The notes below the pieces were generated by a model. The model had not been told where the DNA came from and did not search any database. It saw nothing but the letters and a program-made list of their open reading frames with translations. Positions 1-64,000 of a stretch of 64,000 nucleotides of DNA are shown piece by piece. Positions within the stretch are counted from its first letter, which is position 1. The number at the start of each line of letters is the position of its first letter. Source of the DNA: Amphiura filiformis (lineage: Eukaryota > Echinodermata > Ophiuroidea > Amphilepidida > Amphiuridae); the NCBI RefSeq assembly GCF_039555335.1, contig NC_092628.1, forward strand, positions 100,893,893-100,957,892, in the 5' to 3' direction. Both the position numbers and the translations under genes were made by a program.

Positions 1-300
1 AATTTGAAATCCTCGTGGTCGACTTATCCAAAAAAGTGTCTTTGTACACGATTTAAGGTCCTCTTGTTCTAAACTAAATTTTTCAAGATGGTGCCGGCCA
101 CCATCTTGGATTTCTGGGTGAAAATGATGCCGTAATGTCAAACTAATGTCAGAATCGGAATCCTTGTACTCGACATATCCGAAAAAGTGTCTTTGTGCAT
201 GATTATAGGTGCTCTGGTTCAAAACTTAAATTTTCAAAATGGTGGTGGCGGCCATTTTGGATTTTGGCCTCTACCGAAAAATGCCGGGATTTTCGCGAGG
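1..300. repeat. two tandem copies of a ~150-bp dispersed repeat
   Basis: Two related units lie head to tail (about 5-135 and 155-290). They share phrases such as aaaaagtgtctttgt, a TTCAA(A/G)ATGGTG block and a 'ccatcttggat'-type block followed by an ATGCCG end. The units differ at many positions, so the duplication is old. No coding potential is seen. The left edge may be cut by the window. Confidence 0.55.
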
Positions 301-310
301 GACATGGTGG

Positions 311-746
311 CTATTTTTTTTTTCTAAATGGTCCATAGAAGTCGAATCAATTGTCAAACCTTACTAGCCAGAGAGTGGTCACCAAAGTGAACTTTTTCCC
401 CTAACTAATATCACGAATAGGTATCAACAATTGTTATATATATGATGTATGTATAGTTTATATTCATATATTCTTTTGTACATCGGATTCTTCAGTTTTT
501 ACATAAAACACATATCATTGAAAACCCTCCGACTTGGCTGTTTCAAAAAGTAACCAGGCTTCGAGTCCTTAGCCTGTGCAACATATTAGCATTAAATTGT
601 ATTTCTAAAACACTTGACTTTGGTGTATACTGCTGTGAGCATATTATAAAACGTGCTTTAGCTGTCGATGCACACTTAATCATGTTCATGTTCATTATCG
701 CCCACCTGACTTTAGTTGCATTTATTGATAAACCCTTGCTGATCGC
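311..746. other. no recognisable feature
   Basis: AT-rich spacer; I see no coding frame, RNA gene or repeat that I can name. Confidence 0.5.
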
Positions 747-749
747 TTA

Positions 750-2160
750 AGGCCCGGTCACACTATGACGGACGATAAGCAACGAAAGGTGACGAACTTG
801 AAAATCACAAAATGTTGACGGCAAAGCGACGACAAAAAGAGGAAAAACAAGATTCGCTGACGAGTGGGAACGACCTTCAGCGACAACACGACGGCAAGGG
901 ACGAAAGGCTGCGGCAGGAAACGGAGACTAGCGACCAAAACCGGACGTTGTCTGGGCGGTGAGTGACGAAGTCTCGACGGAGCCCGACAAGAAGCAACGA
1001 GGTCAGACGGCTGGCAGCGGATTTGCTTGCGGCAAGAAACGGCAGCTGACGGTGGATTGCGGTGATGATGACGTGACTAAGCAGCCGACATCAAAGCCTG
1101 TGTGTGTGCGGGTCGTATAGTCCCCTTTGGCGTTCCCACTCTTCACAACGTTCTGATCATCCACTCAAAAATATCAATAATAATCAAAAATATTAACATC
1201 AATATCAACAATAATCAAAAATAGTTTAAATCAATATCAATAATAATCCAAACTATTAATATCTATATCAATAATAAGCAGGATTATTAACATCAATATC
1301 AATAATAATAAAAAATATTACACATATCAATAATAATCAAAAATAGTAAAAATCAATATCAATAATAATCAAAACTATTAATATCTATATCAATAATAAT
1401 CAAAAATATTAACATCAATATCAATTATTATAATCAAAGATATTAATATCAATATCAATTATTATAATCAAGGATATTAATATCAATATCAATAATAATA
1501 AAAAATACTACACATATCAAAAATAATCAAAAAAATTAATATAAATATCAATAGGAATCGAAATATTAAAATCAATATTAATAATAATCCAAACTATTAT
1601 ATCAATATCAATATATCAATAATGATCAAAAATATAATCATCAATATCAATAATAATAAAAAATGTTAATATCAGTATCAATAATAATCACAAATATTAA
1701 CATCAATATCAATAACAATATCAATAATAATCAGAAATATTAATATTTTTGATTATTATTGATATTATTTTCTTTTATATGAACTTTAAAATTGCATCGT
1801 GCCGGGTAGTCTATTGAAATCGAAGTGACGTTTACCAACGACTACCAACGAAATTGTGACGACCTCAAAACGACTAGGCACGGCTTCGCACGGTATGGAA
1901 ACGTCAAAGCAATGAGGGTTGCGGTCTCCAACGAAATCTGAACGGAATCACAACTGATTCTTTTGCCGTCACAAAATTTTCAACATGTTGAAAATTTGTC
2001 GACGAACGCGACGAATAATTGCGGCCGTCTGCGGTCGCTAACGGATTCGTCAGCGACAACTAACGGCAGCACACGGTGAGTGACGGTAAATTCAAAATTG
2101 CAATTCGCAGGTTAACGTCGCTTGCCGTTCACCTCTATTCGTCATAGTGTGACCGGGCCT
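750..2160. mobile_element. PIF/Harbinger-like non-autonomous DNA transposon
   Basis: The ends are a 21-bp inverted repeat (AGGCCCGGTCACACTATGAC at 750 and its complement ending at 2160), flanked by the direct duplication TTA (747-749 and 2161-2163). A 3-bp TWA duplication is typical of PIF/Harbinger elements; the family call is inference because no transposase is present. Beyond the inverted repeat the arms are not complementary. Both subterminal regions (770-1110 and 1800-2140) are unusually GC-rich and full of GACG/ACGGCA-type words, while the middle is an AT-rich tandem array. The open frames on the minus strand near 750-1000 are by-products of this composition. Confidence 0.75.
1150..1750. 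repeat. AT-rich tandem array inside the Harbinger-like element
   Basis: Degenerate units of about 30-40 bp built on ATCAATATCAATAATAATC, separated by aaaaTATTAACATC-like stretches, repeat roughly 15-20 times. The array sits exactly between the two GC-rich subterminal arms of the transposon, so it belongs to the element and is not an independent satellite. Confidence 0.75.
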
Positions 2161-2163
2161 TTA

Positions 2164-3158
2164 CACATCACAATGTAGGCCTACTGAGGCTGCCAGGTCC
2201 ATATGTAATGAAAGTTGAACTTTGACCCCATATGTTGAATATCGAGGGTTAAGAACCAGAGAACCATAACTCACTTTTTGGTAATTTTGAGATTTTGGTA
2301 CCAAAATTATCGCCCGCACCCACATATACTCCAATCACAGAGAATGATTTAAGGAAGCCCCATCATGCACTGCAAACGTGTTATCACTAGAGTTTCACTG
2401 CCACTTTACTTTTCAAATCCCATTGAATTCTGTGCAAAAGATGTTGTTTAAGAATTGTGCGTGTGTTATTATTACTTGGTCGATTTCAGAACAAAAGTGA
2501 TGTATGCATAAAGGATAATTCACACCTTCTGTAGGTAACATAAAATGTGAAATAGACTAGCATTTTGAATGCGTTTTTATTGTAAATATATCAGTCCAAA
2601 TTCAAATGTAACCATGCCCGTCAATGCAATGTGCGAGCAGTGGTGTCATGTTCACTCACACAGCTGTGCTAAACGCAAGTCAACACAGTGGCGTGGTGGG
2701 AAGTGCTTAAATCATCCTTTGCTCCAATCATAAAACTTTAACCCAATTAAACTTCATATTGCAGATGTAAAACAATTCTAGAAAATATTTTGTACATTTT
2801 ATAACATTTTGTTAGAATGTCTTCTGAATGTTTTTAAAACGTTTTATACCATTTATATAACTCGACATTTTAAACGTTTTTTGTTTTCTGGCATATATCG
2901 TTATGTTGGAAAACCTGGAGAGGAAACAACTCCTTAAGAGATAATACCTTTGTAGCATTATACGATTTTAGGGGAATTGTTGTGACAAACATCTTGTACG
3001 GTGAAGTCAATTTCAGAATCTCATCAGTAAGATTTCAAAATGCTCATCTGTCCGGACTGTGATGTACTTTCCCAATACTGTCTCTAGCAGGATCTTACAT
3101 TAATACATGGAATTGCCCTCATACCACTTCCTCACCTTCCCTCCAAGTACCAATGTCG
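2164..3158. other. no gene recognised
   Basis: AT-rich intergenic sequence. A small hairpin is present near 2278-2312 (ggtaattttgagattttggtaccaaaattatc). Nothing else can be supported. Confidence 0.5.
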
Positions 3159-3160
3159 TA

Positions 3161-3371
3161 CAGGGTGTATCAAAATAATTGGTACCCATCAGTTTCCAGT
3201 GATTATGACAATACCACCACTACAAAATGCAACATAGGAACTATCTTATTTATATATGAATGTTAAAAAAGGTCATAGATTTTTCAAGAAGATCCAATGT
3301 TGCATATTGAAGAACAGGCTTGTCAATAACCATCCAAAACTGATGCGTACCAAACATTGTGATACAGCCTG
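3161..3371. mobile_element. Tc1/mariner-like MITE
   Basis: Inverted ends (CAGGGTGTATCAAAATAATT at 3161, and the complement of CAGGCTGTATCACAATGTTT ending at 3371) share about 35 bp with few mismatches and are bordered by TA on both sides (3159-3160, 3372-3373). A TA duplication fits Tc1/mariner; the superfamily is inferred from that alone. There is no coding capacity. Confidence 0.6.
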
Positions 3372-3532
3372 TATCTAAAATACATTCAAAAACAAATACT
3401 ACCTTTATTCGTGTTATCTAGTAAGATACTAAGTATCCTCTTAATATTAAAATGCGGTAAAACCATAACAGATAATTGGTCAATTCTGGCGAAACCCCAC
3501 AAACTCACGAAAGTTTTTAAAATTTAGTATTT

Positions 3533-3721
3533 GTTCGTGTCGCGGTTAAGGTGTTGGACTGTGAATCCAATGGTCCCGGTTGGAATCTGAGTGGGTTCAC
3601 TTGAGCACGGCTGTCTCTTTGTGTCCTTGAGCAAGGCCCTTTACTCTATTTGCTTAGTGCTTCGGAGGGCACTATGACGTTTGCACGTTAAAGAACGTCA
3701 CAGGCTATTCGAAAAGAGCAG
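3533..3721 (+). mobile_element. tRNA-derived SINE
   Basis: A tRNA-like head contains a good anticodon arm (TTGGA-CTGTGAA-TCCAA, GTG in the anticodon position) and a degenerate B box (ggttggaatctg). About 50 bp downstream is the block ccttgagcaaggcccttta, which closely matches a block behind the tRNA-like head at 61249. A tRNA head plus a shared central block is the hallmark of a SINE family. The central block resembles the conserved domains of deeply shared metazoan SINEs; the exact family is not certain. The 3' end near 3721 is approximate. Confidence 0.6.
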
Positions 3722-3840
3722 GAGATCATCCCGGGACTGTTGACTGTACTTCAAAATTACACTCATTTACTCTAGGTTCCAGCGTAAAAATAAGTAGAGC
3801 TTGTCTGCACGCAGTGCGATGATACTTATACATAAATGAA

Positions 3841-4206
3841 CAGCGGCGTAGCCAGTGCCCCCCACCCCACCCCGCTCGCCATGGCCGTCGGTTTATGTAA
3901 GGCCGTCGGTAGACGGAAGGCGTTGGTGAAAAAAATTGGGTTAACAATAGACTACTTTTTACCCATGGTGACAGAAAAAAGGGAGAATATTGTAAAAAAA
4001 AATGATGAACATTTTGAATAAAATTGAATTATACATAAAAATTTTATGTTTTTATGTTGGTACCGCCTATTATCCTTTATTCTTTCTTTTTTTCTTTTTT
4101 TTTGCTCTGGGTCAACAAATCACAACTTCCGTCGGCAAAAAAATAATTCCGTCGGTACATTTACAAGTTGTGCCACTCCGGTTCCAAAATCCTGACTACG
4201 CCACTG
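3841..4206. mobile_element. hAT-like non-autonomous element
   Basis: The termini CAGCGGCGTAGCCAG (3841) and CTGACTACGCCACTG (ending 4206) are imperfect inverted repeats of the same type as those of the complete hAT-like element at 30354-30687. The expected 8-bp duplication is not visible: the flanks taaatgaa and catatcgt differ, and the right end abuts the element starting at 4212, which may have replaced it. No transposase is encoded. Confidence 0.55.
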
Positions 4207-4211
4207 CATAT

Positions 4212-5195
4212 CGTTATGAACACGGCAGAGTGCTGAATGCGCAAAATTGCTGTTCTGAGTAAACGGCGTTTGAAAATCTTAGTGCCATTTCATTGGTACT
4301 TCTAAAAATTTAGAACATTCGTGAGCACTCATTTGAAATGTATATTATAGAAATGAATGTACACGAATTATTGGCAATACTTGCATGTTCTGAAATAATC
4401 GATATATCCTTCAAAACGCGTTTTAACAGCTATTCGGCTTTATGCTGTATCCAAAATGTCTCTACCACTGCGCAGAGAGAGGTCGAATACGCATTCAACT
4501 ACGTGTAAACCATAGCACGCATTCTTGATTTGGGGCTTTTGTGTAGAAATTACTGGTTGCTATATAACTTGCTATATAAGTTATAAATAATCATCCCTGT
4601 AATATTTTGCAAAAACTCGAGGATTTTAAAGCAAAAATAACAATATTGGCCTATATTTTGCGCATGATTTTCCAATTTCACCGGCGCGCACTCACATTAT
4701 TAAACCACAGCAATATCATGTGGGGAATGTTTGTACTTATTTTGGTAGCAATGGATAGAAGATACCTGCAGCTAATACGTTGGTATCGCATATATTAGTA
4801 CATGTAATATAGAAAATTTGGGGTTTCCCGCTATACAATACTATAGATCAACATGATTTGCACAGCTAAGTATACGATTCGTCTCTCTGCCGCGATTCAT
4901 CCAAATCTAAATTTCAAAAACTACGTCGGTGATTAAGATTTACCATTATTTTTTGGTGGTAATAAAAGATAACCTGAAACATAATCATAAGCATACAAAT
5001 CAATCAATCAATCAATCAATCAATCTTTATTTCATTCAAAATACAACAATACAATAACAGCAAAACAACACATTTGAATGAGGAGATGCTCAGAAGGCCA
5101 AAAAGGCCTGAACAAGCACCCCTTTTTTTTTTTTCTTTTTTTTAATAAACTCAATTTGCTCAAAATTCTCAATTCGTCACTCTGCCTAATTCAAT
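4212..5195. mobile_element. foldback element, family with CGTTATGAATTCGGCAGAGT ends
   Basis: The left end (cgttatgaacacggcagag) and the diverged right end (cactctgcctaattcaat) are inverted. The interior matches the copy at 35785-36468 over several hundred bases (for example cattcgtgagcactcatttg and cattcaactacgtgtaaac). It is interrupted by a minus-strand LINE tail at about 4995-5140. There is no coding frame. This is the older, complete example of the family clustered at 35553-36749. Confidence 0.6.
4995..5145 (-). mobile_element. LINE 3' tail fragment
   Basis: Read on the minus strand this is a 3' end with a 'gcatctcctcattcaaatg' block, then aaataaag and (ATTG)n (5000-5026 on the + strand as CAAT repeats). 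A tetranucleotide tail of this kind is typical of CR1/L2-type LINEs; that is family knowledge, and only the tail is present. It lies inside the foldback element 4212-5195. Confidence 0.45.
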
Positions 5196-5317
5196 TTATG
5201 AAGGAGGCACTAATATTGAAAAAGAAGAAGGAGAAGAAGGCGCTTAAAACGATCGAATTCGGTGTTGAAATTAGCAAAAATGTTAGTTACACCTTTTCAA
5301 TTCATAATTTTAATTCA

Positions 5318-7325
5318 TTATTTTACATGAATCTGTGATTTATATACTGACAGTATTAGCTATACATGTATTTGAATGGGGTTCAACTTCGTCAACATTG
5401 CTGTTTTCTTCATTTTTGCCAAATTTTTCATTTCAAAAATACTAATGACAATTTGAATGACTTATCCTTCACTTTTAAGCAATTTATAAACAATTTTAAT
5501 TATTTTAACACTTGCGCTGGGATCACTGAATGGGTCTTTAACCCAGGATCTGTGCTTTAACCCATGAAAAAAGTCAGTGGAAAGATGTTGACTGCTTTGT
5601 CTATATAGGTTAAGTAAAGGCGAGATGGAAGTATTGAGTTGCTAAGAATTTAGAGATGGTTGAACCCGGGACATCCGATTGCAGCTGAATTTGTTTGTAT
5701 TGATCGTTGCTGAAAGGTTGGATAAAGGGTATGAAATGAGACATGATACTATGTACTTTACAGCATTTCCTTAGATCTAATACTTCCCTTATTATGAGGT
5801 TATTATTGAATATCTGATATTGGATTTAAAAAAAGAGCTGGACTGAATTATACAAATGAAATGCTTAAAAATAATTACGAGAAAACAATTGTATTCGTAC
5901 GTATTCTTATAACAATTATTATTATATATTGCGCCAAAAAAGTATCATTACACTTGGACAAATAATCACAATTTCAAAACTGAACCATATTGGGGTAAAT
6001 TTAAAAGTGACAAACTGGCAAAATAGAAGGCGCAAAAAGATTCCAACAAGCGCAACAAAGAGACAACACAGTTTCTTCAATGAAGCTTAAAAGCAGCATT
6101 TATTTCAATTTTTACTTCTTGGAACTTTTCATAACATCCATTTTATTTGTCAGCTCTTTTGTTTCAGTTTCTTTTGTTACTTTTGTTTTAAATTAAAGGC
6201 ACGCCATCACTCTCAAACCAGATGTCTAGTCCGTGGAGTTTTGAATAGGCCAGTTTGTCACTTTTAAAACTGGACCTTCGTCTAATCAAATGTTTGTAAC
6301 TTTGCTTTTTGAAGTCACAGCGAATTCAATGGGGTGTCATAATGTGCCGGATTAGATAGTGCATGTATTACAAAAAATTACCTCAATATGGTTCAGTTTT
6401 GAAATTGTAATTATTTTTCCAAGTGTAAGGATACTTTTTGGAGCAGTATAATTATGTGTTTTATGATAATATGAATCGATGATCATTACTAATGGCATAT
6501 GAGTTTTAATAATTATTGCAAATTGTACAACATGGATTTTCTTGAGATTTATATTCTACTTGTTTATGATATATGGGTTGTGTTTTAAATAATATTTTTA
6601 TGAATGGATGTTCTTTTAAAAAAAATTCCCTTTAAAAGGGAAAGCCAGCCTCAATGTAGAAGAGGTCTTGTTGTTAGTTTTGGTCAATGTGAAAGGCATT
6701 TTTAGGATCACGCTTACTACATCCATGTTACATGACAGTCCACCAAACCATCAACGGTGAGAAGATGTACACTGAAACTGCAGAAAACATTAACTCCTAA
6801 TCTCCTGTCAACTCTTTAATTCATTATTGTTCATTATTATTAATTCATTATTGTTCTCTAAATTGTTCTGTTCTGGTTTTATTTGTCTTTTCAGCTTTTT
6901 ACCCACGATATTTCAATTTCCAATTTTTAATACCATAACTTACGAACTCAATATCTTCGCTTAGGAATGTCCGATTTTATTGGGGAAAACGGCGTTGTGG
7001 AGCAAAATAGCTCTTTATGTGAAAGCCTCCAAATTTATAAGCTGTCCAAAAGATGTCTGTTTTTGACATGATACGCCACATTTCTTAAAGACCCATTCAG
7101 TGATCCCAGCGCAAGAGTAAAAAATTAAAATTGTTTATAAATTGCTTAAAAGAGAAGGATAGGCCTAAGTCATTCAAATTGTCATTTGGTATTTTTGAAA
7201 TGCCAAATTTGGCAAAAAATGAAGAAAACAGCAGTACTGACGAAGTTCAAGCCCCGCCATTCAAATACTTGTAGCTAATTTTAGATACTGTCAGTATCTA
7301 AAAATACAGATTCGTGTAAAATGTC
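5318..7325. mobile_element. 2-kb foldback element with ~220-bp terminal inverted repeats
   Basis: The arm 5318-5541 is complementary to 7087-7325 along its length (tactgacagtat, caaatttttcatttc, gggatcactgaatgggtcttta and their complements), with small indels. A second palindromic element (5914-6457) is nested inside. No transposase frame remains between the arms. The next stretch has another fragment of the same end near 7440-7470. Confidence 0.7.
5914..6457. mobile_element. palindromic MITE nested in the 2-kb foldback
   Basis: The arm starting near 5914 (gcgccaaaaaagtatcatta, cacttggacaaataatcac, tttcaaaactgaaccatatt) is repeated in inverse near 6375-6457. The loop carries a smaller inverted pair around 'aaagtgacaaactggc' (6006) and its complement (6249). 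Confidence 0.6.
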
Positions 7326-8995
7326 TTATGTTGTCTTAAATAGGCCTACACGGCTTTCGGCTGAACCATTCGCAGACTTAGCACATCTGTAATAACAAAG
7401 GTACGGTACCAAAATTTTGATGATTTTTACGATTGTCCGGATGAGCAAATCACTGAATGGGCCTTTAATATTAATAATAGATAAGCTGCCTTTAAAAATA
7501 TTATTTGACAATGTTGAGAGTAGGAATTACCTTGAAAAATGTCTCAAAAATACAAGATGCCAGTTATATTCCGGTCTGAAACGATCAGACAATATTTTAA
7601 ACATTAATAACATCATGAACCCAAATCGTGAAAAAATCACCCGGGTAGATTTTTGGCTATTTCTCCATTTACGATCCTGCCCAAAAGTGTCTGCTTTCGA
7701 TATACCACGTCACAAATACTACACTGCACTGACTGCAGGTTTTAGTTAAAAGGGCATTTCGTGATCCACAGCATCATCCCCAACTTTTCTCAAAAAAGTT
7801 GAGATTTTTATATCACTGGAAACCTCTGGCTACATAATGTTTATGTACAAAATATTTCTTGCAGATTAATTCGTTTAGCAAAGTAATCGTGAAATTTGAA
7901 TTTCGTTCTGGTATACCAGAACAAAATTGCAACACATTGTCTACACATAACCATGCATAACTCGTAAAGGCAAAATCGGAATCAACTGAAATTTTTTAGA
8001 ATAAGCTTTTTTGTGGATATCTACTGAAAAATGTCATAAAAAGAGGATGCTAGGATCACGAAATACTCCTTTAATTCGCCATATAACATAATATAAACTC
8101 ACCTTACATGTACATTTTTTATTTTAAAATAATTTGATATTAATTCGCAATGTATAGTTTACTATATGATAGATGGTGGCAAGAACATTTATAAAGGACT
8201 GATTACTCACTGCAATCTTCACTCTTGTGTGTTTTGACTGTAAGTTTATGAATCAAATAAAAAAGATAGAAAGTAGCTTCACTTACGTTATGTGTCATTT
8301 TATTTATAACATAGAAGTTATTAAATTAATAAAGTAAGACAATTTATTTATCTATAAGTGCATGTCAAATGGGTACATTGTTCAATACTATAGACCTACA
8401 TGCATAAATTATGCCCATATTATAGCTAGGTCCTAAAAACTTTATTTTGCATCGGATTTTTCCCGTTGAAAAGGCAAAACTGATGTTTATGATAGCAACT
8501 ATTTCATCAATAGCATTTTGAGTCATTTTTATCCATAAAACGACACAGGATAGGATAGATAATTACTTTGACATCAATATGGTCCATATGATGAAGATTT
8601 TGATTCTTAGATCTGTTATCAACATGATATCACGCTGTTCAGTGGTCAAGGACCCCGGGTCAAATACACTGAAATGACATACTTTTCTTCTGCTGACCAT
8701 ATGATGCTGTATATTAACTATTATTGTTACATTTTAGGCCTATACCTAAAACTTTTAAAGTCATATTAATTCAAACATAACTTTGGTAATACTCACTCGT
8801 TTTCATTCGTTGAAACGGCAAAACATACTTACTTTTCCTGACAAATCGAATTACAATAATTTTTAAAAATTCCACCGCAAAAAATTTAAAAAAATAAGTC
8901 ATTCCAATACCAATAAAAGATAATCTCTTGAGCAAACAGACCCGATCCCAGAAATATATACCAGCCCGCGAATGGGCTGGCGAAAATGGTTATGA
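7326..8995. other. no gene recognised
   Basis: AT-rich intergenic DNA with short open frames that have no family resemblance and no splice context that I could support. Confidence 0.45.
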
Positions 8996-8999
8996 GTTG

Positions 9000-9717
9000 T
9001 AAATTATACAGACTTGACATTTAGTATGATATATTTTTTCGCAATTATTAATTGGGGTGTGTCGGGAGATGGTGTAAAGTGTTTTTGTTAGCTTACACGA
9101 CGCTCATAATGTAGTGAATTAGCCTAAAATGGCGGATTTAAGGATACTGAATTGGATTTGGGCCAAATGTTGTAACCTTTCTTTACACAAAGAAGCAGTG
9201 TGAGTTCATTAGACAACCAGGAATTCACGCAGTTGTTTTTGTACCGTAAGTTTATAACATTTGACCCCCGGGAGCCATTGAAACTTTCTATATACGTACC
9301 ACTTTTAAGGGCCATATTTTAAGCTCTTCTCCTGTTCAAAAAATTGGTACATTGCAAGTGTATTTCAACTGTGATGAATGTCAATTGCTGACGAAGTTTA
9401 GGAAATGTCACCTGAAACCCCTATAAATTTGATAATAACAGAACAGTTTTGCATAAAGTCCGTAATTGTGTCCCCACAACTGCTCAAATTCAGCCTCCCC
9501 CATGCGCCATTTTAGGCAAATTCACTACATTATTAAACACCATAAATGTAAACTAATGGAAAGCACATTTTCAATCAAACACTTATTTTGCACCATCTCC
9601 GGACACACCCCAATTAATATTTACCCCGTGCGGTTTATGCAGACCCCTTCCAGACCAGTCTTGTAATTTTGCGAAAAAATATTCCATATTTAAATGTCAA
9701 GTCTGCATGTATAATTA
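9000..9717. mobile_element. palindromic element, ~720 bp
   Basis: The left arm (cagacttgacattta, ttttttcgcaa, aattggggtgtgtc, gggagatggtg, cctaaaatggcg) is found in inverse order and orientation at 9480-9717. The right arm has an extra ~60 bp between the terminal block and the ggggtgtgtc block. No coding capacity. Confidence 0.6.
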
Positions 9718-9719
9718 TA

Positions 9720-9876
9720 TGCTCTGTAATGTTCTGTAATCTTTTTATGTATTTTGCAGGGCCCCGTGTCAGACCAGCTTCGGCTGAATCGGGCTACCTT
9801 GGGTTAACATGTTGTAAATAAATAAATAAATAAATAAACATGTTTATGTTTATGGTTTCACTATAATTTCTTACTA

Positions 9877-9959
<83 letters not shown>

Positions 9960-9960
9960 A
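9720..9960 (+). mobile_element. LINE 3' end with long (TAAA)n tail
   Basis: The segment tttgcagggccccgtgtc, then accagcttcggctga, then gggctaccttggg, then AATAAA repeats is a stem-loop-plus-A-rich-tail layout that I associate with 3' ends of CR1/Jockey-like LINEs. Two runs of (TAAA)n follow (9818-9838 and 9880-9960). The body of the LINE is absent. Confidence 0.45.
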
Positions 9961-10564
9961 TTCTGATGCCACCAGTCTATGGCACAGTTTGCCCTTTCCC
10001 CATTTGAGATTTGCATTAAACACCAAACTAGTCCAACGTCACTTAAAAGAATTCTTCCAAATTCCTACGAAGTATTGTTTGTTTCCTTATTTAATTCGTC
10101 GAAAGTTTGGGATTACCTGCGCATGGTCTGTATCATTCAGGAATTTTATGATTTGGTGCTTTGCACATTACAATGACCAGTAGTACATGCACGTCATAGA
10201 TATTTAAACATACTTATTGCACGTCATGCGTTTATAGACTTACTAGTATTATTGTAGGCCTATTTTGCTTCTTATGAAGTGTGCCAAATATTTTCTGATT
10301 TCCTAAAAACTTGGTTCAACCAAACTGTCGCAACTGGAAATACCAACCAATCAATATCCGGTGAAAAGGCATAAAAGCAGAGTGATGGGAAATACCTTCA
10401 AACATTATAGCTATAATAGCGCATCAGATAGCAACACAGATAGTATTCAACTTATTCACAATGCATATAACACGGGAAATTAGGACGTCTGTAATTACAC
10501 TATTCACGGGTAAGCAATAAACATATTCATTGTTATTATTATTTAAACATTTGTAACACGCCAT
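9961..10564. other. no gene recognised
   Basis: Two overlapping short frames at 9979-10183 have no recognisable family or signal. Nothing else is supportable. Confidence 0.4.
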
Positions 10565-10566
10565 TA

Positions 10567-10804
10567 GAGAGATTGCGATTTCCAAACGAAGCATCGAACG
10601 CCCGCGCAATCTATTCAAAATCACTCTACTGTGACGGGATTTTGAATAGATTGCAAGTACGTTCGATACTACGTATGGATCTGGTATGGAAATCGCAATC
10701 TCTCTAATAACAAGATTGCGATTTCCATACGTAGTTCGAAGTGGTTTTGAATACATTCCACGTACGTTCGATACGTACATGTATGTTTGGAAATCGTAAT
10801 CTCT
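10567..10804. mobile_element. two adjacent palindromic Tc1/mariner-like MITEs
   Basis: Element 1 (10567-10704) has ends GAGAGATTGCGATTTCCA and its complement, flanked by TA on both sides (10565-10566, 10705-10706). Its arms are complementary over ~60 bp, including cgttcgata and caatctattcaaaatc. Directly after it, 10712-10804 is a second, related hairpin with the same gattgcgatttcca ends. There are no coding frames. Confidence 0.65.
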
Positions 10805-10835
10805 GTATTATCTTTATCGAACGCACTTTTCATTT

Positions 10836-10988
10836 ATTATCTCTTTCTCTCTTCTCCTCCTCTCCTCTCTCTCTCTCTCTCTCTCCCTCTCTCTCTCCCC
10901 GTTCTCTCTCTCTCTCCTCCTCCTCCCTGCCTCCCTCTCTCCCTCTCTCTCCATCTTCTTTCTTTCTTTCTTTCTTTCTTTCTTTCGT

Positions 10989-11020
<32 letters not shown>

Positions 11021-11022
11021 TA
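10836..11022 (+). repeat. pyrimidine microsatellite (TC)n then (TTTC)n
   Basis: A run of CT/TCC repeats (about 10836-10955) passes into TTTC tetranucleotides (10965-11022). The Ser/Leu-rich frames through it are simple-sequence artefacts. Confidence 0.9.
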
Positions 11023-11199
11023 CTTAATTATAATATATAATAGAGGTTCGTGACGGTACCACATGTATTGGAAATGCATGTATTTGATCATTGTAATGAT
11101 TGTTGTAATTTAGTCATAGCAAAAATTCCATAACCCAAAGTATTTCATATTTTAACAAGGGAAACCCAAAACTGTTTTTAATTTCGCTATAGGCCTAAT

Positions 11200-11476
11200 G
11201 TTCGTATGCACAAAACAAGTTAGACCAGGTCTGACTTTAGACCTGATCTAACTACGAAGATCAGTCCTAAGGAGAAGGAACTTTGTGGTACTTGCATGTA
11301 TATGCCTACCTTAATTCTATATTTCTACATGTAACTTATTATTAGATGGCTCTATTGAACTTTGCTAGGATTAAAGGAGGAAAACATAAGATTAAAGGGA
11401 TCCCTCCCGAATTCCACAAATCTAAGTTCCTCCATAGTTAGATCAGGTCTAAAGTTAACTTGTTTTGTATACGGAC
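11200..11476. mobile_element. palindromic MITE, ~275 bp
   Basis: The terminal block (cgtatgcacaaaacaagtta, then actttagacctgatctaact) at 11202-11257 is repeated in inverse at 11434-11476. The left arm also has an internal agaccaggtct palindrome. No coding capacity. Confidence 0.55.
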
Positions 11477-11479
11477 CGG

Positions 11480-13152
11480 GTTTATTTCTCAAGGCAAGTC
11501 TACTGTCTGAATAAACCAATTCGGATATCCCATGATGAGACAACAAAAAATCATGCACGGGTAAATACCTGTTAATGTGACATTCTGATTTTATGTATGC
11601 TACATAATAGTTTGTGTAACTGCTCCTCCGAACATAATGCCGAACAATGATTACGAGCGTAAATAGGCCAATTTGATCATACAATATCATTCTGTTTCGC
11701 TCGCTCTGTAGAGTAAAATAATGCTATCACCATTTCAGCGTCGACCGCATGTAAAGTCTCAGCATCACCCGATAATGAGGGCCGAATGTGCCATGAAATG
11801 CGACAGGAAAACTGCTACGCACTTTTTCACGGTCTATCGCGTTACCGCGATTGCGAAGGCACGTAACGATCTATTGCGTATACGCGAAGGCACGCAACGC
11901 TGACGTGGTTGTTAGACACGGCACGATCGAATAATCGCCCCTCATGAATATGCGGGAATTCACAGCATATAATGCACGGGAACTTTGACTGTTGATACAT
12001 GGTCTGTAGTAGTCTCCGGTCGACTGCTTGCGTGTGTATACTCCGAATTCTTCGCAGCGCACGCCGTCAATTTTTCTCGAATTTCTAGTTTTTGTATGAT
12101 GGTAATGCCCAAATGAAAGACTTTAAAGCCTGAAGTGCTCTAATTACAGTAAAATGTATGTTCTTATAGATCTCCGGTTTTATTCGGAGTGATGGCTAAT
12201 ACGTCTCGTGCATGTGAACTGCCGTGCATGTGTATCATTGAATCAGTGACGTATAAACTGTGTGCATATCGCTCTTCGTCTTACGTCTTACCAAACGTCC
12301 CAGCTGCGTGAAGCTACGCTCAATAAGAATACATGTATCGGCTATCTAATATACGCATTGTAAATTGTGGCTCGAAATTAAAAGGGTACAATGAGACAAT
12401 GTGATCAGTACAAATTAACATTTAATATGCAAATCACATATTATTCTTTTAATCAAATTGCTTTGTTCCCTTGTTCGGGTTATAGCAAATCTATAGCTGT
12501 TCAGTTTTTTTTAACAATTTTGACGATATTAATGGTGTTCTGCGTTAGCACATCACTCGGATAATCCCTTTAAGTTAATAAGATAGGTCTAATTTTGACA
12601 GATCAACGGAAGCAATTTGCCCATGACCTGCCGGTGTATCGGACACGGTTCTTGCAACACATCCCTGTTTAACTGTGAGAAAATAACCACGTGTACAATT
12701 AATTTTAGGTCTGATTTAATCATATCTTCTATATGTTTATAACATGTTTTGACGAAGATTGAATGAATTATGCAAAATAATTAGCAGAAAGTTTTTCACT
12801 GATTTATTTCATATATTTTAGTGTCAATTTTATCGGGTTATGTTATCAGAAAATAATAACCACCTGATCAATATTATCATTCAGAAACATAGTATTACAT
12901 GCATCCAGTATGATAGTAGTGAAAAAATGCTCATGTGCTCAAATTAATTTGAAGAAAATATAGGTCATTGTCAAATAAAAACTGTGGTGTGGGTGGGTGT
13001 TTTGCTTTGTTTAGCTTGCACTCCCGCCCCTTCGAGGCTCGTGCATTAGACGCATCAACATCTCAGTACGCGTGCATCATTTTGTAATTTCACTCCCAAC
13101 AAGTGATACGCGTTTATGAACCAATAATTATCCATGTATCCCATGTATTCGT
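11480..13152. other. upstream region of the cytokine gene
   Basis: No gene is recognised. This region should contain the promoter, and possibly a short first exon, of the gene starting at 13153. A CpG-containing stretch with repeated 'gcgaaggcacg(t/c)aacg' occurs at 11855-11900. I could not place a convincing TATA box or transcription start. Confidence 0.4.
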
Positions 13153-13350
13153 ATGATGTATGTCTATGTTATCATCGTCCCACTTTTTATCCTAATTCCA
13201 GCTGCCTTACTATGTTGCTTTCGAAGTGGTATGTGTCGACCATTGTCACGGAGATCTGTCAATGAAGGTGGACAACGTAACATCACCATGAATATGCTAG
13301 TTCATACTTATAATTTAATAACCAAGCAAAGGAGTTTACTAACAACTTAC
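13153..13350 (+). CDS. cytokine exon 1: signal peptide and helix A
   Basis: Residues 1-66. Two adjacent ATGs (13153, 13156) precede the hydrophobic core. The exon ends TTAC|gtaagt, a near-consensus donor, right after Thr-Thr-Tyr. A pyrimidine-rich stretch followed by CCAG at 13198-13201 could act as a splice acceptor. If a short upstream exon exists, as in LIF and IL-6, exon 1 could instead begin at 13202 with a phase-1 border. The in-frame signal peptide makes 13153 the simpler start. Confidence 0.68.
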
Positions 13351-16300
13351 GTAAGTTTTGTTTTAATGTCATCATGTATTCGTAACGTAAAGCACAGTGT
13401 CGATTTTCATCATCAAAATTAATATATAATTGAAAAATAACACTTTGATGCTTTGCAAAAGTTCATTAACTACAAATAATGTACTTTGAAAACTTGCTTG
13501 ATTGATTGTTGTTAATAAGTTATGCACGTTTACAAAAGTATTCGTCTTCTATACACTCACTATAAAATGATCAATGCAATTTTTGCCAAAGCTCACCACC
13601 ATTCGCAAGATGCTCTGAACTACCAAATCGCAACAGTTTCAAATAGTTGCTAACCTTAATTCAACTCTACTTTGGTAGTGAAGAAATAAAGTAAAATACA
13701 ATAAAAAGGTTCAAATAAAGGTAGACTACAATGCTGGCCAAAATGTGTTGGGACACTTATGAAAAACGTACACTTTGGAAGGCCTTATTTTCGTAATTTG
13801 TAACGTGATGTAATGGGTGGGTTTTTTTTGGTGTCAAGCCTATACATTTTCCTAACACCCCAATCCCCCCCCCCCTTTCCCACCAATCAATGTTGGGTGC
13901 CACTAGGCGCTAGTGACCAAAAAAGTAGGATTCACCGGGGGAGTGGGGGGGGGGGGCTTATTTAGATAACCCTCTCAAAACCGTCCCAACACTTATGGCC
14001 AACATTGTAGATAGGTTTGGACCTCTCACCCATCAAAACGGTTACGGGGGTAAGTGGTACAGGTAATCAAACAAAATAGTCATTTGACTAATTTACAAAA
14101 TTCACAGATTTGGCACAAGTCTAGGCATCCAAAATATTGAGTATTATAGGCTGAGGACGTACTAATAATTTTAATATTTTAATTGCTATAAAAGACTTTA
14201 GAAAAAAGTGTTTTACAAAAATTAGAATCCACAACCTGAAATTAATCTTTGTACACTCTAAAATAAAGTAAGTTATATAAACAGAGGAAGAGGCTTACGC
14301 ATCATACACTGGAACATGGAAACATTCAAACATTACAACTAGCGCACGAGATCAAATTAATGATGCTTAATCGTTATTCTTAATATATCAATATACAGGG
14401 AAAGAAGAATTACGCATCGCACACTAGCACATTTAAACATGAATTTACAAATGGAAACAATACTTGTTTGTACTGTTCACCCTTGACTGCTCATATCCAT
14501 AAGTACCAGACTTGAGTCCTGTTTATCAGGGACAGTCTGTGTAGCTCAGTGGTTAGAGCGCTCGCCCGACAAGCGAGAGGTCTGGCATTCAAGTCCCCGC
14601 ACAGGCAGGTATGTCCGGAGTTTTTTCTCTGGTATATCTGCCTATGCATGTTATGTTTCCATTTGTAAATTCATGTTTAAATGTGCTAGTGTGCGATGCG
14701 TAATTCTTCATTCCCCTGTATAAGTTATATACTGAAATATTTACCCATGCTGTCCATATTTCCTTGTTTAACATTGTTCTCTCACACTAAAAACTGTTGA
14801 GGACAACAGTTTTTAACGCATTCACGGCCATAATTAAAATTTGCATTTTTCAATGTCTTCAATTTTGAACACCCGTGTTAAAGAAATGAACACTGACAGA
14901 ACACATTTTGCACACCTTTTTTGTAACAGTTTGGGAACACTATTTGATCTAGAACGTTCCAGAACACATAGATTAGACATGTTGGACGAGTGAATCAGCG
15001 TATGGAAGCAAGTAATGGCATGCCTTCAATTGAAAGTAATACTATCATTTTTCGGATGGGTTGATTCACTGTGGTTTTCCGGTACATATAAATTTGGTAA
15101 TAAGGATGCAATGATTATGATGGAATGGGCATCCCCCGAGACTCAGTGTATTGTTTTTCAAATATAAAAAAAGCGAGCGCCAATTGCGAATTGTGAACGC
15201 TGCGTTGGTGTACGCAAAAAGGTTTACCTATCAAAAAGAAAATATTTTAAATATTAATCAGTAATATGGTAGTGGTAAAAAACCGAGAACTGTTTCAAGC
15301 TAAATACATGAACATATAAAATAAACTTTTGTGTTTTGTTACAGAGTACTGATTTAATGCGGAATAGTAACGGACAATATGCCCGACAAATACAACGCTG
15401 CCAGGTGCCTGGTGTTCATACACCCAATTTCCATTTCAACCACCTATCATTTTGGATACATATGGTAAGTACAAGTTCACAATAATAAAACGGTTTTTGA
15501 ATGGGATGCGCCCCAAAATATCAGACGACACCTCTATAATATGCTGTCAACTTAACCTATTACTGAGACAAATAAAATATGATACAAATTATATAATTCT
15601 AAAAGCATGATGAACATGATGAAAATCTACAATGAGCGAATTTGCTTTAGGTAAAGGTACCGGAAGAATAAACTGTATGTGCATGTATACAACGGGGAAT
15701 CCCCGCGACCTTCAGGAAAGACGTTGAACTTTCATGCAAGCATCAGGGCAGAAGTAGTCCACTTGCTCATTGTACTCTTGCTATTAGTACACTTAAGCAT
15801 AAAACTCTGATTTGTATTCTCTCTTATGTACAATTGATAAATTTTCACATCTGATCTTTTCAGTCACCGTACTCCCTCTGTTTGTTAGCTTCCCAATAAT
15901 TTTTTACTCGGGTTTTCGCGATCAATAAGAACTGGTAGATTCCAAAATCAGAGTTGTTCAGTATTGAAGTGAGCCAGTATAATTATGCGCATGTATGTTA
16001 CTATCATGTCTGTCATTTGCGTGTTTAATAAGCATAAATAATGCTTGTTTGAATGAATTTGAAAAACAAAGATTGTCTCTTTGTTTTTAACCCTTTTACC
16101 AATTTGTTTTGTTTTATTTTCCATCCAGCCTGTTCAGGACAAAATGGTATCCCATCTAGAGGTTCTGCAAGGATTTCGTTCACTAATAAGTGCCACCAAC
16201 CTTGATAATGAAGTACTGCATATAACAGGATTCGACAACCAAGCTCAGCATGTTGTAGCCGGCATTGACCATGTAATCGATTATATAAATCAATTGGTGA

Positions 16301-16522
16301 GTATTTCTTAACATACTTAAACGGTTGGTCTTATTCCTGGAATTGTGAAAAATTTTGGGCCTCATAACTGCCAAATTGTTGGTCTAAAGTATATAAAAGT
16401 ATAGATATTTAGAATGGCAAAGACTTTTTTCGCGTAAAAATGTTTATTATTTAAATAAATTTTAACGTTTTTTTATGATTTTCTTTGTTAAAGCTGGTCA
16501 CAATTAAAAAAATATATATATA

Positions 16523-16585
<63 letters not shown>

Positions 16586-18032
16586 AAAAATAAAAAAATA
16601 AATAAAGGGTCCTAGATATTTATATCTAGTTTTCATTTATTGATTTTTTACTTTTTTCTTGTTTGAACATTTTAAACCAAATTTGACCTCACAGATGGAT
16701 GCATCAAGTCTTTGCCAAATATGTATACTTTTCTATACTTTAGACCAACAATTTAGCAGTTTTGAGGCCCAAAGGTTTCCATAATTCCAGGGATAAGACC
16801 ACCCTTAAGGTGAGGCATTTTCTGGAAACTAGAAAATACTCTTAGCATAATTTTAAACAGATTAAATGTGCAAAGCAAAATACACTGATCAATATCCTTC
16901 TTGTTTGAAGCAAATCGGACATGCGGTTTTCATACATCGATTTATATTTGTTTTGTTTTTATGTTTGTATCAATAATAAATATACGGTAGTTGATGTGCT
17001 AAAATGACTGAAAAAGCTTATTTATACTTTTGACAGTATTAAGCTAAATCACTGCATAAACGAAATTTTTCGAAATGTAAAAATGTAAACAGATATGTAT
17101 AATAGCCCTATTTGTTTTACACAATGTGGACCAATTTATAGCGTCACACGTCATTGCGTTCAGTCACAATGGTTAATTATGCAAGAAAGGAGGCCGTTTT
17201 AAAAGTTGCACCTGAGTCCATAGCAGTCAGGTTTTCTTTAACAAACACATGAATAGACCTGGCCTACTGTATTGTTTGAGAGTTGACTCCTATGGACTCA
17301 GAGTCAGATGCAACTTTTAACACTGTTTAAAACGGTCTCTGTTTTACATAATGAACCATTGTGACTGAACGCAATGTCGTGTGACGCTATAGTTTGGTCC
17401 ATTATGTGTAAAACAAATACGGCTACCCATACCTTTTTACACGTTTGCATTTTGTCAAATGTTTTTCAATTTATTTTAAAAAGTATTTAGGGGGGACTTA
17501 TAAGTTGTGGACCCTATATTAAGATCGACGGTGTCAAAAGCTACAGAGAGGTCTAGCATATAAAGGAGGACAGCCTTCGCATCGTCAAGGGCACGAGAAA
17601 AATCATTGTGCACACATTGCAAGAAGCAATGACCGCCATCATAATATGTTGGATAATATAGTGAAACTTTGCGAAGAAAACAATGATCAGTTTTCATCAA
17701 ACATGGCATGTATAAAAAAAATATGTTTGGGAGAGATATCATCGAGTTTGTTCCAGCACCAAATATTGCTAATACTTACATCTAACAAGTCTTCCTTATT
17801 GTTTTCATCTCCTCTTCAGATTGCCTTGGAGAATCTAAACGGAATCTCTAGAATTCATCCGCATGAAGAATGTAACCACACCGACGGTAGCTTGTCGCGT
17901 CTTGACGAGATACTTTATATTTTACAACAATTTAACACATATGCAACGGGTCCTCTAAGCGCTATATACCTAAATAACGGGTTTGAAATTGAATTAGAAA
18001 TAGACACGGATCATCACATTTTGGTGAATTAA
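13153..18032 (+). CDS. putative long-chain four-helix cytokine, IL-6/LIF/CNTF-like (4 exons)
   Basis: Joining 13153-13350, 15345-15464, 16129-16296 and 17820-18032 gives 232 residues with every intron in phase 0. The first ~22 residues are a hydrophobic signal segment (VIIVPLFILIPAALL), so the product should be secreted. Predicted helices by inspection: A about 43-66 (MLVHTYNLI...RSLLTTY), B about 107-130 (DKMVSHLEVLQGF), C about 141-170 (AQHVVAGIDHVIDYINQL), D about 186-206 (LSRLDEILYILQQF). Helix D resembles the CNTF/CLCF1 D helix in spacing. Cys28, Cys85 and Cys180 could remain in the mature chain. N-glycosylation sequons are at Asn43 and Asn181. Known family members act through gp130-type receptors and JAK-STAT. 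The length (~205 mature residues) and exon plan fit IL-6, G-CSF and LIF relatives. Sequence identity is low, so the family call is inference; a different helical cytokine branch is possible. Confidence 0.72.
13729..14007. mobile_element. Tc1/mariner-like MITE in cytokine intron 1
   Basis: Ends CAATGCTGGCCAAAATGTGT and the complement of ACACTTATGGCCAACATTG form 27-bp inverted repeats with a few mismatches, each bordered by TA (13727-13728 and 14008-14009). The interior has C- and G-runs and no open frame. It is in the + strand intron 13351-15344. Confidence 0.7.
14392..14722. mobile_element. foldback element carrying a tRNA-like core, intron 1
   Basis: About 70 bp at 14392-14460 (tatacaggg, aattacgcatcgcacactag, atgaatttacaaatggaaac) is repeated almost exactly in inverse at 14652-14722. 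A related but diverged direct copy sits at 14281-14340. Between the arms is the tRNA-like sequence at 14535-14607. Confidence 0.7.
14535..14607 (+). tRNA. tRNA-like sequence (pseudo-tRNA or SINE head), anticodon-position GAC
   Basis: Acceptor GTCTGTG pairs with CACAGGC (one G-U), the D-arm tagctcagtggttagagc is a good A box, and the anticodon stem CTCGC/GCGAG is perfect. The T-stem fails at two of five pairs, residue 33 is C instead of U, and the anticodon would be GAC (Val), which eukaryotic nuclear tRNA sets normally lack. I therefore read it as a tRNA-derived element, not a functional gene. Confidence 0.5.
15345..15464 (+). CDS. cytokine exon 2: A-B loop
   Basis: 120 nt encoding residues 67-106, bordered by tttgttACAG at the 5' side and TATG|gtaagt at the 3' side, open in phase 0. 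It is polar, with one Cys (QRCQVPG) and a Trp near the end (LSFWIHM). A separate ~40-codon exon for the A-B loop is the arrangement in IL-6, G-CSF and EPO-type genes (family knowledge). Confidence 0.7.
16129..16296 (+). CDS. cytokine exon 3: helix B and start of helix C
   Basis: 168 nt, residues 107-162, between ttttccatccAG and CAATTG|gtgagt; phase 0 on both sides. The heptad-like spacing of Leu/Val/Ile in DKMVSHLEVLQGFRSLI and in HVVAGIDHVIDYINQL fits two amphipathic helices. Confidence 0.72.
16316..16809. mobile_element. palindromic MITE with (TAAA)n loop, cytokine intron 3
   Basis: Arms of about 110 bp (ggtcttattcctggaatt, ttttgggcctcataactgcc, aaattgttggtctaaagtat, ggcaaagact) at 16316-16425 recur in inverse at 16708-16809. 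The loop holds a (TAAA)n run at about 16520-16605, whose reading frame gives only a Tyr/Ile/Leu repeat. Confidence 0.7.
17065..17517. mobile_element. palindromic MITE, copy 1 of a ~510-bp family, cytokine intron 3
   Basis: Foldback element related to 24949-25459. Shared blocks include atagccctatttgttttaca, tggaccaatttatagcgtca, cattgcgttcagtcacaatg, gcacctgagtccatagcagt and their inverses. The left tip is lost here; the right tip (ttataagttgtggaccct) is present. Confidence 0.7.
17518..17640 (-). pseudogene. LINE reverse transcriptase fragment, motif A region
   Basis: Read on the minus strand the segment gives VHNDFSRALDDAKAVLL followed by LDLSVAFDTVDL. This is the LDLSxAFDTV motif A of LINE reverse transcriptases, with the catalytic Asp. 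Only about 40 codons remain, directly beside the palindromic element ending at 17517, inside intron 3 of the cytokine gene and antisense to it. No start, palm motif C (YxDD) or 3' end is present. Confidence 0.7.
17820..18032 (+). CDS. cytokine exon 4: end of helix C, C-D loop, helix D
   Basis: 213 nt including TAA, residues 163-232, after tctcctcttcAG. It holds the C-D loop with Cys180 and the Asn181-His-Thr sequon, then LDEILYILQQFNTY as helix D and an acidic tail (ELEIDTD). The first canonical AATAAA on this strand that I find downstream is at 20343; an ATTAAA occurs near 19163, so the 3' end is not fixed. Confidence 0.72.
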   Translation: MALENLNGISRIHPHEECNHTDGSLSRLDEILYILQQFNTYATGPLSAIYLNNGFEIELEIDTDHHILVN

Positions 18033-18088
18033 TCCAGCGTTAATCATGACAGTACTGAATTATGTACTCGAGGAACAATAGGTGTATT

Positions 18089-18184
18089 CAAGCCCGTTAT
18101 CGTATGCAATAACCAAAATGTTCATCATGTCTAATCCAAGCCCGTTATCGTATGCAATAACCAAAATGTTCATCATGTCTAATC
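18089..18184. repeat. 48-bp tandem duplication
   Basis: Two consecutive copies of a 48-bp unit beginning caagcccgttatcgtatgca and ending tcatcatgtctaatc lie about 55 bp after the cytokine stop codon, so probably in the 3' UTR. I see no difference between the copies, which suggests a recent duplication. Confidence 0.85.
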
Positions 18185-19748
18185 CAATATCTATTCTTCT
18201 TGTTGCACTTCATATTATTTTGCTCTTTTTGTGAAACAAATTTCTAATTTATTTATAACATACCAAAGTTGTATTTTGTAAAACTAACCATGCCACGTCA
18301 GACAAGGAATACTACACGGTAGTTCTGGTTTGGGTTATAAAGGTTTACATGGGTAAGGTGCATGCGCGGGGCAATATTGCATAATGCATGCAATTACTTT
18401 TGAAGTTTGCAACTCATTTGAAGTGCAATTTTCTTTATAAATAATATATTTTGTATTCCATTCTGTGACAAATTTGTTTTCGAAAGAAAAGTAAAATGTT
18501 AACTTATATTTGTTGTTTTAAACTAGTTTTATTTACTAATTGATGGATAGTATAGTATAGAGAAATACCGTAAATATTCGACTAATGGCGCATATGGGCT
18601 CCCTTGACATAACAGAACTGAAATTTTACCCACAAACTAAATTCTCCCGTAAAAACCAAACCAGCAAATGAGGGCACATACCACATACTTTAAGTCTTGT
18701 TGGGATTTTCAGAGGAGGTAGCGCCCTATTTGTTCGTGAAATTTACTTGAAGGGAATGGAGCTCACGTGTGCCATAAAGGCGAATCTTTACAGACTAGCA
18801 GACTATACACATGATGCAGATTTGCAGACAATTTTGGACCATCTTTGGTGCCGGGTGTCTGTGTAATGACTAATGTAGTGGTTTAATGTATATGCCACAA
18901 TTGTACTTTGTAAAGTTAACCATATATGGCTCGTACAACAAAGAATTTACTTTGTAAAGTTAACCATATATGCCTCGTAACACAAAGAATATTACACAGT
19001 GGTCCCCGGGATAGTGGTTCCGTAATATCTTGTCTGTCAATGCTTTGGGCTAAATGTTTGCATTGCTAGATGGAGAGGCATACGCTGGGCAATGGTGATT
19101 CAGAGATTCTCAGACAGCTTATGTTGCCAATCCCTTACACCCTAAAATTCAAATCAATATGCATTAAAAAAAATTAGATGTTAATGTGCATTTATTTATA
19201 TATCGCGTGATTGAAACTTTGGAAACCCATGGTTAACTATATAGCAATGGACGCAGCTACGGGATAACAATTTACACCAACAGAACGAGTTATGTAGTTT
19301 ATTTTATGAAATCGGCATAAGATAACTTGAGCTGTTTTATGTAAATTCTGAATTATTTGTGTTGAATTGACCGTATTGCTGATATATTTATTTTCATTAG
19401 ACACGATTACTCATTGACCCTTTAAGTTTGTCCTGGGAAAATCTATCATACGGAAGTACAGGATTGAATAAGGTCTTTCTCTGATGTTAAACACCGAAGG
19501 TGCCTTCCTGCCAAAAATATCAATAGATTTGAAAGCCTGAAATGTTGGATGATTTCTTTTTGATTTGAGAAGAAAGATAAGTAGATAAAGTAGTTGTTTG
19601 CATTGACCGTATTTATATTCCAAAGTGTACTTAATTATAGCATGTTATTTATTATATATATATATGTAATATATTTATCTTTCGTATTATTGTACAAATG
19701 TGTTTAATTTATTCACATGCATGATATTCTGTTTTTTAACTCCTGAGC

Positions 19749-19934
19749 ACTACCTGCCGATCTAACATTGCCTCTGATTGGTCAATTACATGATATTTTC
19801 ATTTTACCAATCACCAATCAGAATGGAGTTTTGCAAATAATTCACCCCAATTGGTTTGGTGAAATTATTCTAACAATGTTGTTGATTGGTCCAATTGATA
19901 ATGAAAACTCCTTTTTAACCAATAGACAGGTAGT
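19749..19934. mobile_element. small CCAAT-rich palindromic element
   Basis: Ends ACTACCTG and CAGGTAGT are inverted. Inside, ATTGG/CCAAT occurs at least six times in both orientations, and the centre (ttcaccccaattggtttggtgaa) is itself palindromic. MITE-like, no coding capacity. Confidence 0.45.
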
Positions 19935-20360
19935 TCTTATGGGGTTTTAGATGTTAGCTTAATGTAGATAGATGAATTTAAATTATTGACTGGAAGTGAT
20001 TTTCTTTACTTCTTGAATTACAATACAAGTATGGCGAAAGAGAGAGGGGACTAGAAAGAGCTTTGGCAAAGCTATGTAATGTTACAACTTTATTTAGTAG
20101 CATGTGTTTTTTCTTCTAATTTATTTATGTATAACATGTATAATGTATTCAAATCATATTATGACCTACCTAAGCATGTGATCAGACAAAGAGAGAAGCA
20201 TATGTCAGTACTAACATGAGAATTGTATTATTTGAAAAATTGTATTATTTAAATCAAAATGAAATTGAGTATGTATATTATCAAAAGGATTTGTGTTTGA
20301 TTACAATTTGCTTTTACGGACCAATTTTGTTTTTATGTCTGAAATAAAACACTAACATAA

Positions 20361-20752
20361 ACACCCCTCAATGTACTCCATCCAACACATCCACATCTAC
20401 CACATTATCTCATAAACACCCCTCAATGCACACACCCCTACACACCCCACATCTACCACATTATCTCATAAACACCCCTCAATGCACCCCACCCTACACA
20501 CCCCCACATCTACCACATTATTTCATAGACACCCCTCAATGCACCCCACCCTACACACCCCCACATCTACCACATTATCTCATAAACACCCCTCAATGCA
20601 CACACCCCTACACACACCCCCACATCTACCACATTATCTCATAAACACCCCTCAATGCACACACCCCTACACACCCCACATCTACCACATTATCTCATAA
20701 ACACCCCTCAATGCACACACCCCTACACACCCCCACATCCACCACATTATCT
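20361..20752. repeat. 56-bp minisatellite, ~7 copies
   Basis: Unit aaacacccctcaatgcacac... catctaccacattatctcat repeats with 1-2 bp length variation. The first copy is the most diverged. It is followed by CA/CCCC-rich simple sequence to about 20880. The Thr/Pro/His-rich frames across it are repeat artefacts. Confidence 0.9.
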
Positions 20753-20889
20753 CTTACACATGCGCATGCCCCACAACCGTACCCTCTCGCTCGCAAACAA
20801 GTCACACCGCACACCACACACCCCCCCTTACACCACACCCCACACCCCCTCTTACACCACACCCCACATCCCTACCTACACACCATAAT

Positions 20890-21337
20890 TACAGAAAGTA
20901 CTAGATTCGATTCCAAATTCAAACGCAAAAACAAATTAATTCATGCACAGTGCACACGATGACGTTTAAACTACACTAAAGACAATAACCACAATCATGC
21001 AACGTATTTTATCATTCTGCACTGTTAATTTAATATATTTTGTAATATTGTAGTAAACTAAATAAAATAAGTTAAAGAATTAAATATAATTTATGTGACA
21101 CTTTGAAATGCTCTTTTTGGGGATTTGTTATGAATATACTAAATTTATTTGATTTTTGGTTAGTAAGCGAAATAGCAGAATGTATATAATTATTTATTTT
21201 TACCAAATGTGTCAAAATATATTGTAATTTTAGAATTTTTAGAGTGTTTTTACAAACAAAAATGTTCAATATTGATAAAATGAGTGATTTTTGTCACGTT
21301 TGATTTATGCTTATATTTTTAATTATTATTTCAACTA
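20890..21337. other. no recognisable feature
   Basis: AT-rich spacer without supportable features. Confidence 0.4.
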
Positions 21338-21773
21338 CAGGGTGTCCCTGAAAGAACTGTATTGTCGGAAACTGATTTGTATGGTTATTTCAGTGCATAA
21401 ACCAAACTTAACTAAATCACCGATGTGGTTAAAAACATACTTTTTGAATTTTGACAATTGACCACTCCGTTTTTGAAATAAAAGAATTTTACGAAACTAC
21501 CTCATTTTTAATCCGTTCCACCGAGTCAAATATCTATCAATAAACAATCTAACAATAAACGCCTCATGCGCTGATTGCATAGTGATTAGCACTCCGAATA
21601 CAGATCATTGATTGATATTTGAATCCGTGGAAAGTCAATTTTCAAAATTCAAGAAGTAATTCAAGAAATTCCCCATCCACCCATCCCAAGCTATTTAGTC
21701 ATGTTTAGTTGTAGCGTCAAAATACCCAAAACAATTAAGTATCCGACGATACAGGTCATTCATCAGGGATTGT
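21338..21773. mobile_element. palindromic MITE with CAGGGTGTCCCTGAAAGAAC end
   Basis: The left arm (gggtgtccctgaaagaactg, ttttgaattttgacaattga, aatccgttccaccgagtcaa) is mirrored at 21600-21773 (gaatccgtggaaagtcaatt, caaaattcaagaagtaat, cgacgatacag). Same family as the ends of 24645-26085. Confidence 0.6.
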
Positions 21774-22319
21774 ACTATATAACTAGATTATATATTTTGT
21801 CAAACCCCAGCGACCTGTCCTTTTCCATTTCTTTGGGGGGCTTAAAGGAAAGAAAAAAAGGAACAAAAATGAGTATGAGGACGACTGATTATGAAAAACC
21901 TTCCTAAATTGTCCGGATTCCAACGTTCAGTATTTTTGTTAGACTTGAGAGCACATCAGACATATCGAATTGCTACTGAATACGAGGAATTTTTTTAATT
22001 TTTTTTTTGTATTTAACATTTTTTTTAATCTAATAATATGTACTAAAGTGTATGTACTGTATCTGGAATTGTTAACTTTTATATTGAAGATATACATTTC
22101 TTCCCGTTCATCCTATCAGTTCATTAACTACATTAGTAAATATAAATATGGAAACCATCACAGTCTGTTGGCTTTACTTAAATAATAATTGCATATAAGA
22201 AAGTTGATTTAAAAAGTTTTAATTGTATGTAATGGTAACATTGAACACTGTACGCACTGTAAGGAGAGGTGAAAAACAAATGGTAACTAGAGGCAAATGA
22301 TGGTCACAGACCACAAACC
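21774..22319. other. no recognisable feature
   Basis: AT-rich sequence; no gene seen. Confidence 0.4.
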
Positions 22320-23130
22320 TAGGTGGGGCGTGTTGGTGTTGTGGAGGTATCTGACCCCTGCAAAATGTTCCAAAAATGTTCCCCTGGTCATGACGTTTGT
22401 TGTCACCGAGTTTGAGTCCCTTTCTCCTTACGGATGTCCAGAAAATGCAATTTTAAAATTTGACCCCAGATGACCTTTGACCTGCAAAATGTTCAAAAAT
22501 GTTTCTGTGGTCATCAAGTTTGTTGTCACCGAGTTTGAGTCCGTACCCCTTGACAGATAAAAAAAAAAAACATTTTAAGATTTGACCTCTATATGACCTT
22601 TGATCTGACCCTGTAAAATGTTCCCTGGTCATGAGATTTGTTGTCACTGAATTTGAGTCCCATACCCCTTACAGGTATCCAGAAAGTGAATTCTAAGATT
22701 TAACCCCAGATAACCTTTGACCAACCCCTGCAAAGTGTTCCAAAATGTTCCCCTGATCATTAAATTGGTTGTCACCAAGTTTGAGCCCCGTACTCCTTAC
22801 AGATGTACAGGAAATGCATTTCTAAAATTTCACCTCTGCATGACCTTTGACCTGACCCCTGCAAAACGTTCCCTGGTCATGAGATTTGTCGTCACCGAGT
22901 TTGAGCCCCACACCCCTTACAGATATCCAGATAATACAATTGTAAGATTTTACCCCCTTAATGACCTTTGACCCCAATTCTGTATGCAAGTTATAGGCGT
23001 GTGGTATAGCCGATGCATATATGCAAATGACATCATTGTACTATATATAATATGTGACAGAAGAAGCATTTTGAAGGTATTTGGTTAAGTACCGGAAATG
23101 CCCTCTTAATGACCTTTGACCTCAATTCTG
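22320..23130. repeat. ~120-bp tandem array carrying DR1-type TGACCT-T-TGACC boxes
   Basis: Six to seven diverged units of about 120 bp, each with ccctggtcatgagatttgtt, gtcaccgagtttgag, cccttacagatgtccag and a TGACCTTTGACC box. The boxes are at 22471, 22594, 22841, 22962 and 23110, with a degenerate one near 22710. TGACCTTTGACC is two direct AGGTCA half-sites with 1-bp spacing on the other strand, the DR1 site of HNF4/RXR-type nuclear receptors. Whether it binds anything is unknown. Confidence 0.75.
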
Positions 23131-24011
23131 TTTAGACCCTATGGCCACTGGATATAGCCGATACATATGTGCAAGCACAGACCATAGAACTTTCTAGGGT
23201 CTGTGTGGTGCAAGTGACATAATTGTAGGGTGTATATGTAACATGTAGGAGGAGAAGCAATTTGAAGTTATTGTCAGAAAGAAGAAGAAGAAAGAAGAAA
23301 GATTGGATAGCAAAACAGTACCTATCAACATGATCAATGCTCATCATCTGCACATTATAATATCCACAACAACAGTGAACTTCTGAATGGTGAAATCGGA
23401 GTAAGTGGCTGACATCACCTGCTTGGAGGTCAGTGAAATTAGAGTTGCAGCAAGCTGTGGTTTTATTACTCAATTGGGAATCAACTTCCAGCTGCAAGTC
23501 TGATTCTACTTTTGATCTCTGTTCTGACCATGCTCACTATATAGTATACTTCCATGATTATATGTGCAAGTGACATAGCATTTTGAATTTGTTACAGAGT
23601 ATGAGTTTTTTTGTACCCAAATTTGTCCATAGACTCTGATTTGTCAAAGGTTATTCAATGAATATACAAATATATTGGGGTTCAAGAACTGTGCCCTGAT
23701 AGATGAGTCTCTGTTGCCAGCGGAAGAAAATCTGGAATCCAATACCTAAGTGGGTGTAAACCCACCTAGGTAATAAACATTATGAAAGACAAAAAAACAC
23801 ATGTAACAGTCATTATTTTGGTCTTCTAATGTATCCCGTACTCACTTTCTTTTTCTCCTACATTTTGAAATTTCACATTCTGATTGACAATGACAAAACC
23901 CATTGGTGAGCCCACTGTAAATTCCTTTTTGTGTGGGGTGTGTGTGTGGGGGGTAATGTTAGACGTTTATAAAATTACATGAATTTTACCTTTAACTTGC
24001 AATGTTGATGT
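23131..24011. other. no gene recognised
   Basis: A Cys-rich open stretch on the minus strand at about 23300-23497 has no ATG start and no clear splice borders; I do not call it. GT-rich simple sequence near 23935-23955. Confidence 0.4.
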
Positions 24012-24491
24012 AAACATCTCAAAACAAGTAACTAGCCCCTTAAATAATGGCCATTATTCAAAAACGGGCGATTTTATTATAACTCTGTAAAATTCGTTGG
24101 AAGCAGAATGTAAATCTGCGCATTTTGACACCTCATATGTAGTACCGTAATTTTGTCATATTGTCATAGCGTAAATTTAATTCAATGTAAACCAAGATTT
24201 GAAAGTTGCAGTAAATTCTATTGATTTGTATTCAGTATAATGGAAGGAAATCTGTGCAATGATATCTGAGTGTTTTTGTATTGTTGTAAGTGCAACTTTC
24301 AAATCCGGACCTCACTACATTACATTGACCGGTGTTTTATTGTTTTCTGGGCTATCGTATCAAATGAGGTAGTAAAATGCGCAGAAATAAATTCTTCTTC
24401 CAACGCATTTTACAGATTTGTAATACAATAGCCCGTTTTTGAATAATGGTCATTATTTAAGGGGGTTAGTTACTTTGTTTTTAGATGTTTA
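24012..24491. mobile_element. palindromic MITE, ~480 bp
   Basis: Terminal arms (aaacatctcaaaacaagtaa, gccccttaaataatggccat, tattcaaaaacgggc) at 24012-24130 recur in inverse at 24370-24491, with an inner inverted pair around 'gatttgaaagttgca' (24200) and its complement (24291). Half copies of the right arm occur at 38451-38569 and 41101-41219. Confidence 0.7.
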
Positions 24492-24644
24492 TGTAATGCA
24501 CTTCCACACCATCCAAAAGAGAATTTTCGCAATATTATATTGATTGTACTTGTATTTTTTGTAGATATAATCTGTGGAAGCCTGGCTAGTTTTGTTCTTC
24601 CTCATCACATGTGTATGTCTGCAATCATAGATTGAATACATGAT

Positions 24645-26085
24645 GGTGTCCCAGAAAGAACTGTGTCGAAAACTTAATTGTTTGGGTATTTTTACGCCAA
24701 TATTAAACGTAATTAAATAACTGGCGTGGTTTAGGAATATATCTGCTATCAGATACTTTTTGAATTTTGACAATTGATCACACCGTTCTTAAAATATAAG
24801 AATTTTACGAAACGTTCTCATTTTCAAACCTTTCGACGGATTCAAATATCAATGGATCGACGGTGCTAATCACTGCACATCATCCATTGCCATCAGGTGT
24901 CACAGTGATCAGGTATACCACCAAAAGGCCTGGGCGATACATGAAAATATACAGTCCACAACTTATAAGTTCCCCCTACTACTTTTTAAAATAAGTCAAA
25001 CAATATTTTACAAAATGTAAAAATGTAAAAAGGTATGTATAGCCCTATTTGTTTTACACATGTGGACCAATTTATAGCGTCACACATCATTGCGTTCAGT
25101 CACAATGGTTAATTAAGTAATTAAAGAGGCCGTTTTAAAATTGCACCTGAGTCCATAGCAGTCAGGTTTTCTTTAACAAACACATGAGTAGACCTGGCCT
25201 ATTGTATTTTTTGAGAACTGAATCCTATGGACTCGGATGCAACTTTTTTTTATAACACTGTTTAAAACGGCATCTTTTTTTACATATTGAACCATTGTGA
25301 CTGAACGCAATGACGTATGACGCTATAATTTGATCCATATGTATAAAACAAAATACGGCTACCCATACCTTTTTACACGTTTGCATTCTGTCAAATATTT
25401 TTCGATTTATTTTAAAAAGTATTTAAGGGGAACTTATGGGGGAAGTTGTGGACCCTACACGACATGAACTATTTGTTTGTGTGTCATCTGAAAAGTCTGC
25501 TTTAATTTTAAAATCATTGAAATTGAAAGTTATATTGCCAAAAAATTACATTTTGGGTTTTGATGCTCTCATTATATGACATTTTTGTTGTTGTAATGGC
25601 CGCACGGAATCGGTTTTTAGTAAATATATACCTGATTGTAACTTTCAGCTTTGATTGCGCACTGCCATTTTAAGCTGTTTACGGTTCAGTGCGTTAAAAC
25701 AAGGAAAGTCTCGGGTTAACCTATGTTGAGTTTTTGATCATTTGGCATCTAAATCATCTAGTTTCATATGATATTGGTGGTGTTTAACTCGGATAGTACA
25801 GAATATGAGAAAATTCCGCCCGAAATAATACATTTTGCAGCGCATGAGGCGTCTATTGTCATGATAGACATGATAGATATTCGAGTCCGTGGAACGGATT
25901 GAAAATGAGGTAGTGTCGTAAAATTCTTTTATTTCAATAACAGAGCGGTCAATTGTCAAAATTCAAAAAGTATGTGATAGCTGATATATTCCTCACCCAC
26001 GTCGGTTATTTAGTTATGTTAAGTTTATGCGTTAAATTTCCAAAGTCAATCAGTTCCCGACGATACAGCTCTTTCAGGGACACCC
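24645..26085. mobile_element. 1.4-kb foldback element with GGTGTCCC ends
   Basis: Ends ggtgtcccagaaagaactg (24645) and cagctctttcagggacaccc (to 26085) are inverted, and homology extends about 230 bp inward on each side (ttttgaattttgacaattga, taagaattttacgaaacg). Another palindromic element (24949-25459) is nested inside. The remaining interior (25460-25730) shows no transposase. Confidence 0.65.
24949..25459. mobile_element. palindromic MITE, copy 2 of the ~510-bp family (nested)
   Basis: The complete copy. Both tips are present (agtccacaacttataagttc and its complement), with ~240-bp arms. It matches 17065-17517 almost block for block, but sits here inside the larger foldback 24645-26085, so the insertion order is clear. 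Confidence 0.75.
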
Positions 26086-28201
26086 TTTTCAAAGATATTA
26101 ATCTTACAGGTGCGAGCAGGCGGCGAATGGTATGATCGAGAACTTGTGAAACCGCCCGGCCGTATGGCATTTTCCATATACTCGGTTAGTTTTGTGGGGT
26201 TCATTATCGAACCCCAACGGTTTTAGCTTGTATTTATATTATTTATCAACATAGGCCTTTTTGTTTGTGATATTTCAACTTTTTAAAATTTCAAAATAAT
26301 CCCATCCAATTTAGAGAATGTACGGCAACCACCACCTGGGTGCGAGTGACCAGATTGATATGAATATTCTATAGAATTACGATCGATGTCTTTATCCCCG
26401 TTCTTTGACGTCTATGGTTCAATGTATAGGTACCGCGTGAACGTTGTAGTGTAGGGCGATATATATAAAAATTGCATTCATCTATTGCTATTGTAGTTAA
26501 TCCTGTTACATCACCCACTTCTACGGCGAATAGCGCTAAAACTAAATCATTCAGACTCTTTATGTGAACAACAACATCCAAACAGTAATGTTTCTTATGA
26601 AAATAGAAAAACTAGCTGCGAAAGGTCCAAGTTTGGGGAACCACAAAAGGTTCATTTTCTTGAGGAAAGGGGTAATGTATATTTTTTTTACATCGAAACC
26701 GACATCTTTTTCAAGGGCTAATGGTTAAAATTAATTTTAATTTTAACCTAAATCCACACATTTTAAAAAAGTGTTGAATTTGTAACCCCCCCCCCCTATT
26801 GTGGAAATGTTTCGATCTCGGCTTTGAATTGATGTGAACTTAGTATTTAGTTGATACAGTGCTCGACTAACTAGGGCAGGTCCCATGGTTAAATCCTGTT
26901 TTGATCTAAGCTGACGTCATGAAAAAGGAAAGGGGAAAATAACTCACTTTACCCCTTAAACTAATGTGTATTATTATATTGACGTCATACATAGCATACC
27001 AATACATGTGCTCAACACAAATGATTTGTCATGAAAGGTGAACCACCCTGAAATCGTCAATGTATCAATCTGTTATATCATTGGCCTATAATTGTTATAG
27101 TAGGGGGGACACTGGCTTATTCCTTGAACCTGCATTGTTTACAGATGGATTGCAAGGGCAAAGTACACCAAATCACTACACGAAAGGCGCGATGGTGATG
27201 AGTTCCGATGAAAAGTATAGATTTTCCTCTTTTTTTCTTTTTTTTTTGTTGCTATTTTTCTTATTGCTTCCTTACTTTGTTTGCAAACACTTTCTTCGAG
27301 CTAGGGATTTTGGGAAATAATAAAAATATTAGGGGTCTCCCCATTTTTATGATGTGTTTGGCAAAGCCTTTGTAATTGCAATTTTACACAGAAATGAATA
27401 ATAAATTTGTAACAAATTAACAACTAATAAGGGCCTCCCTCACCAAATTTTGAGAAAGTCCGAATGATATACGTGTTATTTATATTATTTTGCCTTACTT
27501 ACTTGACAGCCTGTCGTGAATCTTTAAGATGACGTCACCCTCACCGACCTCGGACCTCTAAATCACTGGTCTTACGTTTCGTCATATGTTTTCTTCCGAA
27601 AGTAATATCAGAGAATGACGGTAAGGTGTTCCCAGAAACCCAGATTGGAGTTCAACACCTTATTTGCACTTTGTCCCCACACAAGCCCATATAAAATCTA
27701 CAAAATCCACCCTACCTTCCCATAAAAATGTAATAAACATGCTAGCTGCAGCTGCCTGCACATTATGTATTGTATACTGTGTGAGGCCATGCGCAATGCC
27801 CAATGATATAAATGATACATCAGCAAGCAATTCTGACAATTATTTTTTGTCATCAATATTTGTTTTTTCAAAACAGGAAACGATATTTGCGATTTTATGC
27901 AACATCCGTTTTTTAATATCGACAAAGTTAGAAAAATATTATGCATTATTTACGGTACACACCCGACTTCAATCATAAATCGCATTTTACCTCGGTACCG
28001 GTACTGATATGTATTTTGTTGAGTACAGAATTGTACGGATATCTCAAACCAAAGGATTCCCCCAGGATAGCAAATTATTTAAATTTGGTTTTCTTTAATT
28101 ACCAGTAGTTATTTGCACCTACCCTCCTTTTTTATACTTTATACACGATTTGTGACAAAATATTAATTTAATTTTTGTTAAACAAATTCATGAGGTTGGG
28201 T
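26086..28201. other. intergenic stretch, no gene called
   Basis: Three CRE-type TGACGTCA octamers occur at 26912, 26980 and 27530. A frame at about 27728-27860 begins with a signal-like MLAAAACTLCIVYC but has no supported continuation. C- and T-runs are present at 26787 and 27230. Confidence 0.4.
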
Positions 28202-28766
28202 AATTAATGAGTCAAGAGAGTTTTTCTTTTTTCAAAACCAATTTGAAGATTCTTGCTGACAGTTTCGTCATTGAGCCACTGACTTTATCATAGCTTGGTG
28301 TTGTTGTGATGATCCATCAGCTGATGACTGCCGGGAGGTTATGTCACTTCCGGTAGCGATGTTAGTCTTGCTAGCAGTCTTCAAAAGTGGATCGTACACG
28401 TGACTTAGATTGTAGACCCATCGTCTCATTACTCCTCGCCCCTCTTCCTGATCTGGATTGATTCTTTAGTCCATCTTGCTTTTCTATCACTCCATCTCTC
28501 TCTCACTAAGATTTTAGACTCCCCCATAATATGATTAGCCCTGGCTACGTGATCATTTTATGACTGATTCTTTTCTCTTTGACCATGTGTACTTTTGTTG
28601 ACTCGCTTTCTCCGCCTCCCTTAAGGAAAGACAAAGACAGTCATCAGCGGCTGGATCATCACAACAACACCAAGCTTTGATAAAGTCAGTGGCTGACTGA
28701 CGAAACTGTGACGAAGTTTTTATCAAATTGGTTTTTAAAAAAGAAAAACTCTCTTGATGCTAATTT
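28202..28766. mobile_element. foldback element, ~565 bp
   Basis: Arms of about 130 bp (gtcaagagagtttttctttt, ccaatttgaag, gacagtttcgtcattgagcc, gcttggtgttgttgtgatga, cagctgatgactg) recur in inverse at 28639-28766. The middle (28340-28630) is unique pyrimidine-rich sequence without a coding frame. Confidence 0.75.
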
Positions 28767-29772
28767 AATATTTGATTTTCATCACTTGATTTTCATCTGG
28801 AAATGTGTTTGCATTTTAAGTGCACATATTTGTTCATTATGTACTTCAAATGTATCCTTATTGCTATCAATTTGGTATCAAAAGATAGTTTAGCTGTCCA
28901 TGGATATTCAGTTTGGAGACATTTAAATAGCTTGACTTTCTTTAAAGAAAATGAGAGGACTGGTAGTCACAGGTAAGTCACATGAGTCAAATTTTTCCCT
29001 ATTCTAACAGTAAACCCAAATTTTCAAGCGCAATATACTGCTTCAGAATAGACTCTAGGCTTGAGATTACCATCGCTGTATTTTAAAAAGTATACACCAT
29101 AGGATAGCAATTTATTAAAATTAGTGTAATGTATTACCCCAAGAAAATATTTTTCAAAATGTACTTGATTAATTGGTTGAATTGATATAAAAATCCTCAA
29201 GCCATTTTCTGAAATACACATTGGTTTACTATCATAAATCATAAAGTTCTATTATTATTAATAGAAAGCTAAAGGTCTGAACTTTTCAAAACTCCATTAA
29301 AATTGAGTTTTTGCTATCATAGGGTGTATAGATAATAGATATCCAGATATGACCATTTTTACCAAAATTGGTGCATCGTGGCAGAAACATCAAGGTGTGA
29401 TGCAAAGTCGGCGAGTTCAGGACGCAAGTTCGCGCGCACGATTCGAATCTGCCACTGCGAAATCCAAAATGGTGTTACTTTCAACTTGAGAAGAGACATA
29501 GTAAAACTGGCAGAATGGACATAATTATCTATTAAATATAACATTCCAAACAAAAATATAACATTCCGAACAAAAATAACACAACCTCGCAACTATTATG
29601 GGATGCGCAATAATATGAGCCTCCGAGGTAAAATTTTCACCCATGTAGCACGTTTTTCTAAGCGTGAAGGCACATTGTGATAGGCTTTATTTTTCACCAG
29701 GTGCATGATTTTTCCTGGGAGAGGCCGAGGTTAATAGTGAAGACTTTTTGTGTTGGTCTATTATTTGTCATA
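28767..29772. other. no gene recognised
   Basis: AT-rich sequence; short frames only, without family resemblance. Confidence 0.4.
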
Positions 29773-30353
29773 CTACAACTCAGTTAGCAACCTGGACAAC
29801 CGATTCTTTTTGTTCTGCAAGGCTCACTCAGTCATTTAATGAGGCAATACAAACGATCAAATTTGGTGTTGAAATGAGCTAAATTTTGAGTTACACCGTT
29901 TCAATGTAAAATTAATTTTCTCGGCCAAATAAAAAGCAATCATTTTCATCTTTTAGTAAATGTCAGGTCAAATTGTAGTGTTAAACTTAGGCATGAAATT
30001 CAGTCATTTCGTGTAAGATTTTCGATTTTGATAGGCTTAAACTCTGCCCGCGAGCCTTTTTTTGGATCAACCTTTTAGCTTTTCAAAGTAATATAGTTCG
30101 CTAATGAAGGATTTTTTCCCAACTTTGTAACGCACATCACCGTGAGCAATATATCATAGTTTTGTCAGAATTTCCGTTTTGATTTCACCATTTTTTACTC
30201 CCGCCTCAAAATCAACGCGTGAAATCTAAGGCTAATACTAGCATTGTGGATCGATATCCCTGGGTTTAATAGGAATACCGGCATGGGTACAGTGTTGCCA
30301 GAACTTCAATATAGCAACGAAATTCCCAGGCCTAATAGCGCTCCAACTGATCA

Positions 30354-30687
30354 CAGCGGCGTAGCTGGGATTTTTTCCAAGGGGGGCAAGCCTATATGGG
30401 GCAGGGGCCCAAATCCACCAAATTTCCCTGCACTGGGGGAGGGGCGAGGGGGGCCCAAATAGACAATTTTGCCAGGCTTATTGAATATAATCGTATGGTA
30501 TTGCATATCGTATGGATTCTCCATCTCTCTGTCCCTCTTCTCCCTCTCTTCCCCTCTTTCTCCTCTCTTTTTTCTTCTTCTCCCTCCTTTTCCTCTTTTT
30601 CCTTGCACTAGGGGCGGGGCCCAAATAGGCAAATTTTGCCAGGGGGCAATTGCCCCCCCCCCCTGCCCCCCGGCAGCTACGCCACTA
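30354..30687. mobile_element. complete hAT-like non-autonomous element
   Basis: Ends CAGCGGCGTAGCTG and the complement of TAGTGGCGTAGCTG form inverted repeats; the flanks are a perfect 8-bp direct duplication ACTGATCA (30346-30353 and 30688-30695). An 8-bp duplication with CAG(N)GGCGTAGC-type ends marks hAT superfamily elements. The interior is G/C-homopolymer and pyrimidine-rich with no transposase; frames across it are artefacts. Confidence 0.85.
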
Positions 30688-30884
30688 ACTGATCATGTCA
30701 GTATAGCATGACGAGGATCTTTCATCACGTGAGTGATTAATTATTTGATTTCATCATCACCGTGATCATCGGACCAATGTGTTGAAATTTGCTTCTCCTC
30801 AAAACAACTTTGCCCGACAATCTTACATGCAATTGGGCAATATTTTTAACAAAACTTTCTTTTACAAAACATAATATTACGCTG

Positions 30885-31030
30885 TATGATTTATGATCAA
30901 GCAAACTGTTTGGAACACACTTCCAAATAACCTTCGTAACGCCCCCAGACTTTCGTTATTTAAATTGATTGTTTTTGTGTTTGTTTGTAAATTTCGTGCT
31001 TTACGCGCTTTGAGTTCCTCATCAGAGATT
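30885..31030 (+). pseudogene. LINE ORF2 C-terminal fragment
   Basis: The frame reads VWNTLPNNLRNAPRLSLFK, matching the WNxLPxxLRxAxSLxxFK signature at the C-terminus of many LINE (CR1/Jockey-type) ORF2 proteins. Nothing of the reverse transcriptase is left. It sits inside the 2.7-kb foldback element. Confidence 0.6.
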
Positions 31031-32614
31031 GTGCCTTATAAGAACCATTCATTATCATTGTTAACTAAAACAGGTTTTTGTTTTTTAACAAAAACCTGTT
31101 CAAGCAATTATTTAAAATTGCTTACCTAAAAACAGAATAACTTGGATGTTAATACTTGATGTAGTGTTTCAAGGTGACTGGGTATGGTGCCTTTTGTTTG
31201 TGTTTGTTTGTGTTTGTTTGAAACTGCTTTTGGAAACCCACCGAAAGTCATAGGCTCTAATGAAGCAGCCAAAACAATACCAGGTTAAACATGGAAGTTT
31301 ATAAAAACCTATTAAATAACCTTAAGGGAAAAAAAAAACATTTGTGGCAACAATAAGCCTTGCATTGGAAGTCATGGTTAAAGTGTGTTGAGTACCACCC
31401 CAAAGTTTCCCTACATACACCCCCACTACCCACCTCACACACCTCTGCACCCACCACAACCCATAGGCCTACATGCACATGATATTACATAATAATATAT
31501 AGCATAGCTATACATTTAGGTATACGCCTACATGTCAAATTAAAAACAAACCCGAACACAAGTCTGAAGGGTGTAATGAAAATGGCAACCCGCGATGGGG
31601 GCGAGGGGGGGTAGGTCATACAAAATTCACCTGGAGATAGGAGGGACAGAAGATTAAAATCCCGTATAATAACACGCTAATTTTTCTAGGTTTGGACCGT
31701 GGATTTTACCATGGACCTCAAGCGTGCGTCTCTTTTAAGAGAAAATACGGACTAACCTAGGTAAACAAACAAACAGACAGACAAAATGGTTTTCATAATC
31801 ATGGAATCCATACAAATTGAAATTGCAGGCTATCACGGGAGCAAATTTTTAAATTCACCTCATTTACCAGACAACCCAATTGGGGATTTGGGCTACTAAA
31901 TCGCTGGTCGGGCAATATGCTTTTCAATGGAAAATTGCCCTGGATGACAACAATGAAAATATCGACTATTTCTGCTGGTTGCGCACGAGATAAAAGTACT
32001 GAGTTTGACATTTTCAGAGCATGAAGGGAAAAAGGGTAAAATAAAAACGGAAATTCTGACAAAACTATAATATATAGACCCACACGATGTGCGTTACAGA
32101 GGTGGGAAATATCTTTCTTTAGCAAACTATATTAGTTTGAGACGCTAAAAAACAATTCCGTAAAAAGCTCGCAGGCGAACTCAAGGCCTATAAAAATCAA
32201 AAATATCACACTAAAAGACACAATTTGATGCTTAATTTTAACACCATGATTTAAAAAATATATATATATCCAAGCACCAAGTTTTTAACTGACATTACTG
32301 AAGAAAAAAAAAAAAATTGCTTTATATTTGACCGAGAAAATTAATTTCATAGCAAAAGGTGTATCTCTGAATTGTGCTGATTTTAACATGTATCGATCGA
32401 CTTTTAGCGCGACTAAGCATTTCTAAAGAATCGGTTGTCCAGGTGGCTGACTGAACTGCAATACATAATATAAAATATATCATACCGTTTCCTTTACATA
32501 TCTTCAAAACTTTAACATACATCTCTTTGATTCAAATGACAATAATAATAACGATGATGAACTAATAATAATAATTACGAAGTAAGTAACGATAAATGTA
32601 ATTATTATTGTAGT

Positions 32615-33665
32615 GACACTTTTAATGAACATCTAAATAGCTCTAATCTAAGTCTAATGCACTTCAATTCACGCAGTGTAAACAAAAACCTCCAGGTACT
32701 CTAGCTTCTCGTTTCACACCTTACCATCAATCACGTACCGAACTTAGCTCTGCTTCAGATACAACTCGGCTTAGTACAAAAATTAAATGCCAAATCTCTC
32801 CACTCTGCCGCAAATAAAGCTTTTTCTCTGGCTGCTCCTGGACAGTGGAACAATTTACCCATCGCCATTCGTACTGCAAACTCATTACCAGTCTTCAAGA
32901 AATTACTGAAGTCATATCTCTTCCAAAAAGTTGACTGTTTTTATTGCTCACTTTGTTTGTTATATTGTGTTTATGCTTTGAATTTGTTTATGTGCTGTGG
33001 TCTAGATGTAAAGGCTCTTTATAAAACATGTAAAAGCACTGTGTATGTATGTACGAGTATGTATGTATAATATTGTAACTGATTATTTAAAAACACTTAA
33101 TCATAAATTCCCACTTATTGCATTCAGTGAGTCCTGGCTCAACATCGATGGTAATATTATTGTTCAATTCAACAGAGTTGGAAAAAAGGAGGTGGGGTAG
33201 CATTATATAATTCTGACGATCGCAACGATCTCGCGATGATCTGAATCTATTTCCCAGTCAAGATTATGATTCAGTTTTCATTGAAATCGAAAGTCAGACA
33301 AAACATTCCATAATTGGAGTCATTTATAGACCTCCTGACAGATGTGCTCAATCCTTTTATCACTAATTTATCTACCACCATCAACTTAATCAATAGGGAA
33401 CACCTCCCAACCTTCATTTGTGGCGATTTCAACCTTGATTTAGTTAATACATCTACCCACTCAGTTTCAAATGATTTCCTCAACACATTGTATGCCTCCT
33501 CATTTTATCCACTAATCGATAAACCAACTCGTATGACCCCAAAGAAATCTTCCATAATCGACAATATCTTTTGTAATCTTTCGTAAGATATTAAATCATA
33601 AAATAGAGCCTGGTATCATATTTAGCGCCTTCACTGATCACTTCCCTGTATTCCATAAATGTATC
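32615..33665 (+). pseudogene. LINE apurinic-like endonuclease fragment, broken and interrupted
   Basis: LSLMHFNSRSVNKN at 32640-32687 is the start of an APE-type endonuclease. It resumes at 33085 (FPLIAFSESWLN, then GGGVALY), passes through a frameshift to IIGVIYRPP, then PTFICGDFNLDL, DKPTRMT and IIDNIFCN, and after another frameshift gives FTDHFPVFH near 33640. The GDFN and DH motifs are catalytic in the family. At least two frameshifts and a 370-bp insertion (32688-33058) show it is dead. Confidence 0.75.
32688..33058 (+). mobile_element. second LINE 3' end inserted in the endonuclease fragment
   Basis: Encodes TPYHQSRTELSSASDT and, after a frame change, FSLAAPGQWNNLPIAIRTA followed by LPVFKKLLKSYLF, a LINE ORF2 C-terminus. 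It ends in a TGTA-rich tail (33040-33070). The endonuclease reading resumes right after it, so this LINE jumped into the older one. Confidence 0.65.
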
Positions 33666-33851
33666 TACATATCAATTTGTAAGAGCTCTTTAGCAAAGTC
33701 ATAGTTCATTGAATTTACAACCGTATGACAAAACAGGCGAAAATAGTAACTTTTTGCCCAAGATTTGCAATTTAAAGAGAATTGGACATTGCTCATTGCT
33801 CATTGAAATGAAGCTAATATATGAACAATATAAGTGTGCTCTTTCATTTAA

Positions 33852-34203
33852 GGGTGTACTACACCCATGCCCAATTTTGTGCCTATTTTGGCAATTTTCT
33901 CAAAAATTATAGCGCATTGGTGACAAGTAAGATATGAATATTATAGGGGCAAGGACTACAACTACTGCACTGAAAATTTTATTTCAGCACAGACAACAGT
34001 TGTGGAGTTACAGTCAAAAATGAGGGAAAACCAATATTTGATCAATAAATCAATAATTACTTGCCTTGAGTTGCTGAGTTTACAGTGCAGTAGTTGTAGT
34101 CCTTGCCCCTATAATATACATATCTTACTTGTCACCAATGTGCTATAATTTTTGAGAAAAATGCAAAAATAGGCACAAAATTGGCCAGGGGTGTAGTACC
34201 CCC
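33852..34203. mobile_element. palindromic MITE with TTAA target duplication
   Basis: Ends GGGTGTACTACACCC and its near-complement GGGGTGTAGTACCCCC are flanked by TTAA (33848-33851 and 34204-34207). Arms of ~120 bp follow (aattttgtgcctattttggc, cttacttgtcaccaa, ggggcaaggactacaactac). TTAA duplication is used by piggyBac and Kolobok; which applies cannot be decided without a transposase. Confidence 0.75.
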
Positions 34204-34207
34204 TTAA

Positions 34208-35552
34208 TGACATAAATTCTGAAAAATATTGTAAGGATTACTTGAGGTTTTGACTTTTAAAACCTACATTTTGTTCACAATGTGTGCTTAGGTCGTTTTC
34301 AACAGATTTACCACATTCGCCTTGTTATAAATATATTGTTGGCGTAATGAAACACATGTTTATAGGAGGAAGTGTTAGCTTTCGCTCGATATAAAAAAAA
34401 TTCTGATTGGATGACGGGAACACTTCAGGTTTTGACAAAAACCAATCACAGATGCCGGTTTTCTACTAGTTACCATCTAGAAGCTCACACAGCTCTTATG
34501 ATGCTATGCACTCAACCGTGTAGTGTAATCAAAGACTTTGTAGAGACAATTCACTGCTTGCTTGGAAGCTCTTGGACGAAATTGTGTGCTCATAAACGAG
34601 ATGGAAATTGTGCATAGATGGTTTATAAGAGAATCGTTTTGTAGCCAAACCTTTCCATATGATTCCAAAGTCAACCGTTACTATATCAAGAAGCATTAGT
34701 TTCAACTCTGTTTGCTAAGATGGGCCAGCCTTAAAGCCATTATAACATTTGCTGAGGAGAACGCCCTCAATATTTTTCAAAATTCTGGGTTTTATTTCAT
34801 GATTATATTGTATTCTATTAAACTAACACACCATGCAAAAATCAAGACTATAGGTGCTGTAGTTTTGTCAAAATCCGTGATTTTGAATAAAACGAAGGAA
34901 CCATCGTTTTATTATTACGATGGAAATATTAGTCGAACGAACGCTTACACGAGTACGTACAAGGCATGCGGGACGGATATACACATCAAAGGATAGTACC
35001 GTAACACAACCGACGGAGTGATACACATTGGCGACATTGGCGCTGGTAGTAAATTTCAGTTTTCTTTGCTTACCTGAGTTGTTCGGCTCAAACTTAAAAG
35101 GGGACATATCTGATAATAAAAGCTAACATTTTATGGCAAAGAAATACTAATCTTTTTTTTGTATGGAAATGTTATAATATGGCTTTAAAGTCCTTCGGGT
35201 TTATTTGGCCTCTCCTTCACATGTTTTATTTTCACCCCTTCATATTATTTCGTTTTCAAAATCTACTGAGTTACTGAGTATTTCCAAACATTTTGTACAA
35301 ATTATGTATCATTATTTGAATTGCTATTTAATCATAATTTGTCTGTGTAAATATTTCACTTAAATTTGTTCTAATAGGCCTATATATGCTATATATGATT
35401 TCGGAAATTGTGATTGTGAGTTCCTATGTAATGATATAATTTTGTATTGTGCTTCAGATACATTTCACTATGTACCTTCTTAATTAAATTTGTTTTGTTT
35501 TTAATGTTTATACATATATTATATGTTTTTGACAATATTGTAATTATCATAT
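34208..35552. other. no gene recognised
   Basis: AT-rich sequence with short frames; a small hairpin occurs near 34892-34922. Nothing is supportable as a gene. Confidence 0.4.
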
Positions 35553-36749
35553 CGTTATGAATTCGGCAGAGTGACGAATCGAGAATTTTGAGCAAATTGA
35601 GTTACTGTATGCTTGTGATTATGTTTCAGGCGATCTTTCATTTCCACCAAAAATTAATTATAAATCTTACTTCCCAACGTAGATATTGAAATTGTGATTG
35701 GGACGAATCGCGCCTAAGTGCGATTAATGAATTTGACCAAAAGACGAATCATATACTTAGCTGTACAAATCAGGTTGACCTATTCGTTATGAATACGGCA
35801 GAGTGACGAATCCGTAAAATCGCTGTTCTGAGTAAACGGCGTTTGAAAATATTGGTAGCATTCCATCGGCCCTTCTAAAATATGAGATCATTCGTGAGCA
35901 CTCATTTGAAATGTATATTATAGAGGTGAATGTGCACTAATTATTTGCAATACTTGCATATTCTGAAACAATCGATATATCCCTCAAAACAGGTATTTAC
36001 AGCTATTCGGCTTTATGCTAAATCCAAAAAGTGTCAACCGCTGCGCAAAGAGTTACATACGGGGACGAATCCGCATTCAACTACGTGTAAACTATAGCAC
36101 TCATCCTTGATTTAGGGATTTTATGTAAAAATTACTGGTTGTTCTAAGGCTATAAATTCTAAACTTGGTATATAAGTTATAATTAGTCATCCCCGTAATA
36201 TTTAAGTGAAAACTCCGGTTGAAATCAAGGATTTAAGAGTAGATATAACAATATTGGCCTGTATTTTGTGTATACTTTTCTGTGATTTCCCAATTTTGCG
36301 ACGGCGCTCTGACATAATTACGCCATAGCGATATCGTGTGGGGAATGTTTGTACTTATTTTGGCATCACTGGATAGATGATACCTATAGCTACCTATTGG
36401 TATCAAAAATAACAGTATATGACATATAATATAGAAAATTCGGAGTTTACAGCTACACTATACAATACGTTATGAATTCGGCAGAGTGACGAATCGAGAA
36501 TGTTGAGCAAATTAAGTTACTGTATGCTTGTGATTATGTTTCAGGCGATCTTTCATTTCCACCAAAAATTTATTATAAATCTTACTTCCCAACGTAGATA
36601 TTGAAATTGTGATTGGGACGAATCGCGCCTAAGTGCGATTAATGAATTTGACCAAAAGACGAATCATATACTTAGCTGTACAAATCAGGTTGATCTATTT
36701 ACTCAGAACAGCGATTTTGCGGATTCGTCACTCTGCCGTATTCATAACG
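35553..36749. mobile_element. cluster of three CGTTATGAATTCGG element pieces
   Basis: CGTTATGAAT(T/A)CGGCAGAGTG termini occur at 35553, 35785 and 36469, and in inverse ending at 36749. 35785-36468 matches the element at 4212-4860. 36469-36749 is a short complete copy with ~28-bp inverted ends. 35553-35784 repeats the 36469 end region (gattatgtttcaggcgatct, cttcccaacgtagatattg). The order suggests nested insertion or recombination between copies. Confidence 0.65.
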
Positions 36750-38578
36750 ATTTATTATGTGGAAATCATGTGTGAATAAATGGATTGAATGAATTAATGA
36801 AGTCAGTGACTTCCTTGACTCGTTTCCTACATGTATAAGATCAATGTATTATCCTGCAAAAATAAACTGTACTATTTAAGCAAGATTATCATAACTGGCA
36901 AATTACATTACAAAACTAAACTGAAATTTAGACCGAAAGAGAGCTCATCGTTCAATCACACTATTGCCCACATGATATGCTTCTGTGTTTTTCGACGAAT
37001 CTCTGACAGGTTAAAAATCTTATTTTAAAAGATTTAAAAATCTTCACACTGTTTTTGACAGTTGTGATAAGAAGATGGAACTACATTTTCATTTTTGTTA
37101 GAATTCTTATATATACGTTCTGTATGCATGATCAGTACCACGGCAACACAAATCTTATACAAGAAAATTCAGTGAACAAGTACAGGTGATGAACCTATTT
37201 TTAGAATAAAAAATAATGGAGTCCAACTGCATATAAGAAGCTAAAAACGTGAAATCTTTCTTTGAATCAATTGATTAGCCGTTAGCTGTTCTTTTTTAGT
37301 ATTGGAGATTAAATTAGCTTTGTACGTAATGCATATTTCAAAGGGTATCGGTGATGTTGGTGGTTTTTGTTTTACATTTTTACCACAAATTAATTCACGG
37401 TGAACTCTTCCCTTTTGAATGTGTATAATAAAACAATAATCTATTTTACTACAAGATGCCTTTCCGCGGCTTTATTTAGTTTTAAACCGCCTTGTGTCTT
37501 ACAATGTTGTATCAGGTTTTTTACTTAACTTATTTTGTTCTAACAGTCTGACACTTATGGCAGTGGTTTGACTATTGTGGAGGTCGAGAAACAAGATATT
37601 TATTTTGAACTTGTCTTTACATCACCAGCAGCTATTTACATTTTGCTACATGGCGTCTTATTTAAAGAACATGTCAGGATATCCGTCAAAAAAAAACCAG
37701 AGGCCTATTACTTTTTTATTTTATTCCTATAGTTACAATGAAAATAAACCGATGCATGTCGATGGTGTATGATTCTCAAACAGTTGAAAACATCAAATTA
37801 TTTTCGGTCCATTAAAAACCCTTTCGGTGAATTATTATGATAATCGTAACTTAGTGTATTGAACTTTCAGTGAGTGTATTGAAAACAAAAAACTGACAAC
37901 AAATCGAATTTTCTTGTATTGGCAACGTCCAAGAGGATAATGAGCATGCGCAGATCGTAAAAACGTGTCATTTCAGCTAATGAATGGAAACGTTGTGGTA
38001 TCTCATCGTATCTCATCGTTCAGGTGATGTGCTTAGCCTGAGTTGCTCGACCTATCTCGAACAAAATCGCCATGCGTAGCTTTTGAAGAACTAGTGGATT
38101 CGCCCTACTAACACGGCAATTTTTGACACAAATATATGATGACGCTGTGCGGGTTTGTGTTTTTTTCTGATTTTTTGGGCCTAACCGGTACGTGACGTTG
38201 ACTCCGTTTTACACAACTGATGCGCAGTTTTGTTTTGTTTTAATTTTAACCTATCTTTACTTTCGGTCACCCAACTTTGAACACTATTTTTTGTGGGACC
38301 TGAGCGCACGTCAGACATGCGAAATTGTCCTTCTCATATCTACTAATTTAGATTTTTTTTTAATTCGCGATATAATACAAATGTTATGGCAAATTATTAA
38401 CAATTTACATGTTGACATTTAAAAGTCGATGTTTCACTTGCACTTTTATGGTCAAAATGCGCAGAAATAAATTCTGCTTCCAACGCATTTTACAGATTTG
38501 TAATACAATAGCCCGGTTTTGAATAATGGTCATTATTTAAGGGGGTGGTTACTTTTTTGAGATGTTTATTATCTGTTG
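36629..38578. repeat. 1.95-kb segmental duplication, copy 1
   Basis: Nearly identical to 39284-41228. Visible differences are single bases and homopolymer length changes. It starts inside the short CGTTATGAAT element, and ends in a half copy of the MITE seen at 24012-24491 (38451-38569). The repeated open frame near 36831 has no recognisable family. Confidence 0.9.
37547..37732 (+). other. exon-like open segment, copy 1
   Basis: After a good acceptor (tattttgttctaacAG) a frame reads SDTYGSGLTIVEVEKQDIYF and continues FELVFTSPAAIYILLHGVLF, then KEHVRIS, an A9 run, and PEAYYFFILFL before TAG. It looks more protein-like than its surroundings, but I recognise no family and see no partner exon or signal. 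The sister segment at 40200 differs in frame after the A-run. Confidence 0.3.
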
Positions 38579-39283
38579 GTACTATTTCTATTCAATTCGT
38601 CATGGATGCACTTAAAACGTGATTAAAGACACGTCTTTTTAATGCGCTTATTGATTTTATTCTGCAGATGTTTACACTTCCTCCAACTTAAGAAGTGTTT
38701 TTGTTGAACTTTCTACTCACTTCATTTACTAATCCATTTGTTTTTTACACTCGTACAATTTTATAAATGTCAATATATAGTTACACTCTATATTGATTTT
38801 ATTAGGATTGTACTTAGTGAAAAAAGAGTCCTTATCATTGAATGCGCTTATTGATTTTATTCTGCAGATCTTATCACTTCCTCCAACTTAAGAAGTGTTT
38901 TTGTTGAACTTTCTACTCACTTCATTTACTAATCCATTTGTTTTTTACACTCGTACAATCCTATAAATGTCAATATATAGACGAATCCAAGTAGCCAAGT
39001 CATGGTCAGGATTTGGTCGGACATCTTTGGGTAGCCGCTAGCACAAACCTGGTGTTTTGAGCGTCCGATTGTGCAAATAAAAGCCGCCTAACACCTAGAG
39101 AAAATGCAAGGACGAGGAGGGTTAATAGAATAATAGCTAATAATATATATAATGGAGATAATTCCGCAGGTAATCCCGTCGCATCTATTCATATACATAG
39201 TCCTTTTGTTCGCAAGTACATCAATGCATAGATACCGCGTACAGTTAATCCGATTATTATGTCACTTCAACAACGAATAAGTG
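38579..39283. repeat. LINE-like 3' segment duplicated in tandem, with truncated MITE
   Basis: 38579-38840 and 38841-38979 share ~140 bp (gcgcttattgattttattct, aacttaagaagtgtttttgt). The first part keeps an uninterrupted site gtcaatatatagttacac (38769-38786). The second part carries a truncated copy of the TATA-duplicating MITE (38980-39280) cut at the border of the 1.95-kb duplication. A paralogue spans 42587-43370. Confidence 0.75.
38980..39280. mobile_element. TATA-duplicating MITE, truncated copy
   Basis: Starts with GACGAATCCAAGTAGCCAAG after TATA and runs nearly identically to 42788-43087, then stops abruptly at caacgaata, where the duplicated 1.95-kb block begins (39284). Confidence 0.8.
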
Positions 39284-41228
39284 CTAAGTGCGATTAATGA
39301 ATTTGACCAAAAGACGAATCATATACTTAGCTGTACAAATCAGGTTGATCTATTTACTCAGAACAGCGATTTTGCGGATTCGTCACTCTGCCGTATTCAT
39401 AACGATTTATTATGTGGAAATCATGTGTGAATAAATGAATTGAATGAATTAATGAAGTCAGTGACTTCCTTGACTCGTTTCCTACATGTATAAGATCAAT
39501 GTATTATCCTGCAAAAATAAACTGTACTATTTAAGCAAGATTATCATAACTGGCAAATTACATTACAAAACTAAACTGAAATTTAGACCGAAAGAGAGCT
39601 CATCGTTCAATCACACTATTGCCCACATGATATGCTTCTGTGTTTTTCGACGAATCTCTGACAGGTTAAAAATCTTATTTTAAAAGATTTAAAAATCTTC
39701 ACACTGTTTTTGACAGTTGTGATAAGAAGATGGAACTACATTTTCATTTTGTTAGAATTCTTATATATACGTTCTGTATGCATGATCAGTACCACGGCAA
39801 CACAAATCTTATACAAGAAAATTCAGTGAACAAGTACAGCTGATGAACCTATTTTTAGAATAAAAAATGATGGAGTCCAACTGCATATAAGAAGCTAAAA
39901 ACGTGAAATCTTTCTTTGAATCAATTGATTAGCCGTTAGCTGTTCTTTTTTAGTAGTGGAGATTAAATTAGCTTTGTACGTAATGCATATTTCAAAGGGT
40001 ATCGGTGATGTTGGTGGTTTTGTTTTACATTTTACCACAAATTAATTCACGGTGAACTCTTCCCTTTTGAATGTGTATAATAAAACAATAATCTATTTTA
40101 CTACAAGATGCCTTTCCGCGGCTTTATTTAGTTTTAAACCGCCTTGTGTCTTACAATGTTGTATCAGGTTTTTTTACTTAACTTATTTTGTTCTAACAGT
40201 CTGACACTTATGGCAGTGATTTGACTATTGTGGAGGTCGAGAAACAAGATATTTATTTTGAACTTGTCTTTACATCACCAGCAGCTATTTACATTTTGCT
40301 ACATGGCGTCTTATTTAAAGAACATGTCAGGATATCCGTCAAAAAAAACCAGAGGCCTATTACTTTTTATTTTATTCCTATAGTTACAATGAAAATAAAC
40401 CGATGCATGTCGATGGTGTATTATTCTCAAACAGTTGAAAACATCAAATTATTTTCGGTCAATTAAAAACCCTTTCGGTGAATTATTATGATAATCGTAA
40501 CTTAGTGTATTGAACTTTCAGTGAGTGTATTGAAAACAAAAAACTGACAACAAATCGAATTTTCTTGTATTGGCAACGTCCAAGAGGATAATGAGCATGC
40601 GCAGATCGTAAAAACGTGTCATTTCAGCTAATGAATGGAAACGTTGTGGTATCTCATCGTATCTCATCGTTCAGGTGATGTGCTTAGCCTGAGTTGCTCG
40701 ACCTATCTCGAACAAAATCGCCATGCGTAGCTTTTGAAGAACTAGTGGATTCGCCCTACTAACACGGCAATTTTTGACACAAATATATGATGACGCTGTG
40801 CGGGTTTGTGTTTTTTTCTGATTTTTTGGGCCTAACCGGTACGTGACGTTGACTCCGTTTTACACAACTGATGCGCAGTTTTGTTTTGTTTTAATTTTAA
40901 CCTATCTTTACTTTCGGTCACCCAACTTTGAACACTATTTTTGTGGGACCTGAGCGCACGTCAGACATGCGAAATTGTCCTTCTCATATCTACTAATTTA
41001 GATTTTTTTTTAATTCGCGATATAATACAAATGTTATGGCAAATTATTAACAATTTACATGTTGACATTTAAAAGTCGATGTTTCACTTGCACTTTTATG
41101 GTCAAAATGCGCAGAAATAAATTCTGCTTCCAACGCATTTTACAGATTTGTAATACAATAGCCCGGTTTTGAATAATGGTCATTATTTAAGGGGGTGGTT
41201 ACTTTTTTGAGATGTTTATTATCTGTTG
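39284..41228. repeat. 1.95-kb segmental duplication, copy 2
   Basis: Copy of 36629-38578, offset 2655 bp at its start and 2650 bp at its end, so net indels are only ~5 bp. Its left end is fused to the truncated MITE 38980-39280; its right end passes into unrelated sequence at 41229. Confidence 0.9.
40200..40466 (+). other. exon-like open segment, copy 2
   Basis: Same acceptor and first ~47 codons as 37547 (SDTYGSDLTIVEVEKQDIYF onward). The A-run is one base shorter, so it continues as NQRPITFYFIPIVTMKI and stays open to 40466. One copy or both must have lost the original frame. No donor site is convincing. Confidence 0.3.
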
Positions 41229-41317
41229 ATATACGTCTAGCCCTCTTCTTTTGTTCCATTATCTATTGTATTTCTTTTGTTCAAAGTCTGGTCAACTGTT
41301 GATTATATCAAGTAATG

Positions 41318-41410
41318 TGGACAGGTCAAGATAATCTGGACAGGTCAAGATAATCTGGACAGGTCAAGATAATCTTGGTCAGGTCAAGATAATCTTGGTC
41401 AGGTCAATAA
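41318..41410. repeat. 20-bp tandem repeat, ~4.5 copies
   Basis: Unit acaggtcaagataatctgg, the later copies changed to tcaggtcaagataatcttgg. Confidence 0.85.
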
Positions 41411-42411
41411 ATTTTGAACAAGAGACGTACATGTTCATATTTAGAAACACTGGCCACATTATTTGATTTTTTGGACATTTCAACAAACTTAAAATGCACC
41501 ACATTACATTATGACGTGATCAAACAAGAGAGGGCTCTAATTTTGACTTTTACATATTTTACACGATCAGCATAAATTATTATGCAAGTTTATGCATATT
41601 AGATTTAAATGAAGATGGTAAACAATACTTGTGTGTATTGAATGACACCAAGAACACCTCTATTGAATAATGCAAATTAGTTTGTATTATGTCTCTTAAA
41701 GCCTGTATAATTTGGACGGGGATGTCAATCTACCTTTGTCCCCCCTTTCCCAACTAACGCAGATTCCGACAAAGTAGGTAACAAAACATAGCCATGAGGT
41801 CTTACAAATTAAGTTCAACCAAGGATATTTTGCACCTAAAATGCAGTACATTACAGGCCACAAGACTAGATGTAGAAAAACTAGTAACTACAACAATCCG
41901 CGGCCTAACCCCAACCAAAATAGGTCGAGGAGGGTACCCAGGAATATGCGTTGATTTTGTTCAGGACATTTGTTGTATAAGTATATTAAAGATAAATATA
42001 TATTCTATGGTGTTAAATGAGTTACCGTCATATCTAGGTAAAACACACCCACTTTTTAATTTGACCTTTGAACTATTTACATATTCATTATTAATATTAC
42101 GAATATATGTATAAAGAATTAATAAGGCTATCGAGTGAATTGAATAGAATCTCCCGTTTAACGCGTTAAATAGATTGAAATCAATGCTGTATTGATTTGA
42201 TAAAATCACTTACAATAAGACTCATAGACTCGAACGCAGGACACATGAGGAGAATATTACACTGTCCCAGTGTGTTTTTATTTTGGAAAAACCCTAAACT
42301 TACACAAGATAATCATATCAGCTTTTCTTTTTGTCTTTTGGAAAATGAATAAACTATAACAACAAATTCGTTTATTTTGGCTCACCGTATATGTAAGATA
42401 AACGGTTCAAC
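41411..42411. other. no gene recognised
   Basis: The open frame at 41794-42114 has no recognisable family and an unremarkable composition; I do not call a gene. Confidence 0.4.
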
Positions 42412-42565
42412 ACAGACCATTACCATAGATAATCGGTGGCTTGTTGAGGTATGGTTCGCATGTTAGTCGCTCGGAAGGCTCGACCCTTCGGGGTCTCGCC
42501 TTCCGAGCGACTAACATGCTCACCATACCTCAACAAGACACCGATTATCTATGGTAATGGTCTGT
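42412..42565. repeat. 154-nt near-perfect hairpin
   Basis: Arms of ~70 nt (acagaccattaccatagata, atcggtg, cttgttgaggtatggt, gcatgttagtcgctcggaag) pair with only a few mismatches around a loop centred on accccttcggggt-like sequence. The stem is much better conserved than most foldbacks here. It may be a very young MITE or an inverted duplication. Confidence 0.85.
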
Positions 42566-42586
42566 TTCTCACCCTTTATCTACTAC

Positions 42587-43370
42587 GTACTATTTCTATT
42601 CAATTCGTCATGGATGCACTTAAAACGTGATTAAAGACACGTCTTTTTAATGCGCTTATTGATTTTATTCTGCAGATGTTTACACTTCCTCCAACTTAAG
42701 AAGTGTTTTTGTTGAACTTTCTACTCACTTCATTTACTAATCCATTTGTTTTTTACACTCGTACAATCCTATAAATGTCAATATATAGACGAATCCAAGT
42801 AGCCAAGTCATGGTCAGGATTTGGTCGGACATCTTTGGGTAGCCGCTAGCACAAACCTGGTGTTTTGAGCGTCCGATTGTGCAAATAAAAGCCGCCTAAC
42901 ACCTAGAGAAGATGCAAGGACGAGGAGGGTTAATAGAATAATAGCTAATAATATATATAATGGAGATAATTCCGCAGGTAATCCCGTCGCATCTATTCAT
43001 ATACATAGTCCTTTTGTTCGCAAGTACATCAATGCATAGATACCGCGTACAGTTAATCCGATTATTATGTCACTTCAACAACGAATAGACCATGCTGTGT
43101 GTTTTGTCGAAGGGAACTGTATTGTGTTATTCTTTTGTCTACCTGTGTTTTCGCGGAAGGTGTAAAACGGGTGATGGAATGCAGTTTAAAATTTCCGCCA
43201 AGGCCGAATCATTTCACATTTTGAGTGCATTGTAGCCAACGGCTACCCAACTAAAGGCTGCTAGTCAGGTGTAGGAATGCGTGTATTTGGATTCGTCTAT
43301 AGTTACACTCTATATTGATTTTATTAGGATTGTACAAGTGAAAAAAGAGTTAAAACATTCCCGTATTCAC
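42587..43370. repeat. third copy of the LINE-like 3' segment, MITE-filled
   Basis: Repeats 38579-38840 from gtactatttctattcaattc to aaaaaagag, but is split at TATA by the 510-bp MITE 42788-43297. It supplies the filled site for the empty site at 38769-38786. Confidence 0.85.
42788..43297. mobile_element. TATA-duplicating MITE, complete 510-bp copy
   Basis: Inverted ends GACGAATCCAA and TTGGATTCGTC, flanked by TATA (42784-42787 and 43298-43301). The empty paralogue at 38769-38786 has a single TATA, so the 4-bp duplication is direct evidence and not a guess. The interior has no open frame. A 300-bp relative is at 53743-54042. Confidence 0.85.
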
Positions 43371-43489
43371 CAGTGTCACTTGAATCTGATTATTTAAAAA
43401 AGCATTAGTTTCAACTCTAAGGCGTTGACATTGTCATTAGAAACATTAGTGCATGTCCTTCTGGCTAAATTGATATGTAAAAAGTGGCA

Positions 43490-43850
43490 TGACCTGTGGT
43501 GTACATGTGTAAATGATGACTTGATCTGAGGTCCAGGTATTGGTGTAATGGTGACTTGATCTGAGGTCCAGGTATTGGTGTATATGTGTAAAGGGTGAAA
43601 TGATCTGAGGTCCAGGTATTGGTGTATATGTGTAAAGAGTGACTTAATCTGAGGTTCAGGTATTGGTGTATATGTGTAAAGGGTGACTTGATCTGAGGTC
43701 CAGGTATTGGTGTATATGTGTAAAGGGTGACTTGATCTGAGGCCCAGGTATTGGTGTATATGTGTAAAGAGTGACTTGATCTGAGGCCCAGGTATTGGTG
43801 TATATGTGTAAAGGGTGACTTGATCTGAGGTCCAGGTATTGGCATACTGC
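43490..43850. repeat. 44-bp minisatellite, array 1 (~8 copies)
   Basis: Unit tgatctgaggtccaggtatt + ggtgtatatgtgtaaagggt + gact. Since 44 is not a multiple of 3, the three frames of one strand each run through with a 44-residue period, which explains the long minus-strand open frames. I do not call a protein. Confidence 0.95.
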
Positions 43851-43946
43851 AGTTACTGTCCGTTTTCCTATACACAATACACAGTGCTCTTTCCCATTGA
43901 CGCGTGACCTTTACAAATAGCCCTACGTTAACAGTATGGGGATATG

Positions 43947-44255
43947 ACTAGTTAACGTCGCTGTGTGAAAAATAACCGGCCAATATTAAAAGTACTCTTC
44001 TAAAGTTCTAGAAAATATAGTTTTTAACATGTCCTAAATTTTTAGCTAATTTAGATGTTTGGAAATATTCGTACTTTGGTGTTTTAGTTAATGTTATAGG
44101 TAATAGTACATTGCCTAGTTAACGTCGCTGTGTGAAAAATAACCGGCCAATATTAAAAGTACTCTTCTAAAATTCTAGACAATATAGTTTTGTAACATGT
44201 CCTAAATTTTTAGCTAATTTAGGTGTTTGAGAGGGTCGTACTTTTGTGTTTTAGG
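43947..44255. repeat. two direct copies of a 167-bp unit
   Basis: ctagttaacgtcgctgtgtg and the following ~110 bp at 43948 recur at 44115 with few changes, ending in tttagctaatttag(a/g)tgtttg. The pair sits between the two arrays of the 44-bp minisatellite. Confidence 0.85.
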
Positions 44256-44630
44256 AAGGACATGTAAACAACAGATAACACCAAAAATATGAAGAAATTA
44301 TTTCCAAACCGTGTTAAGTCAAAAATCATTATGTTGCTCATTTTCAAGAATGCTGGTTTACAAAAAGCACGCCATTGTCTGATTTCGTGAACAAAGCCAC
44401 ACATAACATTGTTTCCTTTCGTTTCCTTTATAATCGGTTACCCAACTGAAGCTATGAATACCAGCTTTATTGCGATATCGCACATGAAAACAGTCACTTG
44501 TGCACAACCAGAGAAGATCCGATTTAATCAGTTGAGCTGTTTCAATGAGTGTTATCTTGGTTTAATAGCTTTTAATGGGGTTAAGTCCTGCAAAGGTCGA
44601 GATGAATTCTACTGTAGACATGACTGCATC

Positions 44631-45475
44631 ATGGTGTATATGTGTAAAGGGTGACTTGATCTGAGGTCCAGGTATTGGTGTATATGTGTAAAGGGTGACT
44701 TGATCTGAGGTCCAGGTATTGGTGTATATGTCTAAAGAGTGACTTGATCTGAGGCCCAGGTATTGGTGTATATGTGTAGAGGGTGACTTGATCTGAGGTC
44801 CAGGTATTGGTGTATATGTGTAAAGGGTGAATTGATCTGAGGTCCAGGTATTGGTGTATATGTGTAAAGGGTGAATTGATCTGAGGTCCAGGTATTGGTG
44901 TATATGTAAATGGTGACTTGATCTGAGGTCCAGGTATTGGTGTATATTGTGTAAAGGGTGACTTGATCTGAGGCCCAGGTATTGGTGTATATGTGTAAAG
45001 GGTGACATGATCTGAGGCCCAGGTATTGGTGTACATGTGTAAATGGTGACTTGATCTGAGGTCCAGGTATTGGTGTATATGTGTAAAGGGTGACATGATC
45101 TGAGGCCCAGGTATTGGTGTACATGTGTAAATGGTGACTTGATCGGAGGTCCAGGTATTGGTGTATGTGTAAAGGTGAATTGATCTGAGGTCCAGGTATT
45201 GGTGTACATCAGTAAATGATGACTTAATCTGAGGTCCAGGTATTGGTGTATGTGTAAAGGGTGACTTGATCTGAGGTCCAGATATGTGTAGAGGAAGACT
45301 TAATCTGAGGTCCAGGTATTGGTGTATTATAATTATGTGTAAAGGGTGAATGGATCTGAGGTCAAGTTATTGGTGTATATGTGTAAAGGGTGACTTGATC
45401 TGAGGTCCAGGTATTTGTGTATATGTGTAAAGGGTGACTTGATCTGAGGTCCCGGTATTGCTGTAAGAGCCCCAG
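44631..45475. repeat. 44-bp minisatellite, array 2 (~19 copies)
   Basis: Same unit as 43490-43850, with variants (tccagg/cccagg, tgtatatg/tgtacatg) and several shortened units towards the right end. Minus-strand frames up to 215 codons (44562-45209) only read the repeat. Confidence 0.95.
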
Positions 45476-46535
45476 TGATATTGTTCTTGTAAAGCCCCCC
45501 CCCCCTCCTTCGTGTATATGTTTAATGATAACTTGTATGAATCAGGAACCAGGTTTAGGGTCGTTTGTAAAAGCATGGTGCGTTGTGGGGACGTGGTGAT
45601 CATCTTCTTTGTGTACACATAACGGTACATAGTATATAACAAAGAAGGAAACATTTGAAGATCTCAGGATAATGAACCGAACTTCAACATCCGGTCAAAT
45701 CAATTCATGGATTAATGAAGCACAGTGTCTTCAAGCTTCATTACAGAGAACCTTCACGACACTTGTAAGATTTATAGCGATTTGAGTATCTTTTATTATA
45801 TTATTGGGTTTATTTTCAATTTTTGGTACGCTGCAAATCCATCTTTTAATGGATAAGTCACGCTGAAATAATTTAAATCCAATAACTAATACCAATTTTG
45901 ATATTAAAAAAAATGATATAAATTTTGAATGTTGATTTTTAAGTTGTCTGATATTTCACTTTGCTTCATTAACCTATGCATTGAATTGACCTGCTGTTGC
46001 AGCTGGCACGATGCTTCACAATTCTTTATTATGTAACACATGTGTACATATTATTGTCGTAGAAGAATTTAATTTTTAAATATCACTTATCCAGTGGCAA
46101 GCAATTGGGAGTTGTAAATATAGTTGCTACTTACCCGTGGGTCCAGTTTCAAATGTGATCGTTGTTAGTCAAATCCCCAATACTTATTCAAGAATTAAAT
46201 CATAATTGGTCCTATAATGTAGACTCATCGATATATTTATATGTAGAATAATAATATCCTAAATTGAAATAATTACGGGCAAGCTGTGAACCCTAGCAAC
46301 TGTTCAAATCTGTGATATACAGTAAATTGATGTGTCCTATTTAAAGTTTTATTTATTAAATATATAAAAGCAATAACTGTGATTAGTGCGTGTAACAATA
46401 ATATTCTAAAGCTTGTATCTCAAATACACACAAAGGGGCCTAAGCTAATTATATCGCTTTCCTGCGTCAACCGACGAAAAAGAAAATACAAACTATTGCC
46501 TCTGTGGCTCAAGAGCCACGAATATCAGGTGTCGA
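45476..46535. other. no gene recognised
   Basis: C-run near 45498; otherwise AT-rich without supportable features. Confidence 0.4.
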
Positions 46536-46539
46536 CTGC

Positions 46540-46760
46540 TAACCTCATTTGACCTTTAATCTCATGTTGACTTTTTCATGTTCACCTCATACCAAGGATG
46601 CTTTGCACCAAGTTTAAGCCCAATCGGGTAAATTTTGACATGTGACCTCATTTGACCTTTGACCTTGGGTTGACTTTCTGATGCTCCCTTTGTGCCTCAT
46701 ATCAAGTTTAAGCCCATTGGGGTCCATTTTAACATTTGACCTCATTTGCCCTTGACACGC
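46540..46760. repeat. short array with TGACCTTTGACC-type boxes
   Basis: Two to three ~110-bp units with cctcatttgacctttga, gttgacttt, tgc(a/c)(t/c)ca and caagtttaagcccaat. Related in style to 22320-23130 but with a different consensus between the boxes. Confidence 0.6.
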
Positions 46761-46784
46761 CGAATTTATAAAAGGTTTGTGGGT

Positions 46785-47328
46785 GTGACGGTAATCAACG
46801 AATAACAAAGTGACCAGAAAAAAGTGCAGGTCATGACACATCTGTCCAAAAAAATCTGGAGAAAGAGTGGTTGGTGAAAGAAACGCCATTTTGGAGAAAG
46901 CAGCGCAAGGAGATAAATGTTTGGAGAAAGCAGCGCAAGGAGATCATTGTTTGGAGTAAGCAGCACCATTTTTGTGTGGGGTTTTTATACGCAAGGATAT
47001 TTATAAGCACAAGTGCAAGTGTACAAAGGACTTCGCTGATTTTCGCTGGACAAGTGATTAAGGATATTTACATCAGCCGTCCAGAACATTGCACGAACTC
47101 TGTTATCTTCAAGAAGAAGAAAGCTGGCTAATTACTAATAAGTTAAAACATTATTGTGATTATGTGATTATTTTTGTATGTGCATTTGTTGTCATATATT
47201 GTACCAATCATATTTTGCTTTCAATTAAAGACTTAGATTTTGTTAGCTTAATCAAACAGTGTGTTGTGCATTCGTGTGAGTTCGGGTAAAAGGTGATTTT
47301 GGTCTTGAGTCATCTACGACTCGTAACA
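46785..47328. other. possible solo LTR-like segment (weak)
   Basis: Starts TGTGACGG and ends CTCGTAACA, with attaaag near 47225 as a possible polyadenylation signal. No target duplication is visible, so this is only a suggestion. Includes a 27-bp tandem repeat (ttggagaaagcagcgcaagg) at about 46890-46965. Confidence 0.2.
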
Positions 47329-47329
47329 C

Positions 47330-47950
47330 TATACCGACCTTCGTATTACAACAGCAATGTATAAATAAAACTTCGCATAAACTTGAGTTTTGCTAATGGC
47401 AGGGCGTGTCTATATTATCTTCACCGCTTTAACCACAAAATCAAAATTTCGTTTCTATCGTAAGAAGTGATTATATATTATTTTCGTACGAGTGCATCTG
47501 ATAATAAATGACAATTGATCGTGATTGGTACAAAATCATGATTGCATTCTGACCCGAATATATGATTTATTTATCGAATACAATACAACCAACAATAAAA
47601 GAACATATTGAGTACGAATGGACTAAACCTGTGTATTTTGCTAAATATTTTTTAATATTACGCACTTAAAAGTTTATTTTTGTAGACGTTCATTCAGATT
47701 GTGATTATTTGTGTTCCAGGTTTGGAATTGTATTTTCTCCACATAATATTAATTTTCACTCTCAGATATGTGCAATTTTTTTTAAGCCAAACAAATGAGA
47801 AAAAACAAAACAAATGAAACTCGGCGTTACATTCCAGCACCTGTATATATGCCTGTATCCACAATATCAATAGTCAGTCAGTCGTTAAAGTGATTCTCCG
47901 GCAAGCATAACATTATGTCTTACAAGTTAGAAAAATAATTATCAAGCACG
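47330..47950. other. no gene recognised
   Basis: AT-rich spacer. Confidence 0.4.
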
Positions 47951-48992
47951 AATCACATGGTTTTATTTAAAACAAACTCATATTGACCATAAAAACGAAT
48001 AAAAACAATCGGCTCTCAACACGCGATATTCAAAATTCCCGCGCCGAAAGTACAATGACGTAATGGTTATTTGTGCTCAATTGTCGTCAGCCTTCATTGT
48101 ATTATTGGGACTACACCACATTTCGCCATAATTCATTCTAGAAACGCTTGCTGTTAGAATAAGAAAAATTTTAATGCTAAATTATTGCACATTCTAGGGA
48201 AGCGTGGTTACCGTTTTGAAATAACCGAGTGAGAGGGTTTTCAAGAAAATATTTTTCCTGTCAAAACTGAAGCATCCTCTGTATAAAAGAAAATATGAAT
48301 ATTAACTGCACATCATATATAACGATTCGTGATACCCAATTGTGGCACATTTGATGTCGTTTATGATGCAGAGAATTTTATTTTAATTTTATATACGCCA
48401 ACATATTTTTTTTAATTGAGCAAGAATAAGGATAGCATTTTACTGACCATGGAAATGTACTGACACCGTGCGAGCACATGTCAAAATCGATATAATGTAT
48501 TGTCCATATAGACGCGCATTTATCATGTTTATTCTCGGATTAACAACAATTGAGCGCTATTAATACACATTAATGTTTTTAGGGAAATAAAATTCCAAAA
48601 TATGGTACGTTTTCTGCTTCTGCTTGTCACGTGGTAGGCCTATATTAAAGTTGCGATTATATCTTCAAATAAGTTTCAAATGGATTCCATCAAGACAAGT
48701 GGCCGAGTGGTCTAAGGCGCTAGGCTCATAGAGCATATCCAAAGCGGCGTGCTGCGCCGTGAGTTCGAACCCCGCCTCTGCCAAATTTTAAAAGAAGTAA
48801 AATTAAAATTAAATTTTAACTCTTTTTAAATTTCATATTGGGGAAATGTGACTGGGAGAATTTATGTTTGGCGTGGAGTGGTGTGTATTGGGACGTAATT
48901 GCACTCAATAATTTCGAATATCGCGTGTTGAGAGATAAATGTTTTTATTCGTTTTTATGGTCACTGTTTGTTTTAAATAAAAGCACGTGATT
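47951..48992. mobile_element. 1-kb foldback element carrying a tRNA-like sequence
   Basis: Arm 47951-48036 (ttttatttaaaacaaac, gaccataaaaacgaataaaa, ctctcaacacgcgatattc) is mirrored at 48910-48992. Between the arms is ~870 bp of AT-rich DNA with the tRNA-like sequence at 48693-48783. No transposase. Confidence 0.7.
48693..48783 (+). tRNA. class II (Leu/Ser-type) tRNA-like sequence, probably pseudo
   Basis: tggccgagtggtctaaggc is a textbook A box/D-arm of a Leu tRNA, and gagttcgaacccc is a good B box. A long variable arm GGCG-TGCT-CGCC is present. The acceptor arms (AGACAAG and CTCTGCC) do not pair, and the anticodon stem cannot be drawn cleanly even if an intron is allowed. I read it as a degenerate tRNA-derived sequence inside the foldback; a divergent functional gene is less likely. 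Confidence 0.45.
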
Positions 48993-49852
48993 GGCATGGA
49001 CATTCCATAGATTCACATGTGCAACGAGAAATCAGTTGGAATAATATTTGTTTTTATTAAAAAAGATTTTGTCACAAAAAAGCGCCTAAAGCTATTTTTT
49101 CAGTACCTTTCCAATCGCGTGGAAATTGCAATTTTGAAACATTCTCTTGCGCAAATGTCACAATGTTGCTATACATGTACATGGATGGTAGTATGCTGAA
49201 TATGTTTTGTAAAAAGCTTTGAAATTACAACGATATCACTAGTTTTTATTCAATCAATGTACATTAATATTGACCCCTACATCGATTACATAAAAGCTAT
49301 ATGGATTAGACAGAAAAGGAATGGTTATATTTGTCTTTATTCAAGAGAAGTTATAATAATATCCAACATGATAACATCTGCATATCACGTAAGTCACTCG
49401 TAATACGCATCGTAAAACACTTTCCATAAAATATAGTAGTCCTTATTAATTTTGGATATAAGTAATTTGCAGATTAATCCATTTGTGGATCATAAATGAT
49501 TCCATGGTGATACAAGCAACAAAATACACTCATTGTGGGTCACTTATGAAAAAGACGTTATAAGCAACCACAAAATTACAAAATATGAATGTTACAATAG
49601 ATCAATGATTTTTATATATTATTTTTTTATATATTATTGTTAATTTTGTTGGTGTTAAAAATTGACATGTTGGTTTGATTTGATTTGTGTAATGTTGGTG
49701 TACTTCAATACGCAATTTTAAATTTCTCTAATCTTGCTAATTGTTCAATATTGTTATATAGCCCAGTATATATCGGGGTTTAATGTGCACACCTCCACCC
49801 AACCCCACGGACTCTACCAAACCAACTGATTTTGGACGTGCTTAAAATTTGG
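48993..49852. other. no gene recognised
   Basis: AT-rich spacer; the frame at 49017-49199 shows no family signal. Confidence 0.4.
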
Positions 49853-50348
49853 ATTTGCTTAAAAAGTTACCTTTTTCAAAGTCTTGGTTAGCAGGACAAG
49901 ACCCCTAACACCAACAAATGTGGTGTAATTTACCAAATCAGCTGCCCCGAATGTGAGAACACTTATGTTGGCGAGACAAGTAGAACTTTTGGCACCCGGT
50001 TCAAAGAACACACTAAAACCACCACCACCCGAACAGCAGTCGGTGACCACAAAGCTGATCACAAACACGACATCAGCATGGACGATGTGGAAGTCATCGG
50101 CAGGGAGGATCGTTTCTGGAACAGAAAGATCAGGGAAGCCATAGAGATAAAGACACTAAAACCTACACTCAACAGGGACGCCGGATACGACCTGCCCGCC
50201 ATCTACAATAATCTGCTGACACTTGACCACCCATCGGGTGGTCATGTGACCGGAGAGTTGTAAACACTACGCTGAATGAAGATGCCGTAATGGTGTCGCA
50301 AGCTACGTCGCTGCTAAGCAAGACTCTGAAAGAGGTAACTTTTTAAGC
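49853..50348 (+). mobile_element. Penelope-like element remnant bounded by inverted repeats
   Basis: TTTGCTTAAAAAGTTACC (49854) and its complement GTAACTTTTTAAGC (to 50348) enclose a GIY-YIG reading frame. The inverted ends extend ~38 bp (cagagtctt(g/t)gttagcag). The same ends without the gene occur as a 120-bp palindrome at 57033-57152. The reverse transcriptase of the parent element is missing. Confidence 0.65.
49895..50263 (+). pseudogene. GIY-YIG endonuclease domain of a Penelope-like element
   Basis: One open frame of ~123 codons to TAA at 50261-50263. It contains NKCGVIYQISC..C, then TYVGETSRTFGTRFKEH, then REDRFWNRKIREAIEI and LNRDAGYDLP. GVIY and YVG are the GIY-YIG pair, with the C-x-C spacing and the conserved Arg and Glu typical of the endonuclease at the C-terminus of Penelope-like retroelements. 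No in-frame ATG precedes the domain; it is the 3' end of a longer ORF that has lost its reverse transcriptase. The frame is intact, so the copy is fairly young. Confidence 0.8.
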
Positions 50349-51209
50349 AACTTTTTTAGGTTCCTTTTATTCAAGATGTTAACAAAATATAATTCCCGAC
50401 ATTTTGAAGGTCAAAGGTCGACACAGTGATCAAATTTCAAAGTTGCTCAAAGCTGGTTTAAAAGCGCGCCAAATTATTTCTCTCATTTCAAGGATTCAGA
50501 CAAAATTATAGTTTGACCTACCTGCGACATACCGTTCTTGAGTTATAATCAAAAAAGGTCAAATCTTGGGGATAGTCAGTTTTAATTATGCTCCGATTTC
50601 AACGCAAAGAAGTAAAGTAAGGAAGGAATTCTGTCAGGCTCTGGTCATTGCATGTTAACACGACAGACCCGTCAGACCGTCGGTTTCGAGATTCTATCGA
50701 GCTTATTTTCATAATAAGTGAGTCAAAGCATGTACTTCCATGGTCAAAGGGAGACTAACTGCCTCTTTTGGTACTTGCATAACCATTTGATCTTTTGTAA
50801 TATTATTTTTTATCATTTATGGCGACCATCTGACAAATGGCGGCCATCTTGGATTTTTAATTGGCTAACGTTTCCCCTAATAAGTGTTCCAAAGGAATTG
50901 TATGTGCCGATTTTGTTGCTTGTATCACCTTGGGCTCAATTGGGTCTCTAATCTGCAGTACTATTAAAAAACAAACCTATGTTTCTAATACAAGTGGCTA
51001 TTTTTCTTATACTCCATTACGGTTGTTAATATCCTCAATTACACGTTATTTCGTTAATCAGTCTGCAGCACAATACAAATAAAACACAAAGAGGTCCCGA
51101 GTGAAATCAAAATTAAATTAACACTTCCTGTTCATAAATATGCATGTACCTTAGACAATTCTTATAATTTTTGCTATTTGTTATTTTGACAATGTCAGTA
51201 TCAACAGGT
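50349..51209. other. no gene recognised
   Basis: One more DR1-like AAGGTCAAAGGTC at about 50408. Otherwise no supported features. Confidence 0.4.
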
Positions 51210-51296
51210 AAGCCGTTGGATTGAAAATTGTTGTCAGGCTTTTGTTATAGGCGTGGCTCTGACGAAACCTTCACAACTGTTTCAACCCGACGGCTT
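51210..51296. mobile_element. 87-bp MITE, copy 1
   Basis: Ends AAGCCGTTGGATTGA and TCAACCCGACGGCTT are inverted. The interior ttataggcgtggctctgacg is shared with the copy at 53624-53710. Confidence 0.65.
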
Positions 51297-52741
51297 ATCC
51301 GTTGAAACTTGTTGATTAGTGTTATGGATTGCCTCTGTCGACTTGTGTTTCTTTTCTGTTGTTCCTCTTGTTTAAAATGTGTAGTGGCTGCCTGCCACAG
51401 CTGCTTATCATATTGTACATATTTAATACATAGCAGCTCCCGGTAGCAGCTATGAGAGTTACGAGGCTTGGTGTTACGCAATTGATGAATAATTCTTGGA
51501 ACATAACATACTAGTATTGTGATACATAATGACACTTTATTATCTAACACCTGTGATTATTCAATAAACAACTTTTGTAAGATCAACTTACAATAATAAT
51601 AATGTGAAAAACATCGCAGACCAGCTTCCGGCACTTCAACACTCTTACAAAAATAGTTGCATCACTTATTTATATATTTTGGCACTGTTAGTGATAATAG
51701 TACTTTTAAATTACGTGCATATTCAATTTGTGCATATTTGTTCATATTCAATTTGATTACAAGTACAATAGTAAGAAATGTAGCCAAATTATGCCCATCC
51801 CGGGAGTGCACATCGGTCCGAATTGACGCGGATCTCCCTACCGTGTGTGGAATCATCTGCTATATCATGATATACAATAGTATTATCTAATATTTTTATC
51901 AAGGCATCTGCGGACTCTACGAATAGCATTTTTGTCTTCCACTTATAAGCGAAGTCTTTCCGCTCGATTTGGCCCGACATACAGTTATTATAGTTTTATT
52001 CATACAAAGGCAAATATTTATAGCTATATTGTGTATTTCTTTTCTAAAAGTGTTTATTAAGCACTTTGAGGTTTATTATTTGATTTGTGTTTTCTGTTAG
52101 CAGTTGAAAAAAAAACCTGTTTATCATTTTTGGCAAGAATAGACAGTTTAAAGAAAAGGCCGACAATTGCGCCTTCTTACAGTTCCGGCCCTGATATTAT
52201 TCCGACAGCCTGTCACTAATTCCCAATCGATTCGAAACTTTTTTTGAACAGATTTGAAATCTTGAGGCCCTACTCTGTTGTTTTCATTAAAAAAATAAGC
52301 CAGATTCACTTACAATTAATGCCCGAGAGAGGCTGATATATTTCGCTCAGGCGCTATTTTTAAGTGAGACTATACATGGTTACACCAAATGCGGAAGGAT
52401 TTAGTGTTGTTCCCCCTTATAAGGAGAAATTATTTCGTTATAGTTGCGTCAAATAAATTCGTAAAAAAACCAGAACAGGACTGTATATAATCTCAGAGCA
52501 TATCTGTAATAAATAAGGGACTTGGAAAACTCTTCGCGATAAAAACTCAAAGGATGGTGATGCATTTTAACATTTCATTCTTGCAATGCAATAATCATAC
52601 ACCGAGTTACACTGTATATTCACCTCATTTTTTTTCTTCAAATCTTGACAAGTAAAGTCCAAAACTATGAGAAAAATATCATAAAATCTGATGTCCATGT
52701 CCCAAAAAATAGTGTACGCGGGCAAATACGGTTACTAAAGT
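51297..52741. other. no gene recognised
   Basis: Overlapping short frames on the minus strand (51245-51550) show no family. A segment near 52508-52590 (cttcgcgataaaaactc, ggatggtgatgcatttt) recurs, diverged, at 53309-53395. Confidence 0.4.
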
Positions 52742-53097
52742 TTGTTCGGCTTATAATAGGTGAAAAAAGAGACTCATAACATCATGTGCATACAGTTGGG
52801 CGCAGCACTTATGCTACAGTTTGTCCACTCTTAAGTACAAAGTGACAACTCGCGCGTATACAGCGAGTAAACAGTGCGCAGTGCTGCGTCTTTGCTGCAT
52901 GTATGCGTGCCTTCAAAGTCGGCACAATGTGTGCGTCCGCGTCGGTACTTTGTACTTCAGAGTAGACTGAATGTAGTTGCGCGTTGCATAATGCGTGACT
53001 GGTGCACGTTTATGTGAATTTATGCGAGCGTACGTTGGGACTTCATTGACGCCCAGTAAAAAGCACGAATAATTTTCGCCTATCATAAGCCGAACAA
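52742..53097. mobile_element. MITE with TTGTTCGGCTTATAATAGG ends
   Basis: About 25-bp inverted ends at 52742 and 53097. The interior is unusually rich in alternating GCGCGT/GTGCGT words compared with the flanks. Confidence 0.6.
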
Positions 53098-53623
53098 TTT
53101 TTTTAAAGCTATCGCGTATATTGTTTCCGCGTGTATTTACGCTATGACTGCACGTGCATTGGTTTGCGCGTGTATTTACGCGAACCACATCGGTAAGCAT
53201 GTGATAAATTGTGACTATTAGCGAGCTAAAGCGGGAGAAGAGGAAAGAGGGAGAGGGGAAAGTGGAGACGAGAAGGGCAACGAGGAAGAAATAACTAAAA
53301 TTATTCTTTAATAAATTAGGGAGTTGCTAACCGTTCGCGAAAATCTCGGAGGGCGGTGATGCATTTGCAAATTAACACTTATTAACATAATAATGATTTA
53401 CTATGTTTACAGCATAGACTGCTCTTCAAAATTAAAATCGCAATTTTAAATCGCCCCATTTGCAAAACGTCACAAACATCATTGCTGTTATTTATTATGT
53501 TTACGAATCGTGAAAGACTGGTGACCGTTGGTGTTTTAGAATTTTGTACACTGACATTATGAGCTAAACCAACAAATTTGTCTCAGAAAGTCCAACACAG
53601 TTTCAGCGTGTAAGCAGACTAAG
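53098..53623. other. purine-rich spacer
   Basis: A ~75-bp purine run (gggagaagaggaaagaggga and on) at 53230-53293; no gene. Confidence 0.4.
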
Positions 53624-53710
53624 AAGCCGTTGGATTGAAAACTGATGTCCGGCTTTCATTATAGGCGTGGCTCTGACGAAAGCTTGACAACTTTGTCAAT
53701 CCGACGGCTT
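53624..53710. mobile_element. 87-bp MITE, copy 2
   Basis: Same ends and length as 51210-51296, with a handful of substitutions; it lies 32 bp before the next MITE. Confidence 0.65.
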
Positions 53711-53742
53711 ATCCGTTGAGATCTTGCTGCAATTTGCTTATA

Positions 53743-54042
53743 GACGAATCCAACGAGCCAAGTCATGATCAGGATTTGGTCGGCCATAACTGGGTCTCCG
53801 CGACACCAAACTAGTGTTGTGACTGCCCAATTGGGTGGATTAAAGCCGCTTAAAAATCGATGTTAGATTCTTTTGTGTTGTAAACTGTCATCATTCTTTT
53901 GTCTACGTGTAACACGGGTGATAGAATGCAGTTTAAAATACCCTCCATGGCCGCATCATTTCACTTTTAGGTGAGATTGAGCCGACGGGGACCCAGCTAT
54001 GGCTGCCATTGAGGTGTAGGAAAGCGTGAAATTGGATTCTTC
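53743..54042. mobile_element. TATA-duplicating MITE, 300-bp diverged copy
   Basis: GACGAATCCAACGAGCCAAG start and TTGGATTCTTC end, flanked by TATA (53739-53742, 54043-54046). The first ~50 and last ~60 bp resemble 42788-43297; the middle is shorter. Confidence 0.75.
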
Positions 54043-54046
54043 TATA

Positions 54047-54806
54047 GATTCCCGTTGTAAAAGTCTCTCTAATTTATCATATTATTGTACTGTATAGCAG
54101 ACGGCTAACATGACTAATGGCGTTTCTAAAATTTTTACCATTTTCAGGTTTGAGAGAGGCCACGCCTTTTATGCACATACAGTTCCTTTGGTTATTTTTG
54201 GTGCATCTTTAAGGCTGAATGTGACATTAAAAACACCTAAAAGTGGCTTTAGGTTTTACAAATCTCGTAAAAAATAGCAATTTGCCGATTATCGCGATTA
54301 CGATGATTAAGGCGATGCTAATAGAGATACACATATAAATACTATGTTTACATTGCCTTTCCTAAGCTCTCTGTCAAGTTATGACAGCCATATATATCAG
54401 CATCCTACAATATTAACACAACATTGTGTTTTAAAATCCGTAGTACGTCAAACAAGTCCTTGACAAACTTGATTCATTTGACGTCATTTTCACGATGCAA
54501 ATCACAGCGCAATACCTAACTATTTTCTCCCATTTTGCCAATAAACAAGTCGAGTTCGGGATCCACCGACTCCTGGCTTTTTACAAGATTCATTACGTTA
54601 CGCACATGTATCGTGAGGTCCGATCGTAATTCTTCAACATAAATGCTTCTATGTGTATCCAACCTTTTCTTTGAGCGTGTTGAGGCAATCTTTTTTAATC
54701 CTAAAGTCATCGCCAACATGGCCAACTTCGCTCCGTTATTCACGCGGTTATCTTAGAGCAAATCTCGATGTTACAATGTTCCTACTTTGTAAAGTCCGAT
54801 ACTCTT
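54047..54806. other. 3' flank of the GPCR gene
   Basis: Contains a minus-strand ATTAAA (54693-54698 region) about 110 nt past the receptor stop, a possible polyadenylation signal. The small open frame 54516-54743 on the same strand is listed separately. Confidence 0.4.
54516..54743 (-). other. small open frame downstream of the GPCR, unrecognised
   Basis: A 75-codon frame with coding-like composition (RSIYVEELRSDLTIHVRNVM, then LVKSQESVDPELDLF). It opens at GTG; the first ATG is at about codon 9. It is 63 bp behind the receptor stop, on the same strand. It could be 3' UTR, or an exon of an alternative transcript. No family recognised. Confidence 0.25.
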
Positions 54807-56558
54807 TCAAAATGTTCGCTTGGGTGTGCAACCAAATATTTGGCGCAGTTCTTTGAGACAATCTCTTCTAAATCTGTCATTGACTATGGAATAAATGAAT
54901 GGATTAGCAGCGTGGTTAACGATAAAAAGCATTTTCATTACAAGCAGTATAGTTATTACAGTTTCATTAAATCTTTGATCTCTAGTGTCGGGCGTTTCGA
55001 TCAATATCACCGACGATATTAACGTCGGTATCCAGGTCACGTATGTGACAATGGTAACAAGAAGAAGCATGTTTGTTGTTTTGTTTTGCATCCTCTGTGA
55101 AGCAATAGACCGAGTACTTGCTTGACTATTAAAGCTCCCGCCTGGCTGTCTGCGTAAAAATCCACGAAAAGACATCAAAGAACTTTGGCGCTTTCCACCT
55201 CTGCTATTCTCCCGGTCATTGTCGAACTCGTCGTCATACTTTATAGGTTCGAAGTGTCTGTTTTGGAAAAGTGGACTTGGTGCAGGATCAATAACTACCG
55301 GTCCTTTCTTTGGTGACACTGCTGGAGAGGATGGGGCAGTATTGGTTGGCGTTACGGCAAGGCGATTGTTAACCCCGTTGGTCACTGCACCGAGTTCTTT
55401 CGTAACAACGGAAGGTTCTTCAGTTTCGTTTTGATTACTGTTGTCCTCAAGTGCCACCGTTGGAGATTGTTGATTGTCTTCTGAATCATTTGTCACGTCA
55501 TTTGTCGTGTTAATTTGAGATTCATTGTTTGGGGATGTATCATTTGTCTTGCCTTCTTTATCATCGCGTAAATCGACACCATCGTTAGTGTACGCCTCGT
55601 CCTCTTTTTCATGCTTTTGTACTAAATGTTCAGTGCTTCCGCCATCTGGTGTAACAACATTAATCGACGACTCCTCAAGACATTGTACTGCAACACCTTC
55701 GACCCTAATGGTATTGACAGATCCATTGGATTTAGAAGGTGAAGGCTTAGTAGAAATATCATCGTTGTTGACGTGATTAATTGAGCCGTTGGACTTGGCG
55801 GGTGATTGGGTAGTTGAGATCTTACCAATGTTGTCTGTTTCTGCCTCGTCTATTTTAGAAAGAGGGGTACTGCTGCGTCTCGAGGTACTATCTATGCTTC
55901 TCATAGATGCACTTAATCCTGGTCTCATTGATAACGTCGGTCCGAGTACTTTATCTCTTATAGTTGTATAAACCTTACCGTAAAGTGCAGCTACAAGTAC
56001 AAGAGACAAAACGTAGATAGAATACATAGCGCTCGCCCCGATCCATTCAGCAATATCATCCGGGGCGGGCCAACACATATACACAGTCCTGTTGTTGAAA
56101 TTTTCATCCAAAACTGTCCCTTCTATAACGTCCGAAAAAAGTAGAGATGGAGCGCTTACAAAGGCAGCAGCAACGACGCTTAAAACTACAGCAAGTCTGG
56201 CCCGAAATGGAGTGACAATTTTCTCATGGGGTTTGCAGACGGCGTAATAGCGTTCTATAGCGATTACTGTGGTGATGAATAGCGAGTAATAAACACCAAG
56301 AACAACACTAAAGTATCCACCTTGGCACACCAACGAACTTGCAATATCATATTCGAAAAACCAGTAGGCTATCAATGCTGCCGTAGATAGGCATACATAT
56401 AAATCAGCAATAGCTAAGCCTAATATAAAAATATGGGTACTAGTCTTACGTTGTTTCTTGGCGAACACGCGAATGATAAGTGCATTACCTGGTACGCCTA
56501 GTATAAACACCAAAGCATGTAGAACAGTTAGTACCCAAACGTGAAGACTCTGCTCCAT
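54807..56558 (-). CDS. orphan class A (rhodopsin-like) GPCR with giant third intracellular loop
   Basis: Intronless frame of 583 residues from ATG at 56556-56558. Seven membrane segments: TM1 ~7-30 (GN at 24-25), TM2 ~42-65 (LAIAD 48-52), TM3 ~79-101, then ERY at 102-104 in place of DRY, TM4 ~120-141, TM5 ~174-196, TM6 ~496-520 (TWIP where CWxP is usual), TM7 ~535-556 (NPFIY 552-556). Cys78 and Cys162 can form the standard disulfide, and Asn156 is a sequon in loop 2. Unusual points: only ~6 residues before TM1, no Trp in TM4, and a loop 3 of about 300 residues, acidic and Ser/Thr/Asn-rich. The tail is short with Cys576 as a possible lipid site. It resembles amine/peptide receptors in general, but I cannot name a ligand. 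Confidence 0.93.
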   Translation of the reverse strand: MEQSLHVWVLTVLHALVFILGVPGNALIIRVFAKKQRKTSTHIFILGLAIADLYVCLSTAALIAYWFFEYDIASSLVCQGGYFSVVLGVYYSLFITTVIAIERYYAVCKPHEKIVTPFRARLAVVLSVVAAAFVSAPSLLFSDVIEGTVLDENFNNRTVYMCWPAPDDIAEWIGASAMYSIYVLSLVLVAALYGKVYTTIRDKVLGPTLSMRPGLSASMRSIDSTSRRSSTPLSKIDEAETDNIGKISTTQSPAKSNGSINHVNNDDISTKPSPSKSNGSVNTIRVEGVAVQCLEESSINVVTPDGGSTEHLVQKHEKEDEAYTNDGVDLRDDKEGKTNDTSPNNESQINTTNDVTNDSEDNQQSPTVALEDNSNQNETEEPSVVTKELGAVTNGVNNRLAVTPTNTAPSSPAVSPKKGPVVIDPAPSPLFQNRHFEPIKYDDEFDNDRENSRGGKRQSSLMSFRGFLRRQPGGSFNSQASTRSIASQRMQNKTTNMLLLVTIVTYVTWIPTLISSVILIETPDTRDQRFNETVITILLVMKMLFIVNHAANPFIYSIVNDRFRRDCLKELRQIFGCTPKRTF

Positions 56559-57032
56559 GATTCAAATGTAGTGAAACCGACGTCAACAAATGTACTACCT
56601 TAGTTGAAACAAGTAATGTCTTCTTTTTAATCAAAAAGTCAGCTCTACGATGATAGAAATCCGTCTTAGAGAGTATTAAGCGTGAACCCCAGGCGTGAAC
56701 TAAAATCAAAACCTTCCTTAACAGTGCGAAGTTGAATACTGCGCAGCATCCTTGGTATCGATCATATGACTTGACAAGATCGCCAGCAGACAATGATATA
56801 TATAGCTTGCGACCTTTTCACTTACAACGCGCCAGTTTATGCGATGATAATATTGAAAGCAGTTGCACGTTTATTTTCAGACTTGATATGCCATGGTTAC
56901 CGGGTATGGTTATGAAAGAATACAAAAAAAGAGTTCGTTAATAATGTTGTAATTCGACATGATACGCGGTATATTTCAAATCGAAATAAAATAATTATGA
57001 TAATCTTAGCAGTGCGGATACTGATTCTTGAC
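56559..57032. other. 5' flank of the GPCR gene
   Basis: Read on the minus strand it includes a TATATATA run near 56797-56804, about 240 bp before the start codon; this could be a core promoter but is unproven. Upstream ATGs exist in this region, so a leader intron is also possible. Confidence 0.3.
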
Positions 57033-57152
57033 ATTTGCTCAAAAAGTTACCTTTTTCAGAGTTTTGGTTAGCAGCGACGTAGCTTACGTGATGGTGTCGC
57101 AAGCTACGTCGATGCTAACAAAGAGTCTGAAAAGGTAACTTTTTAAGCAAAT
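57033..57152. mobile_element. 120-bp palindrome sharing the ends of the Penelope-like remnant
   Basis: ATTTGCTCAAAAAGTTACC ... and its complement, with arms of ~50 bp (cagagttttggttagcagcg, acgtagctt) around a short loop. The termini are those of 49853-50348 with nothing between. It lies ~475 bp upstream of the receptor start codon. Confidence 0.75.
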
Positions 57153-57169
57153 ATGATAATCTTGTTAGG

Positions 57170-58154
57170 AAATCGTTGTTACTATAGTCTTTGACATTTT
57201 TTCCACATTCAAGCACCATGTCTTTTTTTCAAATTCACTTCATTTGGAAAACTTGTTATCAACGGATTTCGTTTACATTTTAGATACGTGTTAATAACAC
57301 ATCAAACATGTTAAAGAAGTAGTAATGGGAATGAGTGGTTCCTCATTTCATTTATTGCCTTTATAAACTTGGTGAGTTCGTAACAAACGTTGTGAACTCC
57401 ATATTATTTGTGTATTTTATCTCGATTTGAATTGATAATCTTGTGTCTAAGCATGGCATAGATGACCTTTTGGCATTTTAATAAATTTACCAATTATACA
57501 GGTGCCATTTCTCTACTCGTCGTTTGGCAAAGTGAGAAGATGTTTGATTACTTGTCTTCGAATATTTTAATAAAAAAACATTATTTTGGTTTAACTAAAA
57601 ACAGGTTACACATCGTTTTTGCATGAAGAACCAGTTGCACAATCACAACTTTAAACAATCGTGGCCATGAATTATCATTATAAAAATAGAAACAAACTTG
57701 AAAGGAAAAGGTTAGTCAAGTATAAGTGTGCTTCTTACAAGAATTAATAAAAGCGATATGCCTCGCCGCCATCAATTCATGTAAAACGTTATTAATTTTG
57801 TGAACATTTATATGTCGTCGTTTATTAAGTTGTTTTATTTTAATGCTCACATTACACATGTTACACATAATTCTGTTAATTTAATTTTCTTCTTCTTTGC
57901 GAGCGATTTGATTTCGTTACCTTTGGACTTGAGTCACGAATATTTTCTTCAGATTTTGTTACTTTTAGTACAGTATTCATAGAGCTATTCAATAGATCAA
58001 ACCAGGGACCTAACTACCTGCTAACAATAGCGAAGCATGATACGTATCCATCCTCATTGATGTGCGGTATTAACTTGAGCAAACTCCACCGATTTTTCGC
58101 AGCTATATCAATACAGCACAAAAAATATAAAAACATACCAACATGCTCACTTGG
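57170..58154. repeat. ~1-kb duplicated flank, copy 1
   Basis: Homologous to 62743-64000 (tatcaacggatttcgtttac, taagcatggcatagatgacc, accaattatacaggtgccat, gatcaaaccagggacctaac). The copies differ by substitutions and small indels and by a ~280-bp insertion in copy 2 (about 63487-63765). No long coding frame is shared. Confidence 0.85.
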
Positions 58155-60456
58155 CTTTGTGGTGTTAAAACTCATAATGTAATAATTATAATGCTGTCTT
58201 TTCATTAATGGGACTCTGTGTAAAAACTGTTTTTAAAGTATTTAGCATTATTTTAGTTAAAGAATATTTCTCGTGATGAGTATACAGATTGAGGTAGGGG
58301 TGCGTGCGAGGTGGTGTAGGGTTGGTGGTGGAGACGTTTGAATGTTGGTGTGCATGTAGGGGTGGGGGTGTGTTGGGGTGTGTCCATTGAATTTTTTTTT
58401 GGTATTTTGGAGTGTCATTACTCATTAGTGCTATACATTTTTGAAGGTATGTGACTTGCGCGTGCGTGCGTGTTGTAAAGGGAATGTTAATGTGGTGTCG
58501 GAGATTTGGAGATGTGGGTGTGTGTGGGGTGTGTAAAAGAGGGAAAACTTGAAACTTTGGTGCCTGTGTTATAATATTCACAGTGCAACATTTGATATGT
58601 TATAACAAAGAGTGGGTGTGGCTGAGTATTCACATCTCTATACTAATGACGCGCTGTGAAGCACTTTTTATGGTTCATCAACTCTGCTTCCTGAAGATGC
58701 ATTGTTCATTTACTATTCACTGCATCAAATGCTATATTTTTAGCTCAAAAAGGAACGTGTTTTTATCTGTCAGTTACCAGTGTATAAAAACTGTTGCCAT
58801 TGGTAACGACCATTACATACACACACTTCAATAACTCTTTAGATATCATTTTATTATTTCTTTCTCTTCTTCGACCCTCTTTTTGACATCTTTTCCGTTT
58901 CAGAATGTCGATGTCAAATTAACAATATCTTATTTGATGTAGTATTTTCACATAATACTGACGTATTTCCTACAAAGTGTTCTTTCTCAATTTTCATGAT
59001 TGGCAATTGCATTTTTGCTTATCAGAAAAAATTAAAGGAGTAATGGCGTAAATGTGATATGCAGTAGAATTAGTAATATCTTGGCTACTACAGAAAAACT
59101 TTACTTGGTGTCTTTCCTAGTTCAGGTTCAATTGCTATACCCGATTTTACTTAATCGTCCGAGTTGGGCACTTTTGGCCAATTACGCACACCAAGTTTGA
59201 ACCGCGTAAAATGAACTATAATCATGCTTATCGTCAAAGATTTCAGAACAAAAGCAAAGGTTTTTCATGTTTTTCTTTCACTTAATTGACATCAGTAAAT
59301 AATGTGATATTTATTTTAAAATCATAAATTAAAAATACCCCATAGTTCAAAATTTCAAATCTTAAAAGAACCGACCAGATGAATCCTGATTCAACTCAAT
59401 TCAGTCACTTTTTGCTACATAATGACACGAAAGTGGCCACAGCTGTTTAAGAACTACTTTACAAAATTAGCTATATCTTCGCTAGTCGACCACCGATTTT
59501 ATTAAAACAAAGCTTATGTAGTAGCATAAGACATTACTTTGACGACGAAGTAGAATTTATTACAATCAAAAAGTGACGTGTTTGCCTAATACTATTTTGT
59601 AATTGTATAAGATCCTGTGTCATATACTGGGGTACCCAAAAAGGTGGTTTTGTTACATTTTGATGTGCAGCTTGGATTTCAAAACACTGTCACTTGAGTA
59701 TTCCTTCACTTAGAAGATTCAATTAGGTCTTAAATTGAGGCTAATTTATTCTATATTACTCATGTTTTTAACCTGTTTTAAAATAATTTTTTATTATTTT
59801 CTTATGACGTTTGGAATGAAATGTACCAAGGGTGGTTGAGGATTAGGAGGAGGAGGATTAGGAGGAGGGATTCGTATCGTACATTTGATCTAAAACCCCT
59901 ATTAAAAATTTGAATTTAGTAAAAAAATGTCTAAATGAACTCCCAGACATCTAAACCAAGTAAATAATAGCAGGTCATTTAAAAGACTAATACTTGCTCA
60001 GAATGATTGTAAATGTGGAAAAAAGAGGTGGGGTTAAATCCCACCTACTTTGTGATTGTTTTTGCCCGCACTTTCCATATAAAAAAAAAAGGTTTCAAAA
60101 TGCTCAGGAGGATGAACCACTTCAAATGAGACGTGTAGGTAAGATGTTTGAAACATTTCATTTTTTTACTATGTAACACAATGGTACCCCAGGTTGTGAC
60201 ACAGGACCATAAATTTTGTTGGTTACAACCTGTATAGTCAAGTACTCGGCGTAAATACTGACAGGAGCGTAGCAAGCGGGTGGACAGGTGGACGAAGTCC
60301 AGGGCCCCGAACAAAAGCAAAAATGAAATGTGCTGATAAAGGAGATGTTAAAATGGCCCGCACTGCTCCTCGTCCATGCCCCGAGGTTCTTCTACACAAC
60401 TGATGAATAGTAATGACTGATTGACAATCTCATCCCCTCACTTTACCTCATTAAAA
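58155..60456. other. no gene recognised
   Basis: GT/G-rich simple sequence at 58300-58540 gives His/Pro/Thr frames on the minus strand, which I reject. A (GGA)-type run occurs at 59840-59870. A remnant of a GGAGCGTAGC hAT-like end is near 60264. Confidence 0.4.
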
Positions 60457-60623
60457 AACATATTGAAATTTGGCGTTCCAAATCGGTATATTTACGAAGA
60501 AATCATCAAAAAACTGTCGAATTAGTCTCAAATATGGTATACCACATTTAATACTAATTAGGCAGTTTTTTGATGATATATTTGGAAATACACTGAGTTG
60601 GAACTTCTAATCTCAATATGTTT
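60457..60623. mobile_element. palindromic MITE, ~167 bp
   Basis: AAACATATTGA ends with ~80-bp arms (ttccaaatcggtatattt, aaatcatcaaaaaactg and their complements) at 60457-60520 and 60560-60623. Confidence 0.6.
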
Positions 60624-61248
60624 ATGAGAAAAATAGGGCCTTTCGCTTGAAATCAAAATAAACATGATCATGATGATTATCATTAATAAAAACACTGTAG
60701 ACTACCAATATCACGCTGTATAAATGTCGGTAATTCCATTAGAAATTAGTCACATTTACAAAAAACATTTACATGTTCTTTTTGCATGAGTGCTTGAAAC
60801 GGATGACATTTTATGTTATACGTAAGTTTTAAAGAATTTGATTTGCCAAATATATCAGGTCCCCTTCCTTTAAGAACGCAAAGTTCGAAGAAACGGTACA
60901 ATAAATCATGTGATCTCACTTCCGTGTTATGAAATCATAAAACTGGAATGTAAAATACATGTATGATGTAATATATGATTAGCCTTAATAACTTTTGGGT
61001 TTTGCATAACAATGGATTTTTTTCTATTATTAGGCGGATATTTGATTGACAGTTTCGATTGAAGAGCAAGATATTGGATTGAAATTCCTTTAACACCACA
61101 ATCTATTCTACGTGTTCGGATCTTGTAACCATGGAAATTCGGCGATAATTATTTTTACATCAGTTTGATGTGATCCAATCTGCCAAGTAACTATATCAAA
61201 TCAATAGGATTTATGGGTTGTTTTATCTAACCGGACTCACTTGTGGGA

Positions 61249-61400
61249 GCACGTGTGGCCGAGTGGATAAGGCGCCCGACTCATAATCCATAGGTTGCGA
61301 GTTGAGCCCCGCTCGTGCCAACGTGTTGTGTCCTTGGGCAAGGCACTTTATCATCATTGCCTACTGGGGGATGGGGTTGGGTTGGATTGGATGTTTGTAT
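61249..61400 (+). mobile_element. tRNA-derived SINE
   Basis: tRNA-like head 61249-61320: acceptor GCACGTG pairs with CTCGTGC except for one T-T, A box tggccgagtggataagg, anticodon loop CTCATAA (CAT), B box gagttgagcccc with mismatches. It is followed by gtgtccttgggcaaggcac (61328), the same central block as in the SINE at 3533, then a GT-rich body. The degenerate T-stem and the attached block argue against a functional tRNA-Met. The 3' limit is approximate. Confidence 0.65.
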
Positions 61401-61609
61401 AGTTGTTTGTTTCAATGTTGCAATATTGGCGCTAATTAAGCTGCTGCCTGCAAATTGCATTGTGTCTGTTTAGGTGTGTTTAGTGTACAGTTCAAGCAAT
61501 TTGACCTGCGGGCCACCATTAGAGTTTGAAATAAAACCTTCCTTTCTACTAAAATATTTGTCCTCCAGAGCATCTCAATTGAATCCTGTATTGGTTTTTG
61601 TTTCTGTAG

Positions 61610-61693
61610 GCGATGACATCACATGTACCCAATCAAGAGAACGAATTGGAATACAAAACGAATACGCCACTAAACTGATCTCCACTAAAGAGG
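61610..61693 (+). other. possible 84-nt internal exon, phase 1-1 (unassigned)
   Basis: A strong acceptor (ttggtttttgtttctgtAG) and a fair donor (GAGG|gttagt) enclose 28 codons in one open frame: DDITCTQSRERIGIQN, then EYATKLISTKE. Phase 1 on both sides is usual for extracellular modules. I see no partner exon, so it stays a candidate. Confidence 0.25.
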
Positions 61694-61699
61694 GTTAGT

Positions 61700-62742
61700 C
61701 ATGCATCATGCACATTCTCGAGCTAGCAAACCAAGCATGGGAAGTAATAAGATTGGTCACTGAAATTAAAAGTATTGCTATATCTGTTAACTTTAAACTG
61801 AATTGAAATGTTAGGTAATGTCTCTTTTTCTGTCCCCGTCTGGTATCTCGCTCCGTCACACTCTCTTATTATTGTTCTCTCTCATTTGATTTTTTGTCAA
61901 AAGAAAACCGGTAATAAACACCATCTCCAGTCTCCACCCTCAAATATATAAAGAAATTTTACCACACCTTAAAGTATTAGTCACTAAATAATAATAGGCC
62001 AAATGTATGAACAGTATATAAAACATGTATCTTATCTTTAATCGTGTCTATGCAGAATAATGTGAATGAACTCTTACATCATGTCTTTACCACTGACCGA
62101 AAATAGAATCTGTTATATGTGCGATTAGATAAGCGATAAATCAGGCAGAATCTTGCAGTTTTCCCAAGCAAACACACAGTATCTACAAATATAATACAAC
62201 ATAGATACTGCTTTCTTACATGGGTGACGGGTGTTATTGAATCAGCCTGCCCACAAAGTACAAATGTCATATCTCTAAACAAACAACATATAGCAGATTC
62301 AAACTGCGAGGAAAATATTGTGAATCAGTGTGGTGTCAGAGTAAAAGGTATAGCATCTGATTGCACTTAACAAAATACTACATTTTCACTTACGAAGGCA
62401 GCTTGTAATAAATGCACATAATTAATCGTGTAGTGAGTACAACGAACTTCCTACAAGTATATAACAACATTGCTGGCTTAATGTAAAACTCTTTTGTGCA
62501 TTATGTTTTTTAAAGCCTCTGCTTAATTTCAAAGTTTTTTTTTCTTTGGTTAAAATTGCTTATACCGCGCTTCTGACGGGCCCCGCTAGCGATATTGTAT
62601 TCGTACATTAATAAATATTGGTACCTATCAATAGCTGTGTATTTTATCTCGAATTGAAATTGATGATAATCTTGTTTACACTGCATCTAAGGTCGTATAA
62701 GAATTCATAATTTTGTAATCAATTTATTCCGAGCCAAATGGA
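61700..62742. other. no gene recognised
   Basis: 62636-62690 is an extra short copy of a word from the duplicated flank (gtgtattttatctcgaattg). Otherwise nothing is supportable. Confidence 0.4.
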
Positions 62743-64000
62743 AACCGTTGTTACTAGTGTTTGCATTTTTGATCACATTCATGCACCATGATGTCATGAT
62801 TCAAATTCACTTCATTTTGGAATACTTATTATCAACGGATTTCGTTTACATTTTAGATACGCCATTATTAACCAATCAAAGATGTTCTAAAATATAAGAA
62901 TAAGTGGTTCCTGATTTCCTTTATTACTTGGTGAGTGCCTTAAAAACGTTGTGAATTCCATATTATCTGCTGTGTATTTTATCTCGATTTGAATTGATAA
63001 TCTTGTTTCTAAGCATGGCATAGATGACCTTTTGGCATTTTAATAAATTTACCAATTATACAGGTGCCATTTCTCTACTCATCGTTTGGCAAAGTGGGAA
63101 GATGTTCGATTACTTGTCTTCGAATATTTGAATAAAAAACATTATTTTGTCTTAACAAAAAATAAGTTACACACGTTTCTTGATAATTAGTGGAAAATCG
63201 TTTTTGTATGGAGAACCAACACAATCGCAACTTTAAACCATCGTCGCCATGAATAGAAACAAACGAGAAAGGAAACGGTTAGTCAAATAAGTGTGCTTCT
63301 TACCAGAATTAATGAAAGCGATATGCCTCGTCGCCTTCAATTTATGTAAAACGTTATTAATTTTGTCAACATTTATATGTCGTTTTAAGTTGTTGTATTT
63401 TTATGCCCATATTGCACATAATTCTGTTTGGTTACCTGTTATTTTAATTTTTTTCTTCTTTGAGAGGGATTTCGTTTATCTTTGGAAAAGATCATAACCA
63501 TGATAACAAGATGAAAACAACAACGGTAAACATTGTAAACACATTGCATATCAAGGGATATTTTCTAATTTCCCGGTCAATATTACTCATAAAATGTGTT
63601 TTGTAAAAATAAAAATAAAAAAGGGAAGACCAGAGATCATGATATGACAAATTACAGGTTACTGTACTATTTCTCAATTAAATCACGTTGCTATCCTTTA
63701 CATAATAGTTTCTTATGAACGCGTTATCTGAGTGAAAATCAAAATCATAGATGGTTTGGTCTTGAGTCAAGAATTTTTTCTTAGATTTTGTTGCTATTAG
63801 TATAATATTCATAGAGCTATTCAATAGATCAAACCAGGGACCTAACTACCTGCTGACAATTATAAAAGCTATTTATAGCGAAGCATGATACGTATCCACC
63901 CTCATTGATGTGCGGTATTAACTTGAGCAAACTCCACCGAATTTTCGCAGCTATATCAATACAGCACAAAAACATCAAAACATACCAACATGCTCACTTG
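62743..64000. repeat. ~1.25-kb duplicated flank, copy 2 (runs off the window)
   Basis: Second copy of 57170-58154 in the same orientation, with an added ~280 bp at 63487-63765. The match still holds at the last base, so the duplication continues beyond the window and could include more than this flank. Confidence 0.85.

What the first reader, a model, noticed from the sequence alone, without database searches (positions are those of the whole stretch)
13153..18032. A candidate IL-6/LIF/CNTF-like helical cytokine gene in what looks like an invertebrate
Seen directly: four open segments with good splice borders join without a frame break into a 232-residue protein with a signal peptide, four amphipathic helical stretches in the right order and spacing, three possible mature Cys residues and two sequons. 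Family knowledge: IL-6-class ligands signal through gp130/Domeless-type receptors; outside vertebrates, few such ligands beyond insect Unpaired proteins are described. Inference: this is a ligand of that class in a non-vertebrate, and could reveal the missing partner of JAK-STAT receptors there.
Basis: partly seen in the sequence, partly recalled or inferred. Interest (0 to 1): 0.93.

Follow-up and report, generated by a model that had tools for sequence, protein, structure and literature searches.

The report
Possible brittle-star helical cytokine gene
A brittle-star gene of unknown function encodes a small, apparently secreted protein whose exon layout resembles that of growth-hormone and interleukin-6 type signalling proteins, but no sequence match or structure confirms the kinship yet.

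Summary
The corrected gene has five coding exons (49/149/120/168/213 nt), intron phases 1-0-0-0. Human GH, PRL, IL-6 and EPO genes, as I recall them, have the same phases and similar body-exon sizes. A hydrophobic leader, four helix-prone segments, a long A-B loop and two sequons fit a long-chain class I helical cytokine (by eye). No sequence test confirms it: Pfam 0 hits, CNTF/CLCF1/CT-1 profile at chance level, recalled family signatures absent, no other homologue in two searches. I judge 'class I helical cytokine' about even odds; the narrower IL-6/LIF/CNTF label is not supported. If true, it would be the first gene-level ligand of this class that I could find reported or proposed for an echinoderm in the open-licence papers searched.

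The parts
10461..10509 (+). Coding exon 1 (49 nt): start codon, residues 1-16 and first base of codon 17; followed by donor GTAAGC; intron 1 is phase 1
   Evidence: N-terminus of P0001 found only here, both strands searched; rebuilt CDS equals P0001
13202..13350 (+). Coding exon 2 (149 nt, residues 17-66): rest of the leader and most of helix A; intron 2 is phase 0
15345..15464 (+). Coding exon 3 (120 nt, residues 67-106): end of helix A and A-B loop with C85 (15399-15401); intron 3 is phase 0
   Evidence: helix borders by eye
16129..16296 (+). Coding exon 4 (168 nt, residues 107-162): helix B and most of helix C; intron 4 is phase 0
   Evidence: helix borders by eye
17820..18032 (+). Coding exon 5 (213 nt, residues 163-232 and stop): end of helix C, C-D loop with C180 (17871-17873) and sequon N181, helix D, C-terminal tail
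   Evidence: helix borders by eye
13153..13201 (+). An alternative first exon here is not excluded
10336..10396 (+). Possible promoter elements upstream of exon 1: GGAAATACC at 10336-10344 and 10388-10396 (NF-kB-like, recalled resemblance) and ATAAAAG at 10371-10377
   Evidence: GGAAATACC: 2 matches in the window, 0.45 expected, 7 of 100 shuffles reach 2; ATAAAAG: 27 matches, 23.1 expected, uninformative. Patterns were chosen after seeing the sequence

Best explanation
A brittle-star (Amphiura filiformis) gene for a secreted long-chain class I four-helix cytokine, of no assignable vertebrate subfamily. Proposed mechanism: the roughly 200-residue mature protein is secreted, folds as an up-up-down-down four-helix bundle pinned by one disulphide between the A-B loop and the C-D loop (C85-C180), and binds a gp130/Domeless/GHR-like class I receptor that activates JAK-STAT. 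Shown: the gene model as a reading of the sequence and of the public protein, intron phases, Cys and sequon positions, absence of a detectable known domain. Inferred: secretion, fold, disulphide, receptor, pathway.
For: Five coding exons with phases 1-0-0-0. Recalled human GH, PRL, IL-6 and EPO genes give the same phases, and body exons of 57/40/55/66, 70/36/60/62, 70/38/49/56 and 53/29/60/52 codons against 66/40/56/71 here. Exon contents follow the same plan as I recall it: leader plus helix A, A-B loop, helices B and C, C-D loop plus helix D. Size 232 aa with a hydrophobic leader; long A-B loop, short B-C link. Local alignment z-scores of 1.8 or more for 8 of 16 recalled cytokines and 0 of 3 non-cytokine helical bundles. 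A C-x(4)-V-x-T-P motif at C85 recalls the GH/PRL disulphide loop (pattern recalled). Published precedent that helical cytokines fall below sequence detection and that exon structure adds support (PMC2654155). Echinoderm IL-6-type receptors are reported (PMC13203501; PMC4503460), and JAK-STAT genes are in an early expression cluster of A. filiformis arm regeneration (PMC11310086).
Against: No sequence-level homology to any cytokine family: Pfam 0, PDB nothing relevant, profile P 0.29, HMM score 0.3 bits reached by 70 of 273 reported class-preserving shuffles. The 8 z-scores above include IL-10 and IL-4, outside the long-chain class I group, while GH is -1.4, LIF -0.5, OSM -0.4. No homologue outside this species in two searches. 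Helix moments weak. C180 lies before helix D rather than within it as in GH (GH position recalled). The tail after helix D looks strand-prone rather than helical (by eye). Phases 1-0-0-0 arise by chance in about 3% of genes under assumed phase frequencies. One paper says the sea urchin has no apparent cytokine receptor signalling (PMC3296744). No fold prediction was possible.
Confidence: 0.5

Rival explanations
1. A lineage-restricted secreted protein unrelated to cytokines (orphan hormone, matrix or immune protein) whose helix-prone segments and intron phases resemble those of cytokines by chance.
For: No detectable relative outside the species and no family match. Helix tests are not diagnostic. 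A phase-1 intron in the leader is common in secreted proteins (recalled), and 0-0-0 after it has about a 10% chance under assumed frequencies. PMC2654155 notes that such recognition methods give many false positives.
Against: The joint match of phases, exon sizes and exon contents to recalled cytokine genes.
Confidence: 0.35
2. A class II (IL-10/interferon-like) helical cytokine.
For: The highest pairwise z-score was to IL-10 (3.1; 1 of 200 shuffles as high).
Against: IFN-alpha2 scored -0.4. IFN-lambda and IL-10 genes have five body exons with phase-0 introns (PMC2654155) and fish type I IFN genes four phase-0 introns (PMC4929537); here there are four body exons and three phase-0 introns. One z-score of 3.1 among 19 comparisons is weak.
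Confidence: 0.08
3. A spurious gene model: open segments that join by chance, or a pseudogene.
For: The public protein comes from the same species, so its identity is not conservation. Codon usage is weak or negative. The only AATAAA/ATTAAA between 18033 and 19500 is an ATTAAA at 19163. I saw no RNA evidence.
Against: Strong donors (GTAAGC, GTAAGT, GTAAGT, GTGAGT) and pyrimidine-rich acceptors. A 49-nt first exon 2.7 kb upstream is unlikely to be called without transcript evidence (inference). The published A. filiformis annotation used assembled transcriptomes of 18 samples among other evidence (PMC11310086), though I cannot say that P0001 comes from it.
Confidence: 0.07

Closest known systems
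Growth hormone / prolactin family, and amphioxus GH-like (GHl)
   Same: Phases 1-0-0-0 and similar body-exon sizes, with an identical 120-nt exon 3 in recalled human GH; C-x(4)-V-x-T-P at the A-B loop Cys. GHl is a 208-aa type-I helical cytokine of low identity to vertebrate members in another invertebrate deuterostome (PMC9010856 passages).
IL-6 / LIF / OSM / CNTF / CT-1 / CLCF1 family
   Same: Size, general plan, phases as in recalled IL-6; pairwise z 1.8-2.1 to CNTF, CLCF1, CT-1 and IL-6.
   Different: Profile of CNTF/CLCF1/CT-1 at chance; LIF -0.5, OSM -0.4, IL-11 -0.1; no F-x-x-K; IL-6 and LIF/OSM signatures absent.
Insect Unpaired ligands
   Same: Would be another invertebrate ligand for a gp130/Domeless-like receptor (recalled; Upd-Domeless described in PMC13203501).
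   Different: Not compared: no Upd sequence was fetched; only the Pfam scan, which gave no family at all, bears on it.
IL-6-like molecule of the sea star Asterias forbesi (Beck and Habicht 1996)
   Same: Echinoderm and IL-6-like by its title; seen only as a cited reference.
   Different: No sequence of that molecule was seen, so no link to this gene can be drawn.

Membership tests
Long-chain class I helical cytokines (superfamily) | Up-up-down-down four-helix bundle fold | not testable with these tools
   Structure prediction switched off
Long-chain class I helical cytokines (superfamily) | Short leader exon with phase-1 intron, then four body exons separated by phase-0 introns (common plan, recalled; some members have fewer introns) | tested here: met
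   49/149/120/168/213 nt, phases 1-0-0-0; comparison with recalled gene structures
Long-chain class I helical cytokines (superfamily) | Four amphipathic helices of about 20-30 residues with a long A-B loop | tested here: inconclusive
   Spacing fits by eye; moment p 0.36, 0.18, 0.007, 0.15 against 0.006-0.448 in 12 known helices
Long-chain class I helical cytokines (superfamily) | Secreted by a signal peptide | tested here: inconclusive
   Hydrophobic leader in P0001 by eye; no predictor run
Long-chain class I helical cytokines (superfamily) | Binds a class I cytokine receptor | not testable with these tools
   Needs experiment
IL-6 / LIF / CNTF family | Match to the family's sequence profile | tested here: not met
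   Pfam 0 families; hhalign P 0.29 to a 41-sequence mammalian-biased CNTF/CLCF1/CT-1 profile; HMM 0.3 bits. No IL-6, LIF or OSM profile was built here
IL-6 / LIF / CNTF family | F-x-x-K at the start of helix D (LIF-receptor-binding members; recalled) | tested here: not met
   No F-x-x-K anywhere in P0001
IL-6 / LIF / CNTF family | IL-6 or LIF/OSM signature patterns (recalled) | tested here: not met
GH / PRL family | Full GH/PRL signature around the A-B loop Cys (recalled) | tested here: not met
   Only the opening C-x(4)-V-x-T-P matches; full pattern absent
GH / PRL family | Second Cys of the large disulphide inside helix D (recalled) | tested here: not met
   C180 lies about 6 residues before the helix D assigned by eye; no Cys within residues 186-214
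Class II cytokines (IL-10/IFN) | Five body exons with four phase-0 introns | tested here: not met
   Four body exons, phases 1-0-0-0; comparison

The most novel reading that the evidence does not exclude
The gene is a true long-chain class I cytokine of an echinoderm, near the common stock of GH and IL-6 type ligands, and the so far missing ligand of an echinoderm gp130/Domeless-like receptor, acting through JAK-STAT in immunity or arm regeneration. The class I ligand-receptor pair would then predate the split of echinoderms and chordates.
Probability: 0.3. Interest if true: 0.85.

Novelty: new member of a known kind. Interest (0 to 1): 0.6.

Why it matters
Two surveys found no IL-6 family ligand in invertebrates (PMC13203501; PMC8226699), although receptors of this kind are reported in echinoderms. 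A review describes class I helical cytokines in amphioxus and says none was detected in acorn worms or sea squirts (PMC9010856). A specific echinoderm candidate with a corrected gene model would make the age of the class I ligand, and its pairing with a receptor, testable in an animal used for arm-regeneration work.

Tried and rejected
Pfam, NCBIfam and PDB sequence searches gave nothing useful: Pfam 0 families; NCBIfam one sub-threshold match, E 0.13; PDB one match, nibrin, E 1.2. Pairwise alignment to 19 recalled proteins gave no significant subfamily call, and single-sequence hhalign probabilities were at most 0.7%. A by-eye ungapped match of helix D to CNTF that first looked striking did not hold up: the best profile match pairs the candidate's helix B region with the profile's helix D region at P 0.29, and the HMM score is within shuffles. 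Codon-usage scoring trained on the window's own GPCR did not support exons 2 and 3. No paralogue in the window: best tblastn match outside the gene E 0.99. Literature: ten paper searches listed no paper whose title or shown abstract names an echinoderm class I helical cytokine gene; the library holds open-licence PMC papers only and no preprints, and only 12 papers were opened, in passages or sections.

Full report
What is there. A search of about 5.8 billion proteins returned one hit at E up to 10 among 197 candidates: P0001, 'uncharacterized protein [Amphiura filiformis]', from a contig of about 103 Mb. So the window is most likely from this brittle star (Echinodermata, Ophiuroidea). Its N-terminus is encoded at 10461-10509, followed by GTAAGC, and joins an acceptor before 13202. 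The five exons rebuilt from the window give P0001 exactly: 10461-10509, 13202-13350, 15345-15464, 16129-16296, 17820-18032; introns of 2692, 1994, 664 and 1523 nt; phases 1-0-0-0. An alternative first exon there is not excluded.

Gene reality. Donors and acceptors are strong. The public model adds a distant 49-nt exon that a predictor would hardly choose without transcripts (inference). I saw no RNA evidence. The public protein comes from the same species, so it does not show conservation. A codon-usage score trained on the window's own 584-codon GPCR is against or neutral: -15.2 bits over 215 codons of exons 2-5, exons 2 and 3 no better than open control windows and scoring lowest in the coding frame, exons 4 and 5 better than about 89-90% of open control windows. 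The only AATAAA or ATTAAA between 18033 and 19500 is at 19163. Upstream of exon 1 lie the window's only two copies of GGAAATACC, at 10336 and 10388 (0.45 expected; 7 of 100 shuffles have two or more). Their likeness to NF-kB sites is recalled and the pattern was chosen after looking.

What it resembles. From memory, human GH, PRL, IL-6 and EPO genes have five coding exons with phases 1-0-0-0. The recalled sizes add up to the right CDS lengths. Their body exons are GH 57/40/55/66 codons, PRL 70/36/60/62, IL-6 70/38/49/56, EPO 53/29/60/52; the candidate has 66/40/56/71, within the range for the first three and 5 codons above it for the last. The candidate's exons carry leader plus helix A, the A-B loop, helices B and C, and C-D loop plus helix D (helix borders by eye). 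Fox and colleagues (PMC2654155; passages and section 6 seen) say that helical cytokines are hard to detect by sequence and use exon structure as supporting evidence, noting that recognition methods still give false positives. That caution applies here. With assumed intron-phase frequencies, 1-0-0-0 arises by chance in about 3% of genes and 0-0-0 after a phase-1 intron in about 10%.

Sequence tests. These are negative or neutral. Pfam: 0 families. NCBIfam: one match at E 0.13, far below its cut-off. PDB: one match at E 1.2, nibrin. A search with an alignment of recalled human CLCF1, CNTF and CT-1 found 388 proteins, of which the best 120 were listed; the named rows are mammals. From these I made a 41-sequence profile. 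hhalign gave probability 0.2% and P 0.29. hmmsearch gave 0.3 bits, reached by 70 of 273 reported class-preserving shuffles and 16 of 203 reported plain shuffles, 300 made of each; the reversed sequence scored -0.6. Pairwise local z-scores of residues 29-232 over 200 shuffles: IL-10 3.1, EPO 2.7, IL-4 2.5, leptin 2.4, CT-1 2.1, CNTF 1.9, IL-6 1.9, CLCF1 1.8, PRL 0.8, IL-2 0.8, IL-11 -0.1, OSM -0.4, G-CSF -0.4, IFN-alpha2 -0.4, LIF -0.5, GH -1.4; controls ferritin -0.1, apoE -0.2, cytochrome b562 -0.8. This leans towards cytokines in general but singles out no subfamily, and three controls are few. Signatures (recalled) for IL-6, LIF/OSM, GH/PRL and EPO/TPO are absent, as is F-x-x-K; only C-x(4)-V-x-T-P at C85 recalls GH/PRL. 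A second search over residues 43-232 again found only P0001 among 114 candidates. These searches need shared five-residue words, so distant relatives could be missed.

Helices. Moment tests with the best of several angles gave p 0.364, 0.176, 0.007 and 0.145 for A-D. GH gave 0.047, 0.356, 0.007, 0.301; IL-6 0.099, 0.264, 0.108, 0.006; LIF 0.448, 0.153, 0.396, 0.14. With a fixed 100-degree angle the candidate gave 0.153, 0.472, 0.022, 0.264. The candidate behaves like known members, but the test has little power.

Context in print. PMC13203501 (abstract, methods and results sections, passages) says that IL-6 family ligands are vertebrate-only and that IL6R reaches molluscs, with an echinoderm receptor in Strongylocentrotus purpuratus. 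PMC8226699 (passages) could not locate IL-6 superfamily members in invertebrates, while citing reports of IL-6-like proteins there. PMC9010856 (passages) describes amphioxus GHl and further divergent class I helical cytokine genes in amphioxus, and says none was detected in acorn worms or sea squirts. PMC4503460 (passages) reports raised IL-6 receptor contigs in a sea star. Against this, PMC3296744 (passages) says the sea urchin has no apparent cytokine receptor signalling. PMC11310086 (passages) puts JAK-STAT genes in an early expression cluster of A. filiformis arm regeneration; the whole word 'cytokine' does not occur in its held text. PMC5831733 (term search only), on A. filiformis development, has no word beginning 'cytokine'. 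PMC9465101 (passages) cites Beck and Habicht 1996 for IL-6 in invertebrates; I saw that work only as a reference.

Verdict. Exon plan, size, leader and loop lengths favour a long-chain class I helical cytokine at about even odds. The IL-6/LIF/CNTF label is an over-reach: the features of that branch that could be tested were not met. The decisive test, a fold prediction, was unavailable.

Noticed in passing
window 14398-14715 (intron 2): A tRNA-Val(GAC)-like sequence at 14535-14607 (Rfam 49.1 bits; ARAGORN) sits inside a hairpin with 69-nt arms, 94% complementary: perhaps a tRNA-bearing mobile element.
   Followed up: partly
window 16323-16804 and 17103-17425 (intron 4): Two long inverted repeats (arms of 88 nt at 89% and 104 nt at 82%), like fold-back or MITE-type elements.
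   Followed up: no
window 17476-17775 (-) (intron 4): Weak reverse-transcriptase-like fragment (RVT_1 E 0.075, below cut-off).
   Followed up: no
window 18086-18181: Tandem duplication of a 48-nt unit (98% identical) just after the stop codon.
   Followed up: no
window 54807-56561 (-): Open frame of 584 aa for a rhodopsin-type GPCR (7tm_1 E 2.3e-29), uninterrupted by introns over that frame.
   Followed up: no
window 49892-50263 (+) and 33314-33586 (+): Mobile-element fragments: GIY-YIG domain (E 1.4e-05; Penelope type by recall) and an endonuclease-reverse transcriptase-like fragment (E 0.00015, below cut-off).
   Followed up: no
window 43497-43842 and 44632-45465: Two arrays of the same 44-nt unit (8 and 19 copies), with overlapping long open frames on the minus strand; the GC skew rises to 0.28 at 44001-46000.
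   Followed up: no
window 11352-11723 (-): Open frame with a weak ferrochelatase match (E 0.0038, 16.7 bits against a cut-off of 27), probably chance.
   Followed up: no
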